Shown: positions 1-64,000 of the stretch, one piece after another | Numbering within the stretch: position 1 is the stretch's first letter | Layout: each line of letters starts with the position of its first letter | The notes under the pieces: model-generated | What the model was told of the DNA's origin: nothing | The model's database searches: none | What the model saw: the letters and a program-made list of their open reading frames with translations, nothing else | Assembly: GCA_008933835.1 (NCBI GenBank) | Contig: WBUG01000003.1 | Location: 62,001-126,000, forward strand | From: Bacteroidota bacterium | GTDB taxonomy: Bacteria; Bacteroidota; Ignavibacteria; UBA10030; UBA8401 | Direction of reading: 5' to 3' | DNA length: 64,000 nucleotides | Position numbers and translations under genes: made by a program

Positions 1-140
1 TGCGGCATCACCACGTCGAACGCGGAGAGCCGGTCCGTCGCGACGAAGAGCAGATGCTCGCCGAGATCGTAGATGTCGCGCACCTTCCCGCGTTTCAGGA
101 AGGTCAGTCCGGGGAACGAAGTGTCCGTGATGATGGCCAT
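1..140 (-). CDS. purC: SAICAR synthase, N-terminal part (cut by window edge)
   Basis: The reverse strand opens an ATG at 140 and reads [20 protein letters not shown], then [20 protein letters not shown], then FDVVMP to the window edge. The [10 protein letters not shown] and [10 protein letters not shown] segments are the classic N-terminal nucleotide-binding signature of phosphoribosylaminoimidazole-succinocarboxamide synthase. That enzyme joins aspartate to CAIR in purine synthesis. The start lies only 5 bases after the stop of aat, so the two genes are probably cotranscribed. Only about 46 residues are visible, so completeness cannot be judged. The family identification is firm because both motifs are in frame and at the expected distance from the start. 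Confidence 0.88.
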
Positions 141-145
141 GGCGG

Positions 146-754
146 TCAGACGAATGTGCGCTCGAGCCGGAGCGCCGAATCCAGTCGGCGGAGATATTCC
201 CGTTTCGGGACGGCGACGCCGCCGAGCGACGCCAGATGCGGTGTGAGGTACTGCGTGTCCAGGAGCGTGTATCCCCGTTCGGTGAGCCGTTCCGTCAGCC
301 GGACGAGCGCCACTTTGGAGGCGTCCGTGCGGCGGCTGAACATCGACTCGCCGAAGAAGGCGCCGCCGATGGCGACGCCGTAGAGTCCGCCGGCGAGGGT
401 CCCCTCATGCCAGCATTCCACCGAGTGGGCGAAGCCGAGCCGGTGCAGGCGGAGGTAGCTCTCGATGATGCCGCGCGAGATCCAGACCTCCGGCCGTTCC
501 GCGCAGGCGCGGATGACCGCGGCGAAGTCCGTATCGATGCGGACGTCGAAGGTCCCCGACCGCAGCGTACGGCGGAGGGACCGGGAGACGATCACTCCGT
601 CCAGCGGAATGATCCCCCGTTCCTCCGGGGCATACCAGGAGATCTCGCCGTCCGGTCCGGCGGCCATCGGGAAGTATCCGCCGCAGTACGCGGCGAGCAG
701 GAAATCGCTGTCGATGTACCGCGTGCCGTCCGGTGCCGTTGCGTAGGTCTTCAC
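146..754 (-). CDS. aat: Leucyl/phenylalanyl-tRNA-protein transferase
   Basis: This 202-residue cytosolic enzyme transfers Leu or Phe from tRNA to N-terminal Arg or Lys of proteins, which makes an N-degron for ClpS/ClpAP. Seen: an N-terminal [14 protein letters not shown] segment, [15 protein letters not shown], then [29 protein letters not shown], which is the family hallmark (the last motif spans about residues 115-143). The C-terminal [16 protein letters not shown] is also typical. Length matches the family. The start is GTG with a GGAG placed unusually close to it. No other start fits, because the conserved N-terminal domain begins within 15 residues. It is followed by purC after 5 bases and preceded by the pfkA terminator, so it probably has its own promoter. 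Confidence 0.93.
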
Positions 755-760
755 GCTCCG

Positions 761-806
761 AAAAAAATGGAATGCCGAGCTTTCAGTGTTCCGAAAGACT
801 CGGCAT
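761..806 (-). terminator. Intrinsic terminator after pfkA
   Basis: On the minus strand, ATGCCGAG pairs with CTCGGCAT, and an inner CTTTC/GAAAG extends the stem to about 13 pairs with one bulge. Seven T follow closely. It lies just downstream of the pfkA stop and just upstream of the aat start, so it separates the two transcription units. Confidence 0.82.
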
Positions 807-832
807 GGTGTTCTCTTCGTTCCGGAGAGACG

Positions 833-1933
833 TCACTCGTCTCCGAAGCTGGTGCCGACGTGCCGCGCCGCACTGACGATCTCGCCGTCCGGCGGAACGA
901 GCCGCTGGCGGGAGATGGCGTCCTTGATGAGCACGCTCGTCACATGGATCCCTTTCAGGCTCACCATCCGCCCGAAGTCCCCCTTCACCGCCAGCTCCAC
1001 CGCTTTGGTGCCGTAGCGGGTGGCCAGCACGCGGTCGTACGCCGTGGGGCTTCCGCCGCGCTGCAGGTGTCCGAGGATGGTGGTGCGGGTTTCGAGTCCG
1101 GTCTCTTTGGTGATGCGGCTGCTGATGTGCTCGCCGATGCCGCCGAACCGGATCGGGTCCGTACGCTTGATGTCGGTCTCCTTGATGACGATCTCTTCAT
1201 CGGCCGCCTTGGCCCCTTCGGCCACGCAGACGATGCTGTAGCGGTTGCCGCGGGTGCTGCGCTCGATGACCCGGCGCATCACGCTCTCCCACTTGAACGG
1301 CATCTCGGGCAGCAGGATGACGTCCGCGCCGCCGGCGAGTCCCGCCTCCAGCGCGATCCATCCCGCGTACCGTCCCATCACTTCGATGACCATCACGCGG
1401 TGATGGGCCGACGCCGTGGTGTGCAGACGGTCGATGGCCTCCGTGGCGATGGAGAGCGCCGTGTCGAACCCGAAGGTCTGGTCCGTGGCGTCCAGGTCGT
1501 TGTCGATGGTCTTCGGCACCCCGATGATGTTGATGCCCATCTCCGCCAGCTTGTTGGAGATGTGCATGGTGCCGTCGCCGCCGATGGCGATGAGACAGTC
1601 GAGCCCCCATCCCTTATAATGCTTCAGGATCTTGGACGATGCGTCGACGATCTCGATGCCGTTCAGTCCTTCGACGGGATAATGGTATGGGTCCCCTTTG
1701 TTGGAGGTGCCGAGGATGGTCCCTCCCAGTCCGATGATGCCGGCGATGTCGTCGCGGGTGAGTTCGCGCATCCGGCCTTCGACGAATCCTTCGAAACCGT
1801 CTTCGATGCCGACCACGGTGATGCCGTAGTCGTTCATGGCGGGTTTGGCCACGCCGCGGATGACCGCGTTCAGGCCGGGACAGTCGCCGCCGCCGGTGAG
1901 GATTCCGATGCGTTTGATCTTCTTATTGGTCAT
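833..1933 (-). CDS. pfkA: 6-phosphofructokinase
   Basis: This 366-residue glycolytic kinase phosphorylates fructose 6-phosphate. Seen: GILTGGGDCPGLNAVIRG at residues 10-27 (phosphate binding), IGGDGT at about 117-122, PKTIDNDL at 140-147 with the catalytic Asp144, and MGRYAGWIALEAGLAGGAD. The position equivalent to E. coli 104 is Gly (residue 121), which is typical of ATP users. The position equivalent to 124 is Lys (residue 141), which is typical of pyrophosphate users. This mixed pattern is known in long-chain bacterial PFKs that mostly use ATP, so the donor is uncertain from sequence. Start ATG at 1933 has a weak GGAA upstream. It has its own likely promoter (1980-2008) and a strong terminator (761-806). 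Confidence 0.95.
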   Translation of the reverse strand: MTNKKIKRIGILTGGGDCPGLNAVIRGVAKPAMNDYGITVVGIEDGFEGFVEGRMRELTRDDIAGIIGLGGTILGTSNKGDPYHYPVEGLNGIEIVDASSKILKHYKGWGLDCLIAIGGDGTMHISNKLAEMGINIIGVPKTIDNDLDATDQTFGFDTALSIATEAIDRLHTTASAHHRVMVIEVMGRYAGWIALEAGLAGGADVILLPEMPFKWESVMRRVIERSTRGNRYSIVCVAEGAKAADEEIVIKETDIKRTDPIRFGGIGEHISSRITKETGLETRTTILGHLQRGGSPTAYDRVLATRYGTKAVELAVKGDFGRMVSLKGIHVTSVLIKDAISRQRLVPPDGEIVSAARHVGTSFGDE

Positions 1934-1979
1934 TCGTTCCTATGCTGTTCTATTGGTCGATATCGTGTAGTGCAGGGTC

Positions 1980-2008
1980 AATGTACGCAAAATTGGCATG
2001 GCGGTAAA
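1980..2008 (-). promoter_or_regulatory. Likely sigma70-type promoter for pfkA
   Basis: On the minus strand TTTACC, a 17-base spacer and TACATT lie about 50 bases upstream of the pfkA ATG. The match is fair, not perfect. It sits in the only gap between pfkA and the upstream oxidoreductase gene. Confidence 0.4.
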
Positions 2009-2014
2009 GGGGAT

Positions 2015-3007
2015 TTATCGCCGGTGGATCAGCGCCGCGTCCAGTATCTCCTGGTTCCGCACCGATTCCTCCCACCGGACCGCCGGTGCCTCCCCGGTGA
2101 GCACACAACGGGAGAAATGACTCACTTCCGCTTCGTACAGGTCGGGCACGTCGAACGGTTCGCGGAGCGTCTCCGCCGGCAGCCCCTCCGCCCCCTTCGT
2201 CCATTCCAGAACGGCGGTGACGCGGCTCGGGGTGAAATTGAAAGCGGAAAGCGTGCCGCGGGAACCGATGAACTCGATGAAGGTCCGGCGGTACGGCGCT
2301 TCGAAGGAGGAATAGACCGAACAGAGTGTGCCGGTACGGAACCGGACGTTCATCAGTGAGCTCCGTTCCACCCGCGTTCCGTCGCCGTCATCCCTCGTCA
2401 TGCCGGTCACCTCCGCCGTCTCCGGATCCCCGAGCACGAACCGCACCGTGTCGAGACAATGAATGCCGACATCGAAGAGCGGTCCCCCGCCCGCTTCGGC
2501 GGCGTTCCACAGCCAGCGGCGGTGCGAGATGCCGGCGTCGTAGAAGAACTCCGCGCGCACGGCAGTGATGTCGCCGAGCGCTCCGGAGGAAACGAGCTCG
2601 TGCATGCGCCGGACGAGCGGCGAGAAGCGGAGCATATGTCCCACCATGAACTTCACTCCCGCCGTCCGGCACGCCTCCGCCATTTCGCGTCCCTGTGCGG
2701 CGGAGAGGGCCATCGGTTTCTCCGTCAGCACATGCTTGCCGTGCCGCGCCGCGATGAGGGTCTCGGGATGATGGCGCGCATTGGAGGAGACGATGAAGAC
2801 CGCGTCCACCTCCGCAGAGGCGCAGAGCGCCTCCGCGGAATCGAACGCGAACGGGACGCCGTGCTCGCGGCGTTTCGCTTCCGCCTCCGCGAGGGAGCGC
2901 TTCTGGATGGCGGTGACGACGGAATTGGGGGAGGAACGGATGGCGGGCAGGATGGCCCGTTCGGCGAACGCGCCGAATCCGATGATGCCGTAGCGGACGT
3001 TGTTCAT
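2015..3007 (-). CDS. Gfo/Idh/MocA-family NAD(P)-dependent oxidoreductase
   Basis: A 330-residue predicted dehydrogenase of sugars, inositols or related compounds. Seen: a Rossmann motif YGIIGFGAFAERAI at residues 6-19, the family EKP motif at 96-98 (Lys97 is the usual catalytic lysine) and GPLFDVGIHCLDTVRFVLG in the C-terminal alpha/beta domain, with the DxGxHxxD pattern. The start at 3007 (MNNVRYG) is chosen because the frame further upstream runs through low-quality sequence and a terminator. The substrate cannot be told. No sugar pathway gene sits next to it; its neighbours are pfkA downstream and a cytochrome c upstream, from which it is separated by a terminator. Confidence 0.87.
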   Translation of the reverse strand: MNNVRYGIIGFGAFAERAILPAIRSSPNSVVTAIQKRSLAEAEAKRREHGVPFAFDSAEALCASAEVDAVFIVSSNARHHPETLIAARHGKHVLTEKPMALSAAQGREMAEACRTAGVKFMVGHMLRFSPLVRRMHELVSSGALGDITAVRAEFFYDAGISHRRWLWNAAEAGGGPLFDVGIHCLDTVRFVLGDPETAEVTGMTRDDGDGTRVERSSLMNVRFRTGTLCSVYSSFEAPYRRTFIEFIGSRGTLSAFNFTPSRVTAVLEWTKGAEGLPAETLREPFDVPDLYEAEVSHFSRCVLTGEAPAVRWEESVRNQEILDAALIHRR

Positions 3008-3087
3008 GGAAGGATGATGATGGAATGAGAGGTGCGGGCCGGTGTCGCTCTGACGACGGCGCCGGGGGAACGGAGGGAATATCAAAA

Positions 3088-3117
3088 AAAAAGCGGGGTA
3101 GTGCAACCCCGCTTTTT
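3088..3117 (-). terminator. Intrinsic terminator after the diheme cytochrome gene
   Basis: AAAAAGCGGGG and CCCCGCTTTTT form a perfect 11-pair stem with an 8-base loop, and on the minus strand the T-run continues to nine. It lies 19 bases past the cytochrome stop. Flanking A/T runs on both sides mean it could also work on the plus strand. Confidence 0.92.
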
Positions 3118-3135
3118 ATCATAGGTCCGGACCCG

Positions 3136-4122
3136 TCAGTTCGCGGCGGTGAACTTCTCCACGCGGTTGGTCACCGGCGGCACCGTGCGAAGGTACCGGT
3201 AGATGGACTTCAGGTCGCCGTCCGTCATGCCGGCGTACAACAGCCACGGCATCGCGCTGTTGAACTCCCCCTTCTTCACGAACGCGTTCTTCCAGGACGA
3301 GTCGCGGTAGGCGGTGAAACGCTTCACGAACACCTCCTCGGTCCAGAGTCCGATGCCGGTCTCGTGGTCCTGGGTGATGTTGGCGGAGCGGACGATGTCG
3401 CCGGTCTGCGGCGACCGGAATTCGAACCCGCCGGCGAGGTGTTTTCCCGGAAGGGGCTTCCCTTTCTCCATCGGTGTATGGCAGTCGCCGCAGGCGGCGA
3501 TGGTGAAGAGGTATTCGCCGTACGCGAGCGTGTCCTTCGGATCGGGACGCGTCATCGGCGAGGGGTCCGACGGGATGGTCTTGACGATGAAGTTCAGCGG
3601 GAAATTGAGCTCCGCCGCCGGATACTCACCCTCGATCGGTGTGAGCGTGCGGAGATAGGCGATAACGGACTTCACGTCCTCCGGATCCATCTTGCTGTAG
3701 GCGGGGTACGGCATCATCGGAAAGAGCGCGCGGCCGTCGCGGGTGACGCCCGTGGTGATGAGGCGGTACAGCTCGCCGTCACTGTAGCGGGAGAGGTACG
3801 CGGGGGTGATGTTCTGCGCATAGAGCGTTCCGGGCATGCCGGCGGTCGCTTCGTCGAACCGGTCGCCACCCTTCCCTTCGGTCCCGGCCACCACCGGTCC
3901 GCCGAACCGTTCCCAGTCACGCGTGGAATGGCAGTCGACGCAGCCGGCGACGTGCACCGCAAGGTACCGGCCCCGTTCGAGCCGTTCCGGCGTCGCCTCA
4001 ACGGTCAGCGCCGGCGCGGGCGAGACCTTCGGGAAGGCGACGGACAGGTAGGTCAGACCCGCGGCGGCGGCCAGTACCAGGATGCCGGCGGCAATGCCGG
4101 CGATGGTGAGCGCTTTCTTCAT
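3136..4122 (-). CDS. Membrane-anchored diheme cytochrome c
   Basis: A 328-residue protein with an N-terminal signal anchor (hydrophobic residues about 4-28) followed by two class-I cytochrome c domains. Heme-binding motifs are CVDCH at 61-65 and CGDCH at 211-215. Candidate distal methionines lie in the FPMMPYPAYSKM and NSAMPWLLYAGM stretches. The arrangement resembles cytochrome subunits of periplasmic alcohol, aldehyde or gluconate dehydrogenases, but those carry three hemes and sit next to a flavin or PQQ subunit. No dehydrogenase subunit is adjacent here. It probably shuttles electrons on the periplasmic face of the inner membrane; the partner is unknown. It is monocistronic, with a strong terminator downstream and lptF divergent upstream. 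Confidence 0.88.
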   Translation of the reverse strand: MKKALTIAGIAAGILVLAAAAGLTYLSVAFPKVSPAPALTVEATPERLERGRYLAVHVAGCVDCHSTRDWERFGGPVVAGTEGKGGDRFDEATAGMPGTLYAQNITPAYLSRYSDGELYRLITTGVTRDGRALFPMMPYPAYSKMDPEDVKSVIAYLRTLTPIEGEYPAAELNFPLNFIVKTIPSDPSPMTRPDPKDTLAYGEYLFTIAACGDCHTPMEKGKPLPGKHLAGGFEFRSPQTGDIVRSANITQDHETGIGLWTEEVFVKRFTAYRDSSWKNAFVKKGEFNSAMPWLLYAGMTDGDLKSIYRYLRTVPPVTNRVEKFTAAN

Positions 4123-4167
4123 TCGTTCCTCTTCGTTAGTGGTTTGGGTGTGGTACGCAGAATTGTC

Positions 4168-4197
4168 TTGATTTGCAAACCGATTGAGCGGTATCTT
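4168..4197 (+). promoter_or_regulatory. Possible promoter of lptFG
   Basis: TTGATT, an 18-base spacer and TATCTT end 5 bases before the GTG start of lptF. If it is real, the lptF message would begin at or next to its start codon (leaderless). Weak evidence from matches alone. Confidence 0.28.
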
Positions 4198-4202
4198 CCA
4201 TC

Positions 4203-5588
4203 GTGAAACTCCCCCTCCATATCCTGAAGGCGCACGTCGCTCCGTTCATCGGTTCCTTCCTCATCCTGATGTTCCTCTTCGTGCTGCAGTTCATCATGAA
4301 GTTCATGGACCAGCTCGTCGGGAAGGGGCTCAGCGGCGCGGTGATCGCCGAACTGATGCTGCTGAACCTCGCCTGGATGGTGGTGCTGGCGGTGCCGATG
4401 GCGGTGCTCGTCGCCACGCTGATGGCCTTCGGCGGCATGGCCTCGACGAACGAGATCACCGCGATGAAGGCGGGGGGCATGAGCCTCGTCCGAATGATGC
4501 TGCCGGTCCTCGCCGCATCGATGCTCGTCACCTATGCGATGGTCGAGTTCAACAACAAGGTGCTTCCCGAGGCGAACCACCGCTCCAAAACGCTGACGAT
4601 GGACATCCGCCGGAAGAAGCCGACGCTGACGCTCATTCCGGGCCTGTTCAATCAGGACATGCCGGGGTACAGCATGCTCGTGCGGAAGACCTTCGAGGCG
4701 TCGAACAATTTCGAAGGGGTCACCATCTACAACCACACGGACCCGAACAAGAACACCGTCATCACCGCCACGAGCGGTTCGATGTCCTTCTCCGGCGACT
4801 ACACGAAACTGGTGATGGACCTGTACGACGGCGAGATCCATGAAGTGGACCATCAGAAACCGAACCTCTACCGCATCGTCGCCTTCCAGCGTCAGCGCAT
4901 CACCACCCGCGCGGAGGGATTCGATTTCGAACGTTCCGCCGTGGACGCGTTCACCCGCGGTGACCGTGAACTCAGTTCGGGAGAGATGCGGTATATGGTG
5001 GACAGCCTGGAGACGTTGTCGCGCGAGATTCAGGACAGAATGGTCGGGTATACGCAGGGGTTGACGGAAAAGTTGCTCACCGGTTCGGTCTCCCCTTCGT
5101 CGCCGCAGAAAGCGTTCTGGTCCACCGTCGAACAGTACACGAACATGAGCAGTCAGCTGATGTTCTATCGGAATAACATCGAGTCCGAGTCCGCCAACAT
5201 GTCGTACCAGCGGAAGCAGGTGCGCGAGTACCTCGTGGAGATCCATAAGAAGTACTCCATCCCGGTCGCCTGCTTCGTCTTCATCCTCGTCGGCGCGCCG
5301 CTCGGCGTGATGGCCCGCCGCGGCGGTTTCGGCATCGCGGCGTCGCTCAGTCTGGGATTCTTCCTCCTCTACTGGTCCTCCCTCATCGGCGGCGAAAAGC
5401 TCGCGGACCGTCAGCTCATCGCGCCGTGGACCGGCATGTGGTTCGCGAACGGGTTCATCGGCGTGCTCGGGCTCTTCCTCACCTGGAAGATCGGACGCGA
5501 GAACGTGGAGATCAACTTCGGATGGTGGCGCCGGTTCGTGCCGGCCCGGATGCGCCGCGTCCTCTTCAGCGACGAGGCGGACGCATGA
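4203..5588 (+). CDS. LptF/LptG-family LPS export permease
   Basis: A 461-residue inner-membrane permease of the LptB2FG complex, which pulls lipopolysaccharide from the inner membrane into the Lpt bridge. Seen: an N-terminal transmembrane segment after MKLPLHILKAHVAPFIGSF, the family signature NEITAMKAGGMSLVRMM at about residues 84-100 (the coupling helix contacting LptB), a periplasmic beta-jellyroll region at about 150-300 and a C-terminal membrane bundle. The start is GTG at 4203, because the first helix begins at residue 12. It overlaps the next permease gene by the four bases ATGA. Which of the two is F and which is G cannot be settled by eye. The pair is as expected, but lptB, lptC and lptA are not in the window. 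Confidence 0.92.
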   Translation: MKLPLHILKAHVAPFIGSFLILMFLFVLQFIMKFMDQLVGKGLSGAVIAELMLLNLAWMVVLAVPMAVLVATLMAFGGMASTNEITAMKAGGMSLVRMMLPVLAASMLVTYAMVEFNNKVLPEANHRSKTLTMDIRRKKPTLTLIPGLFNQDMPGYSMLVRKTFEASNNFEGVTIYNHTDPNKNTVITATSGSMSFSGDYTKLVMDLYDGEIHEVDHQKPNLYRIVAFQRQRITTRAEGFDFERSAVDAFTRGDRELSSGEMRYMVDSLETLSREIQDRMVGYTQGLTEKLLTGSVSPSSPQKAFWSTVEQYTNMSSQLMFYRNNIESESANMSYQRKQVREYLVEIHKKYSIPVACFVFILVGAPLGVMARRGGFGIAASLSLGFFLLYWSSLIGGEKLADRQLIAPWTGMWFANGFIGVLGLFLTWKIGRENVEINFGWWRRFVPARMRRVLFSDEADA

Positions 5589-6670
5589 AACTGGTGGACC
5601 GCTACATCCTGAAGCAGTTCATCCTCACGCTGCTCTTCGGCATCGTCGCGTTCACCGCCATCTTCGTCATCATCGATGCGATGGAGAACCTGGACGAGTT
5701 CCTGGACAACGACGTGGCGACCTCCATCATCGTCCGGTACTACGTCTCGTTCACTCCTGAGATCATCAAACTGATGACCCCGGTCGCCATCCTCCTCTCG
5801 GCCCTCTTCACGACCGGCAAGTTCTCCACCAGCAACGAACTGACGGCGATGAAGGCGGGCGGGATGAGCCTCTACCGGTACATGACGCCGCTCCTCTCCG
5901 TGGCGCTGCTGGTGAGCCTGATCTCGGTCTACTTCAACGGATGGGTGGTGCCGTACGCGAACCAGCAGAAGTTCGGCATCGAACGGAAGTACCTGCGGAA
6001 AGGGGTCGAGTCGATGGCGCGGACCAACATCTACCTGCAGGACGGTCCGACCCGCATCGTCTACATCGCGTTCTTCGAGGGACAGTCCAACACCGGCACC
6101 CGGGTGTCGGTGCAGCAGTTCAGCGATACCAGTCTCGTCGCCATGGCGCAGCGGTGGGACGCCTCCACCATCGCCTGGGACAGCAGTGCGCGGGAATGGA
6201 CGCTTCGCAACGGCCGGCACCGCGTGATGCGGGGACACACCGAAACGACCGTACCGTTCACGGTGTTGCGGCTCGGCGGTACGACGTTCGGTCCGAAGGA
6301 TATCGTGAAGAAGGTGGAGAAACCGGGGGAGATGAACCGCGACGAACTGTTCGAGTTCATCCAGCGGCAGAAGCAGAGCGGGAACGATGTGGCGCGGTGG
6401 ATGGTGGACTACCACAGCAAGGTGGCGTTCCCCTTCGCCAGTTTCATCGTGGTGCTGTTCGGGGTGCCGTTCTCGTTCGGTAAACGCCGGTCCGGACTGG
6501 CGATCCAGTTCGGCGTGTCGGTGGCCATCTGTTTCGTCTACCTCGCCTTCATGAAGATCAGCGAGGTCTTCGGGTACAACGGGGACCTCAATCCGCTCCT
6601 CACCGCCTGGCTGGCGAACATCCTCTTCGCGTTCGGCGGTCTCATCAACATCCTCCGTGCCGAAAAGTGA
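5585..6670 (+). CDS. LptF/LptG-family LPS export permease (second of pair)
   Basis: A 361-residue paralogue of the preceding gene. Start ATG at 5585 sits in the ATGA overlap, so translation is coupled, which suits a heterodimer needing equal amounts. Seen: MKLVDRYILKQFILTLLFG N-terminus (typical of LptG/YjgQ), NELTAMKAGGMSLYRYM coupling helix at about 92-108, central periplasmic beta domain and three C-terminal membrane helices with PFASFIVVLFGVPFSFG. It is closer to the usual 360-residue length than its partner, which has an extra 100 residues in the periplasmic part. With its partner it forms the transmembrane core of the LPS exporter. Confidence 0.92.
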   Translation: MKLVDRYILKQFILTLLFGIVAFTAIFVIIDAMENLDEFLDNDVATSIIVRYYVSFTPEIIKLMTPVAILLSALFTTGKFSTSNELTAMKAGGMSLYRYMTPLLSVALLVSLISVYFNGWVVPYANQQKFGIERKYLRKGVESMARTNIYLQDGPTRIVYIAFFEGQSNTGTRVSVQQFSDTSLVAMAQRWDASTIAWDSSAREWTLRNGRHRVMRGHTETTVPFTVLRLGGTTFGPKDIVKKVEKPGEMNRDELFEFIQRQKQSGNDVARWMVDYHSKVAFPFASFIVVLFGVPFSFGKRRSGLAIQFGVSVAICFVYLAFMKISEVFGYNGDLNPLLTAWLANILFAFGGLINILRAEK

Positions 6671-6685
6671 CGGCGCGTTCCGTCA
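6668..6685 (-). terminator. Hairpin spanning the two convergent stop codons
   Basis: TGACGG and CCGTCA pair around a 6-base loop. The TGA of the plus-strand permease and the TGA of the minus-strand DUF5683-like gene are the first and last bases of the stem. On the minus strand CTTTTC follows, so it may act as a weak terminator for the T9SS cluster. Confidence 0.42.
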
Positions 6686-7564
6686 CAGACCGACGCTGAC
6701 GCGCAGTTCGGACATCAGACGCATCCCGTTCTCCCCCGGCACCGGACGCACGGTGACGCCGGCCGATATCTCGTCGTTGTATGCCTTGGTGGAGAGGAGC
6801 GCGTCCACCGCGCTCACCACATGGTTGATGACGAGCGCGCTCGCCGCGAAGCTCGCGGCATAGTAATAATCGTTCGCCTTCCCCCGCTCCGCCGCATAGT
6901 CCTTGAGCTGCTGCGGTACCAGGTCGTCCACGATGCCGTTGTCCGACACCGGTACGCCCTCCGCGTCCTTCGGATAGGTGTCCCACCCGTACTTGAACTG
7001 GTGGTACTTGCCGATCAGCTCGAAGTACTGCTGTTCGCCGTACGCCGGAAGCGTGTGCGAGATCCCCTGTGTGTGCAGTCCCCGTTCCCACGCGTTGATC
7101 TTGCTGAAGTCCTTCCGGTTCCGGATGGCGGCGAGGTCCGACGCATCGAAACTGTATCCCGCCGGGCCATAATCGGTCACGCCGTACTTCCCGATCCACT
7201 GCGCGTACCGCACCGCGCTCCAGTGCGCGTCCGCGTACTCCTTGTACTCCGCCGTCTTGTCATCCCCCTTCTTGTCGTTCACCAGCGCCACCACGATGAA
7301 GGCCGCCTCCGCCGCAAGGAAGATCGCCGCTTTCGTGTACCGCTCGGTGCGGTACTGTCCGGCCCCCGGCAGGGCGAGCGAGAGGAGCATGTTCCCGGCG
7401 GCGCGCTGCGGCTCCCGGACCGTCACCGGCATCACGGTTCCGGACGGCAGGGAATCGGCGGAACGGAGCGCAAGGTCCCACGCGGCCACACCGGTCACCG
7501 ACGGTCCCCCTGCGAACGCGGCCGCGGTCACGGCGAGCCAGAACAGGAGCAGGTCAGTCTTCAT
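6683..7564 (-). CDS. DUF5683-like envelope protein
   Basis: A 293-residue protein with a clear signal peptide (MKTDLLLFWLAVTAAAFAGG). At about residues 58-95 it has LLSLALPGAGQYRTERYTKA followed by a hydrophobic stretch. This LPGxGQ-Y-xxxxKA pattern is the hallmark of DUF5683-type proteins common in Bacteroidota. Two further hydrophobic stretches suggest a membrane protein. Function is unknown. It overlaps the upstream metalloprotease gene by 11 bases, so it is the last gene of the porU cluster and may assist or accompany the outer-membrane protease. Family assignment is moderate, based on one motif. Confidence 0.68.
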   Translation of the reverse strand: MKTDLLLFWLAVTAAAFAGGPSVTGVAAWDLALRSADSLPSGTVMPVTVREPQRAAGNMLLSLALPGAGQYRTERYTKAAIFLAAEAAFIVVALVNDKKGDDKTAEYKEYADAHWSAVRYAQWIGKYGVTDYGPAGYSFDASDLAAIRNRKDFSKINAWERGLHTQGISHTLPAYGEQQYFELIGKYHQFKYGWDTYPKDAEGVPVSDNGIVDDLVPQQLKDYAAERGKANDYYYAASFAASALVINHVVSAVDALLSTKAYNDEISAGVTVRPVPGENGMRLMSELRVSVGL

Positions 7565-10500
7565 GCGGGTCCCTCATCATCCGTTTGATGTCGTTGCTGA
7601 AGTCGAAGCCGAAGAGGATGCCGAAGTAGAAGCGCCACTCCTTCCCGTACGACACGGTGCTGCCGTTCTTCGTCAGAGTGAATCCGTCCAGTCCGTACGT
7701 GCCGTTGAAGAAGACGCGGGTCGGATACGCGTACCAGGAGAACGCCTCCAGACGCACTTCGAACCCGGCGTCCTTCTTCACGTCGCGGAGCGTCGTGCCG
7801 GTGGTCCAGGCGTTCCCCGCGTCCGCATGGAATTCTCCGTAGAGCCGGTCGAAATAGAACTGCAGGAACCGCACGTCGATGTTCTCCCAGATCGGGAACC
7901 GGTACGCCGCGTTGAGCGTCGCCAGTTCGTTCCCGCCGATGGCGTAGAACGGATACCCCTTCATCCCCGGAAGACCGCCGGCGTAGAAGTCGAAGAAGTC
8001 GGGCACCGGTGGTCCGAAGATGGTCCCCCCTCGCCCCGTGAAGGAGAGCGTGTGCCGTCCCCACGGCAGCGCGAAATGGTGCGTGTAACGGAGTTCGATC
8101 TTGTGGAAGTTGAACGGCGTCATGCGGGGCTGGAAGCCCGTTTCGGTCGCGTCGTACTCCCCCGTGGCGTTGAACTGGTTCATCTCGTAATCGTACCGCA
8201 GCGCCAGCGATGCGCCGACGGGATTGATCTCGCGTGTCCGAGACGGGACGATCGCCTGCACGTTCCATTGGAGCGACAGGTCGGTCCCGCGGAAGTACGA
8301 TTCGGTGGAGCCCGGAACGTTCTGCGGCGGGTTCGTGGCGTCCCCGGGGATGAGGAACGAACCGATGTCGGTCGAGTAGCGGCTCAGGGTGAAGCCGAGC
8401 GTCAGCACGTCCAGCTCGCTGAAGAGGTGCTGCTTGATGTACAGGTCGAACTCGAGCAGCGAGTAGGTGACGTCGAGCGTGTACCGGCTCAGTCCGAGTT
8501 CCAGGTCGCCGGTGCTTTTCCGGGTGATGTTGTACAGCTCGAGCGAGAAGGTGGGCGAAAGACCGAGCTGGTGGAATCCGATGACGCGGTCGCGGTACTC
8601 GAAGATGACGAACAGGTCGCGCTCCAGTTTGTGGTTGAGCGCCGCACCGCCGAACATCGAGGACTTTTCGATCATGTCCGACGACGTGAAGTAGAGCCCC
8701 GGTTTGAGGAAGTCCATCCCGGCGCTCTTCGTATTGTAGTTGTCGATACGGAGGAACGGGATGACCGCGACGGAGGAGAAGATGTTGCGGTACGTGGTGC
8801 TCTCTCCGGCGTTCAGCGCGGCAGGGTCGTACGCGCGGAGCGCCTTCCAGTCCCATGCGGTGCTTCCGGCCGCGGCGATCGTCGTATCGAGCTCCGGACG
8901 GCGGACGCGTTCCGATCCGGCGTAGTGATTGTCGTATGTCTCCAGCGGTTCAGCGGACCGCAGCAGGTCCACCTTGTATCCGGTGGAGGTGTACGACGCG
9001 TAGACGATGTCGCCGTCGGCGTTGACCGACGGCATGAAGGCCCCGCCGAGCACGTTGGTCAGCTGCTCGGAGGTCTGCCGGTACGCGTCGTACCGGAAGA
9101 TGTTCGGGATGCCGTACACGTCGCTGGTGAAGAAGATGTACCGGCCGTCGCGGGCATAGAACGGATGCCGTTCGTCCGCTTCGGTCTGCATGATGGACCA
9201 GGTCCGCCCGCTCTCCACGTCCGCTCCCATGATGTCCTGCCCGTCGCTGACCGACTGACCGAACACCACCGTCCGGCCGTACGGGGACCAGCGCGGCGTG
9301 TACACCTGTTCGCCGTTCCGGAACGAGGTCACTTCCCGCACAGTACCGCCAAGCGTGTCACAGACGGCGATGTTCGTGGTGCCGTCGCGGCTCACGACGA
9401 AGACGAGCCTCGTTCCGTCGAACGACACAGAGGGATTGTGCGCGCGCAGTCCGTGCGTGAGCCGCTCCTCCTCCCCTTCCGAATCCCCCCCCGTCGCCAC
9501 GACGAAGAGGTCCGAAAGCTGCGAGCCGTTCGGATTGTCGTGCGTGATGCGCGAGAAGTAGATCTTCCGGCCGTCCGGCGACCAGGAGAGCGACGAGCGG
9601 ACGTCGGCGGCGACCTTCCGTTCCGTCCGTGTGCCGGTGTCGTACACGTACAGGGACGAGACGCCGAAGTAGTCGGCGTTCTTGTTCGAGGTGTAGGCGA
9701 TCTTCGTCCCGTCCGGCGAGAAGACCGGATGGAAGTTCCCGAACCCCTCCTCCGCGATGCGTTCCCCCTCCACCCGGTTCCGGAGCACCGGCTCCACCCG
9801 CCGGCGGTAGTCGGCGGTCACCGAATCGCGCCATTCGTCGTACAGCGCCTGGCCGCTCTTCCCGATGACCTGTTCGATGGCCTGGTCGATGGTGACGATG
9901 GCCGGCCCCGCAAGGGCGCGCGAGATGGCGGGGATGGCGTCGTGGCCGTACGTCCGGGAGATGTAGCGCGTGAGATGGAATCCCGCGTTGTACGACGATT
10001 CGTTGCCGAGCGAGGTCTTGCCGAAGTGGCTCATCTCGTTCCACGAGAGCATCGAGGAGTCGAGCGCGTACATCCGCAGGATCATGTCGCGGTGCGAATC
10101 CCAGAAATCGTAGCTGAGCTGCGGCCGGTTGTACTGCGCCACCCCTTCCGCGAACCAGCTCGGGATGACGAAACCGGAGAGCGGGTACGAGACGACGGTG
10201 TTCGGATAGCCGTAGAGCACGTCCTGACGGCGCTCCTCCTCATAGTTCAGCCACTGCAGGTAGAAGCCGGGAAAACGTCGGCCGAACTTCATGGAGGTCT
10301 GGATCTGAACGATGTGGGTGAACTCGTGGGTGATGACGTTCCGCAGCCAGTGGTGCGTTCCGCGCAGATCGAAGTCGAGCGCCGGCGCCCAGATCTCGAT
10401 CTTGTTGTCGTAGAAGTACGCGGCACCGTTGGAGTAGTCGTCGTAATCCTTGATGATGAAGTTGACCTTCTGCTCCGGTTCGTGCCCGTAGAGCGACGTG

Positions 10501-10700
10501 ACCGGACCGTAGATGTCCTCCGCCACCGCGGCGATGGCCCGCGCGGTCCGTTCGGCACCGTCATGGTAGTGGACGAAGAAATGCTCCGTCTCGATGGACC
10601 TCCACACCAGCTCGCCGTGGTTGTAATGGTGCTCGTCCTGCGCGGCGGCGGCGGACGCGAACGTCATGAGGAGCAGGATGGTCGGAAGAGGGCGCATCAT
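7554..10700 (-). CDS. Outer-membrane metalloprotease with beta-propeller and C-terminal barrel
   Basis: A 1048-residue secreted or outer-membrane protein with three parts. After a signal peptide (residues 1-20) comes a gluzincin-type peptidase of the MA family: HEFTH at 125-129 and WFAEGVAQY at 182-190, where Glu185 would be the third zinc ligand. Residues about 320-600 hold at least five TolB/WD40-like blades (FSPDGTKIAYTS, SWSPDGRKIYFS, RWSPYGRTVVFG and others). The last ~400 residues are rich in alternating aromatic beta strands and end in an aromatic-rich segment, as expected of an outer-membrane barrel. The active site appears complete. It lies in the porU/porV cluster but has no PNP-type sorting domain, so it may be inserted by BAM. 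Substrate unknown. Confidence 0.82.
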   Translation of the reverse strand: MMRPLPTILLLMTFASAAAAQDEHHYNHGELVWRSIETEHFFVHYHDGAERTARAIAAVAEDIYGPVTSLYGHEPEQKVNFIIKDYDDYSNGAAYFYDNKIEIWAPALDFDLRGTHHWLRNVITHEFTHIVQIQTSMKFGRRFPGFYLQWLNYEEERRQDVLYGYPNTVVSYPLSGFVIPSWFAEGVAQYNRPQLSYDFWDSHRDMILRMYALDSSMLSWNEMSHFGKTSLGNESSYNAGFHLTRYISRTYGHDAIPAISRALAGPAIVTIDQAIEQVIGKSGQALYDEWRDSVTADYRRRVEPVLRNRVEGERIAEEGFGNFHPVFSPDGTKIAYTSNKNADYFGVSSLYVYDTGTRTERKVAADVRSSLSWSPDGRKIYFSRITHDNPNGSQLSDLFVVATGGDSEGEEERLTHGLRAHNPSVSFDGTRLVFVVSRDGTTNIAVCDTLGGTVREVTSFRNGEQVYTPRWSPYGRTVVFGQSVSDGQDIMGADVESGRTWSIMQTEADERHPFYARDGRYIFFTSDVYGIPNIFRYDAYRQTSEQLTNVLGGAFMPSVNADGDIVYASYTSTGYKVDLLRSAEPLETYDNHYAGSERVRRPELDTTIAAAGSTAWDWKALRAYDPAALNAGESTTYRNIFSSVAVIPFLRIDNYNTKSAGMDFLKPGLYFTSSDMIEKSSMFGGAALNHKLERDLFVIFEYRDRVIGFHQLGLSPTFSLELYNITRKSTGDLELGLSRYTLDVTYSLLEFDLYIKQHLFSELDVLTLGFTLSRYSTDIGSFLIPGDATNPPQNVPGSTESYFRGTDLSLQWNVQAIVPSRTREINPVGASLALRYDYEMNQFNATGEYDATETGFQPRMTPFNFHKIELRYTHHFALPWGRHTLSFTGRGGTIFGPPVPDFFDFYAGGLPGMKGYPFYAIGGNELATLNAAYRFPIWENIDVRFLQFYFDRLYGEFHADAGNAWTTGTTLRDVKKDAGFEVRLEAFSWYAYPTRVFFNGTYGLDGFTLTKNGSTVSYGKEWRFYFGILFGFDFSNDIKRMMRDPHED

Positions 10701-10787
10701 TTCGGGGTCAGTGTTTCGTTGAGGAGGTGTATGAGCGGCTGCACGTCAATCTCGTACGAAAGCATGCGACGGCGAGGGACATGACGC

Positions 10788-13784
10788 TCATTTGATCACC
10801 GCGATCTTGATGATACGGCTCTGCTCTCCGGACGGACCGGAGGCGGTGACCTGAGCGTAATACACGCCGCTTTGCACGTTCGTGACGTCCCAGGCGACCT
10901 CATTGTCGATGCCGGCGTAACCGGTGCCGCGCAGCTTCTGCACCAGCTCTCCCGCCATGTTCATGATGGTGACGGTGACGGACGCCTCCTTCCCGAGGAA
11001 GTAGCGGATGTTCGTCGTGCCGCGGTAGACGGGATTCGGCCAGTTATAGACCAGCGACGGCGGCAGCAGCTCCTCGCTCCTCGGCGCGGGCGTACCGCTC
11101 TCCGCTGCGAAAGAGGAATGAAACCGGTCGCCGAACGGATTGTTCCACACGCTCCGGGACGTATCGAACAGCGCGCCGCTTTCCCAGACATAGACCGACG
11201 TATCGTTCGACGCGGCGACGAGCTTCGTTCCCCACAGCAGCGGCGTCGATGCGACACCGCCGGTCTGCAGCGGGAACCCGTCCACCATCTTTCCAGATGC
11301 GGTGACGGCACACAGTTGGCCGCTCTGTGTCCCGAAGAGGATGACCGTTTCGCCGGTCGATCTCAGCGCGGTCACCGCCGCGCTCCCGGAGATGTTCCCG
11401 CCGTCCGGCGCCGTCAGCGGGAACCGGTCGAGGATGATGCCTCGGTGGTTCACGGCGTACAGCCGCGGACCCGATGCCGTCAGCACGTCCGCCGTGCGGT
11501 CTCCGTTCACGTCCGCCAGCGCGAAACCAGACACCGGCCCGGCCGGAAGCGCGTGCTGCGTGCCGCCGGCGGGGGCGTTCCCCCCGTTGATGTACACCGC
11601 CGGCGCGTTCGTGATGCCGATGAGACCGGAGCGCTGCGCCGCACCGGCGGCCGTGAAGGGATGCCCACCGGAAGTGCCGACGATGCCAAAGGCGTCAATG
11701 CTGTCAGCCGAATACCACCGCGGTGAAGGACCGGCGATGACGCCGATGACCGGCGCTGCGAAGAGCTGCGTGGAATCGATGTTCCACTGTGCCGGACCGG
11801 TCCGTGCGATCTGCACCCGGCGCCCGGACGCGGTGCCGGTGATGACGAAAGCGGTCGAGACCGACGTGTATGTGGCGGCGGGAGAAGTGACATCGCTTCC
11901 GAACGCGGCGGCGAAGAGCGTGTCCGCATTGCCGTCGGCGTCCGCATCGGTGTTCGCGAAGATGACGACGGACTTTGCGCGGATGCCGACGATGTACTGC
12001 ACGGGAGAGCCGGGGATGCGGAACACCGCCGGCTGGAACCGTCCGCCGAAGCGGGAGAAGAGTCCGGTACCGTTCGCGAAGAACGGCGTGAGGTCCTGCC
12101 GGACCGCGTAGATGGAGTCGCCGGAGGTGTAGACGAGTTCGTCCGCGCCGTCGCCGTCCAGGTCCGCGAGCGTCGGCGCGTCATGGTCGCCGCTCGTCCG
12201 GTTCGTCCGCTTGAGCGTCGCCGACAATCGGACCGCACCGGTGGGCTGATACCGGACCGTCATCCGCGGGGACGACGCGGAGAAATCCTGCAGCAGCACC
12301 GAGGTGCGGGCGCGGGAATTGCTGAGACTGTTCGGCTGACTGACGTTCGAAAACTCGTCGGCGAACACCGGGGAAATGTTCCCGGCGAACCAGTAGTCGA
12401 TGGGCGAGCCGTCTTCACTGCCGGAACCGGCGCTCAGCAGGTCGTACGACATGCCGATATCCTGCGAGCCGTCCGCTTCCTCCACGTCCACCCCGCGGTG
12501 CGCCGGATCGGCGTTCACGCTGTTGGAAGCGAGGGTCCGTTCGATGACCGTTTCGTCGATGTGCCAGATGAGCACGCCGCCGCGATAATCGTTCGCACTA
12601 TTGATGAGTCCCGGCAGGCTCCAGTCCGGTTCATCCACGTCGATGACCGTGCCGTACACCGAATCGATGTTCGTATTGGAGAAGAACTCCTCGTCCCGGG
12701 TGAAGGTGCGCGTGATGACGTTCCCCTTCCAGCGCATCGTGACGGTCTGATGGTCCTGCTTCGCGTCGCGCTGCCGGTTCTCCACCAGGAAGTACTCTTT
12801 GGCGCTCACCGGAACGCGGTAGACGGTGTCCGTTTCCGTGAATCCGACGGCGGGCAATGGGAGTGTTGCGGCGGACGACACGGTCACCGGCGTCACCCAG
12901 CCCAGGTACTGCTTTTCCCATGCGCTCGGTTCGGGGGGACAGATACCGGAGAAGCTGAACATCGCCTGACCGTCCATGAGACCGAACCGGCCGATAGCGG
13001 TGCGTCCGGTGCGCGTATCGAACAGGTCCGGCAAACCGAGATGGCTTCCGATCATGCCGGCCATCAGTCCGTTGATGCCGAGCTTCAGGATGAAGTCCTC
13101 ACCGACGGTGGGGATGGCGCGCACTTCCGTTTCGGGAAGGAGGGCGGAATTCGTGATGAAGGCGCCTCCGGAGACCGGAACGCCCGGATACGACGTCCCC
13201 TTGACGGAGCGGAAACCGTTGATGTTGAAATAGAGGGACGGAATGTCGTACGGCGTCGGATCGTATCCGAGGGTGCCGCGCAGGTCGATGTCCTTCCCCA
13301 CGCCGGCATGGAAGACGATGAACATGTCGTACGAGCCGAACGGGAAACCGGGATGGAGCGAGTCCGCTTTGTGCCACGTTTCCTCGATCATCGCCACCAG
13401 CGGAGCGTTGCCGCTGACCGGTGCATAGTGCTGCATCGCGGCGGGGAGCGTGATCACGGGACCGAGCACCGTTCCGTCGACGTGCAGACGGCCGCCGGAG
13501 ACCTTCCGGAAATAGTTCTGCGCGAAGAGCAGATGGTCCGCGAAGTACGCCGAGTCGTGCGGAGGAGCGTCGATGATCGGCGCCGCCGCCGGTCCGAGGT
13601 CGAAGCGGCCGTCGCCCGACGTCAGCGCGGTGATGTCCGTCTGGAACTGCGCCATGACCGCAAGGATGCGCAGCGTATCGGGTGCCGCCGCTGTCACGGC
13701 GGCGCCGACGCGGAGCGGATGCGAGAAGGGGCCGGCCGCGGCGGCGGACCACACGAAAAGGATGAGCGCGGTGAGTTTCATCAT
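10788..13784 (-). CDS. M6-like pseudopeptidase with FG-GAP repeats and T9SS sorting domain
   Basis: A 998-residue secreted protein. Signal peptide at 1-17. Residues about 35-330 match the fold of M6 (immune inhibitor A-like) peptidases, with YDMFIVFHAGVG at 152-163 and SHLGLPDLFDT at 247-257. The catalytic HExxH that should precede LGLPDLF is replaced by GMIGS (243-247), so the zinc site is lost. FG-GAP-like blades (ADLDGDGADELVY, ADVNGDRTADVL) follow. The last 85 residues form a type A sorting domain beginning NWPNPVYRGTTNIRY and ending IIKIAVIK, so it is cargo for the PorU/PorV machinery encoded just upstream. It was probably a protease that became a binding or structural protein. Confidence 0.86.
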   Translation of the reverse strand: MMKLTALILFVWSAAAAGPFSHPLRVGAAVTAAAPDTLRILAVMAQFQTDITALTSGDGRFDLGPAAAPIIDAPPHDSAYFADHLLFAQNYFRKVSGGRLHVDGTVLGPVITLPAAMQHYAPVSGNAPLVAMIEETWHKADSLHPGFPFGSYDMFIVFHAGVGKDIDLRGTLGYDPTPYDIPSLYFNINGFRSVKGTSYPGVPVSGGAFITNSALLPETEVRAIPTVGEDFILKLGINGLMAGMIGSHLGLPDLFDTRTGRTAIGRFGLMDGQAMFSFSGICPPEPSAWEKQYLGWVTPVTVSSAATLPLPAVGFTETDTVYRVPVSAKEYFLVENRQRDAKQDHQTVTMRWKGNVITRTFTRDEEFFSNTNIDSVYGTVIDVDEPDWSLPGLINSANDYRGGVLIWHIDETVIERTLASNSVNADPAHRGVDVEEADGSQDIGMSYDLLSAGSGSEDGSPIDYWFAGNISPVFADEFSNVSQPNSLSNSRARTSVLLQDFSASSPRMTVRYQPTGAVRLSATLKRTNRTSGDHDAPTLADLDGDGADELVYTSGDSIYAVRQDLTPFFANGTGLFSRFGGRFQPAVFRIPGSPVQYIVGIRAKSVVIFANTDADADGNADTLFAAAFGSDVTSPAATYTSVSTAFVITGTASGRRVQIARTGPAQWNIDSTQLFAAPVIGVIAGPSPRWYSADSIDAFGIVGTSGGHPFTAAGAAQRSGLIGITNAPAVYINGGNAPAGGTQHALPAGPVSGFALADVNGDRTADVLTASGPRLYAVNHRGIILDRFPLTAPDGGNISGSAAVTALRSTGETVILFGTQSGQLCAVTASGKMVDGFPLQTGGVASTPLLWGTKLVAASNDTSVYVWESGALFDTSRSVWNNPFGDRFHSSFAAESGTPAPRSEELLPPSLVYNWPNPVYRGTTNIRYFLGKEASVTVTIMNMAGELVQKLRGTGYAGIDNEVAWDVTNVQSGVYYAQVTASGPSGEQSRIIKIAVIK

Positions 13785-13796
13785 AATGGTACGGAA

Positions 13797-13824
13797 GCGC
13801 GGGTCCGCACTGAGCGGCCCGCGC
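13797..13824 (-). other. Strong hairpin between porV and the pseudopeptidase gene
   Basis: GCGCGGG(T)CCGC, a 5-base loop and GCGGCCCGCGC make an 11-pair GC stem with one bulge. No T-run follows on either strand. It is likely a message-stability or partial-termination element that lets porV be made in larger amounts than the genes after it. Confidence 0.55.
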
Positions 13825-13848
13825 GGTGGTCACCGGTGCGAAGTGCGA

Positions 13849-14961
13849 TTACAGCACCCCGCCCCAGAGGATGAGGAAGGTGAACCGGAGCGTGTCGGAA
13901 AGAGGATGATTCTCCTCCTTCGCCGAGATGTAGCTGAAGTCGAGACCGTAGATGTCGTACCGCAGTCCCGCGCCGAACGTCATGAAGTTGCGTCCGCCGT
14001 TCGCCGGGTCTTCGAAGAAGTTCCCCCACCGGATGGCCACCTTCTTGTCGTACCAGTACTCGAGGCCGATGGAGGTGGTGGTGAGCTTCAGGTTCCGGTC
14101 GAGCGAATTGTTCGTGAAGCTGGTGATGATGGACTTGGGAAGTTCGTGCGACGCGCCGTTCGGTTCGCGGTAGATGAGGAGCTTCGCGAAATCGACGGAG
14201 ATGGTGAGGCTGTTGAACTGGTCCTTCATCGGGATGATGCCGAAACCGAGGCGCACCTGCGACGGCAGCGGGTCGGCCTGGTCCGCGTCGATATAGGTGA
14301 CCTTCGGTCCGAGGTTGGTCACGCTCAGTCCCACGCTGAAGTGTTCACCGATGTCCTCTTCCACGAAGGGGATGACGAGCGATTTCGGCTTGTAGAGGAT
14401 GCCGAGGTCGAAGCTGAACGTGTTGGCGATGCCCGAGCCCTTCTCCTGTGCCGTGCCGAAGGGAGAGAGCGAACTGTTGATGTAGCGCAGGTTGGTGCCG
14501 AGGCTGAAATCCTCGGTCAGCGGCATGCCGAAACCGACGGTGACCGCGAATTCGAAGCCCTTGAACCGTCCGATCTCGGTCGGATCGGTCTCCGACGTAC
14601 GGATGAACTCGCCGAGGTTCAGATAGGTGACGCTGGCGCCGAGCGTTCCGCCGTACTCCGGCAGTTCCTGTTTGATGTTGAAATAATCGTAGAAGAGGTC
14701 CGACAGACCGAACTGCGGCAGCCAGTTGGCATGCGTGATGCTCACTTCGCCCCCCTTCTGGAAGCCGAGACCGGCGGGATTCCAGAAGATGGCCGATGCG
14801 TCGTCCGCGATGCCGGTCCCCCCTTCGCCCATGCCGCTGGCGCGGGAGTTCGGGGAGATCATCAGGAACGGCACGGCCGAACTGCCGGCTTGGGCGGCCG
14901 CGTTCTGCACCGCCGCACCCAGCGACAGGAGCAGCAACATCAGCATGATGTGGTGTTTCAT
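13849..14961 (-). CDS. porV: T9SS outer-membrane protein PorV (LptO)
   Basis: A 370-residue FadL-like outer-membrane barrel. PorV picks up cargo from the SprA translocon and delivers it to the PorU sortase. Seen: signal peptide (MKHHIMLMLLLLSLGAAVQ...AQA), then the family signature PFLMISPNSRASGMGEGGTG, IADDASAIFWNPAGLGF, followed by repeated amphipathic strands. The start at 14961 has AAGGAG 9 bases upstream; the frame reads further upstream but without a signal peptide. It lies 67 bases after porU in the same direction, the usual pairing. The PorU adjacency supports true PorV over other PorV/PorQ-family members. Confidence 0.93.
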   Translation of the reverse strand: MKHHIMLMLLLLSLGAAVQNAAAQAGSSAVPFLMISPNSRASGMGEGGTGIADDASAIFWNPAGLGFQKGGEVSITHANWLPQFGLSDLFYDYFNIKQELPEYGGTLGASVTYLNLGEFIRTSETDPTEIGRFKGFEFAVTVGFGMPLTEDFSLGTNLRYINSSLSPFGTAQEKGSGIANTFSFDLGILYKPKSLVIPFVEEDIGEHFSVGLSVTNLGPKVTYIDADQADPLPSQVRLGFGIIPMKDQFNSLTISVDFAKLLIYREPNGASHELPKSIITSFTNNSLDRNLKLTTTSIGLEYWYDKKVAIRWGNFFEDPANGGRNFMTFGAGLRYDIYGLDFSYISAKEENHPLSDTLRFTFLILWGGVL

Positions 14962-15028
14962 GGAACGGAACTCCTTGCTAGTGTTCAATGAAATATAGGT
15001 AATAATCTCTTCTCTTCCCAGCCGTGCC

Positions 15029-18000
15029 TCAGCGCACGACCGCCATCCGACCGAGCGCCTCGCTGGTGAACCGTCCATCCGCCGTCCGTGCTGTCACCTT
15101 ATAGAGGTAGATGCCGTTCCCGACTTCATCGCCGTCGCTGTCCCGGCGGTCCCATGGGATGCGCACGAATCGGTCCGTCACTGCGAACCGTTCGATACGG
15201 TGCACGAGACGTCCCGCCACGGTGTAGAGCGCGATGGTGATGTCCACCGGCGCCAGTTGATTGTGCTGGAACGTGAAGACGGTGGAGGTGCGGACCGGGT
15301 TCGGGAAATTATAGACGTTGTGGATGGCGAGGCCGTCGGACGACGCCACGGTGAACACCGCTTCGGCAGTGTTCGAATTGTTGTAGGCGTCCCAGGCACG
15401 CACCTTCACCGTATGGCTTCCCGGCGAGAGGCCGGACAGGGGATACTCCGCCGCACCGGACTGATAACTGTCGGTCTTCCCTTTATAGTACGGCGTCAGG
15501 TCGACGCTCTTCGGAGCGCCGTCGATCCATGCTTCGATGCGGTGCCCGATGGCGCTGCCGGAAGAGTTGATGCCGCTGCTGTCGGTCAGGTCGGCGATGA
15601 GCACGGGCGAATCGCCCACCAGGTCGCCGGAACGGAACGACGGGGAATCGAGATAGATGCGGATGACCGGACCGAGCGAATCGGCCGGAGCGTCATCGTT
15701 CGTCCCCCCCACGATGAAATTGGTGGAGTACCCCGTGCCGTCGGCCGCTGCGTTGGAGAAGTACACCGACAGCCGCCCTTTCTTGTTCTCGTACGAGATG
15801 TCCTTCGGCACGATGAACGACGCGCTCATCCGTCCGTCGACGATGGAGGCCTCCCCTTTGTAGATGACAGCGCCCTGCTGCACGAACGGCACCGACGGGA
15901 TGGTGGTGATGGTCCGGTTCCGTTCGGAATCGAACACCGTCACGAGCGCCGTTCCCTGGAACGCGGTGACGACCGCTCCGGCGGTATCGCGCACGCTGGC
16001 GGAGACGACCACCTTCTCCAGCGCGCTCAGCGTGTCCTGCAGCGCTGCGGAGCGGTGGTTGATGGAGTCGACGGTGAGACGTCCGGACGGTGCGGCCAGT
16101 GTCAGCGTGGGATCTCCGAGCAGGAAGTACTTCTGCTTGTTCTCCAGTCCGGAGGAGACCTGGTTCTTCGTCAACATCAGAGCGTCGCCGAGGGTCATCA
16201 TCGGCGTTCCGCCGAAGAGGTGCGTGTAGAACGACTGGTTGAGCGCCGCGTTCTCGTGCGCGTACACGGCGCGCGTGGCGCTGAGCACGCCGATGGCGCC
16301 GCCGTTCCGGTTCACCATCACCTCTTCGGCGGAGCTCTGTGCGGTCCCTTCATCGAACCGGCCCCAGTCGCAGGTGGCCGCGACGATGAACGTGAGCCGG
16401 TCCGCGTTCGTGAACTGTGTCTTCACGTCTTCAAGCGTGAGAATGGCTTCGTGCGCCCACACCTTCGGATTCCCGTGGCCGGCGTAGTTCAGGATGAGGG
16501 TGCCGCGATTCACCTGCGAGAGCAGGTCCGCCCGCGCTTCGGGGCGGCGCCGGCCCGAGGAGGCGAACGTCAGCGGATAGTCCTCGGTGTACAGGCGCCG
16601 GACCTCATAGGAACGCGGAATGAGTGAGGTGAGCGTCTCGGAATCGTTCGTGTTGAACACTTCGTTCTGGCTGTCGGTGGACCACAGGTCGTCCGCGACC
16701 ACGGTGATGAGGTTCTTCCAATCCCCCCGGTCGGGCGTGGTCTCGTAGGCGATGATGCGGTCCACCAGCACTTTCGCTTCGGCGGCGCTGCGGGGACAGA
16801 GCCGCCCGTGCGCCAGCGATACGGTGTAGGGAGCGTTGGGATCGAGGTATGCGAAGTAATCCTCGAAATTGAATGTGGAGATCTTGCTGTTGGACTCCGT
16901 CGTCTGCTTCGTCGGCACCCACCACGGATCGTCACCGAGGATGTTCTTGTGGTCGAACGTCGCATCGCCGAAGAAGAGGACGTACTTCGGCCGGACGCTC
17001 CATTGGTCGTACGCGTGGCGGAGGAAATCGCGGATGGAGGCGGGGTCCGGATGCCCGGCGCCGAACTCGTTGAAGATGGAATCCACCGACACCACCATGG
17101 TACGGAGCGGTTTCGGAAGCGATTCTTTGTGCACGCGCAGCCGCTGTGCTTCGGAGAGGAAATCGGCGTGCGTGATGATGACGAAGTCGGCCCCTGCCGC
17201 GCCGTGCAGGTCCGACGTACCGATCTTGACCGCCGTCCCGGGCGTCCGGTACGCCGCCGGCGTCCCGGCCCAGTACCGCCGTACCGCACCCGCGGCCGCC
17301 GAATCGGCGAACGAGACGGTCCCCATCACCTGACCGAGGGATGCCGCGAGCCGGCGCTGACGCCGGTGGTCCGTCACGTCGTACACCGTGATGTCGTTGG
17401 AGGGGAAACCGCTCAGGTCGTAGCGGACCACCCCGCCGGTGTCCGGGCCGGTGAAGGAGAGCTGACCGTTGACCGCGGCGAGACGCTGACGGTAGAAGTA
17501 CCGCACCCAGTCGATGTATCCGACCGAGACCGGACTGCCCGACGTGTAGGTGAACTTCAGCATGCTCCGTTCGTCCGTGAGCGACGGAACGGCGGTCACC
17601 GATTGCTGGAGGTTCGCCGCGTAGTTTCCCGAGGCCGAGTTATACTCCCAATCCTCCAGCCTCGGCACGACCGCATTCCCGATCTGCACGCCCGATTCGT
17701 CCAGGCGGAACGTCGATGAGACCAGGGAGCGGGCGTAGAGGTGGTAGTGGTAGCGGACGGACGTACCGGGGATCTGACCGGAAAGCCTGGTGCCGATGAC
17801 GCGCGAGTCGTTGTCGGAGAAGGGAGCGCTCACCCAGTTGAGCCCCGAGTAGTTGAAGTTGACCTTCTCCTCCTTGAAATACGCTTTCCCCAGCGCCGCG
17901 GTCACTCCCGGTGCGGACGGGAGCGGATAGGAGGCTTCGGCCATGACCGCGGCAGGTGCGTTCGCGCCGACGGCGATGAAGTACACGTTCCGCGTGCTGT

Positions 18001-19030
18001 ACGGATTGATGTAATGCTGGAATTCCTTCTGCACCGGGTCATAGTTCCATCCGGAGGCGTTCTGCGCATAGAAGAGGATGTGGTCGTCCGCGTCGAACTT
18101 CCCGTCGCCGTCGTGGTCGACATACCGCACCGCGAGCGGCGTCAGGTCCGCCGCGCGGGGACTCCAGACGTTCTCGGCGAGCGGGCGTCCGTCCGAGCCG
18201 AACACCTTCACATCCATGAGGGAGGAGAGCGACGCTGCGGCGATGCCGAGCGCCGAGAGGTACGATGCATCGATACGGTACATCCCCTCCTCGCTCACCT
18301 CGAACCGGAACCAGGTCCCGGACGACCGGACGGAACTCGACGCCGCCGTTCTCCGCAAAGCCGGACCGCTCCACCGGAGCGCCGTTCCGTAGTTCACCAC
18401 GCCCGCCGCCGCCCATGCATCGTTCCCTGACCGGTCGAACGACGCGGTGCGCGGTCCGAATTCGACCCGCACGACGATGCGCGAGTAGCGGTGCAGTTCC
18501 TTCGCCGCGGCGTTGTAGCGGTACGGTGCGAGGGAGAGATGGGCGGTCAGCCACCCTTTCACCGATGCCGCGGGACCGAGTTCCGCGACCGATGCCGGTC
18601 GCGGTGTCCCGCTCCGGTCGAACGCTGGACGATAGTTCCGCTTCACTGCTCCGGCACCGTCCGCCGGGACGACCGATGCGACCGGCGCCAGATCGAATCC
18701 GCGGAGCGTCTCATAGTCGGCCGACAGCACCGTGAGTGAATGTCCCGTACGGCCCGGCACCGCCAGCGTAATGACGCGGGCCAACAGATCCTCGGTCCCT
18801 CCCTTCCCTTCGTTGACACGCACGGTCCGGAGCACCGTCGGACGTGTGTACACGCTTCCCTCGTCCGAGACCGTTTCGTCCGTCCCGAACTGCGGACGGT
18901 ACTCCAATGTGATGCCGCGGTCGTCCGACGCGAGCACGGTCACGTCGGGGTAGACACGGGACACCTGCGCGGACGCCGTCAGGAAGAGTGTCAGAAGGAA
19001 TGCGATGCTGGACTTCACCATGGGTCTCAT
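15029..19030 (-). CDS. porU: T9SS sortase PorU (C25 gingipain-type cysteine peptidase)
   Basis: A 1333-residue secreted protein that cuts off cargo sorting domains at the cell surface and joins cargo to an anionic lipopolysaccharide. Signal peptide at about 1-21. The C25 domain covers about 610-970. ILNYAGHGNPKVW holds catalytic His852 and IVAATCDWGRFDE holds catalytic Cys887. A long N-terminal beta-rich region precedes it. The C-terminus is a FlgD/Ig-like domain starting VYNFPNPVRTSTVFTFQ. Start ATG at 19030, or the in-frame ATG at 19021 (MVKSSIAFLL), which gives a cleaner signal peptide; no Shine-Dalgarno site decides. The gene starts 6 bases beyond an intrinsic terminator, which implies control by readthrough. 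Confidence 0.93.
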   Translation of the reverse strand: MRPMVKSSIAFLLTLFLTASAQVSRVYPDVTVLASDDRGITLEYRPQFGTDETVSDEGSVYTRPTVLRTVRVNEGKGGTEDLLARVITLAVPGRTGHSLTVLSADYETLRGFDLAPVASVVPADGAGAVKRNYRPAFDRSGTPRPASVAELGPAASVKGWLTAHLSLAPYRYNAAAKELHRYSRIVVRVEFGPRTASFDRSGNDAWAAAGVVNYGTALRWSGPALRRTAASSSVRSSGTWFRFEVSEEGMYRIDASYLSALGIAAASLSSLMDVKVFGSDGRPLAENVWSPRAADLTPLAVRYVDHDGDGKFDADDHILFYAQNASGWNYDPVQKEFQHYINPYSTRNVYFIAVGANAPAAVMAEASYPLPSAPGVTAALGKAYFKEEKVNFNYSGLNWVSAPFSDNDSRVIGTRLSGQIPGTSVRYHYHLYARSLVSSTFRLDESGVQIGNAVVPRLEDWEYNSASGNYAANLQQSVTAVPSLTDERSMLKFTYTSGSPVSVGYIDWVRYFYRQRLAAVNGQLSFTGPDTGGVVRYDLSGFPSNDITVYDVTDHRRQRRLAASLGQVMGTVSFADSAAAGAVRRYWAGTPAAYRTPGTAVKIGTSDLHGAAGADFVIITHADFLSEAQRLRVHKESLPKPLRTMVVSVDSIFNEFGAGHPDPASIRDFLRHAYDQWSVRPKYVLFFGDATFDHKNILGDDPWWVPTKQTTESNSKISTFNFEDYFAYLDPNAPYTVSLAHGRLCPRSAAEAKVLVDRIIAYETTPDRGDWKNLITVVADDLWSTDSQNEVFNTNDSETLTSLIPRSYEVRRLYTEDYPLTFASSGRRRPEARADLLSQVNRGTLILNYAGHGNPKVWAHEAILTLEDVKTQFTNADRLTFIVAATCDWGRFDEGTAQSSAEEVMVNRNGGAIGVLSATRAVYAHENAALNQSFYTHLFGGTPMMTLGDALMLTKNQVSSGLENKQKYFLLGDPTLTLAAPSGRLTVDSINHRSAALQDTLSALEKVVVSASVRDTAGAVVTAFQGTALVTVFDSERNRTITTIPSVPFVQQGAVIYKGEASIVDGRMSASFIVPKDISYENKKGRLSVYFSNAAADGTGYSTNFIVGGTNDDAPADSLGPVIRIYLDSPSFRSGDLVGDSPVLIADLTDSSGINSSGSAIGHRIEAWIDGAPKSVDLTPYYKGKTDSYQSGAAEYPLSGLSPGSHTVKVRAWDAYNNSNTAEAVFTVASSDGLAIHNVYNFPNPVRTSTVFTFQHNQLAPVDITIALYTVAGRLVHRIERFAVTDRFVRIPWDRRDSDGDEVGNGIYLYKVTARTADGRFTSEALGRMAVVR

Positions 19031-19035
19031 AAATG

Positions 19036-19076
19036 AAAAAACCGAACGCCGGGATCCATCACCCAGAACGTTCGGT
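19036..19076 (-). terminator. Intrinsic terminator just before porU
   Basis: ACCGAACG and CGTTCGGT pair, with an inner CTGGG/CCCGG (one G-U pair), then six T on the minus strand. The T-run ends 6 bases before the porU ATG, so transcription from the upstream promoter must read through to express the T9SS cluster. Confidence 0.85.
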
Positions 19077-19177
19077 ACATGAAAAGAGCGACCGTGATGC
19101 GTTAAAGGTGACTGTCGGAACCGCAGTGCAACGAACCTTTAACAAAATCCTATACTGGTCGCTCCTTGAATAATCGT
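19036..19177 (-). ncRNA. Structured leader or small RNA upstream of porU
   Basis: Downstream of a near-consensus minus-strand promoter, about 140 bases fold into nested stems. P1 pairs 19157-19164 with 19086-19093 (GAGCGACC/GGTCGCTC). P2 pairs 19135-19143 with 19101-19109 (GTTAAAGGT/ACCTTTAAC). P3 lies in 19111-19127 (ACTG.CGG/CCG.CAGT). A terminator hairpin at 19041-19076 with six T ends the RNA. All pairs are exact. No ORF with a start signal lies inside. It could be a riboswitch or attenuator governing the porU operon, or a free small RNA. I do not recognise the family. Confidence 0.62.
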
Positions 19178-19183
19178 TGAGTA

Positions 19184-19212
19184 AATATAGAGAAGAGGTC
19201 CACGATTGTCAA
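19184..19212 (-). promoter_or_regulatory. Sigma70 promoter for the porU leader RNA
   Basis: On the minus strand TTGACA, exactly 17 bases and TATATT. The predicted start is near 19177, 13 bases before the first paired stem of the leader RNA. Confidence 0.82.
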
Positions 19213-19233
19213 CATCTATTTTCCGCCCGCTTC

Positions 19234-19262
19234 TTGCCTTGCGCACGCCGATTGGTTAGATT
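19234..19262 (+). promoter_or_regulatory. Possible promoter of the M61 peptidase gene
   Basis: TTGCCT, 17 bases and TAGATT end 37 bases before the ATG at 19300. It is back-to-back with the porU leader promoter. Only a moderate match. Confidence 0.4.
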
Positions 19263-19299
19263 TCACGGTCGAAACGCCGCCACCAACGCTCCGCTTTCT

Positions 19300-21072
19300 A
19301 TGAACCGAACATTCACGTTGTTCTTACTTCTGACCGTCATGGCCTCCGCCCGTACTCCCGTTCACTACCGACTCTCCATGTCCGCCCCATCCACCCATCT
19401 GTTCGAGGTGACCGTGACGGTCCCGCCGGGCAATGCCCCCGTCGACCTTCACATGCCGGCATGGCGGACCGGCCGGTACCTCATCCAGGATTTTTCCGGC
19501 GGAGTGCAGGACTTCGACGCGCGGAACGCATCCGGCGAAACGCTGGAATGGAGGAAGACGGACAAGGACACTTGGCGCATCACCCGTCCGAAGAACACCG
19601 CCGTGACCGCTTCCTACCGGGTGTACGCGAACGAGTTCAACCAGCGGACGCGGGAATTGAACGGCGACCACGCTTTCCTCGACCCCGCGGCGGTCTTCAT
19701 GTACGTCGGCGGAATGACCGATGCCCCGGTGCGTCTGACGGTGGTCCCGTACGGGGATTGGCACGTCACGACCGGACTGGAGCGCGCCGCGGAGGGTGAA
19801 GACGAGTTCACCGCTCCGAACTACGAGCATCTCGCCGACTCTCCCGTCGAGGTCGGACGGCAGACCGACATACCGTTCACCGCCGGGGGCCGCGAGCACG
19901 TCATCAGCATCTACGGCGAAGGGAACTGGAACGCCGACACGCTCGTACGGGACTTCCGCGCCATCGTGGAAGAGAACCTCCGGTTCTGGGGACGGCTTCC
20001 GTACGACCGGTACGTCTTCCTCATCCACTGTCAGCCGAACGCCGGCGGCGGGACCGAGCATCTCAATTCGACCATCATGGGGGTCCGTCCGTTCGTCTTC
20101 TCCGATCCGGCGGCGTACACGGGGTTCCTCGGCCTCGTCTCGCACGAGTACTTCCACACCTGGAACGTGAAGCAGCTCCGTCCGAAAGCGTTCGCGCCGT
20201 ACGACTTCACGAAGGAGAACTACACCGAGGAGCTCTGGGTGAGCGAAGGGGCGACGTCGTACTTCGACGACCTCATCATGGTGCGGGCGGGATTCCGCGA
20301 CGAACGGTGGTACCTCGACCTGCTCGGCGGGATGATCCGTTCCGACCGTTCGCGGCCGGGGAACGCAGTGCAGTCCCTCGCCGCCTCGAGCTTCGACGCC
20401 TGGGTGAAGTACTGGAAGCGGAAGGAGAACGCCTCCAACGCCGAGAGCGATTACTACGGCAAGGGTTCGCATGTGAGCCTTCTGCTGGACCTTGAGATCC
20501 GCCACCGCTCCGGCAATCGGGCCTCTTTCTCGTCGGTCCTCCGGTCGATGTTCGAGGACCATCCTCCGTCCAAAGGATTCACCAACGAGGAGCTCATCGC
20601 CGCGTGCGAGAAAGCGGCCGGCGCGCCGCTGCGCGATTTCTTCCGTGATCATCTGTACGGCACCGTTCCCCTTCCGTGGGAACGAACGCTCGCGTACGCC
20701 GGCCTCTCCGTGACCGAAGCGCACGCTCCGGCGAAAGGGGAACTCGGCGTGACGGTGACCGACATCGGCGAACGGACCCGCATCACCGCGGTACGGAGCG
20801 GTTCGCCGGCCGAGACGGCCGGGCTCGAGATCAACGATGACGTGGCGGCACTGGACGGATTCCGCGTCCGGGCGGGAGAGTTCAACGCCCGCATCGCGTC
20901 ACTCGGTCCCGGCACGACGATACGCATCACGGTGTTCCGGAACGACCGGCTCCGCGAGGTGACAGCGACCATCAGCGGACCGGCTCTCCCCCTCTATTCG
21001 GTCACCCGCTCCGGTACGGCGACCCCGCGTGAAAAAGAGATTTTCATGGACTGGCTTGGGTTACGCCGCTGA
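19300..21072 (+). CDS. M61-family (glycyl aminopeptidase) peptidase with PDZ domain
   Basis: A 590-residue zinc peptidase. Seen: short signal peptide (MNRTFTLFLLLTVMASA), an N-terminal beta domain with WRTGRYLIQDFSGGV (residues about 55-69), the zinc motif SHEYFHTWNVKQLRP with HEYFH at 282-286, ELWVSEGATSYFDD at 311-324, and a C-terminal PDZ domain (GELGVTVTDIGERTRITAV with GSPAETAGLEINDDV). Length and order match the family, which trims N-terminal small residues from peptides. It probably acts in the periplasm. The start at 19300 is chosen because upstream in-frame sequence lacks a signal peptide. It is a single gene, divergent from the porU leader; glgA follows from its own promoter. Confidence 0.9.
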   Translation: MNRTFTLFLLLTVMASARTPVHYRLSMSAPSTHLFEVTVTVPPGNAPVDLHMPAWRTGRYLIQDFSGGVQDFDARNASGETLEWRKTDKDTWRITRPKNTAVTASYRVYANEFNQRTRELNGDHAFLDPAAVFMYVGGMTDAPVRLTVVPYGDWHVTTGLERAAEGEDEFTAPNYEHLADSPVEVGRQTDIPFTAGGREHVISIYGEGNWNADTLVRDFRAIVEENLRFWGRLPYDRYVFLIHCQPNAGGGTEHLNSTIMGVRPFVFSDPAAYTGFLGLVSHEYFHTWNVKQLRPKAFAPYDFTKENYTEELWVSEGATSYFDDLIMVRAGFRDERWYLDLLGGMIRSDRSRPGNAVQSLAASSFDAWVKYWKRKENASNAESDYYGKGSHVSLLLDLEIRHRSGNRASFSSVLRSMFEDHPPSKGFTNEELIAACEKAAGAPLRDFFRDHLYGTVPLPWERTLAYAGLSVTEAHAPAKGELGVTVTDIGERTRITAVRSGSPAETAGLEINDDVAALDGFRVRAGEFNARIASLGPGTTIRITVFRNDRLREVTATISGPALPLYSVTRSGTATPREKEIFMDWLGLRR

Positions 21073-21101
21073 TGTTGCTGATGCGGGACGGTGGTGAAAA
21101 C

Positions 21102-21133
21102 TTTGTGAATTCGCTTATTTTTTCGTACCTTTG
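21102..21133 (+). promoter_or_regulatory. Promoter of the glgA operon, Bacteroidota-type
   Basis: TTTG (21102-21105) and TACCTTTG (21126-21133) with a 20-base gap fit the Bacteroidota TTTG/TAnnTTTG consensus exactly. The same bases can be read as TTGTGA-17-TACCTT for ordinary sigma70. The predicted start is near 21140, leaving a leader of about 32 bases before glgA. Confidence 0.75.
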
Positions 21134-21171
21134 TGTCGCGATGCTCTCCTACACCACAACACAAAGGTTGT

Positions 21172-22650
21172 ATGTCGAAACCGCTTAATATCCTCTTCAT
21201 CACCAGCGAAGCAGAACCTTTTGCGAAAACCGGCGGATTAGCAGACGTTTCAGGAGCACTCCCCCAGACCATCAAAGAACTGGGTCATGAGATCCGCATC
21301 ATGATGCCCCGGTACGGGAACATCAGCGAGCGGAAGTTCAAGCTGCACGACGTCATCCGTCTTCGCGAGATCGCGGTGCCGGTGGGCGGCGAGGCGAAGA
21401 ACGGCCATGTCAATTCGTCGTTCATCTCCAGCCTCAAAGCGAAGGTGCAGGTCTATTTCCTCGCGAATCAGGAGATGTTCCATCGCGCGGGACTCTACAC
21501 GAATCCCGATTCCAAGAAGGACTACCACGACAACGACCTCCGCTTCACGTTCTTCTGTCGCGGCGTGCTCGAAACGCTGAAGAAGCTCGGATGGCAGCCG
21601 GACATCATCCATTGCAACGACTGGCAGACCGGCCTCATCCCCGCCTATCTCAAGACCGTCTATAAAGATGAACCGCTGTTCCGGAACATCAAGACCGTCT
21701 TCACCGTCCATAATCTCGGTTACCAGGGACAGTTCCCCCGCGAATCGTTCGACCGCACCGGACTCCCGGCGACGGAGTTCGGCGTGAACGGCGTCGAGTT
21801 CTACGGAAAACTGAACTTCATGAAGGCGGGACTGGTGTACTCGGACATCATCACCACCGTCAGCGAGCGGTACGCCCAGGAGATCACCACCACCGAAGAG
21901 TACGGGATGGGTCTCGAGGGGATCCTGAAGAAGCGGAAGAAGGACCTCCACGGCATCGTCAACGGCATCGACTACAACCTCTGGAATCCCGAGACCGATC
22001 CGCACATCGACCAGCGGTACGACCTGAAGTCCCTCGAAGGGAAGGAGCAGAACAAGATCGCCCTGTGCAGGAAGTTCGGGCTGGAGTACAAGGAAGGGGT
22101 CCCCGTCATCGGCTGCATCACCCGTCTGGTGGACCAGAAGGGCATCGACCTCATCAAGGACATCGCGGACGAGATGCTGAAGCTGAACGTGCAGTTCGTG
22201 ATGATCGGCATCGGCGAGAAGCGGTACCACGAGTTCTTCGAGTCGCTGAAGAAGAAGCATCCGAAGAAGGCGGGCATCATGTTCGGCATGAGCGAGGAGA
22301 TCGCCCACATGATCACCGCGGGGGCCGACATGTACCTGATGCCGTCGCGCTACGAACCGTGCGGCCTCAATCAGCTCTACAGTCTGAAGTACGGCACCGT
22401 CCCCATCGTCCGCGCGACGGGCGGACTGGACGACACCATCCAGGACGTCACCTCCGCCGGCGCCGGCACGGGGTTCAAGTTCGAGAAGTACGACAGCAAA
22501 GAGCTGCTCAAGACGGTGCAGCGTGCGGTGAAGATGTACGGCGACCAGAAGACGTGGCAGAAGGTCATGCGCAACGGCATGGCGAAGGACTTCTCCTGGG
22601 AATCGTCCGCCAAGAAGTACATCAACCTCTACCGCAACCTGCTGAAGTAG
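21172..22650 (+). CDS. glgA: Glycogen synthase (ADP-glucose type, GT5)
   Basis: A 492-residue cytosolic glucosyltransferase that extends alpha-1,4-glucan. Seen: N-terminal ITSEAEPFAKTGGLADVSGA (residues 10-29) with the KTGGL motif binding ADP-glucose, HCNDWQTGLIPAYLK, VFTVHNLGYQGQF, GITRLVDQKG-type hinge, and SRYEPCGLNQLYSLKYGT from residue 392 with catalytic Glu395. Length is normal. The start at 21172 has AAAGG 4 bases upstream. It is first in an eight-gene operon (glgA to the polyprenyl synthase, gaps mostly under 20 bases). In Bacteroidota glgA is often followed by a DUF4270 lipoprotein gene, as here after gmhB. Confidence 0.96.
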   Translation: MSKPLNILFITSEAEPFAKTGGLADVSGALPQTIKELGHEIRIMMPRYGNISERKFKLHDVIRLREIAVPVGGEAKNGHVNSSFISSLKAKVQVYFLANQEMFHRAGLYTNPDSKKDYHDNDLRFTFFCRGVLETLKKLGWQPDIIHCNDWQTGLIPAYLKTVYKDEPLFRNIKTVFTVHNLGYQGQFPRESFDRTGLPATEFGVNGVEFYGKLNFMKAGLVYSDIITTVSERYAQEITTTEEYGMGLEGILKKRKKDLHGIVNGIDYNLWNPETDPHIDQRYDLKSLEGKEQNKIALCRKFGLEYKEGVPVIGCITRLVDQKGIDLIKDIADEMLKLNVQFVMIGIGEKRYHEFFESLKKKHPKKAGIMFGMSEEIAHMITAGADMYLMPSRYEPCGLNQLYSLKYGTVPIVRATGGLDDTIQDVTSAGAGTGFKFEKYDSKELLKTVQRAVKMYGDQKTWQKVMRNGMAKDFSWESSAKKYINLYRNLLK

Positions 22651-22659
22651 GGGCTCCGC

Positions 22660-23235
22660 GTGCGGAACGATTTCGCGGTGTTCATCGACCGGGACGGGAC
22701 CATCAATGTCGACGTCGATTTTCTCTCCCGTCCCGAACAATTGGAGCTCATCCCCCGCAGCGCCGAGGCGATCCGCGCCCTGAACGGCCTCGGCATCCCG
22801 GTCGTCGTCATCACCAACCAGTCCGGCATCGCCCGCGGTCTGTTCTCCGAACAGGACCTGGCGGAGGTGCATGCGGCGCTGGACCGGACGCTGGCGGAGC
22901 ACGGAGCGTCGGTGCTCGCTTACTATTATTGTCCTCATCATCCCCGGGAAGGCGTCGGAACGTACCGCAAAGACTGCCGGTGCCGGAAACCGGGGACCGG
23001 GATGCTCGACGAGGCGGCGGCGGCGTACGGGTTCGACCTGCGCCGCTCGTTCGTGGTGGGCGATAAGGCCATCGACGTCGAAGCGGGACGCGCCGCCGGA
23101 GCCGTCGCCCTGCAGGTGGCGACCGGATACGGGGAACAGGAAAAGGAAGCGGGAGCGCGGTTCCGTGACCACTACGCGCCCGACCTGTTCGGAGCCGTCC
23201 AGTATATCATCACCATTCTATCGGAACGACCGTAA
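22660..23235 (+). CDS. gmhB: D-glycero-D-manno-heptose-1,7-bisphosphate 7-phosphatase
   Basis: A 191-residue HAD-superfamily phosphatase of LPS heptose activation. Seen: FIDRDGTIN at 8-16 with nucleophile Asp10 and acid Asp12, VVVITNQSGIARG at 48-60, a zinc site of Cys91, His93, Cys106 and Cys108 (the CxH...CxC loop found in GmhB but not in most HAD enzymes), and SFVVGDKAIDVEAG. Start is GTG, 9 bases after the glgA stop. Histidinol-phosphate phosphatase has the same fold, but no his gene is nearby, so GmhB is preferred. It supports an LPS with a heptose core. Confidence 0.9.
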   Translation: MRNDFAVFIDRDGTINVDVDFLSRPEQLELIPRSAEAIRALNGLGIPVVVITNQSGIARGLFSEQDLAEVHAALDRTLAEHGASVLAYYYCPHHPREGVGTYRKDCRCRKPGTGMLDEAAAAYGFDLRRSFVVGDKAIDVEAGRAAGAVALQVATGYGEQEKEAGARFRDHYAPDLFGAVQYIITILSERP

Positions 23236-23238
23236 CCA

Positions 23239-24417
23239 ATGACCATACGCCTTTTCCACCCCCTTCCCCTTCTCTTCCTCCTGCTGTGGGGGACCGGTTG
23301 CGCCGAGAAACCGCGCTCCGTCGGCGGCAGCCTCATCGATCCGAACGACCTGTTCACCGTGGCGGACACCACCGTGACGGCCGTATCGGACTCCTCCTAC
23401 ACCGTTCCGCTCCTCGCGGGGAACGGCGTGGAGCTGCTCACGGGGCGCGCTTCGGCCGCCGATGAGTTCGTGACGCTCATCCGTTTCAACGACGTGTCGT
23501 ACGTCGACTCCCTCATCGGTGCCACCATCGACACCGCCCAGCTGCGGCTGTACGTCACGTCGTACGCCGACCGCGGCGCTCTGCCGGTCCGTCTCGGCGT
23601 CTACGAAGCGCTGCAGGGCTGGAAGGAAACGACCTTCACCAACGATTCCATCGGCGCGTTCGCCGTCGGCGCGGTGCCGTTCGGCGTCTTCAGCGATTCG
23701 GCGAACGCCGGCTCGGACCTGCAGACGCTCCTGGACACCGCGGCGGTCCGGAGAATGGTGACGGCGATGACCGACACCAACGCAATGCCGTTCCACGGCT
23801 TCGCCGTGCGCGCGGAACCGGGCGGCATGCCCGGGACCTTCGGCATCTACAGCTTCAACGCCGGGACGTCGGTGATGCCGCGCCTTCTGGTGAAGTACAC
23901 GAAGAACGGCGTCCGCGACTCGCTCATCCTCTACACCGGCGAGGACACCTACGGCGCCCGCTTCACCGTACCTCCGGTGCTCGCTCCGTTCGAAGTGCGC
24001 GGCGGATACGGCGTCCGCTCGTCGCTCCGCTTCGACCTCTCCTGGCTGAAGGACCGGCCGATCGTCGCCGGTGCGACGCTCACCCTCGTGGCGGACACGG
24101 CCGCCAGCCGACGCAGCATCTTCTCCCCCGACTCCGTCGTCGCGCTGCTGGGACTCTCCGGCGCCTCCGCGGACGCATCGGACTCCTCGGTGTTCGTCAT
24201 CGGCACAGCGGCGTACGACTCCGCCGTCGGGAAGACCTACGTCTTCTCATTGCGCGAGATCACCCAGCGGTGGGTCAACGGCATCTATGTGAACGAAGGG
24301 CTCCGTCTGCGCCCCTCGTATGAAACGTCGTACGCCGACCGCATCGTCTTCCATCCGGCGGACCATCCCGTCGCGGCCAAGCGTCCGAAGCTGCACATCA
24401 TCTATTCGAGCAAATGA
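23239..24417 (+). CDS. DUF4270-like lipoprotein
   Basis: A 392-residue predicted lipoprotein. A signal peptide ends in LLWGTGC, with the lipid-bearing Cys at about residue 21. The mature part is all-beta in appearance with repeated Val/Thr/Asp-rich strands. It starts SLIDPNDLFTVADTTV, much like the opening of DUF4270 proteins, and later shows DNRLRE-type features (FVTLIRFNDV...TAQLRLYVTS, ITQRWVNG). No catalytic motif is visible. Its position after glgA matches the conserved glgA-DUF4270 order in Bacteroidota, though gmhB lies between. It overlaps the next barrel gene by ATGA, so the two probably work together at the outer membrane. Function unknown. Confidence 0.72.
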   Translation: MTIRLFHPLPLLFLLLWGTGCAEKPRSVGGSLIDPNDLFTVADTTVTAVSDSSYTVPLLAGNGVELLTGRASAADEFVTLIRFNDVSYVDSLIGATIDTAQLRLYVTSYADRGALPVRLGVYEALQGWKETTFTNDSIGAFAVGAVPFGVFSDSANAGSDLQTLLDTAAVRRMVTAMTDTNAMPFHGFAVRAEPGGMPGTFGIYSFNAGTSVMPRLLVKYTKNGVRDSLILYTGEDTYGARFTVPPVLAPFEVRGGYGVRSSLRFDLSWLKDRPIVAGATLTLVADTAASRRSIFSPDSVVALLGLSGASADASDSSVFVIGTAAYDSAVGKTYVFSLREITQRWVNGIYVNEGLRLRPSYETSYADRIVFHPADHPVAAKRPKLHIIYSSK

Positions 24418-25640
24418 CGATGAAGAAACTCCTGCTCCTCGTCGGACTCACGCTCCCCGCCGTCGCGGGCGAGGGGTCCGTCTATTCCCGTTTCGGCGTC
24501 GGCGACATCGCGGTCTTCACCAACGGCCGCGCCGTCGGCATGGGAGGCGCGGGCATCGCGCTGATGAGCGAATCGAACATGCAGTTCGCCAATCCTGCCG
24601 CCTCGTCGCTCGTCAACCGGACCCTCTTCAACGCAGGGTACCAGTACCGATTCTTCACGTCCGAGGACGCCGGCGGCACCAGCATGGTCGGCACCGGCAC
24701 CGTGAACGAGTTCGGCCTCGCCTTCCCCCTGTACTCCCCCTACCGGATGGTGCTGACCGCCGGCTTCGTGCCGGTCTCCTCCGTCGGGTACGAGCAGCGG
24801 GTGGACCAGCCGGCCTACGGTGTGACGCAGGTGTTCGAGGGACGCGGCGGCATCTCGTCCGGGCAGCTCGGACTCTCCTATTCCCGTTCCGGCGACCTGT
24901 ACCTCGGCCTCACCGGACACTACCTCTTCGGTTCCATCTACCGTGACCATAGTCTCCGCTTCGCCTCCTCCGACCTCTTCAGCGGATCGTACAACCAAAC
25001 CCTTTCCATGAGCGGATTCGCCCTCACCGCCGGCGCCGTCGTGGCGGGGGTGGACAAACTGTTCGGCCTGTCCGACACGCGGAACGTCAACCTCGGCATC
25101 ACGGTCTTCAGCGGCAGCACGCTGGAGCTGGACGACGAGACGCTGCGCAACTTCTCGTCGAACCAGGACACGCTCCTCTCCGCCGGACAGGAGCTCACGC
25201 TGCCGTTCGGGTTCACGGTCGGCGCCGCCATGACGCGCAACCGCGTGGTGTACGCCGCGGACCTGCAGTTCCAGAACTGGTCGTCGTTCACGGCAGCGGG
25301 GGTCCATCCGTCCGAACTGCGGAACAGTCTCCGGGTCAGCGCGGGGGCCGAGTACCTCGGCTCCGGCGACTTCGGAAGCGATTTCTGGGAGCGCGTTTCG
25401 GTCCGGCTCGGCGGTTACTACCGCATGACGAACCTCTCCGTCAACGGCGAAGGGATCGACGAGGTGTTCGGTACGGCCGGCATCGGCCTGCCGTTCAGTT
25501 TCGAATCCCGGCTGAACATCGGCATCGAAGCGGGCGTTCGCGGCGCGGTCACCTCGACGCTCATCCGCGACACCATCATGCGGTTCACCGTATCGCTCAC
25601 CGCGTCCGAACTCATGTTCATTCCCCCCGTCATCGACTGA
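24414..25640 (+). CDS. FadL/PorV-like outer-membrane beta-barrel protein
   Basis: A 408-residue barrel. It has a short signal peptide (MTMKKLLLLVGLTLPAVAGEG) and then SVYSRFGVGDIAVFTNGRAV with GMGGAGIALMSESNMQFANPA, the N-terminal plug-like signature shared by FadL, PorV and related families (the GMGG-GIA-NPA pattern). Alternating hydrophobic strands fill the rest. Start ATG at 24414 overlaps the lipoprotein stop (ATGA); an internal ATG at 24420 is possible. Likely roles are transport of a hydrophobic substrate or partnership with the DUF4270-like lipoprotein. It is not PorV itself, because porV is at 13849 and the signature differs. Confidence 0.78.
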   Translation: MTMKKLLLLVGLTLPAVAGEGSVYSRFGVGDIAVFTNGRAVGMGGAGIALMSESNMQFANPAASSLVNRTLFNAGYQYRFFTSEDAGGTSMVGTGTVNEFGLAFPLYSPYRMVLTAGFVPVSSVGYEQRVDQPAYGVTQVFEGRGGISSGQLGLSYSRSGDLYLGLTGHYLFGSIYRDHSLRFASSDLFSGSYNQTLSMSGFALTAGAVVAGVDKLFGLSDTRNVNLGITVFSGSTLELDDETLRNFSSNQDTLLSAGQELTLPFGFTVGAAMTRNRVVYAADLQFQNWSSFTAAGVHPSELRNSLRVSAGAEYLGSGDFGSDFWERVSVRLGGYYRMTNLSVNGEGIDEVFGTAGIGLPFSFESRLNIGIEAGVRGAVTSTLIRDTIMRFTVSLTASELMFIPPVID

Positions 25641-25655
25641 CCGGAAGGAGACACC

Positions 25656-26093
25656 ATGATCGCCCTCGCCAGCGACCACGCCGGTTTCCGCTATAAAGAA
25701 CAGACCAAGGCACTCCTCACGGAGCTGCACCTGCACTTCACCGACTACGGCACCGGCTCGGCCGAGTCCGTGGACTATCCGGATTACGCGCATGCGGCGG
25801 CCGACGCGGTCTCGACCGGACGGGCGGACACGGGCATCATCATCTGCGGTTCCGGCATCGGTGTCTCGATCGTCGCCAACAAGCACAAGGGGGTGCGCGC
25901 CGCCGCCTGCGAATCGGTGACCGCCGCGGAGATGGCGCGCCGGCACAACAATGCGAACGTCCTCTGCTTCGGCGAACGCCTCGTCGGATGGGGCGTCGCC
26001 GAGGAGATGATCCGCATCTTCCTTTCCACGAACTTCGAAGCGGGCCGGCACACCCGGCGGGTGGAAAAGATCCACTCGCTCACCGGCCGATGA
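25656..26093 (+). CDS. rpiB: Ribose-5-phosphate isomerase B
   Basis: A 145-residue cytosolic enzyme that interconverts ribose 5-phosphate and ribulose 5-phosphate. Seen: [16 protein letters not shown]-terminus, [33 protein letters not shown] at about 60-79 with catalytic Cys64, and [17 protein letters not shown]. All hallmark segments are intact and the length is normal. GGAGA lies a few bases upstream of the ATG. It sits in the glgA operon just before glyA, giving the operon a central-carbon flavour. Confidence 0.96.
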
Positions 26094-26112
26094 CCAACAC
26101 CCCACGGAAGCC

Positions 26113-27405
26113 ATGAACGCCATCCGCACCTTCGACCCCGCCGTGTACGAGGCGGTCCGGAACGAACAGAACCGACAGAACACCAAGCTCGAACTCATCG
26201 CCTCCGAGAACTTCGTCTCGGCCGCGGTGCTGGAGGCCGCCGGCTCGGTGCTCACCAACAAGTACGCGGAAGGGTATCCCGGGAAGCGGTACTACGGAGG
26301 CTGTGAGTACGTGGACGTGGTGGAGGACCTGGCGCGGGACCGCGTGAAGGAGCTCTTCGGCGCCGAGTACGCCAACGTACAGCCGCACTCCGGCTCGCAG
26401 GCCAACACCGCCGTCTACTTCACCTTCATCAGACCGGGCGACAAGGTGCTCGGGATGAACCTCTCGCACGGCGGCCACCTCACGCACGGCTCGCCGGTGA
26501 ACTTCTCCGGCCAGCTGTACAACTTCTCGGCGTACGGCGTCTCGAAGGAGACCGGCACCATCGACTATAACGAGGTGGAGGAGATCGCGAAGCGCGAGCG
26601 CCCGAAGCTCATCACCGTGGGGGCCAGCGCGTACTCCCGCAACATCGACTACAAGGCGTTCCGCGCCATCGCGGACTCGGTCGGCGCCTTCCTCTTCGCC
26701 GACATCGCGCATCCGGCCGGACTCATCGCCGCGGACCTGCTCAACGATCCCATCCCCCACTGCCACGTGGTGACCTCCACCACGCACAAGACCCTGCGCG
26801 GTCCGCGCGGCGGCATCATCCTCGTCGGGAAGGACTTCGAGAACCCCTGGGGCCTCACCGCGCCGAAGTCCGGCCGCACGAAGATGATCTCCGAACTGCT
26901 CGATTCGATGGTCATCCCCGGCATCCAGGGGGGACCGCTCATGCACATCATCGCCGCGAAGGCGGTCGCCTTCAAGGAGGCGCTGCAGCCGGAGTTCCGC
27001 GTCTATGCCGCGCAGGTCATCGCGAACGCCGCGGCGCTCGCCGCCCACCTCACCGCGAAGGGGTACCACATCATCTCCGGCGGAACGGACAACCATCTGA
27101 TGCTGGTGGACCTGCGGAACAAGAACGTGACCGGAAAGGCCGCGCAGGAGGCGCTGGACCTCGCCGGCATCACCGTGAACAAGAACGCCGTACCGTTCGA
27201 CGATAAGTCGCCCCTCATCACCAGCGGCGTCCGCATCGGCACCCCCGCCGTCACCACGCGCGGCATGAAGCAGGCGCAGATGGCGGTCATCGGCGACCTC
27301 ATCGACGAGGTGGTGAGCAACATCGGCGACACCGCGGTGTACGACGGCGTCCGCCGGAAGGTGGCGGACCTCTGCGCCGGATTCCCCCTCTACGCTGCGA
27401 TGTAG
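26113..27405 (+). CDS. glyA: Serine hydroxymethyltransferase
   Basis: A 430-residue PLP enzyme that makes glycine and methylene-tetrahydrofolate from serine. Seen: [17 protein letters not shown] near residue 18, [20 protein letters not shown] at 52-71, [26 protein letters not shown], and [15 protein letters not shown] with the PLP lysine at Lys226. Length and spacing match the family. It is read in the middle of the glgA operon, 19 bases after rpiB and 7 before tatC. Confidence 0.97.
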
Positions 27406-27412
27406 GAGACCC

Positions 27413-28156
27413 ATGGCGAACGATCAGACCCATACCGCCGGCGAGAAGGAGATGTCGTTCCTCGACCACCTCGAGGAGCTCCGCTCGCGCATCCTGAAGG
27501 CGGTCCTGGCCGTCCTGGCGACCACCGTGGCGGCCGCGTTCTATTCCGACTTCCTCGTGAAGGAGGTCCTGCTCGGTCCGCTGCTGCGTGTGGGGTTGAA
27601 ACCGCAGGTGCTCACGCCGTACGGCATCGTCGTCACGTACATGGAGGTCTTCATCGTCACCGGCATCATCGCGGCGATGCCGTACATCCTCTTCCAGCTC
27701 TGGCGGTTCGTCGCCCCCGGCCTGCTGCCGGACGAGCGGAAGTACGCCTTCTGGATCGTCCTCTTCACGTCGGTCTGTTTCTTCTCCGGCGTCGCGTTCG
27801 CGTACTTCATCATCGTCCCGACCGCGCTCACCTTCTTCTCCACGTTCGGCACCGACGTGTTCGAACTGAACATCGCCATCGACCGGTACATCGGATTCCT
27901 GCTCAGTCTCATCCTCGGCGCCGGGCTCATCTTCGAGCTGCCGATGGTGGTCTATTTCCTCTCCCGAATGGGGCTCATCACGCCGCAGTTCATGCGGAAG
28001 TACCGCCGGCATTCCATCGTGGTCATCCTCATCATCGCCGCCGTGGTCACCCCCACGCCCGACATCCTCACGCAGGCGCTGCTGGCGGCGCCGATGATCG
28101 TCCTGTACGAGGTGAGCATCTTCATCAGCCGGTTCGCTCAGAAGAGGGAGGGCTGA
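27413..28156 (+). CDS. tatC: Sec-independent translocase subunit TatC
   Basis: A 247-residue inner-membrane protein that binds twin-arginine signal peptides and starts folded-protein export. Seen: MSFLDHLEELRSRILKAVLA near residue 12 with the invariant FLDHLEELR motif, six predicted transmembrane helices, FQLWRFVAPGLLPDERKYAF in the first periplasmic-to-cytoplasmic region, and VTPTPDILTQALLAAPM near the end. AGGAGA lies 3 bases upstream of the ATG. tatA/tatB are not in the window. Cotranscription with glyA and a prenyl synthase is loose in function. Confidence 0.96.
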   Translation: MANDQTHTAGEKEMSFLDHLEELRSRILKAVLAVLATTVAAAFYSDFLVKEVLLGPLLRVGLKPQVLTPYGIVVTYMEVFIVTGIIAAMPYILFQLWRFVAPGLLPDERKYAFWIVLFTSVCFFSGVAFAYFIIVPTALTFFSTFGTDVFELNIAIDRYIGFLLSLILGAGLIFELPMVVYFLSRMGLITPQFMRKYRRHSIVVILIIAAVVTPTPDILTQALLAAPMIVLYEVSIFISRFAQKREG

Positions 28157-28159
28157 ACC

Positions 28160-29149
28160 ATGGGCCTGCTCGGGACCAACACCCTGGACGACATCAAAGC
28201 ACCGGTCGACGACGAGCTCCGCTCCTTCACCGCGTACTTCAAGCAGTCCATGCGCTCCTCGGTGACGCTGGTGGACACCGTCGCCCGCTACATCGTCCGG
28301 CAGAAGGGGAAGCGGATCCGTCCCATCGTCGTCTTCCTCTGCGCCAAGACGTGCGGCGGCGTGAACGAGAGCACCTATCGCGGCGCGACGCTCGTCGAGA
28401 TCCTCCACACCGCGACCCTCGTGCACGACGACGTGGTGGACGACGCCGACATGCGCCGCGGTCTCGCCTCCATCAACGCCGTCTGGAAGAACAAGGTGGC
28501 GGTGCTCATGGGGGACTATCTCCTCTCCACCGGTCTGATGCTCTCGCTGAAGCACGACGACATCTACTTCCTCCGCACCGTCTCCGATTCGGTCCGGCGG
28601 ATGAGCGAAGGGGAGATCCTGCAGATCCAGAAGAGTCGCGAGCTCGACATCGACGAGGAGACCTACCTCACCATCATCTCGAACAAGACCGCCTCCCTCC
28701 TTTCGACCTGCTCCGAGATCGGCGCCGCGAGCGCCACGCAGGACCCGGAACTGCGGAAGCGGATGCGGGACTTCGGCGAGAACGTCGGCATGGCGTTCCA
28801 GATACGGGACGACATCCTCGATTTCACATCGAGGACGAGCATCCTCGGGAAGCCGGTGGGGGGCGACATGAAGGAGAAGAAGATCACCCTCCCGCTCATC
28901 CATGCATTGCGGACCGCACCGCGGACCGAGGCGAAACGGGTGCTGAAGACCATCCGGAGCGGCGCTTCGGGGAAGGATGTGGCAGCCATCGTGGAGTTCG
29001 TACGGAAGAACGGGGGCATCGAATATGCGGAGAAGCGTGCCGCAGGGTTCGGCGACGCGGCCCGGGCATGCCTGGCGGCGTTCCCGCCGTCGGACGCGCG
29101 CCGGTCGCTGGAACTCTTCGTGGATTATGTGATGGAGCGAGAGAAATAG
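28160..29149 (+). CDS. All-trans polyprenyl diphosphate synthase (IspB-like)
   Basis: A 329-residue long-chain prenyl transferase that makes the side chain of quinones. Seen: GKRIRPIVVFL at 50-60, the first Asp-rich motif LVHDDVVDDADMRRG (Asp90-Asp95) and second motif QIRDDILDFT with Asp217/Asp218/Asp221, and KPVGGDMKEKKITLP. It belongs to the trans class. Chain length, set by residues before the first motif, cannot be read reliably; ispB, hepT or sdsA are all possible names. The start has GGAGGG upstream inside the tatC end. It is the last gene of the glgA operon and is followed by a hairpin terminator. Confidence 0.9.
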   Translation: MGLLGTNTLDDIKAPVDDELRSFTAYFKQSMRSSVTLVDTVARYIVRQKGKRIRPIVVFLCAKTCGGVNESTYRGATLVEILHTATLVHDDVVDDADMRRGLASINAVWKNKVAVLMGDYLLSTGLMLSLKHDDIYFLRTVSDSVRRMSEGEILQIQKSRELDIDEETYLTIISNKTASLLSTCSEIGAASATQDPELRKRMRDFGENVGMAFQIRDDILDFTSRTSILGKPVGGDMKEKKITLPLIHALRTAPRTEAKRVLKTIRSGASGKDVAAIVEFVRKNGGIEYAEKRAAGFGDAARACLAAFPPSDARRSLELFVDYVMEREK

Positions 29150-29174
29150 ACCGGCATGATACGGCCGTTCAGCG

Positions 29175-29201
29175 CGAAGCCCGGAGGATCTCCGGGCTTC
29201 G
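29175..29201 (+). terminator. Hairpin terminator between convergent genes
   Basis: CGAAGCCCGGA, a 5-base loop and TCCGGGCTTCG give a perfect 11-pair stem 26 bases after the prenyl synthase stop and 5 bases before the stop of the convergent NlpC/P60 gene. The T-run is poor (TCGTTC), so termination efficiency is uncertain. It can serve both strands. Confidence 0.68.
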
Positions 29202-29205
29202 TCGT

Positions 29206-30390
29206 TCAATGGGCGGCGACTTCGGCCACCGCGGCGGGTCCGGCGATGACCCTCCGGGCGCGGACGAACCGGTTACGGTTGTATTCGTTGTAGAGGGGCG
29301 AAGCGGCGTCGAAGCTGTTGAGATGGACCGTGCCGGAGGAGTGAATGTAGAGCTGTCCGCCGAGGTAGATGCCGACGTGCGTGATGCGTTCCTTCTTCCC
29401 ATCACCCTCCTTTCGGCCGAAGAAGAGCAGATCTCCCTTCTTCAGTTGGACGAAATCCTTCCCCGCTTCCACCGGTGTCCCCTGTTCGGCCTGCTGGTTC
29501 GCGTCGCGGTTCAGCGAGAGCCCGTTCAGCAGGAAGACCGTCTTCGTGAATCCGGAACAGTCCACCCCCTTCACCGACGTCCCGCCCCAGAGGTACGGAA
29601 CGCCCATCAGCATCCGTCCGGTCCGTTCAATGTTCTCCGGGACGGGAACGAGCGACGTCCCCCACAGCGCGTGGTCGATGACGCTGCCCGCCGGCACATA
29701 GCCGCTGCGTCCGTCCGCCAGGCCGACCTTGGTCCAGCCCCCCTTCGTGCCGAGGTCGCGGAACACCGCTCCCGCGGTCACGTCACAGACGGGATACGCT
29801 ACGGCATCGGGGGAGAGGCGGACGAGATCATACAGGCCGGTGAAGAACACCTTCCGGGCGTTCCTCCACTCCTCCGCTTCCTTTTCCGTGACGAGCTTCA
29901 TCTGGTCCGGATCCGCCCAGCCGAGGTACCGGTCCGGGGACTGGATGTAGACATAACCGCTCTTCCGTTTCCACACCCGCACGATGCTCCCCATGAGCGT
30001 TTGGGAACCGAGTTCCGCGGACTCTTCCGGTTCGCTCCGCATGTTCGCCACGCTCACCGTGATGATGCCCCATGTCCGTTCACCGAGTTTCTCTTCCGGA
30101 AGGACGACGATGCTGTCCAACACCGTCACGCCGAGATCGGCCATGGCGGAGAGAAGCTCGTCCTTCGCTTCCTTGCGGTCCACCTCGCCCTTGAGGAGGG
30201 TGCGGCCCTGCCGTTCTTCGGAGGCGACGGTGAAGATGGCGGTGCGGCGGTCCGGCGCGTATTTCCTCTGCAGTTCCGTAATGAGCGGATGCCGGGTCTC
30301 CCCCTTCCCGCCCGGAGCCTGTTCCTGTTCGGAACGGCAGCCGATGAGGACGAGCAGTGCACAAAGGATCGCGAGCGATACGTTTTTCAT
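29206..30390 (-). CDS. NlpC/P60 lipoprotein hydrolase with SH3-like domains
   Basis: A 394-residue predicted outer-envelope lipoprotein (signal ending LLVLIGC, Cys18). Middle part: two SH3-type segments, near 105-165 (WGIITVSVANMRSEPEESA) and 190-238. The C-terminal NlpC/P60 domain spans about 255-375: VPYLWGGTSVKGVDCSGF with catalytic Cys278, ITHVGIYLG with His338 and YIHSSG with His350. It cuts peptide stems of peptidoglycan (gamma-D-Glu to diamino acid bond). The N-terminal 30-100 region looks like a small alpha/beta fold of unknown role. It is followed on the same strand upstream by the EVE gene with a gap of 4 bases, so the two are cotranscribed. Confidence 0.9.
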   Translation of the reverse strand: MKNVSLAILCALLVLIGCRSEQEQAPGGKGETRHPLITELQRKYAPDRRTAIFTVASEERQGRTLLKGEVDRKEAKDELLSAMADLGVTVLDSIVVLPEEKLGERTWGIITVSVANMRSEPEESAELGSQTLMGSIVRVWKRKSGYVYIQSPDRYLGWADPDQMKLVTEKEAEEWRNARKVFFTGLYDLVRLSPDAVAYPVCDVTAGAVFRDLGTKGGWTKVGLADGRSGYVPAGSVIDHALWGTSLVPVPENIERTGRMLMGVPYLWGGTSVKGVDCSGFTKTVFLLNGLSLNRDANQQAEQGTPVEAGKDFVQLKKGDLLFFGRKEGDGKKERITHVGIYLGGQLYIHSSGTVHLNSFDAASPLYNEYNRNRFVRARRVIAGPAAVAEVAAH

Positions 30391-30394
30391 GGGT

Positions 30395-30799
30395 TCAGCG
30401 GCTGAGGGTGAGGATGGCCTGCCGCTCGGCGGCGGAGACAGGCATCACGGAAAGTCGTGAATTGATGACAAGAGGGAACGCGGAGAATCTGGAGTCCTTC
30501 TTGATGTCAGCGAGCGTCACGGGACGTTTCAGCGCCGAAACCGGTTTGAGATCGACGACGACCGATCTCTCGGACGCCGCGCCGGGCTCGGGGTACGCGC
30601 CCCGGACTACCTTCGCGGTGCCGACGATGCGTTTCTCTTCACCGGTGTGGTAGATGAAGACGGTGTCGCCGCTCTTGACGGTGCGGAGATGAATGAGCGC
30701 CGAGGGATTGGCGACGCCGCTCCAGATGCAGCGACCGTCACGGAGGAGGTCGTCCCAGGAATAGTCCGAAGGTTCTGTTTTAAAGAGGAATGTGGCCAT
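30395..30799 (-). CDS. EVE-domain protein
   Basis: A 134-residue cytosolic protein of the EVE (PUA-like) superfamily, thought to bind modified bases in DNA or RNA. Seen: MATFLFKTEPSDYSWDDLLR opening (the KTEPSxYS-xxDL signature), CIWSGVANPSALIHLRTVKS, GDTVFIYHTGEEKRIVGTAK and the closing KDSRFSAFPLVINSRLSVMP. All typical segments are present. Start at 30799 has GGAAGG close upstream and lies 16 bases after a good sigma70 promoter; longer frames upstream are not supported. It may be a modified-base sensor, but no methylase or restriction gene is near. Confidence 0.93.
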   Translation of the reverse strand: MATFLFKTEPSDYSWDDLLRDGRCIWSGVANPSALIHLRTVKSGDTVFIYHTGEEKRIVGTAKVVRGAYPEPGAASERSVVVDLKPVSALKRPVTLADIKKDSRFSAFPLVINSRLSVMPVSAAERQAILTLSR

Positions 30800-30814
30800 C
30801 GTTGTCCTTCCGCA

Positions 30815-30843
30815 AGTATACGCCGAATCGGCTCCAAATGCAA
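30815..30843 (-). promoter_or_regulatory. Sigma70 promoter of the EVE-nlpC unit
   Basis: On the minus strand TTGCAT, 17 bases and TATACT. The predicted start near 30808 leaves a leader of only about 10 bases, just enough for the GGAAGG ribosome site. Confidence 0.7.
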
Positions 30844-30898
30844 CGGAGCGGACGGAGGTGCATATCGGTCCGGCGTACCGTATATTGGCAGTACCGTC

Positions 30899-31555
30899 AT
30901 GCCGCACATCCAACGACAGTTGCAGGAGCTCCGGTCCGCCATGGTCCGGATGGGTTCCCTCGTCGAGACCGCCATCGAACGCGCGGTGGAATCCATCGCC
31001 GCCCGCGATACCGCGCTCGCCCGGCAGGTCATCGCCCACGACATCGAGGCGGACAATTTCGAGACGTTGAACGAGAAGGCCATCGTGGACCTCCTCGCGC
31101 TCCACCATCCCGTGGCGTCGGACCTCCGGTTCATCCTCGCCGCATCGAAGATCAACAACGACCTGGAACGCATCGGCGACCACGCCGTCAACCTCGCGCA
31201 ATCCTCCCTCGCGCTCGCCGGCATGACGCGTCCGCTCCCCCCCCTCGCTTCGCTGCAGGAGATGACGCTCGTAACGCGGCGGATGCTGGCGGACGCGCTG
31301 GACAGTTTCATTCACAACGATGCGGAGATGGGAGGAGCGGTGCTGAGCATGGACGATGCGGCCGACGAACTGAACCGCACCATCACGCGGGAGATGACGG
31401 GGCTGATGCGTGCGGACGCCGATGCCATCGAACAGGCGATGGAGCTCATCCGGGTGAGCCGGAACCTGGAACGGGTCGCCGACCTCGCCACCAACATCGC
31501 CGAAGAGGTGGTCTTCATCGCCGGAGTCTCCGCACACCGTACGGACAGCGGCTGA
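30899..31555 (+). CDS. phoU: PhoU-family phosphate signalling protein
   Basis: A 218-residue protein of two tandem three-helix PhoU domains. Seen: IEADNFETLNEKAIVDLLAL near 50-69 and ASKINNDLERIGDHAVNLA near 82-100, then the second copy VSRNLERVADLATNIAEEVVFI near 185-206. These carry the metal-binding ExxxD and DxxxN patterns. PhoU normally links the PstSCAB phosphate pump to the PhoR kinase. Neither is in the window, so this copy is an orphan in its local context. Start ATG at 30899 follows from the domain's N-terminal HIQRQLQELR helix. It converges with the giant C25 gene with one base between the stops and no terminator visible. Confidence 0.92.
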   Translation: MPHIQRQLQELRSAMVRMGSLVETAIERAVESIAARDTALARQVIAHDIEADNFETLNEKAIVDLLALHHPVASDLRFILAASKINNDLERIGDHAVNLAQSSLALAGMTRPLPPLASLQEMTLVTRRMLADALDSFIHNDAEMGGAVLSMDDAADELNRTITREMTGLMRADADAIEQAMELIRVSRNLERVADLATNIAEEVVFIAGVSAHRTDSG

Positions 31556-31556
31556 A

Positions 31557-34500
31557 TCACCGCATCTTCACCAGCTTCGATGTCTCGGACACCTGTCCGT
31601 CCCGGTGACGAACGGTCAGCCGGTAGAGATAGACTCCGTTCCCGATCTCATCCCCGTCCCGGTCCCTCCCGTCCCACGCCACCGCGTTGAATCCGACACC
31701 CGCCGATGCGCGCAATTCCTGGATGAGCCGGCCGGCCACCGTATAGATGCGGATGACCGCCTCTTCCGGCGCGGCCGGACCGGCCAGCTGGAAGGTGAAC
31801 CGCGTTCCGGAGCGGAACGGGTTCGGCATGTTGTACACATAGAGGAGCCGGAAGTCGCTGCTCACCGTCAGGAAGAGCGTCAGCGTGTCGGACGCGTTGC
31901 CCGTCACATCCTTCGCATGGATCTGCACGATGTTCTCCCCCGCCGGAAGTTCGGGGGTCCACCGGACGGTCCCCTCGCCCGGAGTTCCGGTGAGCCGCAG
32001 TTCCGCCGTGCCGGGGGTGAAGAAGACCCGCCGGTTGTTGAGCCGTATGGTGAAGAGCGATGTGTCCGCCGGGCCGAGCGGCGCCGGATTCGTATCGGAG
32101 AACCGGATGAGCACTTCGGGCGTTGCACGGACGAAGTCGCCGCTCGACGCCGGTTTCCCGTCGAAGGTGGTGACGAGCGACGGCCGCACGGAATCCGAAC
32201 CGACGGTGTACGGGACCGTGACCGCGTTATTGGTCCGGTCGAGCTCGCGGAACAGCGTGTCGGGATCGACGACGAACAGGAACGAATGCGCGCCGGGGTA
32301 TCCTCGGCTGTCGTACGTCGTCCGCACCTGCGCCGTGTCGCCGGCGTTCAGTCGCGGGATGACGGTGCGGAGCAGGACGCGCGGGCTTCCCTCATCGTCA
32401 CTGAGAATGACCGCGGTGACGCTGTCCGCCGGTACGCCGGAGACGTTCGAGACCGTCATCATCAGCGGCACCGATTCCCCTTCCGTCATGGCCGTCGCAC
32501 CGACGCTCACCCCCTCCGGCGTCACGGCGAGTTCCGGCGACGGGCCTGCCGCGAGAGACCATGCCTTCAGGAGCGGCGATGCGCCGGAGGCGTTCCGCGT
32601 CATGGTGATGCTCGTCTTCCCGTACGGATAGGTCCGCGCACTGACGGCGGAGAGGTCCAGCGACGGCGCCGCACCGGCGAGAAGGGAGGGCGAGTACGTC
32701 GCCGCGGCGAGCGTGTCCTGCCCACCTCCGGCTTTCACCCCCACCACCGCCACCCGGACGGAGGCACCGGCCGGTACATCGGCCGTCGTGCTCATCACGC
32801 CCCACCGTACGAGCGGACCGAACATGCCGGATACGCTCCGGCCGGTCGTGACGCGGCGATAGATCGTCGTGTCGATCTCCGCTTTCCCGGTAGCGGCGGG
32901 ACGATACCGTTCGGCCACCGCTCCGCTCCCCTTTCGGGAGAGGAACGCCCAGGAGTCGCGCCATCCTACCTGTGCGACGGAAGCACTGCCGAGGGATTGA
33001 TACGCGGTCCGGACGGAAGAGGTCATGTTCACCGAACCGTCGCCGATGATGACCGCCGCGACGTACTGTCCCGGCAGGACCGAAGTGAGGTAGGATGTCA
33101 GCGTGTCCGCTTCTCCCGGATATCCGTACAAGTTGAACCTCCGGTAGCGGAGCACCGTCAGTGCGGAATCGAACACCGCCACGAAATGACCGGTATCGAT
33201 GTTCGCCGTGATGAGGGGAACTCCGCCCGCCTCCATCGCTCCGAATCCGCCGTCGGCGAAACCGGCCGACATCAGCTGCAGGCGCACCGGTGCGTCCGCG
33301 ATGACGACACCGTCACCGGTGGACCGTGCGTTGGTGAGCACACCGGCATCCCAGCCTCCCTGGTCGCTCTGCCCCACCTGACGGACGCTGTCGCTTCCCT
33401 GGTAGAAACTGCCGACGGTCCACGGACTTTCTGCCGGACCGAGCCGGGCCCTCCAATGGTACCGTTTCGCCTTCGGCAGCGACGAGATGTCGAAGCGCGT
33501 GACGACGGTTCCGGCGGTCTTCGTGTACGAGAACGCCGAGGTGAACGCCGGGACCGAATCGAGTTCAAGCGTGACGCCGGGAGCGGCGCCGCCGGATGCG
33601 ATGGTCGGATTGAGGAGGACGAGCTCCGGTACGAACGCGCCATTGAGCGGGACCGGCTGCACGAGGGTGAAGGCGGTCGAAGCGACCGTGAAGACCGCCG
33701 ACGCACTGTTGTCCCCCTTCGACGATTCCTCAAGCCGGCTGGTCGGGTCCAGTTCGACGGCGATACGGTGTTCACCGGGACGTCCCTTCACGGCGGCGGT
33801 GAACGAAACGGTGTCCGAAAGCACCGGGACCGGCCGGCGTATCGTCGCGGACCGGATCGTGGAGGAAAGATGGGTCTGCACCACAGCGATATCGACGCTG
33901 TCGTACCGAGCCGATCCGGTGTTGCGGACGACGAACCGGACCAGAGCGCTGTCGTCGCTGTCCACCCGTCCTGCAGGAAGGATGAAGGAGGCGGGGGTGA
34001 TGCTCAGGTTCGGAAGCGGCGGAGGCACCGGATCGGGGACGACGGTGAACCGTGCGGCGATGATGTTATTGTCCTTGAACGATTCCGCCGTTGAATCGAA
34101 CGGGTCTGCCGTGATCTGCACGCGGCGGCCGCCGGTACCGGCCGAGGTGTTATAATAGAGGGTGCCATACGCCGCGCCTCCCGCCGGAATGGAATCGACG
34201 ACCGTCGTGCCGAGTTCCTCCTTGGCATTGGAATCCCACAGCACCGTCCCTTTCAGCGGTACCCGGAGAGCGGCGCTCCTTCCGGCATTGCGGAGCGTCC
34301 AACGGATCGCAACGTACTTCCCTTGCGGCACCGTATCGGCCGGCTGCCCCGTGATCCTGACGGAATCTGTACCGGGGACACGCTCCGCTTTCATGAGCGA
34401 AACGGACTGGTAATTCAGGCTCAGTTCCGCCGGTTCCCGAAAGGCTAGGCCCAGCGATGACAACTTGGGAGATTCCTTTCCCGCATTGGCACGGAACCTG

Positions 34501-37500
34501 GCAAGGAGCTGCATCGACGGATGTTCCTGCGCATCGATGCCGTTCAGCGCAACGCTACCCGAACCGGTCACCGGTATCGCCGGAAGGGTGTCTCGCGTCG
34601 CATCCGGACCGATCCCGATGGGTACGATCTCCAGCACTGCGCCGGGGGGAAGCGACGCATCCACCAGCAGACTGTCCCATTCCGTCGCACGGCCGGCAGC
34701 GGGGAACAGCACGCTGCCCGAATCGATGGGGGTACTGGAGTTGAGCGACACCGAAGCGGGTCCGTCGAACTGCTTCCGGTACGATTCCGGCACGCTCCCT
34801 TTCGGCGCCCCTTTCTTCCCGATCATCGCCCACGATTCGCGGTAGCGGACACTGTCGACATAGTAGCTGCCGAGCGTTTCGATCGCCTTCCGCACCGTGG
34901 TCCCCCCCGAGAAGCCGAGCACCGACTGCGCGCCGTCGTCGCAGACGCTCATCGCCAGCAGTGCGCCGTTCGGGAGCGAATTGATGTACGTGGTCAATGC
35001 CGGAGCGGAGACGTTCTCCGGAAAGACGAAGAAGCGAAAATCGAACGGCGCCAGCGTGACAGTGTCGATTCGGGCCGTGACGATTCCCCAGAAATACGTA
35101 TTAGGGGACTGCTCATTGCCGTTGTACTCGACGGAGATGAACGAACCGGCCACTGTTCCGGCCGAAGTCACTTCCAGCGCGTTGAGACCGGTCTGCAGCG
35201 TCCACGCCTTGACATCAGACGCGTATAGTGTGTTTCGATACCCGAAATCGGAAGAGACCCTGGGCTGCCGCACATACCATGGAATATCCGTTGAACCGGC
35301 CAGGAAGGAAACGGGTGTCGTCCACTCCTCCTGCGGCAGGTCGAGCTTTGCCCGCCACCAATATCGTCTTCCCTCGGTCAATCCCGGAAGAGCGACGGTC
35401 GTAATCGTCGAATCGAAATCCTTCGTCCATTCGTCCGCTGTGGCGAACGTGCCTGCGGTATCGAGGGAGATGCGGAGCCGCTCCGGAACGCCGGGCAGAC
35501 GCTCCACCGGATTGAGGAAATGGAGCACGCCGGTCCGGCGGCCGTAGTACGGTTCCCGCGTCACCGTCCGGAGGGCGGACGAATAGACGACGTACTCGAT
35601 GCCGGCGGTATTGTCGTTCTCATTCAGTTCATCCACCATGCCGGCAGAATCGACGGTCACCGAGACGGCATGTTTCCCCACTCTGCCGTTGACGGGAACA
35701 CGCACGACCGTGGTGTCGATGAAACGGTCCGGGGACAGCGCGTAGACGGAAGCGAAGACGACGGAATCATCTTTGGCGACCCGAAGCCGGACCTCCGTTC
35801 CTCCGGCCGCGACGCGGCCGATGTTGCGCGTCACGATCCGCAGCGCCACGGAATCGTCGGTGTCCTTCACCGATTCGGCGCCGACCGAGAGCGCACCCTC
35901 ACCGAGCCGGTAGTTCGGTCTCGTCGGAAGGCGAAGGTCGACCGACGGGTCTCCGAAGAAGGTGTTCGTGTACAGGAAGAGGCGGCTCAGCGTGCTGAAG
36001 TTCGCGTTCTGGAGCATCTGCACCTTCGCGCCGAGATGGAGCGCGCCGGTGCGGGTCACGGTGTCTTTCAGTAGCTTCGTATAGAAAAGTGACGCCATTG
36101 AGAGGCCGGTGCTGAGGAAACCGAGACTGCTGTTCCCGAGGTACGTGATGGCCTGCCCGTCGCGGTCCTGCGACACGAACATCTCCCCGAAGCAGTCGAT
36201 GTCCGGCTCGGCGAACTTGCCGGTGGAACAGCCGAAGTCGCTGATGAGGGGGAACCGATTCGAGGCGCCGTTCTTCAGTTCCGCCACGGAGGTGATGCCG
36301 TTGTCCCACGTCTGCGTTCCGCTATGGCCGATGTACGAGATGAAGAGCCCGCCGCCCGACATGGCCGAACGGACCGTCTCCGCACCGTACGGACCGAAGT
36401 TCGAGACGGGATTCGTGGTCTTATAGAAGTGGTAACCGGTCCCTCCCACCGGCGCCGGCAGGGCGACCGTGTTGTAGACCTGCGTGTGGGCGTTACGGAT
36501 CTGCTCGATCTGCCCCGGCACCGTCGGCGTACCACCGCTGAAGAAGAGGAAGTTCTTGTTCCATTCGTCGTACGCCCGTACGCGGTATGTCTGGTGCTTC
36601 TGAAGGTAGAACGCCACATCGGCGTCCGATTCCGCCGGCAGACGTCCGATGTACATCTGCGGAATGTCCGCCTGCTGCTCGTTCCAGACGCCGAACCATG
36701 CATCGCTGACCGGATATCCGTATGAGGGGACGAGATTGGGCTTCAGTTTCGTCAACCCGGTCGTCGCGAACTTGTAATCGTAGTTCGCCTCCCCCACGAG
36801 CATCGCGTACGACGGAGCGGGGGCCTGCCAGGATTGATTCGCCGTACGGAGAAGGTCGCGGACCCCCTCCGCTTCGGGATATCCGAACGAGAACTCGTCG
36901 TAGATGTCGTCGATGAACACCCGCTCAACGCGCAGACCGGCGGCGCTCTGGAGGAACGATGCGTATTCCGCCGTCGAAACGGAGAGGCTCCGGTGCGTGA
37001 TGATGATGTGGTCCGCCCCCCGTGCGGCGGAACGGAGGTTCGCGAACTGTTTCTTCGTCACGAACTTCGGCGAACGCACCTTCGCCGGCGCTACGATGTA
37101 GTACCGGTCCCCTCCCTTCACGCTGTCGGCGAAGAGGCAGGTCTTCTGGGCACCTCCGGTCACGGCGACGTTGACGATGCGCCGGATGCCGGGAGAGATT
37201 TTATAGACGATGGGATCCGCAACGGTCACCCCGGTCACCTTCACCATCCGGTAGGAGGCGGGAACGCTGTCCGGCACACTGAACAGCAGCGTATCGCCCA
37301 CCGCTCTCGTGCTCCGCGAATAGTCGATGTCGATCCAGTCGAGCAGGAACTGGTACGTACCGCCGGTCAGTCCCTGGATCCGGACGCTGTTCGTCCCTTC
37401 GATGAGCTTCGACGAAGGATACGAGACGGCATGGTTGATGGTCTGACGGTAGGCGAACGTGTCCCCCTCGGTCACCGTCGCGCCGTTGAGCGCCGTGCCC

Positions 37501-38813
37501 ATCTTGCTGGCGGACGAGATACCGTCCGTTCCGTTGGCGATGAACCGGAACACGGCGTCCACCTGGGTACCCGGCAGTACCGCCCCGGCGGAGAAGCTCA
37601 CCGTGGTGTTCGTTCCGGGCGAGAACGCCAGCCAGGTCCACGTCTTATGTTCCTGCCAGAACGGAAGCTGCGTCCGGGGGTCCTCCACATCATAGTACCA
37701 CAGCCGCTGATCCCGTTCGAGGTGCAGCCGGACGCGATGCGACTGAACGGTGTCCGCGGAGCTCCCGCTTCCGTCCGTCACCGGCACCCGCAACCCTTGC
37801 GCTCCTCCCCAGGTCAGCCAGAGCATCGTCGAGTCGGTGTACCGGTTCAGGTACTGACGGTAGTCGGTCCCTTTCGGGACGATGGAACGGTAGTCCGCCG
37901 CATCGTAGTTCCGCCGCGCGTAGAACTCGATGACGTCCGCCTGGTCGAACGTGCCGTCCTCCTCTCCGCGAACGGTCACGGGCTGCTGCACGCCGCGGAC
38001 AAAGAGTTTGAACGTGGACGGAGTGACGGTCGCGGGATCGACGCCGTACGCGATAAGGTCGTTGTACGTGATGCGGTACAGTCCGTCCACCCCCGCCGCC
38101 AGTTTCACGTAGTCCTTCTGGTACTCGAACCACCCGCCGGCGGTGTCGGGAGCGGCTGAAGCGGGAGCGGCCGAACGGAAGGCCGCCGCCGAGGCGGCGT
38201 TGAGGATGGAACGGCTCAGGTCCCGCTCGAACGCGTTCATCGGCGACGTGTTCGTCCTCCAGGCGGCGGGAACCCGGACGAACGCGATGCGCAGGTCCGC
38301 CTCTTCCAGGACGGAGATGGAGGCCGTTGCCGGGGCATAGCGATGGGTGTTCACCCGAACGGCGGCGCAATAGGTGTTGCCGATCCACAGGTACCGCACC
38401 ACGGACGCGTCCGCTGAAGGATACACCGCATCGGTGCGGAGCGGTTCGTCCGCCGCGGTCAACGATGAATCCGTTGCACGGACCGCTTTCCGGTTCACGG
38501 CCGGCACCGAGTTCGGCATGGTCGTCCGTCGCGCGCCGGAGATCGAAGCGGAGACGACGGCGTTCGGCGGGACGGCGATGAAGAGTGTGACGCCCGGGAG
38601 CGACGGCAGTCCGGCGAGGGATTCGTCCTCGCTCCGCTCGAACCGTACCGTCCTGCGGCCGGATTCCGTCGCGACGCTGTATGGAACGGCATCGAAACCA
38701 AGACGGAAGGAAAGCCCGGACCGGTCCTGCGACGACCGGAGCAGACGGACCCCCTCCTGCGCTCCCGCGACGGAGAAGAGAACGACAAGAAGCGTGATCA
38801 GTCGGAGGCGCAT
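31557..38813 (-). CDS. Giant C25 peptidase, PorU2-like, with duplicated CARDB/Fn3/ILEI module
   Basis: A 2418-residue secreted protein. Signal peptide at 1-18. The C25 domain covers about 590-950, with catalytic His830 (ISYIGHSGTQTW) and Cys862 (SDFGCSTGKF). From about 1000 a module occurs twice: CARDB, an Fn3-like domain (RYWWRAKL, Trp1153; YHWRARL, Trp1787), an ILEI/FAM3-like domain (RYRESWAMIGKKG, Trp1328; GWRDSWAFLSRKG, Trp1955), a beta sandwich and another CARDB. The C-terminus is a FlgD-like domain beginning VYNMPNPFRSGTRFTFQL. The start overlaps the upstream WecG/TagA gene as TGATG, with GAGGGGG before it, so translation is coupled. It resembles proteins called PorU2, suspected second T9SS sortases. 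The link to polysaccharide genes suggests sortase-like joining of cargo to a glycan. Confidence 0.86.
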   Translation of the reverse strand: MRLRLITLLVVLFSVAGAQEGVRLLRSSQDRSGLSFRLGFDAVPYSVATESGRRTVRFERSEDESLAGLPSLPGVTLFIAVPPNAVVSASISGARRTTMPNSVPAVNRKAVRATDSSLTAADEPLRTDAVYPSADASVVRYLWIGNTYCAAVRVNTHRYAPATASISVLEEADLRIAFVRVPAAWRTNTSPMNAFERDLSRSILNAASAAAFRSAAPASAAPDTAGGWFEYQKDYVKLAAGVDGLYRITYNDLIAYGVDPATVTPSTFKLFVRGVQQPVTVRGEEDGTFDQADVIEFYARRNYDAADYRSIVPKGTDYRQYLNRYTDSTMLWLTWGGAQGLRVPVTDGSGSSADTVQSHRVRLHLERDQRLWYYDVEDPRTQLPFWQEHKTWTWLAFSPGTNTTVSFSAGAVLPGTQVDAVFRFIANGTDGISSASKMGTALNGATVTEGDTFAYRQTINHAVSYPSSKLIEGTNSVRIQGLTGGTYQFLLDWIDIDYSRSTRAVGDTLLFSVPDSVPASYRMVKVTGVTVADPIVYKISPGIRRIVNVAVTGGAQKTCLFADSVKGGDRYYIVAPAKVRSPKFVTKKQFANLRSAARGADHIIITHRSLSVSTAEYASFLQSAAGLRVERVFIDDIYDEFSFGYPEAEGVRDLLRTANQSWQAPAPSYAMLVGEANYDYKFATTGLTKLKPNLVPSYGYPVSDAWFGVWNEQQADIPQMYIGRLPAESDADVAFYLQKHQTYRVRAYDEWNKNFLFFSGGTPTVPGQIEQIRNAHTQVYNTVALPAPVGGTGYHFYKTTNPVSNFGPYGAETVRSAMSGGGLFISYIGHSGTQTWDNGITSVAELKNGASNRFPLISDFGCSTGKFAEPDIDCFGEMFVSQDRDGQAITYLGNSSLGFLSTGLSMASLFYTKLLKDTVTRTGALHLGAKVQMLQNANFSTLSRLFLYTNTFFGDPSVDLRLPTRPNYRLGEGALSVGAESVKDTDDSVALRIVTRNIGRVAAGGTEVRLRVAKDDSVVFASVYALSPDRFIDTTVVRVPVNGRVGKHAVSVTVDSAGMVDELNENDNTAGIEYVVYSSALRTVTREPYYGRRTGVLHFLNPVERLPGVPERLRISLDTAGTFATADEWTKDFDSTITTVALPGLTEGRRYWWRAKLDLPQEEWTTPVSFLAGSTDIPWYVRQPRVSSDFGYRNTLYASDVKAWTLQTGLNALEVTSAGTVAGSFISVEYNGNEQSPNTYFWGIVTARIDTVTLAPFDFRFFVFPENVSAPALTTYINSLPNGALLAMSVCDDGAQSVLGFSGGTTVRKAIETLGSYYVDSVRYRESWAMIGKKGAPKGSVPESYRKQFDGPASVSLNSSTPIDSGSVLFPAAGRATEWDSLLVDASLPPGAVLEIVPIGIGPDATRDTLPAIPVTGSGSVALNGIDAQEHPSMQLLARFRANAGKESPKLSSLGLAFREPAELSLNYQSVSLMKAERVPGTDSVRITGQPADTVPQGKYVAIRWTLRNAGRSAALRVPLKGTVLWDSNAKEELGTTVVDSIPAGGAAYGTLYYNTSAGTGGRRVQITADPFDSTAESFKDNNIIAARFTVVPDPVPPPLPNLSITPASFILPAGRVDSDDSALVRFVVRNTGSARYDSVDIAVVQTHLSSTIRSATIRRPVPVLSDTVSFTAAVKGRPGEHRIAVELDPTSRLEESSKGDNSASAVFTVASTAFTLVQPVPLNGAFVPELVLLNPTIASGGAAPGVTLELDSVPAFTSAFSYTKTAGTVVTRFDISSLPKAKRYHWRARLGPAESPWTVGSFYQGSDSVRQVGQSDQGGWDAGVLTNARSTGDGVVIADAPVRLQLMSAGFADGGFGAMEAGGVPLITANIDTGHFVAVFDSALTVLRYRRFNLYGYPGEADTLTSYLTSVLPGQYVAAVIIGDGSVNMTSSVRTAYQSLGSASVAQVGWRDSWAFLSRKGSGAVAERYRPAATGKAEIDTTIYRRVTTGRSVSGMFGPLVRWGVMSTTADVPAGASVRVAVVGVKAGGGQDTLAAATYSPSLLAGAAPSLDLSAVSARTYPYGKTSITMTRNASGASPLLKAWSLAAGPSPELAVTPEGVSVGATAMTEGESVPLMMTVSNVSGVPADSVTAVILSDDEGSPRVLLRTVIPRLNAGDTAQVRTTYDSRGYPGAHSFLFVVDPDTLFRELDRTNNAVTVPYTVGSDSVRPSLVTTFDGKPASSGDFVRATPEVLIRFSDTNPAPLGPADTSLFTIRLNNRRVFFTPGTAELRLTGTPGEGTVRWTPELPAGENIVQIHAKDVTGNASDTLTLFLTVSSDFRLLYVYNMPNPFRSGTRFTFQLAGPAAPEEAVIRIYTVAGRLIQELRASAGVGFNAVAWDGRDRDGDEIGNGVYLYRLTVRHRDGQVSETSKLVKMR

Positions 38814-39586
38814 CACGCCCCCCTCACGGTCCGGGCCATACTGAGCTTTTGACGGATGATGATCGACATGAAGAACGGTATTCCGATGACATAGCGTGTG
38901 AAGAAGCGGACCGGATGGCGCAACAGACGGACCAGCCATTCGAGCCCTGCCTTTTGTATGAACTTGGGACCGCGTGCTTTCGTTCCGGCGACGATGGCGA
39001 ACGCGTCCCCGACCGCCTGAACCACCGGGACGGTGATATTGGACCTATGGCGTTTCATCCATAGATTCTGCTTCGGTGAACCCATACCGACCCAGAGGAT
39101 GTCTGCACCGGATCGGTTTATCTCTTTGATGCATTCCGCCGAGTCCACGGCACCATACCCGTTACGCATTCCGGCAATCTGTAACGATGGCAGGGATTTT
39201 GATAAATTGGTCGAAGCCAAGTTTAGCGTGGCCTCCGTTGCACCTAAGAAGAAGATACTCCAATGGCGCTCAGCACACATCCGGAGGAACGGTATTGTGA
39301 AGTCGGACCAATTAAACCGCTCAACAAAAGGAATATCATAAATCAGTTGAGATGCCATCCATACACCGATACCATCTGGATGTACGATGTCAGCAGATGA
39401 TAGTGCCTCTTGTAATAGTATGTCATTCTCCGCGATATTCACGATATGAGCACTCGCATACATAATCGATAGCAGGTTCCGTTCGCTTATAGCATATTCT
39501 ATCCGTTCTACTATACCTTTATATGCAATGTTGGTCACTGCAATCGAGCCAATAATGTGACGTTGATATTTTCTCAGTACTTTCAT
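38813..39586 (-). CDS. WecG/TagA/CpsF-family glycosyltransferase
   Basis: A 257-residue GT26-type transferase that adds a sugar such as ManNAc or ManNAcA to a lipid-linked acceptor. Seen: ADIVHPDGIGVWMAS near 65-79 (catalytic Asp in HPDG), FFLGATEATLNLA near 112-124, and DILWVGMGSPKQNLWM near 175-190, the family hallmark. The C-terminal basic amphipathic tail (HPVRFFTRYVIGIPFF) fits the lipid-binding appendage. The N-terminal half is AT-rich and the C-terminal half GC-rich, so a recombination junction appears to lie inside the gene. It shares one base with the start of the giant C25 gene. Confidence 0.9.
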   Translation of the reverse strand: MKVLRKYQRHIIGSIAVTNIAYKGIVERIEYAISERNLLSIMYASAHIVNIAENDILLQEALSSADIVHPDGIGVWMASQLIYDIPFVERFNWSDFTIPFLRMCAERHWSIFFLGATEATLNLASTNLSKSLPSLQIAGMRNGYGAVDSAECIKEINRSGADILWVGMGSPKQNLWMKRHRSNITVPVVQAVGDAFAIVAGTKARGPKFIQKAGLEWLVRLLRHPVRFFTRYVIGIPFFMSIIIRQKLSMARTVRGA

Positions 39587-39667
39587 TATTCCTTGATATA
39601 AGAATGACTCACAAAGTTAATCAGAAACACTATGAATAATACTTCTGCTTCTTGGTTCAAGTATGAA

Positions 39668-41365
39668 TCAATTCACCATATGCACATTCATCATCAACTG
39701 TGGAATAACTCGAAATCGTCCTGCTTCCAAAAAGACTAGTGGTGCTGTTTTATCATAAATTCGATACACTTTGATTTTTTTTGCAGCGCCTGTTCGATGC
39801 TCTGATGTAGTAATCACTTGTTGATGAAGTCCTTCTGATAGCTCGTTGATTTCCTTTAAATATTTCCGTGAAGTGGACGGAACAAACCATATGTTCGGTG
39901 ATTCTGCGTCCAAGATTATTGTATCGGAAAGTAATTGGGAGCGAATAGGCTCATCCCAGCACGCCACCGATCCACCTTCAACAGTAGAAAGGGTAATGAT
40001 ACTAGGCATACTGACGTGCTCTTCATCTGCTTGCCTTTGTAGAGAATGTAATACCGACTTGGATGATTCTACATACTTCTGTCCTATCCGTCCGATGTTG
40101 ACAGCAACGTAAACAGTGTCGGCGTTTCCCAAAGCATTAATATCAATTTCTTCAGCAGAGCGATTCAACTTCCCAATAATATAATACGTTTTCATCACCT
40201 GAGCTGTTGATGCCAATGAAATGATAACTACCAAACAAATAATCAATCGAACAAAACCGTTCTCTGACCATTTTTTCTTTACCACAATAATTACCATCGG
40301 TATCGCGATTGGAAGGATTATATACGCCAATCGCCCCTGCGGGAACGCTTTATAATAAATCCCTAAAGCAATAATTGATGCCATAAAAAACAATGCACAC
40401 AAACGTTTTTGTATTGATGTACCTCTCCGAACAATAAATATGAACATACAACTAGCTACGAACAGTATCGCGGTAATAAGTACGAAAGCAATGCTAGCAA
40501 TATTATACTGGATACGATATTCCACTGGATCCAACGGAATGAAAACAGACCATAAACCGGCGATGAACCAGGAAAATACATATCCGATACCCATAGTACC
40601 ATTCATTGCCTGTTCCCCAATGAACACACCAAAAACCGCTTTACGGTAACAGAAATATGCAAAAGTAATGCTAGCGATTAGAAGATGATAGGGACGATAA
40701 TTCTTTCGATATGATAACGTATCAATCTTGTATTGACCCAATGTGTAAGCGATAGCAGCGTAAATCCAAATAAGAAGTGCCGTCTCTTTCGAGAGTAATG
40801 CAAATATAAATGCAATACCAGATGCTACTAATAAACGAATATCATGTAGCTTTGCGTACCGATCGGCCAACAGGATGGAAGAAACAATGCCTGTGAAACA
40901 AAGCAGGTCTGTCCGTCCGGATATCCAGTAAACATTCAGCAACCCTTGCGGCAGGAGGAAAAACAATAATCCAAGAATGATTTTATGCCGACGCTCATGG
41001 ATAGAAGTCCATTGCGACATAAGAATCGCCGCAAGAACAGAATTAATTGCGTGAAGAATTATATTTATTGCGAAGTAAGACCTTGGCTCCCATCCCGCTA
41101 GAAAATAATTCATTGCCAACGATAAAATAAATAGTGGACGCAAGTAAAATCCATTATCAGAATTATTGAAATCACGAAACAGCGGAAAAGGATAGGTACT
41201 TGCCGTACGGATTAATGTATAATCATCTGCGGCAAAATGGTAATTGAGAACATAGGGTGCAGCAACAGCAAACACCACACCCACTGACAGAAACACAATT
41301 GCAGCGTTTCTAGAAAGATTTGTAATCATCTTGGTTGTCCTGAATCGCACAACTAGATAATTCAT
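39668..41365 (-). CDS. GT-C-like multi-pass membrane protein (TMTC/PMT-like)
   Basis: A 565-residue protein with about ten predicted transmembrane helices and a soluble C-terminal tail of about 150 residues. In the first loop it has NYHFAADDYTLIRTASTYPF, where the paired Asp matches the catalytic position of lipid-phosphosugar-dependent GT-C enzymes. FIFALLSKETALLIWIY (near residue 200) resembles the conserved SKE of TMTC/DUF1736 proteins. It could transfer sugars from a polyprenyl carrier on the periplasmic side; the substrate is unknown. Codon and base usage are AT-rich, unlike most of the window. No good ribosome site precedes the first ATG (41365); ATG at 41329 has AGGA upstream and may be the real start. 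Confidence 0.72.
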   Translation of the reverse strand: MNYLVVRFRTTKMITNLSRNAAIVFLSVGVVFAVAAPYVLNYHFAADDYTLIRTASTYPFPLFRDFNNSDNGFYLRPLFILSLAMNYFLAGWEPRSYFAINIILHAINSVLAAILMSQWTSIHERRHKIILGLLFFLLPQGLLNVYWISGRTDLLCFTGIVSSILLADRYAKLHDIRLLVASGIAFIFALLSKETALLIWIYAAIAYTLGQYKIDTLSYRKNYRPYHLLIASITFAYFCYRKAVFGVFIGEQAMNGTMGIGYVFSWFIAGLWSVFIPLDPVEYRIQYNIASIAFVLITAILFVASCMFIFIVRRGTSIQKRLCALFFMASIIALGIYYKAFPQGRLAYIILPIAIPMVIIVVKKKWSENGFVRLIICLVVIISLASTAQVMKTYYIIGKLNRSAEEIDINALGNADTVYVAVNIGRIGQKYVESSKSVLHSLQRQADEEHVSMPSIITLSTVEGGSVACWDEPIRSQLLSDTIILDAESPNIWFVPSTSRKYLKEINELSEGLHQQVITTSEHRTGAAKKIKVYRIYDKTAPLVFLEAGRFRVIPQLMMNVHMVN

Positions 41366-41590
41366 GGAATTGTACTTTGGGATGATAATGCAACATCATT
41401 CCTTGAACGACAAACGGTACCACTAGACCGATACTGCAACAACTAAAAGTATTATCATCAAGGTCATCTCTCAGTGGCATTAAGCCACCAATGCATTTTG
41501 TGATCAGTATATCTGCAATTCTCTTTACTATCAGGATAAATTAAATCTATTTATACTATGGATTCCTTCATGATTTCAATACTCATACAA

Positions 41591-42691
41591 TCATACTGTT
41601 GAATTCGCATCGTTGACGTGGCTATGATAGATTGTCACTATTTGACGTGCGTATTCATAAGGACCGGCCATACCTTTAACATTAGCGTGAAGCATATGTG
41701 CCATTGCAGCAGATGCTCGTTGGTCATCGAGGATTTGTTTGACAAATAATGCCATTTCTGAAGTGCTTCTTGGGGGGAATAATAACCCATTCTCGCCATG
41801 CTTAATGAATTCTGCAATGCCATCAACATTGCTACCAATAAACGGTCTGCAGGCGAGTCCCGCTTCAAGCATTACATAAGGAAAGGCGTCAACTATGCTT
41901 GGCAAAATGACAACATCCGCAGAATAATAGAACCTATGAACATCTTCTTGAGGTGGTGCAATTATGAGGAGATTCCCATTTTCTAAGACTTCACTCCCTA
42001 CAGTCTTTCGTGATGGATCACCAATCATTAATAGTGTCAGTTCTTCTCTTTCAAATACATTTGAACGAAATGCTTCAGCAAGGAATGGTCCGCCTTTCGC
42101 ATCATCAAATCGTCCGACGTATAATAGGATTCGATGCTGTATTGGGATGCCGAACTCATTTTTCAATCGTAGTACATCGCCCGGCAGCTCTCTTGGCATA
42201 GGAGATATTGGATTGTACAATCGCACAACACGGTGTTCTTCTCGGCCATAGTGTTCTATTATTCGCCTACGCACAACATCGCTCACCGAAATGATATGTT
42301 GAGAGCGATAACTCACGATACGCCAATTTGTCAACAAACTATGCACCGTCGTCACCGTTCGAACACCACACAACCAAGATGCAACGACGGCCGCTAGTTC
42401 AGGAAATCGATGATGCGTATGGATAATGTCAACGTTATGGCGACGACAATACCTTGCGATGGTGGCGATCGTCCATGGCATATTCAATATGCTCTTACTA
42501 TTCCCTCCAACAGGCAGATAACGATACGGGACCAAAAGGAACTCAAAACCACTTGGTAGCGAGAGACTGGCAGACATCAGGTGCACTTCCACATCTTCTT
42601 GCTTGGACAACGCGTGTAAGACTGTCCGAAGATACGTTGTGATTCCAGAATTTGAAGTAAGATCTTTTGCGATATGTAGGACACGTATCAC
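41591..42691 (-). CDS. GT4-family glycosyltransferase
   Basis: A 366-residue GT-B fold transferase. Seen: MIRVLHIAKDLTSNSGITTYLRTVL N-terminus with the Gly-rich acceptor loop, DIIHTHHRFPELAAVVAS near 90-107, HRILLYVGRFDDAKGGPFL near 187-205 (start of the donor domain), and DAFPYVMLEAGLACRPFIGSNVDGI near 272-296 with the EAGLA version of the Ex7E motif. It lies wholly in the AT-rich insert, 5 bases downstream of the next glycosyltransferase. A gap of 225 AT-rich bases with no clear feature separates it from the GT-C gene. The sugar is unknown. Confidence 0.88.
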   Translation of the reverse strand: MIRVLHIAKDLTSNSGITTYLRTVLHALSKQEDVEVHLMSASLSLPSGFEFLLVPYRYLPVGGNSKSILNMPWTIATIARYCRRHNVDIIHTHHRFPELAAVVASWLCGVRTVTTVHSLLTNWRIVSYRSQHIISVSDVVRRRIIEHYGREEHRVVRLYNPISPMPRELPGDVLRLKNEFGIPIQHRILLYVGRFDDAKGGPFLAEAFRSNVFEREELTLLMIGDPSRKTVGSEVLENGNLLIIAPPQEDVHRFYYSADVVILPSIVDAFPYVMLEAGLACRPFIGSNVDGIAEFIKHGENGLLFPPRSTSEMALFVKQILDDQRASAAMAHMLHANVKGMAGPYEYARQIVTIYHSHVNDANSTV

Positions 42692-42696
42692 AGGTC

Positions 42697-43833
42697 TTAT
42701 GCTTCAATTGTGATCCGGTATAATTCTTCCATTCGTCCAGCGAAGTGATGTGAGGTATACCGTTCTACAACGGCCGACCGTCCCCGTTGACCCATGAAGG
42801 TTCTCTGCTCCTCATTGGATAGCAATGTATCAATGAGAACAATTCCTGCTTGCTCGTTCTCCTGCGGGAACACTGCTCCACAGCCAGCCGGTTCTACGAT
42901 TTCTCGGACACCTCCGACATCGGTCGAGACGAACGGCACTCCGGCCGCCATCGCTTCCCACATCACCATCGGCATCCCCTCGCGGTCCGAGGTGAGCAGC
43001 ACGAGATCGAACCCGTTCAGTGAAGCGGCGACATCCGGCACAAAGCCGTGCACCGTGACAGTCTCCTGCAAACCCAGCGACCCGACCATCGTCCGTATCT
43101 CGGTCTCGAGCGGACCGTCTCCGATGAGATGGAACCGTACATCAGAACGCCGTCGGCTCAATCCGTGCGCGATACGCACGGCACGGTCCGGCCGCTTCTC
43201 CCTCCCCATCCGCATCACTGCCGCGACGTGGAACTGAACCGAATTCTTTCCGTGCCGTATGACGACGTTCCGATCGGACGCCGGGCGATGATCGACATCG
43301 CACCCGTTATAGTAAACATGCATCGGAGGGAGAAGCGGTGCTTCGTCCCTCAATCTCGTTCGTGCCTGTTCGGAGGGGACCAACACTCCTGCATAGGACC
43401 GTAGCAATGCGATGAGACCGTACATGAGCCGATAGGCCCATTCTTCCGCCGTGGTGTAGTATTCCCGGTTCCGGATGAAACTCCCGTGGTAGTTCCAAAG
43501 TGCGGGGATACGAAGGACGATGTTCAGAACGCCGATGATGACGAACGGTTTCATCATGTGCACATGCAGCACGTCCGGACGGACGGAACGCACTATCCTG
43601 TACACATCCAGCGTCGCCCGGAACGGCCAACGTTCCTTCAAAGATGGAACGACGCGCATTTCGACCCCGAGTGCAGCGAGTTCACGCTCCACATCGGCCC
43701 CTCCCTGGAACACGATGATGTGTTCGTACCGCTCCCGGTCCATCGTCCGCGCCAGCATGCTCAGATGTGCGAACACACCGTCGCTGTTGCCGGTGATGAG
43801 GTTAACGATATGACAGATGCGCAGCGTTGTCAC
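42697..43833 (-). CDS. GT4-family glycosyltransferase
   Basis: A 378-residue GT-B transferase. Seen: LRICHIVNLITGNSDGVFAHLSML, DVLHVHMMKPFVIIGVLN near 95-112, HVAAVMRMGREKRPDRAVRIA near 208-228, and VLLTSDREGMPMVMWEAMAAG with the EGxxxxxxEAM motif typical of GT4. Start is GTG at 43833, overlapping the preceding stop as GTGA. The reading frame continues upstream, but only into the coding region of the previous gene. The last ~60 codons are poorer in GC than the rest, so the right edge of the AT-rich insert lies inside this gene. Confidence 0.88.
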   Translation of the reverse strand: MTTLRICHIVNLITGNSDGVFAHLSMLARTMDRERYEHIIVFQGGADVERELAALGVEMRVVPSLKERWPFRATLDVYRIVRSVRPDVLHVHMMKPFVIIGVLNIVLRIPALWNYHGSFIRNREYYTTAEEWAYRLMYGLIALLRSYAGVLVPSEQARTRLRDEAPLLPPMHVYYNGCDVDHRPASDRNVVIRHGKNSVQFHVAAVMRMGREKRPDRAVRIAHGLSRRRSDVRFHLIGDGPLETEIRTMVGSLGLQETVTVHGFVPDVAASLNGFDLVLLTSDREGMPMVMWEAMAAGVPFVSTDVGGVREIVEPAGCGAVFPQENEQAGIVLIDTLLSNEEQRTFMGQRGRSAVVERYTSHHFAGRMEELYRITIEA

Positions 43834-44894
43834 GATACCGTGTCCGTTCCGGTGTACAGCGATAGATACCTCCGGACGGCCGACGGCCAGTCCATCGCTG
43901 CCGCCGCTTCTGCCGCTCCTCGGGAGAGCCGCTCCAGCAGGGAGCGGTCTGCATGCAGCCGGAGAATTGCTGAGGTGTATGCATCGGCGTCGCCGGCCGG
44001 CACCACGAAGCCGTTCACCCCATCCTGAATGTACTCCGAAATTCCGATGTTCGGATTGACGATGGGCACGACCCCGGCTGCCATGCATTCGGCCGTGAAG
44101 ATCGAGAATGTCTCGGTCATCGCTCCGTTCACGACGACGTGCTGTTCTTTGAGGAATGATGCCAGTGCTTCCGCTTCCATCGGGGGCACGGTTCGGAACA
44201 ATGCTTCCTCTTCGTGCAGTTCCCCGCCGATACGGGTGACGATGATACCCGTTGCCCCGCTGAGCCGCAGTGCGGCCGCTATCCCGTGGCCGGTATCATG
44301 CACAAACGATGGCCGTTTCATCATCACCACGTGCAGCGGACCACCGGTGTATCGCCTTCCGGACACTCCTTTGATGCGGTCGTCCACGCCGTGCGAGATG
44401 ACCGTTGAACGGCTCGAAACGCCGGGATACCGTCTCTGCAGCGACGTGAGCTGTCCGCCGCTCACCGCGACGATGCGGTCGCAATGTCTCATCATCAATC
44501 TCTCCAGCCATCGGTCCTTCCATCCGCCGTTCACCCCCGATTCCGTTTCGGCGACAGCGTCGCCGTGGACGGTCGCGATGACCCGTCCGGAAAGAACGAA
44601 CCGGAGCAGCAGGAGCGGTATGATGAACCGCTCCGCCGTGACGATATGGACGATGTCCGGGCGCTCCCGCATCATCCGAATCAGCAACGGAAGGATCCCG
44701 AGACGGTGTACGCTCTCGGTCACCGTCTCGCTTCCGAACAGCCTCTGATAGAGACCGCCGGCTCGATAAAAGTAGTCAAAGAATGTAACATCATGCTCTG
44801 TGCTCCGCAATTCGTTGAAGAGCCGCTTTGCGAACTTCTCCGGACCGGTAAGCCGTTCCGACGGTTGGAACCGTCCCACCAGCACGATGCGCAT
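43830..44894 (-). CDS. GT4-family glycosyltransferase
   Basis: A 354-residue GT-B transferase. Seen: MRIVLVGRFQPSERLTGPEKFAKRLF at the start (Gly-Pro loop near residue 16), DIVHIVTAERFIIPLLLL near 82-99, DRIVAVSGGQLTSLQRRYPG, and TETFSIFTAECMAAGVVPIVNPNIG near 275-299, an ExxxxxxxE variant. The start at 44894 is 2 bases past the flippase stop, and its N-terminus agrees with the family. GC content is normal for this genome. It is part of the flippase/glycosyltransferase unit. Confidence 0.87.
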   Translation of the reverse strand: MRIVLVGRFQPSERLTGPEKFAKRLFNELRSTEHDVTFFDYFYRAGGLYQRLFGSETVTESVHRLGILPLLIRMMRERPDIVHIVTAERFIIPLLLLRFVLSGRVIATVHGDAVAETESGVNGGWKDRWLERLMMRHCDRIVAVSGGQLTSLQRRYPGVSSRSTVISHGVDDRIKGVSGRRYTGGPLHVVMMKRPSFVHDTGHGIAAALRLSGATGIIVTRIGGELHEEEALFRTVPPMEAEALASFLKEQHVVVNGAMTETFSIFTAECMAAGVVPIVNPNIGISEYIQDGVNGFVVPAGDADAYTSAILRLHADRSLLERLSRGAAEAAAAMDWPSAVRRYLSLYTGTDTVS

Positions 44895-44896
44895 CG

Positions 44897-46198
44897 TCAG
44901 GACCCTCCCGCGACGGTGCCGGTCGACCGTCTGCGGCCGGTACGGAATTTCGATGAGCGATACATGACGGCGCTGTGTGAGAGGAGCAATGCGTACTCCG
45001 TGATAATGGTCGCCACGGCCGCTCCCGCGATGCCGGCGGCCGGGATGAGCAGGAGATTCGCGGCGATGTTCACCAGGAATGCTCCGATGGTCGTGAACAT
45101 GACGGACCGTTCCGACCGCACCGAATTCAACGCGACGCCGGTCAGGTTGTTTAAAAACACCCCCGGCACGGCGAACAGAAGGAGCGCCGTCACGGATGAG
45201 GCCGATGCGTACGGTTCGCCGTACACCGTACGGATGAACCACCCGCTTCCCCACCAGAGCGCCGACATCGAAATGGCCGCCGCAGCGGTCAGCATGAGCG
45301 CCGGCCTGGTGACGTCAGCGTAGCGGAGCACGCCATCGTTCGCATACGTTCGCGAGAGCCGCGTGAACAGCGGGACCAACACCGCTCCGGTCATGACCTG
45401 CGGTATCTTGTACACGGTATAGGCGATGGCGTAGGATGAGACTGATGCGGCGTCCAGAAGATGACGGACGATGAGGATGTCCATCTTGTCGTACATCCAG
45501 ACGAAGACCAGTCCGATCCCCATGGGCACGGAGGAGGACAGAATCTCCCGTTCCATGCTCCGCTCGGAACCGGTCGGGAGCACGATACCGGCACCACGAA
45601 TTGCCTGCCAGAGCATTCCGATCTGAAGGAGCACCCCTGCCCCGAACCCGGACAACACAATACCGGCGCCGGCTCCGTTGGCATAGGCCCACATCGCCAG
45701 AAGGACCGACACGATGCGTCCGACCGCCAATGCGAGGAACGATTCACGGTACCGCGACATTCCGTACAGGAGCCGGCCGAGCAATTGACCGACACCGGCG
45801 CCAAAGAGCATCAACGCCGCGACGCCACCCGGGACCGGTGCGGTGTTGCCGGATCCTGCCATGTAGAGAACGAACACACCCCCGAACGGAACGAGTGACC
45901 AGGCACGGATGCTGAGTCCGCTCCGGACTCGTGCGGTGAATCCGTTCCCGGGGTGCGCCGCCTCACGCTGGAAATAGACCGCCAGTCCTCCTTCGGTGAC
46001 CGCATGGATGATGTTTGCGGCGACCATGGCCGCGGCGATATCGCCGAAGATCTCCCGGCCACTGCTGCGCGCCAGCATTACGTTCAGCAGGAAGTACGCA
46101 CCGCTCTCGATGACGGCAGCCATCAGTGGATACCTCCCGTCCGCGAGCATGCTTCTCAGGCCGTTCCGGTGGGGCGGTATGTCGGAGGCGCTGATCAT
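44897..46198 (-). CDS. Polysaccharide flippase (MOP/Wzx-like)
   Basis: A 433-residue inner-membrane protein with 12 or more predicted transmembrane helices. Seen: LMAAVIESGAYFLLNVMLARSSG near 25-47, with the ARxxGxxxFG start typical of Wzx/RfbX proteins, MYDKMDILIVRHLLDAASVSSYAIAY near 234-259 (the strongest family segment), and LLIPAAGIAGAAVATIITEY near the end. It moves lipid-linked oligosaccharide to the periplasmic face. It is first in the polysaccharide cluster, followed by three glycosyltransferases with gaps or overlaps of a few bases. The polymerase Wzy is not visible, unless the GT-C protein takes an equivalent role. Confidence 0.87.
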   Translation of the reverse strand: MISASDIPPHRNGLRSMLADGRYPLMAAVIESGAYFLLNVMLARSSGREIFGDIAAAMVAANIIHAVTEGGLAVYFQREAAHPGNGFTARVRSGLSIRAWSLVPFGGVFVLYMAGSGNTAPVPGGVAALMLFGAGVGQLLGRLLYGMSRYRESFLALAVGRIVSVLLAMWAYANGAGAGIVLSGFGAGVLLQIGMLWQAIRGAGIVLPTGSERSMEREILSSSVPMGIGLVFVWMYDKMDILIVRHLLDAASVSSYAIAYTVYKIPQVMTGAVLVPLFTRLSRTYANDGVLRYADVTRPALMLTAAAAISMSALWWGSGWFIRTVYGEPYASASSVTALLLFAVPGVFLNNLTGVALNSVRSERSVMFTTIGAFLVNIAANLLLIPAAGIAGAAVATIITEYALLLSHSAVMYRSSKFRTGRRRSTGTVAGGS

Positions 46199-46251
46199 GG
46201 TGTCGACACCGGTCCGTGTTCTCCGTTCCGTCCCGTCTCGGACCCTCTAAA

Positions 46252-46290
46252 GCCACAAGCCTCTGATGCACGGAGCACCAAAGGCTTGGC
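46252..46290 (-). terminator. Long hairpin after the EF-G-like gene
   Basis: On the minus strand GCC.AAGCCT, TGGTGC, a 5-base loop, GCATCA and AGGCTT.GGC form about 15 pairs with a small internal loop, followed by TTTAG. It lies 42 bases after the stop of the EF-G-like gene. The short T-run makes it a moderate terminator. Confidence 0.52.
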
Positions 46291-46331
46291 GTAGACGGGG
46301 GAACGGAAATGCACGCGGAACCGCGGGATGG

Positions 46332-48443
46332 TCACTCTTCCCCGTGTTTCGTCTTTTCGAACTCCGCGATGATCTTCTCGGCGACCTCGCGCGGCACCTC
46401 GTCGTAGTGCGAGAAGCGCTGACGGTGGATCCCGCGGCCCTGCGTCATGGAGCGCAGCGTCGTGGAGTACCGGTACAGTTCCTTCAGCGGAACCGTCGCC
46501 TTGATGATCTGATGCAGTCCGTCGGAATCCATCCCCGCGATCTTGCCGCGGCGGCTGCTGAGGTCCCCCATCACGTCCCCCATGTGGTCCTCGGGGACGG
46601 TGACGCTCACCTCGAAGATGGGCTCCAGCAGGATGGGCTTCGCCTCCTTGAACCCCTTCTTGAACGCCTGAATGGCCGCCATCTTGAACGACATTTCGTC
46701 CGAATCGACGTCATGGTACGAACCGTCGAACAGGCTCACCTTCACGTCCACCACCTGGTATCCGGCCACCACGCCGTGCTCCATCGCCTCCACCACCCCC
46801 TTCTCCACCGCGGGCACGAACCGACCCGGCACCACGCCGCCGACGATGGCGTCCTCGAACTCGAAACCGGAGCCGCGCTGGCGCGGTTCGATCTTCAGGT
46901 GCACGTGGCCGTACTGGCCTCGTCCGCCGGACTGCTTCTTATGTTTGTACTCCGCGTCCGCCGCGATCCCTTTGATGGTCTCGCGGAACGGGATGCGGGG
47001 CTCGATGAGGTCCACCTCCACGCCGAACTTCTCCTTCAGGCGCTTGGTGATGATGGTCAGGTGCAGCTCGCCCTGACCGGAAACGACCGTCTGTTTGATC
47101 TCGGGATCGTACTTGTACACGAACGTCGGGTCCTCTTCGTGCAGGGTGTGCAGACCGCTGCCGACCTTGTCCTCGTCCCCTTTGGACTTCGAGACGAGCG
47201 CCACGGTGATGACCGGTTCGGGGAATTCGATGGGGGTGTAGATGACCGGGAAGGTGCGGGCGCTGAGGGTGTTGTTGGTGTGGGTGTCCTTCAGTTTCAC
47301 CACGGCGCCGATGTCGCCGGCGTGGAGCTTCACCGCCTCTCGGCGTTCCTTGCCGCTCATCACGAACACCTGGCCGAGCCGCTCCCCCTTGTTGTTCGCC
47401 TCGTTGAGGAGGTCGAGCCCCGCCTGCACCGTACCGGTGTAGATCTTGAAGAACGAGAGCTCGCCGACGTGCGATTCGGAGACGGTCTTGAAGACGAAGA
47501 GCGACGTGTCGTTCTTGTCGGACACGGAGACTTCGATCTGCTGCTTGGTGTTGGCGTCCGTCGCCGGCACCTTCACCAGCTCGTTCGGCGGCGGGCAGTA
47601 GGCGGCGATGAACTCCAGCACGTTGAGCACCCCCACGTTCGCGGCGCCGCCGGAGGCGAAGACGGGATAGATCTTCCGCTCCACGAGACCGGCGTGCAGT
47701 CCCTTGCGCACCTCTTCGTCGCTCAGCGTGCCGTTGGCGAAGAACTTGTCGAGCATCGCCTCGTCCGATTCCGCGATCTTCTCGATGAGCTCCTCGTGCA
47801 GCTGCGTCGCCTTCTCCTTCAGCTCCGCCGGCACCTCGTCCTCGGTGTACTTGCCGTTGCCGCCGGTCTGGAACGTGAGCATCTTCATCCGCAGCACGTC
47901 GACCACCGCGTTGGCCCCCTGCCCCTGTCGCACCGGGAAGGTGATGATGACGGCGTCGTTGCTGCAGCGCTCCTTGATGGAGACGACGACGGCGTCGAAG
48001 TCGCTCTTGTCCGCGTCGAACTTCGTCACGACGAACATGGAGGGAAGACCGTACTCCTTCACGTAGCTCCAGACGATCTCGGTGCCGACCTCGACCCCTT
48101 CGAAGCTCTTCACGAAGGTGACGGCGGTGTCCGAGACGCGCAGGGCGGCCTTCACCTCGCCGGTGAAGTCCGTGTATCCGGGCGTGTCCATGATGTTCAT
48201 CTTGATGCCGCCCACATCGGTGACGAGCACCGAGGTGTTGATGGAGATCTTCCGCTCGATCTCGTCCGGATGGTAGTCGGAGACGGTGTTGCCGTCCTCG
48301 ACGCGTCCCTGGCGGTTGACGATGCCGGTCGCATAGAGGGCCGCTTCAGAGAAGGTGGTCTTGCCGGCACCGCCGTGTCCGATGAGGGCGACGGTGCGGA
48401 TGTTGGCGGTGGGATATTCTTTGAGGTTGCTTTGCTGGCTCAC
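46332..48443 (-). CDS. EF-G-like translational GTPase
   Basis: A 703-residue five-domain GTPase of the EF-G family. Seen: G1 GHGGAGKTT at 22-30 (canonical EF-G has AHIDAGKTT), G3 DTPGY at 86-90, G4 TKFD at 140-143 in place of NKxD, and the domain IV/V parts RGQYGHVHLKIEPR, PGRFVPAVEKGV and SRRGKIAGMDSDG. It belongs to the EF-G2/EF-G-like branch, whose role (ribosome recycling, stress or a minor translocase) is not settled. No ribosomal-protein operon is near, also unlike fusA. Start is GTG at 48443 with AAGGAG 5 bases upstream. The unusual G4 motif may weaken guanine specificity. Confidence 0.87.
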   Translation of the reverse strand: MSQQSNLKEYPTANIRTVALIGHGGAGKTTFSEAALYATGIVNRQGRVEDGNTVSDYHPDEIERKISINTSVLVTDVGGIKMNIMDTPGYTDFTGEVKAALRVSDTAVTFVKSFEGVEVGTEIVWSYVKEYGLPSMFVVTKFDADKSDFDAVVVSIKERCSNDAVIITFPVRQGQGANAVVDVLRMKMLTFQTGGNGKYTEDEVPAELKEKATQLHEELIEKIAESDEAMLDKFFANGTLSDEEVRKGLHAGLVERKIYPVFASGGAANVGVLNVLEFIAAYCPPPNELVKVPATDANTKQQIEVSVSDKNDTSLFVFKTVSESHVGELSFFKIYTGTVQAGLDLLNEANNKGERLGQVFVMSGKERREAVKLHAGDIGAVVKLKDTHTNNTLSARTFPVIYTPIEFPEPVITVALVSKSKGDEDKVGSGLHTLHEEDPTFVYKYDPEIKQTVVSGQGELHLTIITKRLKEKFGVEVDLIEPRIPFRETIKGIAADAEYKHKKQSGGRGQYGHVHLKIEPRQRGSGFEFEDAIVGGVVPGRFVPAVEKGVVEAMEHGVVAGYQVVDVKVSLFDGSYHDVDSDEMSFKMAAIQAFKKGFKEAKPILLEPIFEVSVTVPEDHMGDVMGDLSSRRGKIAGMDSDGLHQIIKATVPLKELYRYSTTLRSMTQGRGIHRQRFSHYDEVPREVAEKIIAEFEKTKHGEE

Positions 48444-48495
48444 AGGTACTCCTTATCGATAGTGACGGTGATACACACTGCGAGGAGGACCGAAC

Positions 48496-48518
48496 CCGCC
48501 GCGACGGGGCCGCGGCGG
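48496..48518 (-). other. GC hairpin between DUF948 and EF-G-like genes
   Basis: CCGCCGCG and CGCGGCGG pair perfectly around a 7-base loop, in the 112-base gap. No T-run follows. It could be a weak terminator or message-end protector for the gene before it. Confidence 0.4.
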
Positions 48519-48555
48519 AACGGTACGACCGGGGTGGCAGACTGGGACGGACGGG

Positions 48556-48954
48556 TTACTCGGAGACGCCGCCGCGCGTGATCCGGGTGAGGAACCCGGT
48601 GAACCCGCGGATGATGCCGCCGATGGTGTTCATCACGTCCATGATGGGAGACTCGATGGCGTCCTGCACGCGGCGCTCGAACGCCGCCACGTTGTCCGCG
48701 ACGCTCTTGATGGTATCGACCGAGTCCTTCAGGACCATGAGCTGGTCGTCGAAGTTCTCGACGATGGTCCGGAGCTTGGTGGTGATGACCTCGAGGTTGT
48801 CCAGGGTGGGGAGCGCTTTTGCGGTGACCTGCTTGATGTTGGTGTCGAGCGTGCCGAGCAGCTCCCGCAATTTCGAAAGGACGATGATGAAGTAGATCGC
48901 GAGAGCTGACAGTGAAAGCAGGATGATGACCTGCGCGATGATAAGAACGTCCAC
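48556..48954 (-). CDS. DUF948-like membrane protein
   Basis: A 132-residue protein with one N-terminal transmembrane helix (residues about 4-28, VLIIAQVIILLSLSALAIYFIIV) followed by a long amphipathic and probably coiled region (LRELLGTLDTNIKQVT...VADNVAAFERRVQD) and a hydrophobic tail. This matches small DUF948 proteins, which often sit next to YtxH-domain genes in both Firmicutes and Bacteroidota. The YtxH gene is immediately upstream here (gap 17 bases). Likely an inner-membrane stress or envelope-associated protein; function unknown. Confidence 0.75.
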   Translation of the reverse strand: MDVLIIAQVIILLSLSALAIYFIIVLSKLRELLGTLDTNIKQVTAKALPTLDNLEVITTKLRTIVENFDDQLMVLKDSVDTIKSVADNVAAFERRVQDAIESPIMDVMNTIGGIIRGFTGFLTRITRGGVSE

Positions 48955-48971
48955 GACGTGCTCCTATGGTG

Positions 48972-49328
48972 TTATGAGCGGTGTTTCTCGCCCTTGCCCG
49001 TTTCCGATGCGGTCCCTTTGACCTTGGCGTCGGTCAGGATCTTTTCCGCATCGCCGAGCAGCGACTCGGCCCGCTTCTTCGCTTCGGTGATGAGCCCTTC
49101 GGACTTCCGCTTCCCCTCGTTGATGATGTCGATGGCCTTGTGACGAGCGGCGCTCACATACTCTTCGGCGTTCTCCGCCACTTCTCCCGCCTTCGTCCGG
49201 ATGTCGGCCCGGAGTTCCTTCCCCGGCTTCGGCGCGTAGAGCAGGGCGATAACCGCCCCGATGACGCCGCCGGCAAGGAAGCCGATGAGAAAACTGCTCT
49301 TATTGGTATCGTCGTTGTTGTCTGCCAT
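48972..49328 (-). CDS. YtxH-domain protein
   Basis: A 118-residue protein. It has FLIGFLAGGVIGAVIALLYAPKPGKELRADI at about 13-43, the exact YtxH signature of a Gly-rich membrane helix followed by YAPKxGxELR. A helical, charged tail rich in Lys, Glu and Ala follows. YtxH-type proteins are linked to general stress or envelope stability in other bacteria. The start at 49328 has AGAGGT upstream; the open frame further upstream crosses a strong inverted repeat and is rejected. Cotranscribed with the DUF948-like gene. Confidence 0.85.
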   Translation of the reverse strand: MADNNDDTNKSSFLIGFLAGGVIGAVIALLYAPKPGKELRADIRTKAGEVAENAEEYVSAARHKAIDIINEGKRKSEGLITEAKKRAESLLGDAEKILTDAKVKGTASETGKGEKHRS

Positions 49329-49410
49329 GAGTGACCTCTGCTGGATGAACGTGTTCGTTGGCTCGTGAAAGGTGGACAAAAAATCCCCGAAATGCAAGTA
49401 GAGCCGCGCT

Positions 49411-49458
49411 GTCCCGCGGCGGCCGTCCGTGGTCCGGACGGCCGTCCGGGAGCGGGAC
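49411..49458 (-). terminator. Strong two-level hairpin after the COX24-type gene
   Basis: Outer pair GTCCCGC/GCGGGAC (7) and inner pair GGCCGTCC/GGACGGCC (8), all exact. A rival 16-base perfect palindrome (CCGGACGG CCGTCCGG) overlaps it, so two folds compete. It starts 1 base after the stop of the small gene. A run of six T comes only about 20 bases later on the minus strand, so the terminator role is plausible but not certain. Confidence 0.5.
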
Positions 49459-49459
49459 A

Positions 49460-49555
49460 TCAGCGGTTCTTCTTCTTGTGTCTCATCTTCCGCAGGCGCT
49501 TCTTCCGCTTGTGCGTCGCCATCTTGTGGCGTTTCCGTTTCTTGCCGCTCGGCAT
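49460..49555 (-). CDS. COX24/AURKAIP1-type mini-protein (bS22-like ribosomal protein)
   Basis: A 31-residue, extremely basic protein: it opens MPSGKKRKRHKMATHKRKKR and ends RHKKKNR. This is the C-terminal COX24/AURKAIP1 domain standing alone, as annotated in many Bacteroidota and actinobacteria. The relatives are mitochondrial mS38 and mycobacterial bS22, which bind 16S rRNA near the decoding centre. AAAGGAGGT, a full anti-SD match, lies a few bases before the ATG, as expected of a highly made ribosomal protein. It is a separate small gene between the YtxH and zinc-ribbon/TPR genes. Confidence 0.9.
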   Translation of the reverse strand: MPSGKKRKRHKMATHKRKKRLRKMRHKKKNR

Positions 49556-49574
49556 GCTGACCTCCTTTCGTTGA

Positions 49575-50396
49575 TTAGTGTTGATGGAGTAATTCGAGGG
49601 CGCGCTGCCCTGCTGCTGTGGTACTGTCTCGTTCGGCGCACTTCCGGAGCCACTCCTTCGCCTCGTCCATGGAACCGCTGCTCATCAGGATGACCCCGAG
49701 GTTGTACATCGCCATCTGGTGCTTCGGGTCCTTCTTCAGCGCGCTCTTGATCTCCCGCACCGCCGCGGGGGCGTCTCCGGTCTCGAAATAACAGATGGCC
49801 ATGTCCACCCGTGCGTCGGTGGAACCGGGTTCGAGCGCCAGGTACCGCTTGTACGTCTCGATGGCCCGGGGATAGAACTTCGCGTCATGGAGCATGTTGG
49901 CGAGCCCCAGTGCCGCTTCGGCGTTCTTCGGGTCGGCCGCCAGCGCCGATTCGAACGCCGCGATCCGCCCCATCACTTCGCCGGAAGGGGCCGGTGATGC
50001 GGCAGCACCAGGTCCCGGCGGCTGCGCCGCAGCGCTGTTTCCGGGGACCGGCACCGGACGGTTCTGCATCTCGACCGCGACGACCACTGCGATCAGGAGG
50101 ACGAATCCGGCCGCCACGGTGTACGGGAACGGAAGTTTCTTTTTCGAGCGCCGCTCCGCCCCTTTCGGCGCAAAGGCGGAACGTTCCGCTCTGTCCGCAG
50201 AAGTGAGCGGAACGCCGCAGGCCCGGCAGCGCGTCGCACCGGATGCGGTCCGGACGCCGCAGGACGGACACACCGCCGCCTCCGGTCCTTCGGTGGGAAC
50301 CGGTGCGTCGGTCGCGCGACGGCCGCAGGAGGGGCAGAATCGGTCGGTGGGCTGGAGCGGGGAACCGCAGTGAGCGCATGTCGCCGGTCGGGTCAT
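49575..50396 (-). CDS. Zinc-ribbon, single-pass membrane, TPR protein
   Basis: A 273-residue protein with two zinc ribbons at the N-terminus (CAHCGSPL..CPSCGRR at about 7-26 and CPSCGVR..CRACGVP at about 43-62), a transmembrane helix near 92-108 (TVAAGFVLLIAVVVAVE), a Pro/Ala-rich linker and three or more TPR repeats from about 140 to the end (ALGLANMLHDAKFYPRAIETY, ARVDMAICYFETGDAPAAVR, AMYNLGVILMSSGSMDEAKEW). It probably scaffolds protein complexes, with the ribbons in the cytosol and TPRs outside. No enzyme domain is visible. It shares a minus-strand unit with HU/IHF and SppA upstream. Confidence 0.78.
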   Translation of the reverse strand: MTRPATCAHCGSPLQPTDRFCPSCGRRATDAPVPTEGPEAAVCPSCGVRTASGATRCRACGVPLTSADRAERSAFAPKGAERRSKKKLPFPYTVAAGFVLLIAVVVAVEMQNRPVPVPGNSAAAQPPGPGAAASPAPSGEVMGRIAAFESALAADPKNAEAALGLANMLHDAKFYPRAIETYKRYLALEPGSTDARVDMAICYFETGDAPAAVREIKSALKKDPKHQMAMYNLGVILMSSGSMDEAKEWLRKCAERDSTTAAGQRALELLHQH

Positions 50397-50408
50397 ACAG
50401 CCTTCTCT

Positions 50409-50705
50409 CTATCCGAGTGTCTTCTTCAGGTTCTCGTTCACCACCGCTTTGAGCTCCTTGGAGACCTTGAAGATGGGAACGTAGTGGTCCTCCACCGGCA
50501 CCTGTTCTCCGGTGCGCGGATTCCGTGCCATCCGGCCCTTCCGCTTCTTCACCTTGAAGCTGCCGAACCCGCGGATCTCGATGTTCTTCCCGTCCCGCAG
50601 CGAGGCGATGACGGTCTGGATGAACCCGTCCACCACGGCTTCGGTCTCCACCTTCGTCAGACCGGTCCCCGACGCGATGATATCGACGATGTCGGCTTTT
50701 GTCAC
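50409..50705 (-). CDS. HU/IHF-family DNA-binding protein
   Basis: A 98-residue nucleoid protein. Seen: MTKADIVDIIASGTGLTKVE N-terminal helices, DGKNIEIRGFGSFKVKKRKG near 38-57, and RNPRTGEQVPVEDHYVPIFK near 61-80, with the intercalating Pro in NPRTGE. The longer C-terminal helix is more IHF-like than HU-like. Start is GTG at 50705 with GAGGAG 8 bases before it. It bends DNA and may act as a global organiser. Located 15 bases after the sppA stop and likely cotranscribed with it. Confidence 0.95.
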   Translation of the reverse strand: MTKADIVDIIASGTGLTKVETEAVVDGFIQTVIASLRDGKNIEIRGFGSFKVKKRKGRMARNPRTGEQVPVEDHYVPIFKVSKELKAVVNENLKKTLG

Positions 50706-50720
50706 GGTAGTGCTCCTCTG

Positions 50721-51623
50721 TTATGGTTGAACGTAGCGGTACTGCACGATGGGTTGGTCCAGCAGGCGGTCCCGCAGCGCCGTCATGTCGCCGCGCAGTT
50801 CGCCGAAGATCATGTCCGACAGCCGTTCTTTCTTCCGCTCGGTGATGATGCGCGGGGCCGTGCCGAGTCCCGCCAGGTCCGCGGCGATGCGGACGGCGTC
50901 CTGGTACGTCCCCAGCGTGTCCACCAGTCCGAGCGCCAACGCCTTGCGTCCCGTGAACACCCTTCCGTCCGCGATGCGCTTCACCCGTTCCTTCGGCATC
51001 TTCCGCTCATCCGCCACGGCGGTGATGAACTGGTCGTGGACGTCGTCGATCATCTCCTGGAAATATTTCCGGTCCTCCGCCGTCATCGGACGGAACGGGG
51101 ACCCGGCATCCTTCAGCGCGCCGCTCTTGATGGTGGTGGAACTGACGCCGATCTTGTCGAGCAGCCCGTTCACATGCATGAACTGGGAGATGACGCCGAT
51201 GCTTCCGGTGATGCTGCCGGGATTCGCGACGATGCGGTCCGCGCCGAGCGCGACATAGTATCCGCCGCTCGCGGCCACCGAGCCCATCGAGACCACCACC
51301 GGTTTGCCGTACTTCCGCGTCTTCTTCACCTCTTCGTAGATCTCCTGGCTTGCTGAGACCCCGCCGCCCGGAGATTCGATGCGGAAGACGATCGCGCGGA
51401 CGCCGACGTTCTCACGGTACCGCTTGAACTGCCGCACGATGGACTGCGATGAGGTGATGGCTTCGTTCAGTTCCACGACGGCGATGGTGCCGCCGGTCCC
51501 CTGTTCGAGGTCCTGCGTCTCACTTCCGTCCGCAAGAAGAGAGACGATGCCGGCAATGACGATGAAGGCGAACACCGCAAGGAATCCGAAGATTCCGATA
51601 AGCCATTTAGCAGTTTTGCTCAT
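50721..51623 (-). CDS. sppA: Signal peptide peptidase SppA (short S49 form)
   Basis: A 300-residue membrane-anchored Ser/Lys protease that degrades leftover signal peptides. One N-terminal helix at about 8-30. Seen: IVFRIESPGGGVSASQEIYE near 78-97 (oxyanion region), VVVSMGSVAASGGYYVALGA with nucleophile Ser119, and TTIKSGALKDAGSPFRPM with general base Lys171. This is the about-300-residue form found in Bacillus and Bacteroidota, with a single S49 domain, not the 600-residue E. coli form. It heads a minus-strand unit (sppA, HU/IHF, zinc-ribbon/TPR) driven by a perfect sigma70 promoter. Confidence 0.95.
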   Translation of the reverse strand: MSKTAKWLIGIFGFLAVFAFIVIAGIVSLLADGSETQDLEQGTGGTIAVVELNEAITSSQSIVRQFKRYRENVGVRAIVFRIESPGGGVSASQEIYEEVKKTRKYGKPVVVSMGSVAASGGYYVALGADRIVANPGSITGSIGVISQFMHVNGLLDKIGVSSTTIKSGALKDAGSPFRPMTAEDRKYFQEMIDDVHDQFITAVADERKMPKERVKRIADGRVFTGRKALALGLVDTLGTYQDAVRIAADLAGLGTAPRIITERKKERLSDMIFGELRGDMTALRDRLLDQPIVQYRYVQP

Positions 51624-51667
51624 ACCTTCTCTGAAGGCAATCTTTGTAACTTATTGAAACTTATGCA

Positions 51668-51696
51668 ATTATATGGAAATGCGCCTCAAATGTCAA
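51668..51696 (-). promoter_or_regulatory. Perfect sigma70 promoter of sppA
   Basis: On the minus strand TTGACA, exactly 17 bases and TATAAT: both hexamers match the consensus fully. The start is predicted near 51661, leaving a leader of about 38 bases before the sppA ATG. Confidence 0.93.
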
Positions 51697-51730
51697 TGAA
51701 GTTTTTCTTTGAAAAACGGACTCTTTTGAC

Positions 51731-51759
51731 TTGACAAAACCTATGAAACTCGTTAATAT
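51731..51759 (+). promoter_or_regulatory. Sigma70 promoter of the M20/cyanophycinase operon
   Basis: TTGACA, exactly 17 bases and TAATAT on the plus strand. The predicted start near 51766 leaves a leader of about 33 bases without a Shine-Dalgarno match. It lies back-to-back with the sppA promoter, the two separated by about 35 bases. Confidence 0.87.
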
Positions 51760-51798
51760 CCGTGTGTAATAATTTTTTCCCCTCAAACACCCCTTGAA

Positions 51799-52914
51799 AT
51801 GAAATTTACTATCGATTCCGGCGAATTGGTACGCCATTTCACCTCGCTGGCGGTGATCGACGGCGTATCGCTTGACGAACGGCGAATCGCGGACCACATC
51901 ACCGCACTGGTGAAGAGCTGCGGCGGAAAGGTCGTCGAGGACGGCGCCGCCGCGGTCGTGAACGGGAACACCGGCAATCTTATCTGCTTCCCACCCGGCT
52001 ATGACGCGGCGAAACCCGCCATCGCGCTCTGCGCGCATCTGGACACCGTACAGCCGACGAAGAACCTTCGTCCGGTCGTGACGGCGGAGCGCATCACCAG
52101 CAGCGGCGATACCATTCTGGGGGGCGATGACCGTGAGGGTCTCGCCGCCATCACGTATCTGCTGAAGCATCTGCCGGAGCTCGGATCGCCGGTCCGCAAC
52201 TTCATCATGGTCTTCACCGTGGCGGAGGAACTCGGCATGTACGGTGCGAACGCGGTCGACCTCACGCCGTACAACGTTACTGAAGCGTACATCTTCGACT
52301 GCTCCAAGCGTCCCGGCATCTATATTAAGGACAGTCCGGGCTGCCTCCTCTTCACGGCGGAGTTCCACGGCAAAGCGTCGCATGCCGGCGTCGCCCCGGA
52401 GGAAGGATTGAGCGCCATCGGCCTCGCCGCCCGCGCCATCGCCTCGGTCCGCTTCGGCCGCATCGATGCGGAGACCACCTCCAACATCGGCACCATCACC
52501 GGCGGCAGCGCGACCAATGTGGTGGCGGACCGATGCACCGTGCAGGGGGAGATCCGATCGTTCACGCAGGAGCGCATCGACCGCGAGTACCGTCTGGTGC
52601 AGGAGGCGTTCCGCGCCGCGCTGAACGGCGAGGGCTCCGTCACCTTCACACAGGCGATGGACTTCCATCCGTACGTCCTCCCCCCCGATTCCCCGGTCGT
52701 ACGGACCGCCGAGGCGGCCATCGCCGCTGTCGGGCTCACGCCGACCGGCATCCGGTACACCGGCGGAAGCGACGCAAACTCGTACAATGCCAAGGGGGTC
52801 CCCGCCGTCAACCTCGGCACGGGAGCCCAAAAGCCACACTCGCACGAAGAATTCGTGCTCATCCAGGACCTCATCACCTCAACGGAGATCGCCCGTGAGA
52901 TCATCACTCGCTAG
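51799..52914 (+). CDS. M20-family metallopeptidase (PepT-like)
   Basis: A 371-residue dizinc exopeptidase of the M20B type. Seen: ALCAHLDTV with His80 and Asp82, LGGDDREGLAA with bridging Asp110 (and Asp111), FTVAEELGMYGA with catalytic Glu143/Glu144, the dimerisation insertion GKASHAGVAPEEGLSAIGLA, and C-terminal GTGAQKPHSHEEF, which carries the last zinc His. It resembles peptidase T and the shorter PepT-like M20 enzymes, which cut tripeptides or dipeptides in the cytosol. No signal peptide. It is first in a three-gene operon with a secreted cyanophycinase and a carrier, suggesting final breakdown of imported short peptides. Confidence 0.9.
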   Translation: MKFTIDSGELVRHFTSLAVIDGVSLDERRIADHITALVKSCGGKVVEDGAAAVVNGNTGNLICFPPGYDAAKPAIALCAHLDTVQPTKNLRPVVTAERITSSGDTILGGDDREGLAAITYLLKHLPELGSPVRNFIMVFTVAEELGMYGANAVDLTPYNVTEAYIFDCSKRPGIYIKDSPGCLLFTAEFHGKASHAGVAPEEGLSAIGLAARAIASVRFGRIDAETTSNIGTITGGSATNVVADRCTVQGEIRSFTQERIDREYRLVQEAFRAALNGEGSVTFTQAMDFHPYVLPPDSPVVRTAEAAIAAVGLTPTGIRYTGGSDANSYNAKGVPAVNLGTGAQKPHSHEEFVLIQDLITSTEIAREIITR

Positions 52915-53758
52915 ACTCGTCCTCCTCCTCATCACCGCCGCAGCGCTGCTGCCGGCCGCTCCGCCGAAAGGGCACCTGCTCATCATCGGCGGCGGCGAGA
53001 AACTGCCGTACATCATGAAGCGGTTCACGGACCTCGCCGGAGGACCCGGTTCGAAGATCGTCGTCTTTCCCATGGCGAGCAGCTATGAGGAGAACGCCGG
53101 CACGGAGGATGTGAAGCGGATGAAGGAACAGGGGGTCGAGAACTCCTTCTATATGAACATCACGCGCGCACAGGCGGACGATCCCGAGATGGTGCAGAAG
53201 CTCGACGGCGTGACCGGCGTCTTCTTCTCCGGCGGCGACCAGGTGAAACTGGCCGAGGCGATGCTCGGCACGAAGATGCTGGACCGCGTTCGCGCCATCC
53301 ACGCCGCCGGCGGCGTCGTGGGGGGCACCAGTGCGGGGGCCTCCGTCATGAGCCGCACGATGGTCACCGGGAACGAGCTCATCATGAAGGACTCCACGCA
53401 GATCTTCTTCACCATCACCAAGGGGAACGTCGAGACCAAGGAGGGGTTCGGATTCGTGACGAAGGCCATCATCGACCAGCACTTCGTCGTCCGGAAGCGG
53501 CACAACCGGCTCATCTCGATGGTGCTCGAACGGCCTCACCTGCTCGGCGTCGGCATCGATGAGGAGACCTGCATCATCGTCGACCCGAAGGAGCGGTTCG
53601 AAGTGCTCGGCGACGGTCTGGTGCTCGTGTACGACGCGTCGCGCGCCACGGGCATCACCACGGACCGGCTCGGCAGCCAGGCCGCGCAGGACATCCGGCT
53701 GCACGTCCTGAAATCCGGCGACCGGTACGACATGGCCGCCAAGAAGCCCATCCGCTGA
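52895..53758 (+). CDS. Secreted cyanophycinase-family (S51) serine peptidase
   Basis: A 287-residue protein with a signal peptide (RSSLARLVLLLITAAALLPAA) and a class I amidotransferase-like core. Seen: GHLLIIGGGEKLPYIMKRF near 27-45, TGVFFSGGDQVKLAEAM near 108-124, and VVGGTSAGASVMSRTM, with nucleophile Ser146 in GTSAGA. Cyanophycinase cuts multi-L-arginyl-poly-aspartate to beta-Asp-Arg dipeptides; the secreted form is found in cyanophycin-eating bacteria. The start is GTG at 52895, within the last 20 bases of the M20 gene and with GGAG 7 bases upstream. The stop overlaps the next ATG as TGATG. A role on other isoaspartyl peptides is possible. Confidence 0.88.
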   Translation: MRSSLARLVLLLITAAALLPAAPPKGHLLIIGGGEKLPYIMKRFTDLAGGPGSKIVVFPMASSYEENAGTEDVKRMKEQGVENSFYMNITRAQADDPEMVQKLDGVTGVFFSGGDQVKLAEAMLGTKMLDRVRAIHAAGGVVGGTSAGASVMSRTMVTGNELIMKDSTQIFFTITKGNVETKEGFGFVTKAIIDQHFVVRKRHNRLISMVLERPHLLGVGIDEETCIIVDPKERFEVLGDGLVLVYDASRATGITTDRLGSQAAQDIRLHVLKSGDRYDMAAKKPIR

Positions 53759-55146
53759 TGAAGAAGCTCAACTTCGACACGCTGCTGATGATCTTCGCCG
53801 TCATCGTGATGACGGCCGCGGTCACCTGGCTCATCCCGGGCGGCGAGTACCAGCGCCAGGTGAAGGAGGGCAAGACGCTCGTCGTCCCGGACTCCTTCTC
53901 GTACACCGAGAGCAATCCGCAGGGGATCGCGGACATCCTCTCCTCCCCCTTCAAGGGGTTCGTGAAGGCCTCCGAGATCATCGCGTTCCTCTTCCTGCTC
54001 GGAGGCTCCTTCTCCGTCATCCTCCGCACGGGGGCCATCACCGTCGCCATCCAGCACATGGCGAAGACCTTCGCGCAGAAGCCGCATCTGCAGAAGTACT
54101 TCATCCCCGGCACGATGCTCATCTTCTCCCTCGCCGGCACGACGTTCGGCATGGCCGAAGAGGTGATGCTCTTCATCCCGCTGTTCATCCCGCTCGCCAT
54201 CTCGCTCGGGTACGATTCCATCACCGGCACCGCCATCCCGTTCCTCGGGGCCGCCGCCGGGTTCGCCGGCTCCACCTTCAACCCGTTCACCGTCGGCATC
54301 GCGCAGAGCATCGCCGAGGTGCCGCTCTACTCCGGACTGGAGTACCGGATCGTCATCTGGTGCATCAGCACCGCCGGCATGATCTTCTTCGTCGCCCGGT
54401 ACGCGAAGCGGGTGAAAGCGGACCCTTCCGTCAGTCCGGTGTACGCCGCGGACCAGGAGCGGAGACACACGATGCACCTCGACACGTCGGCCGTGGAACC
54501 GTTCACGCTGCGGTACACGGTCATCCTCCTCCTCTTCTTCTTCTCGCTGGCGGCGCTGGTGTACGGCGTGCTGGCCTTCGGCTGGTGGCTGAGCGAGATC
54601 GCGGCGCTCTTCCTCGCGCTCGGCATCCTCTCGGGCGTTGCGGGTAGGCTGAAGCCGTCGGACATCACCGCAAGCTTCCGCGACGGCGCGAAGGACATGG
54701 TGGGCGTGGCGATGATCATCGCCTGCGCACGCGCCATCCTCGTCATCGCCACCGAGGGACGCGTGCTGGACGTGCTCCTGCACGCCTGCTCCGGACTCAT
54801 CTCCTCGGTCCATCCGGTCTTCGCCGCGCAGATGATGTTCGTGGTGCAGGGCATCATCAACTTCTTCGTCCACTCCGGTTCCGGCCAGGCCGCGCTGACG
54901 ATGCCCATCATGGCCCCGCTGGCGGACGTGCTCGGTCTCACCCGGCAGACCGCCGTGCTGGCGTTCCAGTTCGGCGAAGGATGGATCAATCCCATCCTCC
55001 CCACGTCCGGTCTCACCATGGGGGTGCTCGGTCTGGCGCGCATCCAGTGGAACGTCTGGTTCCGCTGGATGCTCCCCATCCAGATCTTCTTCTTCATCGT
55101 CGCATTGCTGTTGCTGATACCGCCGGTGCTGCTGCACTGGCAATGA
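53758..55146 (+). CDS. YfcC/DcuC-family membrane carrier
   Basis: A 462-residue inner-membrane protein with about twelve predicted helices. Seen: WLIPGGEYQRQVKEGKTLVVPDSF near 24-47 (the periplasmic start typical of YfcC), FSLAGTTFGMAEEVMLFIPLFIPLA near 122-146, GAAAGFAGSTFNPFTVGIAQS near 162-182, and SGSGQAALTMPIMAPLADVLG, which carries the discontinuous-helix motif of the ion-transporter superfamily. YfcC proteins are thought to carry basic amino acids or dipeptides. Coupling by TGATG to the cyanophycinase suggests import of beta-Asp-Arg or Arg. Substrate is inference. Confidence 0.85.
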   Translation: MKKLNFDTLLMIFAVIVMTAAVTWLIPGGEYQRQVKEGKTLVVPDSFSYTESNPQGIADILSSPFKGFVKASEIIAFLFLLGGSFSVILRTGAITVAIQHMAKTFAQKPHLQKYFIPGTMLIFSLAGTTFGMAEEVMLFIPLFIPLAISLGYDSITGTAIPFLGAAAGFAGSTFNPFTVGIAQSIAEVPLYSGLEYRIVIWCISTAGMIFFVARYAKRVKADPSVSPVYAADQERRHTMHLDTSAVEPFTLRYTVILLLFFFSLAALVYGVLAFGWWLSEIAALFLALGILSGVAGRLKPSDITASFRDGAKDMVGVAMIIACARAILVIATEGRVLDVLLHACSGLISSVHPVFAAQMMFVVQGIINFFVHSGSGQAALTMPIMAPLADVLGLTRQTAVLAFQFGEGWINPILPTSGLTMGVLGLARIQWNVWFRWMLPIQIFFFIVALLLLIPPVLLHWQ

Positions 55147-55186
55147 GCGTCCGTTCCGTCCGTTCTTCACCAACCAAGGAGGATCC

Positions 55187-56332
55187 ATGAAACCACTTCT
55201 CATGCTTGCGTTGCTCGCCCTCGCCGCCGAGATGGCGCTGGCCCAGCCGTCCGCCACGACCGGCACGGGTCAGCTCGGCATCACGCTCAGCAGTTACGGC
55301 CGGGTCCGGGCCGGCGCGTATCCGTACGTCTCGACGGACCGCGAACTCGACCGTCTCTCCCTCGTCGTCGCCCAGTCCTCTTCCGCCGTCTACGATTACA
55401 CCGAAGATTCCGACTCGACCGCCGAGGTCGCCCGTATCCTCACCATCGCCGGAGTCGATTCGGCCATGGAGACCCTGGCCGACAACGAATACACGATGCT
55501 TCCCCCGAAGGTGAAGGTCCGTACCGCCGTGCTGGGGTGGCTGAACCAGAACTACTTCATCGTGCGGTTCACCGTCATCGCGGACACCACCGGACTCGGC
55601 ACGCTGCGCTTCGGCGCCATCGTGGTGCCGCGCGTCGGGAAGATCTACGGCGGCGAAACGGTGAAGTACAACGCCGCGAACCAGACCGCCTCGTTCTTCC
55701 GCGTGGGGGACAGTCCGATGAGCTACTGGGGACTGCGGGCGCTCGGTCCGCAGGTCACCGGCGTGCGGTCGATGGACTGGGACGACTACTCCGCCGATCC
55801 GGACGCCGATGCCGCCACCGATTCCATGCGTTACGCGATGACCGCCTACACCGGGTTCGACGCGGAAGTGGTGGCCGGTTCCAACGGCAGCGTGTACAGC
55901 GTCAACACCGGCAGCAAGGCGTTCGCGGCCAAAGGTGATTCGGCCGTCCTGTACTATGCGGTCGCCTATGGACCGACGGAGAACGACATGAACACGGCGA
56001 TGACGGCCGCCGCGGCGAAGTATGCGATGCTCGTCACGTCGGTCCGGCGCACCGAATCGCCCGCCCCGTCCGCGTTCTCGCTCGGCGGCAACTATCCGAA
56101 CCCCTTCAACCCCTCGACGAAGATCCCGTTCTCGGTGGCGCAAGGTTCCGACGTGCGGCTGTCGGTGCACGACGCGCTGGGACGCGTGGTGTCCGTGGTG
56201 GTCGACCGCCGGATGGAACCGGGACAGTACGTCGCGACGTTCGACGCCTCGTCCCTCTCCGCCGGCATCTACTACTATACCATGACCGCCGGCCGTTTCA
56301 CCGAAACGAAGAAGATGCTCCTGGTCAAGTGA
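55187..56332 (+). CDS. T9SS cargo protein with type A sorting domain
   Basis: A 381-residue secreted protein. Signal peptide at 1-19 (MKPLLMLALLALAAEMALA). Residues about 25-290 form an all-beta domain that I do not recognise, with many Thr, Asp and Tyr. The final 85 residues are a standard sorting domain: GGNYPNPFNPSTKIPFSVA, then LGRVV, GIYYYTMTAG and MLLVK at the end. AAGGAGGATCC gives an excellent ribosome site. It is exported by SprA, held by PorV and attached or cut by PorU. The gene lies between the carrier and the RpiR regulator on the plus strand and is followed by a GC hairpin, so it may be a unit on its own. Confidence 0.87.
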   Translation: MKPLLMLALLALAAEMALAQPSATTGTGQLGITLSSYGRVRAGAYPYVSTDRELDRLSLVVAQSSSAVYDYTEDSDSTAEVARILTIAGVDSAMETLADNEYTMLPPKVKVRTAVLGWLNQNYFIVRFTVIADTTGLGTLRFGAIVVPRVGKIYGGETVKYNAANQTASFFRVGDSPMSYWGLRALGPQVTGVRSMDWDDYSADPDADAATDSMRYAMTAYTGFDAEVVAGSNGSVYSVNTGSKAFAAKGDSAVLYYAVAYGPTENDMNTAMTAAAAKYAMLVTSVRRTESPAPSAFSLGGNYPNPFNPSTKIPFSVAQGSDVRLSVHDALGRVVSVVVDRRMEPGQYVATFDASSLSAGIYYYTMTAGRFTETKKMLLVK

Positions 56333-56349
56333 CCGGGCCCCGTTCCATC

Positions 56350-56379
56350 GTCCCCGCCGGCCGTCGGGCCGGCCGGGAC
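56350..56379 (+). terminator. GC-rich hairpin after the T9SS cargo gene
   Basis: GTCCC.GCCGGCC, a short loop, GGCCGGC.GGGAC: about 12 exact pairs, 17 bases after the cargo stop and 11 before the rpiR-type ATG. There is no T-run, so it may be only a partial terminator or a processing site. Confidence 0.5.
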
Positions 56380-56390
56380 ACAATCGCTCC

Positions 56391-57245
56391 ATGACCAAAC
56401 AGACCGACATCAAAGAGCGGATCCGGAAGAGCTACACGAAGCTGCCGGCGAGCCAGCGCCGCATCGCCGACTACTTCGTGGACCACTTCGACCGCATCCC
56501 GTTCCTGAACGTACAGGAGATCGCCGGGGCCATCCCCTCCAGCGATGCCTCCATCGTGCGCTTCGCCCAGCGGATCGGGTTCGAGGGGTTCAAGGAACTG
56601 CAGGAGGAGATCGGCCTCACACTGCAGCACCGTCTGCGGACCGGCGGACTCTTCTCCGTTCCCGCCTCCCAGGCCGCGGCGGACGACCTGCTGACCGCCG
56701 TCGCGCGGCAGGACGTGAAGAACATCAACGAGACCCTCGAGATCATCGAGCGCGAGCGGTTCGAGGCGGCGGTCGAGGCCATCATGCGGGCGCGGCACGT
56801 CCACACCGCCGGGCTCGGCATCTCGTACCTGCTGGCGGAGGTGCTCAGTTACCAGCTGACCCAGGTGGGCGTCCCCTCCTCCCCGCTCCGGCAGGGACCG
56901 CTCGTCTTCGCGGAACAGGTGCTCTACTTCCGGCCGGAGGACGCGCTCATCTGCTTCTCCTTCCCGCCGTACTCCGTCGAGACCATCGAGACGGCGCGCT
57001 TCGTCCACGAGCGCGGCAACACCGTCATCGCCATCACGGACAAGATGACCGCGCCGGTCACCTTCTCCGCGTCGCTGTCGCTCCTGGTGAAGAGCCACAA
57101 CATGCTCTACACGAACTCCTTCGCCGCCATTTCGGTCGTCATCAACGCCCTCTCCACCGCCTGCGCGCTCAAGGACAAGCCGAGGGCGGAGAGCATCGCC
57201 AACGACCTGAACGAACTGACGAGATCAACCACCATCCTTCCGTGA
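56391..57245 (+). CDS. MurR/RpiR-family transcriptional regulator
   Basis: A 284-residue regulator with an N-terminal helix-turn-helix of the HTH_6 type (residues about 1-80: LPASQRRIADYFVDHFDRIP, VQEIAGAIPSSDASIVRFAQ, GFEGFKELQEEI) and a SIS domain (about 125-260: VHTAGLGISYLLAEVLSY, DALICFSFPPYSVETIETARF, GNTVIAITDKMTAPVT), which in this family binds a phosphosugar. It reads 6 bases ahead of the TonB-receptor gene, so it probably controls the receptor triad in answer to an amino sugar or sugar phosphate. The effector is not decidable. Confidence 0.92.
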   Translation: MTKQTDIKERIRKSYTKLPASQRRIADYFVDHFDRIPFLNVQEIAGAIPSSDASIVRFAQRIGFEGFKELQEEIGLTLQHRLRTGGLFSVPASQAAADDLLTAVARQDVKNINETLEIIERERFEAAVEAIMRARHVHTAGLGISYLLAEVLSYQLTQVGVPSSPLRQGPLVFAEQVLYFRPEDALICFSFPPYSVETIETARFVHERGNTVIAITDKMTAPVTFSASLSLLVKSHNMLYTNSFAAISVVINALSTACALKDKPRAESIANDLNELTRSTTILP

Positions 57246-57251
57246 GATGAC

Positions 57252-59735
57252 ATGAGACCAATCCTCCGTTCGCTCCTCGGGACCCTGCTGGCCGCCTCCC
57301 TGCTGACGGCCGGCACCACCGGCAAGATCGCGGGGACGGTGACCGACGCCGCCACCGGCGAGCCCATCGTCGGCGTGAGCGTGCAGGTGACCGGCACGAC
57401 GCTCGGCACCGCCACCTCCGTGGACGGCTCGTACACCATCCTCAACGTACCGCCGGGCGAGTACACGCTCCGCGTCGCCTCGCTCGGGTACGAGACGAAG
57501 ACCGTCACCCGCGTCCGGGTGGCCGCGGACCAGACCACGCCGGTGTCGCTCACGCTCAAGACCTCGTCGGTCGAGCTCGGCGAAGTGGTGGTCTCCGCCG
57601 AGACCCCCGCCGTGCAGAAGGACCTGACCAGTTCCGTCTCCATCGTCGGGTCGAAGGAGATCGAGGCGCTGCCGGTGGCGAGCTTCACCGAGCTCATCGG
57701 CCTGCAGGCGGGCGTGGTGGGGAGCGGTTCCAGCATCCATGTGCGCGGCGGACGGTCGAACGAGGTGTCGTTCCTCATCGACGGCGCGTACGTGCAGGAC
57801 CCGCTGCTCGGCGGACTGGCGACGGCCATCAACAACGACGCCATCCAGGAGATGAGCCTGCTGAGCGGCACGTTCAACGCCGAGTACGGCAACGCCATGA
57901 GCGGCGTCGTGAACATCGTGACGAAGGAGGGGAACGAACGGTTCGCGGGAAAGGCGGAACTGCGCACGAGCGAGTTCGACGCGGGACCGTACAACGACCG
58001 GCACGAGATGCGCTACTCCGCCACGCTGAGCGGTCCGCTCCTCACGAACGACCTCCGGTTCTTCGTCTCCGCGGAGAACGACCGCCGCGGCAGCTACCTG
58101 CCGTTCGGGCACAACAAGTCCAGCACCTTCTTCACCAAGCTCACCTATGCCGGTCTGCCGTCGGTGAAGATGACCCTCTCCAACCGCGGAAGCCGCGGAA
58201 CACGGCAGAACTACAATCACTCCTATAAGTACATCCCGGAGATGTACACCCGCTCCCGCACCGACAGCTACCAGAGCCTGCTCAACATCACCCATACGGT
58301 GAACGACGCGCTCTTCTACGACGTGAAAGTGTCGTACTTCAACCAGGGCTTCTACTCCGGCATCGGCAAGGACACGGCGGACTATATCCCGGAGAACGAG
58401 CGTCTGGTGTTCGACACGCAGGAGAACGGCGTCTCGTACCAGGACTTCTATCAGTACTCCAATCCCACCTCGCTCACCGACAGCCGCACCGTGACGGTGG
58501 ACGTGAAGGCCGACGCCGTCTGGCAGATCGGCAAGAGCAACGAGGTGAAGTTCGGCGCCATGTACAAGACGCACCGTCTGCGCCTCTTCCAGATCGACGG
58601 CATCAAGCGGCCCATCAATCTCCAGTACATCGACAACTACCTTACGGACAGTCCGTTCGAGGTTTCGGGCTACGTGCAGGACAAGATCGAGTTCCCCTAC
58701 CTCGTCATCAACCTCGGCGTGCGGTTCGACTACCTGAACGCCAACACCGCGTTCCGCGCGGACCCGCTCGACCCGGCGTCGGTGGTGCAGGTGAAGTCGC
58801 GCCAGCAGGTGAGCCCGCGCATCGGCATCGCGCATCCCATCTCGGACCGGACGAAGCTCCACTTCGCGTACGGGCACTTCTTCCAGAACCCGGACTACCA
58901 GTTCATGTTCGAGAACCGCGACTTCAAGATCAGCGTCCGCGAACCCATCTTCGGCCAGCCCTCCCTCGACGCCCAGCGCACCGTGGCGTACGAGATCGGC
59001 ATCACCCACCAGTTCTCGGACCAGGTGGTGATGAGCGGAACGGCGTACTACAAGGACGTGACCGGCCTCATCGGCACGCACTACTACGGCGCGTACGAGG
59101 TGCCGGGGCGCTACAGCGCCTACACGCTCTACATCAACGAGGACTACGCCAACATGAAGGGGTTCGAAGTGAACCTGGACCTCCGCCCCCTCAACAACCT
59201 CACCGGCGGGCTCACCTATACCTATTCCGTGGCGAAGGGGAACTCCTCCACCGAAGAGGAGAACTACGGCGTGCCGGTGAAGTCCACCATCCTCACCTAC
59301 CTCGACTTCGACAAGACGCACGTCTTCAACGCCTCCGCCACGTACTCGTTCCCCGCGGACTATGGCGCCGGATTCTTCGAAACGCTCCTCCGGAACGTCG
59401 ACGCGACGGTGCTCGTGAAGGCCAGCTCCGGCTATCCGTACACGCCGGGGGGACGCGACGTCGGGTTCGTGGTGAAGAACTCGCTCCGCATGCCGGCGGT
59501 GTACCAGGTGGACATCGAGGTCGGCAAGGACATCGTGATGGAAGGATATCCGACGATGCGGTTCTTCGTCGAAGGGATCAACATCACGAACCGCCGGAAC
59601 GTGCTCTATGTGTACAGCGATACCGGAGACCCGGACATCACGCTCAACGGATTCTACTCGCGCGAGTATCAGCTCGATCCCTCGAACTACGCCGCTCCCC
59701 GGCTCGTCCGGATCGGTGCGGCGCTCAAATTCTGA
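57252..59735 (+). CDS. TonB-dependent outer-membrane receptor with CarboxypepD_reg domain
   Basis: An 827-residue receptor. Signal peptide at about 1-21. Then a CarboxypepD_reg-like domain (GKIAGTVTDAATGEPIVGVS to LRVASLGYETKTV, about 24-95), a plug domain (about 105-225, with IHVRGGRSNEVSFLIDGAYV and FNAEYGNAMSGVVNIVTKEG), and a barrel to the C-terminus, ending YAAPRLVRIGAALKF with a terminal Phe as expected. The layout is SusC-like in the broad sense. No SusD lipoprotein gene follows; instead a large sorting-domain protein and a PorV-family barrel do. Substrate unknown. Confidence 0.9.
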   Translation: MRPILRSLLGTLLAASLLTAGTTGKIAGTVTDAATGEPIVGVSVQVTGTTLGTATSVDGSYTILNVPPGEYTLRVASLGYETKTVTRVRVAADQTTPVSLTLKTSSVELGEVVVSAETPAVQKDLTSSVSIVGSKEIEALPVASFTELIGLQAGVVGSGSSIHVRGGRSNEVSFLIDGAYVQDPLLGGLATAINNDAIQEMSLLSGTFNAEYGNAMSGVVNIVTKEGNERFAGKAELRTSEFDAGPYNDRHEMRYSATLSGPLLTNDLRFFVSAENDRRGSYLPFGHNKSSTFFTKLTYAGLPSVKMTLSNRGSRGTRQNYNHSYKYIPEMYTRSRTDSYQSLLNITHTVNDALFYDVKVSYFNQGFYSGIGKDTADYIPENERLVFDTQENGVSYQDFYQYSNPTSLTDSRTVTVDVKADAVWQIGKSNEVKFGAMYKTHRLRLFQIDGIKRPINLQYIDNYLTDSPFEVSGYVQDKIEFPYLVINLGVRFDYLNANTAFRADPLDPASVVQVKSRQQVSPRIGIAHPISDRTKLHFAYGHFFQNPDYQFMFENRDFKISVREPIFGQPSLDAQRTVAYEIGITHQFSDQVVMSGTAYYKDVTGLIGTHYYGAYEVPGRYSAYTLYINEDYANMKGFEVNLDLRPLNNLTGGLTYTYSVAKGNSSTEEENYGVPVKSTILTYLDFDKTHVFNASATYSFPADYGAGFFETLLRNVDATVLVKASSGYPYTPGGRDVGFVVKNSLRMPAVYQVDIEVGKDIVMEGYPTMRFFVEGINITNRRNVLYVYSDTGDPDITLNGFYSREYQLDPSNYAAPRLVRIGAALKF

Positions 59736-59742
59736 ACCGTCT

Positions 59743-62517
59743 ATGAAAACACCCCTTCTTCTCCTCCTCTCGGTCCCCGTGCTCCTGCTGGCGCAGGTGA
59801 CGCCGAAGGACATCGAACAGATCGAGCGTGCGATGAAGCTCGACAAGCCGTCGGGCATCGTGGACCGCGCGGCCGGCACCCATAACACCAGCAACATCGG
59901 CAACTTCTTCGAGAACCGCGGGAAGCTCTACCCCCGCCGTCTCGCCCAGGGTCCGTCCGGCGAGTTCCCCATCAACAGCGGAAAGCACTACAACTACCGC
60001 ATCAATCCGATGGTCGGCATACCGGGGAACGTGGTGCAGGGGCGTTACACGACGAACGAGGAATGGGAGGCGGTGGGCGGCTACCAGGCCTCCGGCTCCG
60101 CCAAGATCGCGTTCAGCGACAATCCCGCCACCTGGCCCGCGACCGGCTGGCCGGTGAAGGACTCCGCCGGCAACCCCGTCATCCGCTCGGACCAGGACAG
60201 CTACTGCGTGTACGACGACGCCAACAACCAGCGCGGCGCCATCGGACTGCGGGTGATCCAGACCGGATACGCGTACGGACTGAAGAGCATCCAGAACATC
60301 ATCTTCTTCACCTTCCAGATCGTCACCACCGGGACGAAGACGCTGGACAAGCTCTACTTCGGCCTCTACACCGACATCGACGTCGGCGACGCCAGCGGCG
60401 GCGTGGCGGAGTACGCCGACGACCGGTTCGGTTTCGACCGCTCGAAGAATTTCGTCTACTTCTACGACGACGGGGTGACGACCGAATGGCCGGACGGCAA
60501 GACGGGCTACTTCGGCGTGGCGCTCCTGAAGACGCCGAAGGTCGGCGGGACGGAGCTCGGACTCACCGATTTCCACTATAACCTGTACAACGACGACAAG
60601 GACCACGACACCATCCAGTACGGCATCTACTCGAGCGCGGCGTCGCTGTACAATTCGGTCGACCGGAACCGGTACTTCCATCTCGGCAGCGCGACCGACC
60701 TCCACTTCGACGATCCGGCGACGGTCCCCCCCACCGGTCTGGACCTCGTCGGCAATCTTGGTTCGGGACCGTACACGCTCAACCCCGGCGACACGCTCAC
60801 GTTCGTCACCGCGATGCTCGCCGGCACCGATTCGGCGGACATCTTCCGGACGTACGCCGAGGCGTACAAGGTGTTCCAGAACAACTTCGAGGCGGCCAAG
60901 CCTCCCGTCTCCCCCGTGCTCACCGGCGTGGCGGGCGACCGGCGCGTGACCCTGTTCTGGGACGACCGCTCGGAGCGTTCGCGCGACAGTTATTCCGGAC
61001 AGTACGACTTCGAAGGCTACCGTCTCTACCGCAGCGTGGACAAAGGGATCAACTGGAAACTGCTGGCGGACCACGACATCGTCAACGAGATCGGGCTGGA
61101 CAAGGGGCTCAAATACAGTTACATCGATTCCACCGTCACCAACGGTATCGAATACTGGTATTCCATCACCGCGTTCGATCGGGGAGACAGCGGGTTGGTG
61201 AGCCTTGAGTCGCCCCTCGGGAAGGTCGCCGGCGTATCGAACCTGGCGGTCATCGTACCGCGTACCAACGCGCTCGGACGGGTTCCGGTGGCGCTCGATT
61301 CGAGCCGGCATGTCGGGAACGGCCGTTCGAACTACCGTCTGAACGTCATCCCCCCGGACATCCCGTCCCTGGGGAACAGCACGTACGACGTCTCGTTCAC
61401 CTACTCCTCCCGCTTCGCGAAGGGGGCTCCGTCGGTCCGAATGTCCATCACCACCGGCGATTCGACGAAGGTGGTACCGGAGGACTACGGGTTCGAGTTC
61501 GTGGCTCCGAACCAGGTGAAGCTCTACAACCTTACGACCGGGCTCGAGTTCGCCGGCAATCCGAAGATCTACAACGCCGCGGCCGGCACGAACTACACCA
61601 TCCAGGGCGGGACGCCGTCGGTGCTCCGCATCCGGCTCGAGCCGTCGGACACGGTCATCGCGAACCGTCCGAAGGCCGGGGACTACGTCACGGTGAACTT
61701 CAGCACGCGCGTGGTGCGCAACGGCACCGACACCGTCGTCGCGCCCCGCCAGTTCTCCGCGCAGCCGGACAGGTTCCAGTCCACGTACGACGGCATCGTC
61801 TTCTCGATGCGTCCGCCCGACGAACTGCAGAACGTCCGCCGTGACGGACGGCAGGACCCGATGAGCATGTCGTTCTCAGTGGGCCGGAGCGACAGCATCC
61901 GTAACGCATCGTACCGCGTCACCACCACCGGAAAGGGGACCGACGCTTCCGCGAAGCCGTTCATCTCGCTGCTGGTGACGCGGATGACCGACACGGTGAA
62001 CGTCGCCTCGTTCGACACCGTCTACTCCGGAGGTTCGGCGGACTTCAGCGGTATCCGTGCGACGGTGGAGTTCCCCGCCACGAACGTGCCGCTGGCCGGG
62101 AACAGTTTCCTCGTCGAGTCGGTCATACCCGTCCCCCCCACGCTGGCGGACCGTTACCGCTTCACCATCCGGAGCGGCCGCACGGACGCCGCAACGACGA
62201 AGGCCGGCCTCTCCTCCATCCGCGTCGTCCCGAACCCGTACATCGTCTCGTCGCTCTATGAGCCGGAGTTCGGCGAACTGCGGCGCGAGCCCATCCGGCA
62301 GATCCAGTTCACGAACCTGCCGGCCGAGTGCACCATCCACATCTTCACCGTGGACGCGAACCTGGTCAAGACCATCCGTCACTCCTCCCCCTCCGGCGGC
62401 ACCGCCACCTGGGACCTGAAATCGGAAGGGGGCCGCGAGATCGCATCGGGCGTCTACATGTACCTGGTGAAGTCCGACGCCGGCGAATACATGCACCGGT
62501 TCGCGGTGATCAAATAA
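59743..62517 (+). CDS. Large secreted Fn3-containing protein with PNP-type C-terminal domain
   Basis: A 924-residue secreted protein. Signal peptide at 1-17 (MKTPLLLLLSVPVLLLAQV). The first ~375 residues form a beta-rich domain I do not recognise. Residues about 388-485 are Fn3-like (PVLTGVAGDRRVTLFWDDRS, GYRLYRSVDKG, YWYSITAFDRGD). A further beta region runs to about 825. The final ~95 residues begin SSIRVVPNPYIVSSLYE and end HRFAVIK, a FlgD/type-A-like surface-targeting domain. The start at 59743 is 7 bases past the receptor stop; upstream in-frame sequence lies within the receptor gene. It is a likely binding partner of the receptor, in place of SusD. Confidence 0.8.
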   Translation: MKTPLLLLLSVPVLLLAQVTPKDIEQIERAMKLDKPSGIVDRAAGTHNTSNIGNFFENRGKLYPRRLAQGPSGEFPINSGKHYNYRINPMVGIPGNVVQGRYTTNEEWEAVGGYQASGSAKIAFSDNPATWPATGWPVKDSAGNPVIRSDQDSYCVYDDANNQRGAIGLRVIQTGYAYGLKSIQNIIFFTFQIVTTGTKTLDKLYFGLYTDIDVGDASGGVAEYADDRFGFDRSKNFVYFYDDGVTTEWPDGKTGYFGVALLKTPKVGGTELGLTDFHYNLYNDDKDHDTIQYGIYSSAASLYNSVDRNRYFHLGSATDLHFDDPATVPPTGLDLVGNLGSGPYTLNPGDTLTFVTAMLAGTDSADIFRTYAEAYKVFQNNFEAAKPPVSPVLTGVAGDRRVTLFWDDRSERSRDSYSGQYDFEGYRLYRSVDKGINWKLLADHDIVNEIGLDKGLKYSYIDSTVTNGIEYWYSITAFDRGDSGLVSLESPLGKVAGVSNLAVIVPRTNALGRVPVALDSSRHVGNGRSNYRLNVIPPDIPSLGNSTYDVSFTYSSRFAKGAPSVRMSITTGDSTKVVPEDYGFEFVAPNQVKLYNLTTGLEFAGNPKIYNAAAGTNYTIQGGTPSVLRIRLEPSDTVIANRPKAGDYVTVNFSTRVVRNGTDTVVAPRQFSAQPDRFQSTYDGIVFSMRPPDELQNVRRDGRQDPMSMSFSVGRSDSIRNASYRVTTTGKGTDASAKPFISLLVTRMTDTVNVASFDTVYSGGSADFSGIRATVEFPATNVPLAGNSFLVESVIPVPPTLADRYRFTIRSGRTDAATTKAGLSSIRVVPNPYIVSSLYEPEFGELRREPIRQIQFTNLPAECTIHIFTVDANLVKTIRHSSPSGGTATWDLKSEGGREIASGVYMYLVKSDAGEYMHRFAVIK

Positions 62518-62527
62518 GGAGATGACC

Positions 62528-63517
62528 ATGAAGACCATCATCGCTGCCCTTCTCGTCATCGCCCTCTCCGCCTCGGCGCAGAACCCGAACCTCGGCACGG
62601 CGGGGGCGAAGTTCCTGCAGGTGCCCATGAGCGCGCGCGCCGTCGGCATGGGGGGCGCCTACATCGCCACGGCGGACGACGCGTCGGCCGTCTTCTGGAA
62701 CCCCGCCGGTACCGCCAAGGTCACCGGCGGACAGGCGCTCTTCTCGTTCGTGGACCTCTATTCCCAGTTCGATATGAACGCCGTCGCCGTCTCGCAGTCC
62801 CTGCCGGACGTCGGAACGCTCACCGCGAGCTTCGTTTCGCTCTCCATGGACAAGACGGAGATCACGACCGAAGAGCAGCCGAACGGCACGGGACGCTTCT
62901 ACGACGCGCAGGACGTCGCCATCGGCCTTTCCTTCGCCCGGAAGCTCACCACCGAGTTCGGCGTCGGCCTGACGGTGAAGTACATCCACCAGCGCATCTG
63001 GAACGAGACCGCCAACGGCGTCGCGTTCGACGTCGGCACGCAGTACTGGATCGATTTCCACAACCTCACCATCGCCATGAGCATGACCAACTTCGGTTCG
63101 GACATGCAGTTCGACGGCGAGGACCTCAACCTGACCGTGCTGCGGGACCCCGACTTCCCCATCAGCCGTCTCGCCCCCGGACGGCTCGAGACGACGGCGG
63201 ACCCCCTGCCGCTCCACTTCCAGGTGGGGGTGGCGATGGACCTCTACTCCTCCGACTTCGTCCTGGTGCGGGGCGAGATCGACGCGACCCATCCGAGCGA
63301 CAACCACGAACGGGTGAACGCCGGCATGGAAGTGAGCTTCGTGGAGCGCTTCTACGTGCGGGGCGGATACCGGTACAATTACGACGACGAGGACTTCACC
63401 TTCGGCGGAGGGCTCACCTTCCCGTTCGGCGACAACATCCTCCGTCTGGACTACGCCTACGCGAACTTCACACTGCTGCCGGACCTGCACCGCTATTCCA
63501 TCAGCATCGGCTTCTGA
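62528..63517 (+). CDS. PorV/PorQ-family outer-membrane barrel
   Basis: A 329-residue barrel. Signal peptide (MKTIIAALLVIALSASAQ), then GAKFLQVPMSARAVGMGGAY and IATADDASAVFWNPAGTAKV, the clear PorV/PorQ signature (compare the true PorV at 13849). The barrel follows, ending LPDLHRYSISIGF with a terminal Phe. The start is set to ATG at 62528, because AAGGAG lies 6 bases before it; the upstream ATG at 62522 would touch the ribosome site. It is third in the receptor triad, 10 bases after the large secreted protein. It could be a dedicated carrier or anchor for that protein. Confidence 0.87.
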   Translation: MKTIIAALLVIALSASAQNPNLGTAGAKFLQVPMSARAVGMGGAYIATADDASAVFWNPAGTAKVTGGQALFSFVDLYSQFDMNAVAVSQSLPDVGTLTASFVSLSMDKTEITTEEQPNGTGRFYDAQDVAIGLSFARKLTTEFGVGLTVKYIHQRIWNETANGVAFDVGTQYWIDFHNLTIAMSMTNFGSDMQFDGEDLNLTVLRDPDFPISRLAPGRLETTADPLPLHFQVGVAMDLYSSDFVLVRGEIDATHPSDNHERVNAGMEVSFVERFYVRGGYRYNYDDEDFTFGGGLTFPFGDNILRLDYAYANFTLLPDLHRYSISIGF

Positions 63518-63543
63518 GCCGCCGCCCGGAGACGGGTACAATG

Positions 63544-63574
63544 AAAAAGGGAGACGAACTCGTCTCCCTTTTTT
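63544..63574 (+). terminator. Bidirectional intrinsic terminator
   Basis: AAAAAGGGAGACG, loop AACT, CGTCTCCC and six T on the plus strand; five T on the minus strand. It lies 26 bases after the PorV-family stop and 22 bases before the stop of the convergent terC gene, so it closes both transcripts. Confidence 0.92.
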
Positions 63575-63595
63575 CGTTTCCGGCCGGTGCGCCGA

Positions 63596-64000
63596 TTACG
63601 CCGCCTTCTCCTTCGGCGGGAAGAGCTTGGAGGCCAGCACCGACAGCGCCAGGATGCCCATCACCACCATCAGCGAGACGTCCACCGGGATCTTGTACAG
63701 GTCCACCAGCATCATCTTCGAACCCACGAACACCAGGATGACCGACAGACCGTAGCTGAGGTAGTGGAACAGGTTCATGATGCCCGCCAGCGCGAAGTAG
63801 AGCGCGCGCAGACCGAGGATGGCGAAGACGTTCGACGTGTACACGATGAACGGATTGCTCGTGATGGCCAGAATGGCCGGGATGGAGTCCACCGCGAAGA
63901 TGACGTCGGTGGTCTCGATGAAGAGCAGCACCACGAACATCGGCGTCGCGACGCGGCGCCCGTCGATCTTGGCGAAGAAATGGTCGCCGTGGTACTCCTT
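63596..64000 (-). CDS. TerC-family membrane protein (5' end outside window)
   Basis: 134 C-terminal residues of a TerC/Alx-type inner-membrane protein. The reading frame enters at the window edge as KEYHGDHFFAKIDGRRVATP and continues MFVVLLFIETTDVIFAVDSI with PAILAITSNPFIVYTSNVFA, the family hallmark; the intramembrane Asp/Glu residues in ETTDVIFAVDS are thought to bind metal ions. It ends SKLFPPKEKAA. TerC proteins are linked to manganese export or tellurite resistance. The frame is open to the right edge, so the start lies beyond 64000. Confidence 0.92.
   Translation of the reverse strand, partial: KEYHGDHFFAKIDGRRVATPMFVVLLFIETTDVIFAVDSIPAILAITSNPFIVYTSNVFAILGLRALYFALAGIMNLFHYLSYGLSVILVFVGSKMMLVDLYKIPVDVSLMVVMGILALSVLASKLFPPKEKAA

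Follow-up and report, generated by a model that had tools for sequence, protein, structure and literature searches.

A structured leader lies directly upstream of porU

The window, i.e., the whole stretch of 64,000 nucleotides analyzed here, carries on its minus strand a run of three genes related to type IX secretion (T9SS). Based on domain matches, the first encodes the T9SS sortase PorU (15029 to 19030; Peptidase_C25 plus propeptide), the second encodes PorV (13849 to 15078; PF19572, E = 5.5e-30), and the third encodes a large protein with a T9SS C-terminal sorting domain (10788 to 13784). The gene divergent from the porU leader encodes an M61 peptidase. The third-gene protein is 30% identical to the product of the gene that follows porV in a Calditrichota contig. 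Since porV precedes a gene for a large sorting-domain protein in both the window and Calditrichota, it is plausible that the leader described below was inherited vertically together with the operon.

The original prediction had placed a near-consensus promoter, a folded RNA, and a terminator ahead of porU, and all three were confirmed at this location on the minus strand. The sigma70-like promoter (TTGACA-17-TATATT, 19184 to 19212) matches 11 of 12 consensus bases with a spacer of 17 and is the only promoter-like match between positions 18900 and 19400, where shuffled sequences would be expected to yield 0.3. The predicted fold of the leader (-51.2 kcal/mol) was more stable than that of 200/200 dinucleotide shuffles (z = -3.95). 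Its outer helix, P1, pairs AAGGAGCGACC (19157 to 19167) with GGUCGCUCUUUU (19094 to 19083), which ends in a T-run that is retained within the window's family. The inner helix, P2 (GUUAAAGGU/ACCUUUAAC), pairs 19143 to 19135 with 19109 to 19101. We refer to the near-invariant 5' strand of P2 as strand A (UUGUUAAAGGUU, 19134 to 19145) and to its 3' strand as strand B (ACCUUUAAC, 19101 to 19109); they flank a variable apical segment (19110 to 19133) containing a small stem. P1, P2, and this small stem account for the three nested stems described previously, although the third is not conserved: the apical segment ranges from 27 to 86 nt between genomes and has no conserved sequence.

The hairpin is followed by an intrinsic terminator (ACCGAACG..CGUUCGGU plus T6, 19036 to 19076), the 5' arm and loop of which contain a third strand, C (CGUUcuGGGUGAU, 19058 to 19070). 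A generic terminator scan on its own did not rise above chance (1 found versus 0.6 expected); the window terminator is convincing because it is conserved, as its CCGAAYGU..UUCGG-Tn arrangement recurs throughout the order. Five bases separate the end of the T-run (19036) from the porU ATG, which starts at 19030, so there would be no room for an independent promoter downstream of the terminator, and the original prediction is not countered on this point. An intrinsic terminator is situated between the promoter and the first gene, as in a transcription attenuator.

The leader recurs upstream of porU and porV in several phyla

A DNA search of 100 genomes identified the segment in seven genomes besides its own, all from the same family, and in each of these relatives the match sits between a similar promoter and the porU start. 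These eight sequences were used to build a covariance model, which matched 18/22 genomes of the family (best E value per genome, 3e-25 to 6e-9), with one strong copy per matched genome; only one copy was found in the window's own genome, and a weaker second copy was detected only in G005. In further families of the order, the model produced weaker matches that were laid out in the same way. porU was detected in 97/98 genomes of the order, and 60 porU upstream regions were collected across it. The element was found upstream of porU in nearly all of the genomes examined, which span six families, with a shared layout consisting of a promoter, GGA(G), usually UAUMG, UUGUUAAAGGUU, a variable apical segment, CCUUU.., CCGAAYGU..UUCGG followed by a T-run, and porU. 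The promoter, A, B, terminator, and porU start recurred in the 68 genomes of the order that could be parsed automatically; several more could be recognized on visual inspection, and usable upstream sequence was lacking for a few. A promoter of the sigma70 type precedes 89/97 homologous elements.

Elsewhere in the class, the leader was present in four families (f12, f17, f9, and f20), whereas in f7, f13, and f22 there was no leader and porU lies closely behind another gene; it was not recognized in the remaining families of the class examined. Pattern matches in other class members (L146 to L150) lacked the architecture and were discarded as chance.

Scanning a contig collection for the pattern promoter plus GGAG plus A yielded 36 loci, many of them in Ignavibacteria-like or Bacteroidetes/Chlorobi-group metagenome-assembled genomes with porU downstream. 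L201 to L203 and about a dozen contig loci lacked the architecture and were likewise set aside as chance matches. Three Calditrichota loci and one Marinimicrobia locus were among the 36, and a PorV gene (PF19572) is directly downstream in all four. porV was found in 37/40 genomes of the Calditrichota phylum, and the leader was upstream of it at 29/30 of the loci read, with PF19572 confirmed in three. Judging from these sequences, the element occurs in no fewer than three bacterial phyla.

Conservation centers on the 5' strand of the hairpin

The original prediction proposed that covariation should be sought among relatives, and both helices were assessed in alignments. Among 75 distinct sequences in which 85% of cells were paired, P2 (A:B) contained five pairs in which both partners had changed; its covariation score was matched by 1/500 shuffles, and slid versions scored far lower. 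Within the window's family, four P1 pairs exhibited double changes among eight sequences. Compensatory changes thus occur in both helices, and the prediction does not fail for want of covariation.

The conserved part of the element is its 5' strand, GGAG-N-UAUMG-N-UUGUUAAAGGUU. GGAG was found upstream of A in 68/97 elements, relative to 6.2 expected, and was absent in 29/97, while UAU[AC] was located within 18 nt before A in 80/97 elements, relative to 11.6 expected. The conservation of strand A exceeds that of B and of the apical part, suggesting recognition of A, or of the 5' strand in its entirety, by some factor. In contrast, no internal-loop, junction, or apical aptamer was conserved across the families compared. 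The internal loops of 13 and 7 bases, which had been put forward as ligand or protein sites, are not conserved as such, and their proposed role as ligand sites finds no support here; the linear, conserved 5' strand bears more resemblance to a site recognized by a protein or other macromolecule.

Strand B can pair with either strand A or the terminator

The switching path, which did not appear obvious in the original analysis, can now be described: strand B (CCUUUAAC) has two alternative partners, namely A, within P2, and the terminator 5' arm/loop (C), and its complementarity to C often extends to bases 5' of B. In the window, the predicted antiterminator partner of C is 19112 to 19100, with a duplex energy of -13.9 kcal/mol. 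The pairing takes different forms in different genomes: CCUUUAACA with UGUUGAAGG in f2, CCUUUAACGU with ACGUUAAAGG in G005, GACAAGC..UUUUUCA with UGAGAAA..GCUUGUC in f6, GACUACCUUU with AAAGGUAGUC and GUCUGCC with GGCAGAC in Calditrichota, and ACCUUGUA with UACAAGGU in Marinimicrobia. In G014, A, B, and C differ jointly from those of other genomes.

Across the order, B:C duplexes formed within the same leader had a mean energy of -14.5 kcal/mol, compared to -10.6 kcal/mol for permuted partners, and 0/5000 permutations gave a mean as low; relative to dinucleotide-shuffled C, the mean z score was -2.8, although it was only -1.5 in the window element. When permutations were restricted to single families, the signal persisted in f1 (0/5000), f3 (6/5000), and f6 (0/5000) but was absent in f5, and Calditrichota alone gave 0/5000. 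Control segments from the apical part, or from the sequence preceding the hairpin, gave no permutation signal. A downstream control segment had a small excess (65/5000), which gauges the effect of relatedness alone, since the permutation tests leave some relatedness in. Taken together, these comparisons indicate that the B:C pairing is genome specific and coevolving. The swap and shuffle tests, which were not significant in family f5, thus point to a selected alternative pairing that excludes the terminator. In Calditrichota, C is located mostly within the terminator loop, and the pairing there could also be a loop pseudoknot, which may or may not affect the terminator.

A proposed three-strand attenuation model for porU-porV expression

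The reading that we consider quite probable is that the window segment forms the leader at the 5' end of the porU-porV mRNA, where it functions as a three-strand transcription attenuator. The attenuator architecture is well supported; for its polarity and the factor involved, we infer the following scheme. When A:B and P1 are closed, the terminator before porU would fold, and transcription would stop, giving an RNA of ~140 nt. If the 5' strand (GGAG..UAUMG..A) were instead occupied or held open, B would be free to pair with C; provided that B:C formed before the terminator 3' arm existed, RNA polymerase would continue into porU-porV. The 5' strand would presumably be recognized by a trans-acting factor, which may be a protein, an RNA polymerase-associated factor, or the ribosome.

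Simulated growth of the window transcript was consistent with this scheme, as P2 and P1 formed before C emerged and the terminator formed thereafter, an order that suggests that the default state is OFF. When A alone was blocked in the window transcript, P1 and the terminator stayed folded, whereas blocking the whole 5' strand caused the B:C structure to form; occupation of the whole 5' strand would therefore be needed. In transcripts ending before the terminator 3' arm, the 3' half of the hairpin formed at least six pairs with C in 94/97 elements when the 5' strand was blocked, compared to 22/97 at the same length when it was not. In full-length folding, however, the terminator was the predicted winner in most genomes despite a blocked 5' strand. 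Given that the terminator usually wins at equilibrium, the switch decision would be kinetic.

Alternative explanations for the leader

The original prediction had left open whether the segment was a riboswitch or attenuator or a small RNA with readthrough into porU. The evidence for an attenuator lies in the conservation, the compensatory changes, and the coevolving B:C pairing. That the hairpin instead holds a small-molecule aptamer, with a metabolite stabilizing A:B or B:C, seems unlikely to us: the arrangement of leader, expression platform, and terminator would fit, but the internal-loop, junction, and apical sequences vary across families along with the apical length, and the downstream genes serve T9SS attachment rather than a metabolic pathway. 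Moreover, there was no Rfam match to the element at the gathering score, and a search of the window, its leader region at E values up to 10, and eight relatives returned only one 13.8-bit match at chance level; the T-box covariance model likewise gave no match at the gathering score in the window or its relatives. A small RNA gene with its own terminator, from which porU would be transcribed by constitutive readthrough and without switching, is possible in that a promoter, a stable fold, and a terminator would yield a discrete RNA of ~140 nt. We nevertheless doubt this explanation, since it does not explain why the hairpin 3' strand and the terminator arm coevolve, and the position ahead of porU/porV recurs.

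The remaining alternatives concern what acts on the leader. If GGAG were a Shine-Dalgarno sequence, a 30S subunit or ribosome could cover the 5' strand, and such a trigger is compatible with the approximately ribosome-sized stretch that must be blocked and with the finding that GGAG often lies 13 to 18 nt upstream of A. By inspection, however, no conserved start codon or frame through UAUMG-A was apparent in the leaders (near-cognate starts aside), and GGAG is paired in P1 in many members and missing in the 29 noted above, making a ribosome trigger improbable. It also appears quite improbable that a NusG paralog (LoaP/UpxY/RfaH-like), recruited by the 5' strand or hairpin, modifies RNA polymerase and that B:C is secondary. 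Such processive antitermination would suit a terminator standing ahead of a long operon, and a related element (L200, described below) precedes a polysaccharide operon; polysaccharide operons are typical targets of these factors. In opposition to this, the coevolving B:C pairing is not predicted by such a mechanism, and while other carriers have two NusG-domain genes, G000, G009, G045, and G067 show one each, and a NusG paralog is therefore dispensable. Lastly, when viewed as DNA, the A and B arms are close to palindromic and might be bound by a DNA-binding repressor. We regard such an operator as very unlikely, given that the spacing of the arms varies over the full apical range, the 3' arm drifts through G-U and compensatory changes, and C coevolves with B. 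We also considered an RNA acting in trans on strand A; apart from the element itself, the genome contains two single-mismatch sites to AACCTTTAACAA, which is no excess over the reversed control, and this candidate was rejected.

Relationship to known regulatory systems

As an attenuator of porU-porV, the leader resembles protein-dependent transcription attenuators, such as TRAP/trp, PyrR/pyr, LicT-BglG RAT, and L10(L12)4/rplJL (e.g., PMC4027176 and PMC4538822), in that mutually exclusive hairpins determine whether an intrinsic terminator forms before the operon under control. It differs from them in sequence, structure, and target genes, as well as in its A/B/C three-strand exchange and conserved linear 5' strand, and we regard it as a new attenuator family within a known kind. 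It shares the exchange of strands between antiterminator and terminator with riboswitch expression platforms but has no conserved aptamer core that we could find and no metabolic target genes. Like systems of the LoaP/UpxY/RfaH type (PMC12691694 and PMC7819879), it places a leader terminator before a long envelope or surface operon, yet several of its carriers have a single NusG gene and its own terminator arm is complementary to the leader hairpin. In Porphyromonas gingivalis, T9SS genes are controlled by the PorX/PorY two-component system and the ECF sigma factor SigP (PMC4800418 and PMC8265659), which also target T9SS gene expression but act at promoters rather than via RNA. In agreement with the original statement that no RNA regulator of T9SS had been described, we found none in the literature searched, the partial coverage of which makes this weak evidence of absence.

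If the conserved porU/porV attenuator is real, it would be the first RNA-level control point for T9SS as far as we found and would define a new RNA family, and strand A would provide a concrete handle for isolating the regulator in lineages with little genetics. More tentatively, and with rather less than even confidence, we suggest that the leaders represent an ancient attenuator class that is dedicated to T9SS attachment-complex genes (porU/porV) and occurs in three or more phyla. A conserved factor acting in trans would recognize the linear motif GGAG..UAUMG..UUGUUAAAGG, thereby tying the capacity for anchoring surface proteins to a cellular signal, and polysaccharide operons might share this control.

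Divergent leaders

Several leaders depart from the common layout. L200 (G468), from the phylum group of the Marinimicrobia contig, has a promoter, GGAG-UAUCG-UUUGUUAAAGGUU, B, and a CCGAAUG..CAUUCGG terminator but precedes a polysaccharide operon (by inspection, sugar-phosphate transferase and UDP-GlcNAc epimerase-like genes) rather than por genes. The second copy in G005 (L027:1501-1636) is a degenerate hairpin with its own promoter and no clear terminator; a thioredoxin/TlpA-like open reading frame lies ~400 nt downstream, in place of porU. A and B are present in L025 (G002) and L021 (G007), where the terminator is lost or unrecognizable. In L171 (G131, f20), the P1 3' strand GCAACCGUCC continues straight into a T-run, such that the A:B hairpin itself seems to act as the terminator. 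A promoter-proximal motif, (C)UA(U)MGAG..UUGCUAC, occurs upstream of porU in L169, L175, L181, and L182 (f27, f24, f29, and f31) without an A/B hairpin or terminator and is perhaps the recognized core minus the switch.

Some f5 members (L084, L078, L098, and L108) have the sequence GGCGGU(A/G)(A/G)CUCC in the P1 3' strand, which is complementary to GCCGCC at the terminator base; its resemblance to the E. coli ops element, over the initial nine bases of the latter, is presumably due to chance. In f1 and in some members of f5, RNA polymerase may pause at the T-run that follows P1. In a Calditrichota subgroup (L228 to L234), A is UUGUUAAGGA and B is UCCUUAACAA, and the P1 3' strand (GCACCC) seems to be the switching strand. 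Duplex energies were computed for L228 to L230, and by eye, the subgroup triplet GGGUGC / GCACCC / GGGUG is replaced by GGAUGC / GCAUCC / GGAUC in L233.
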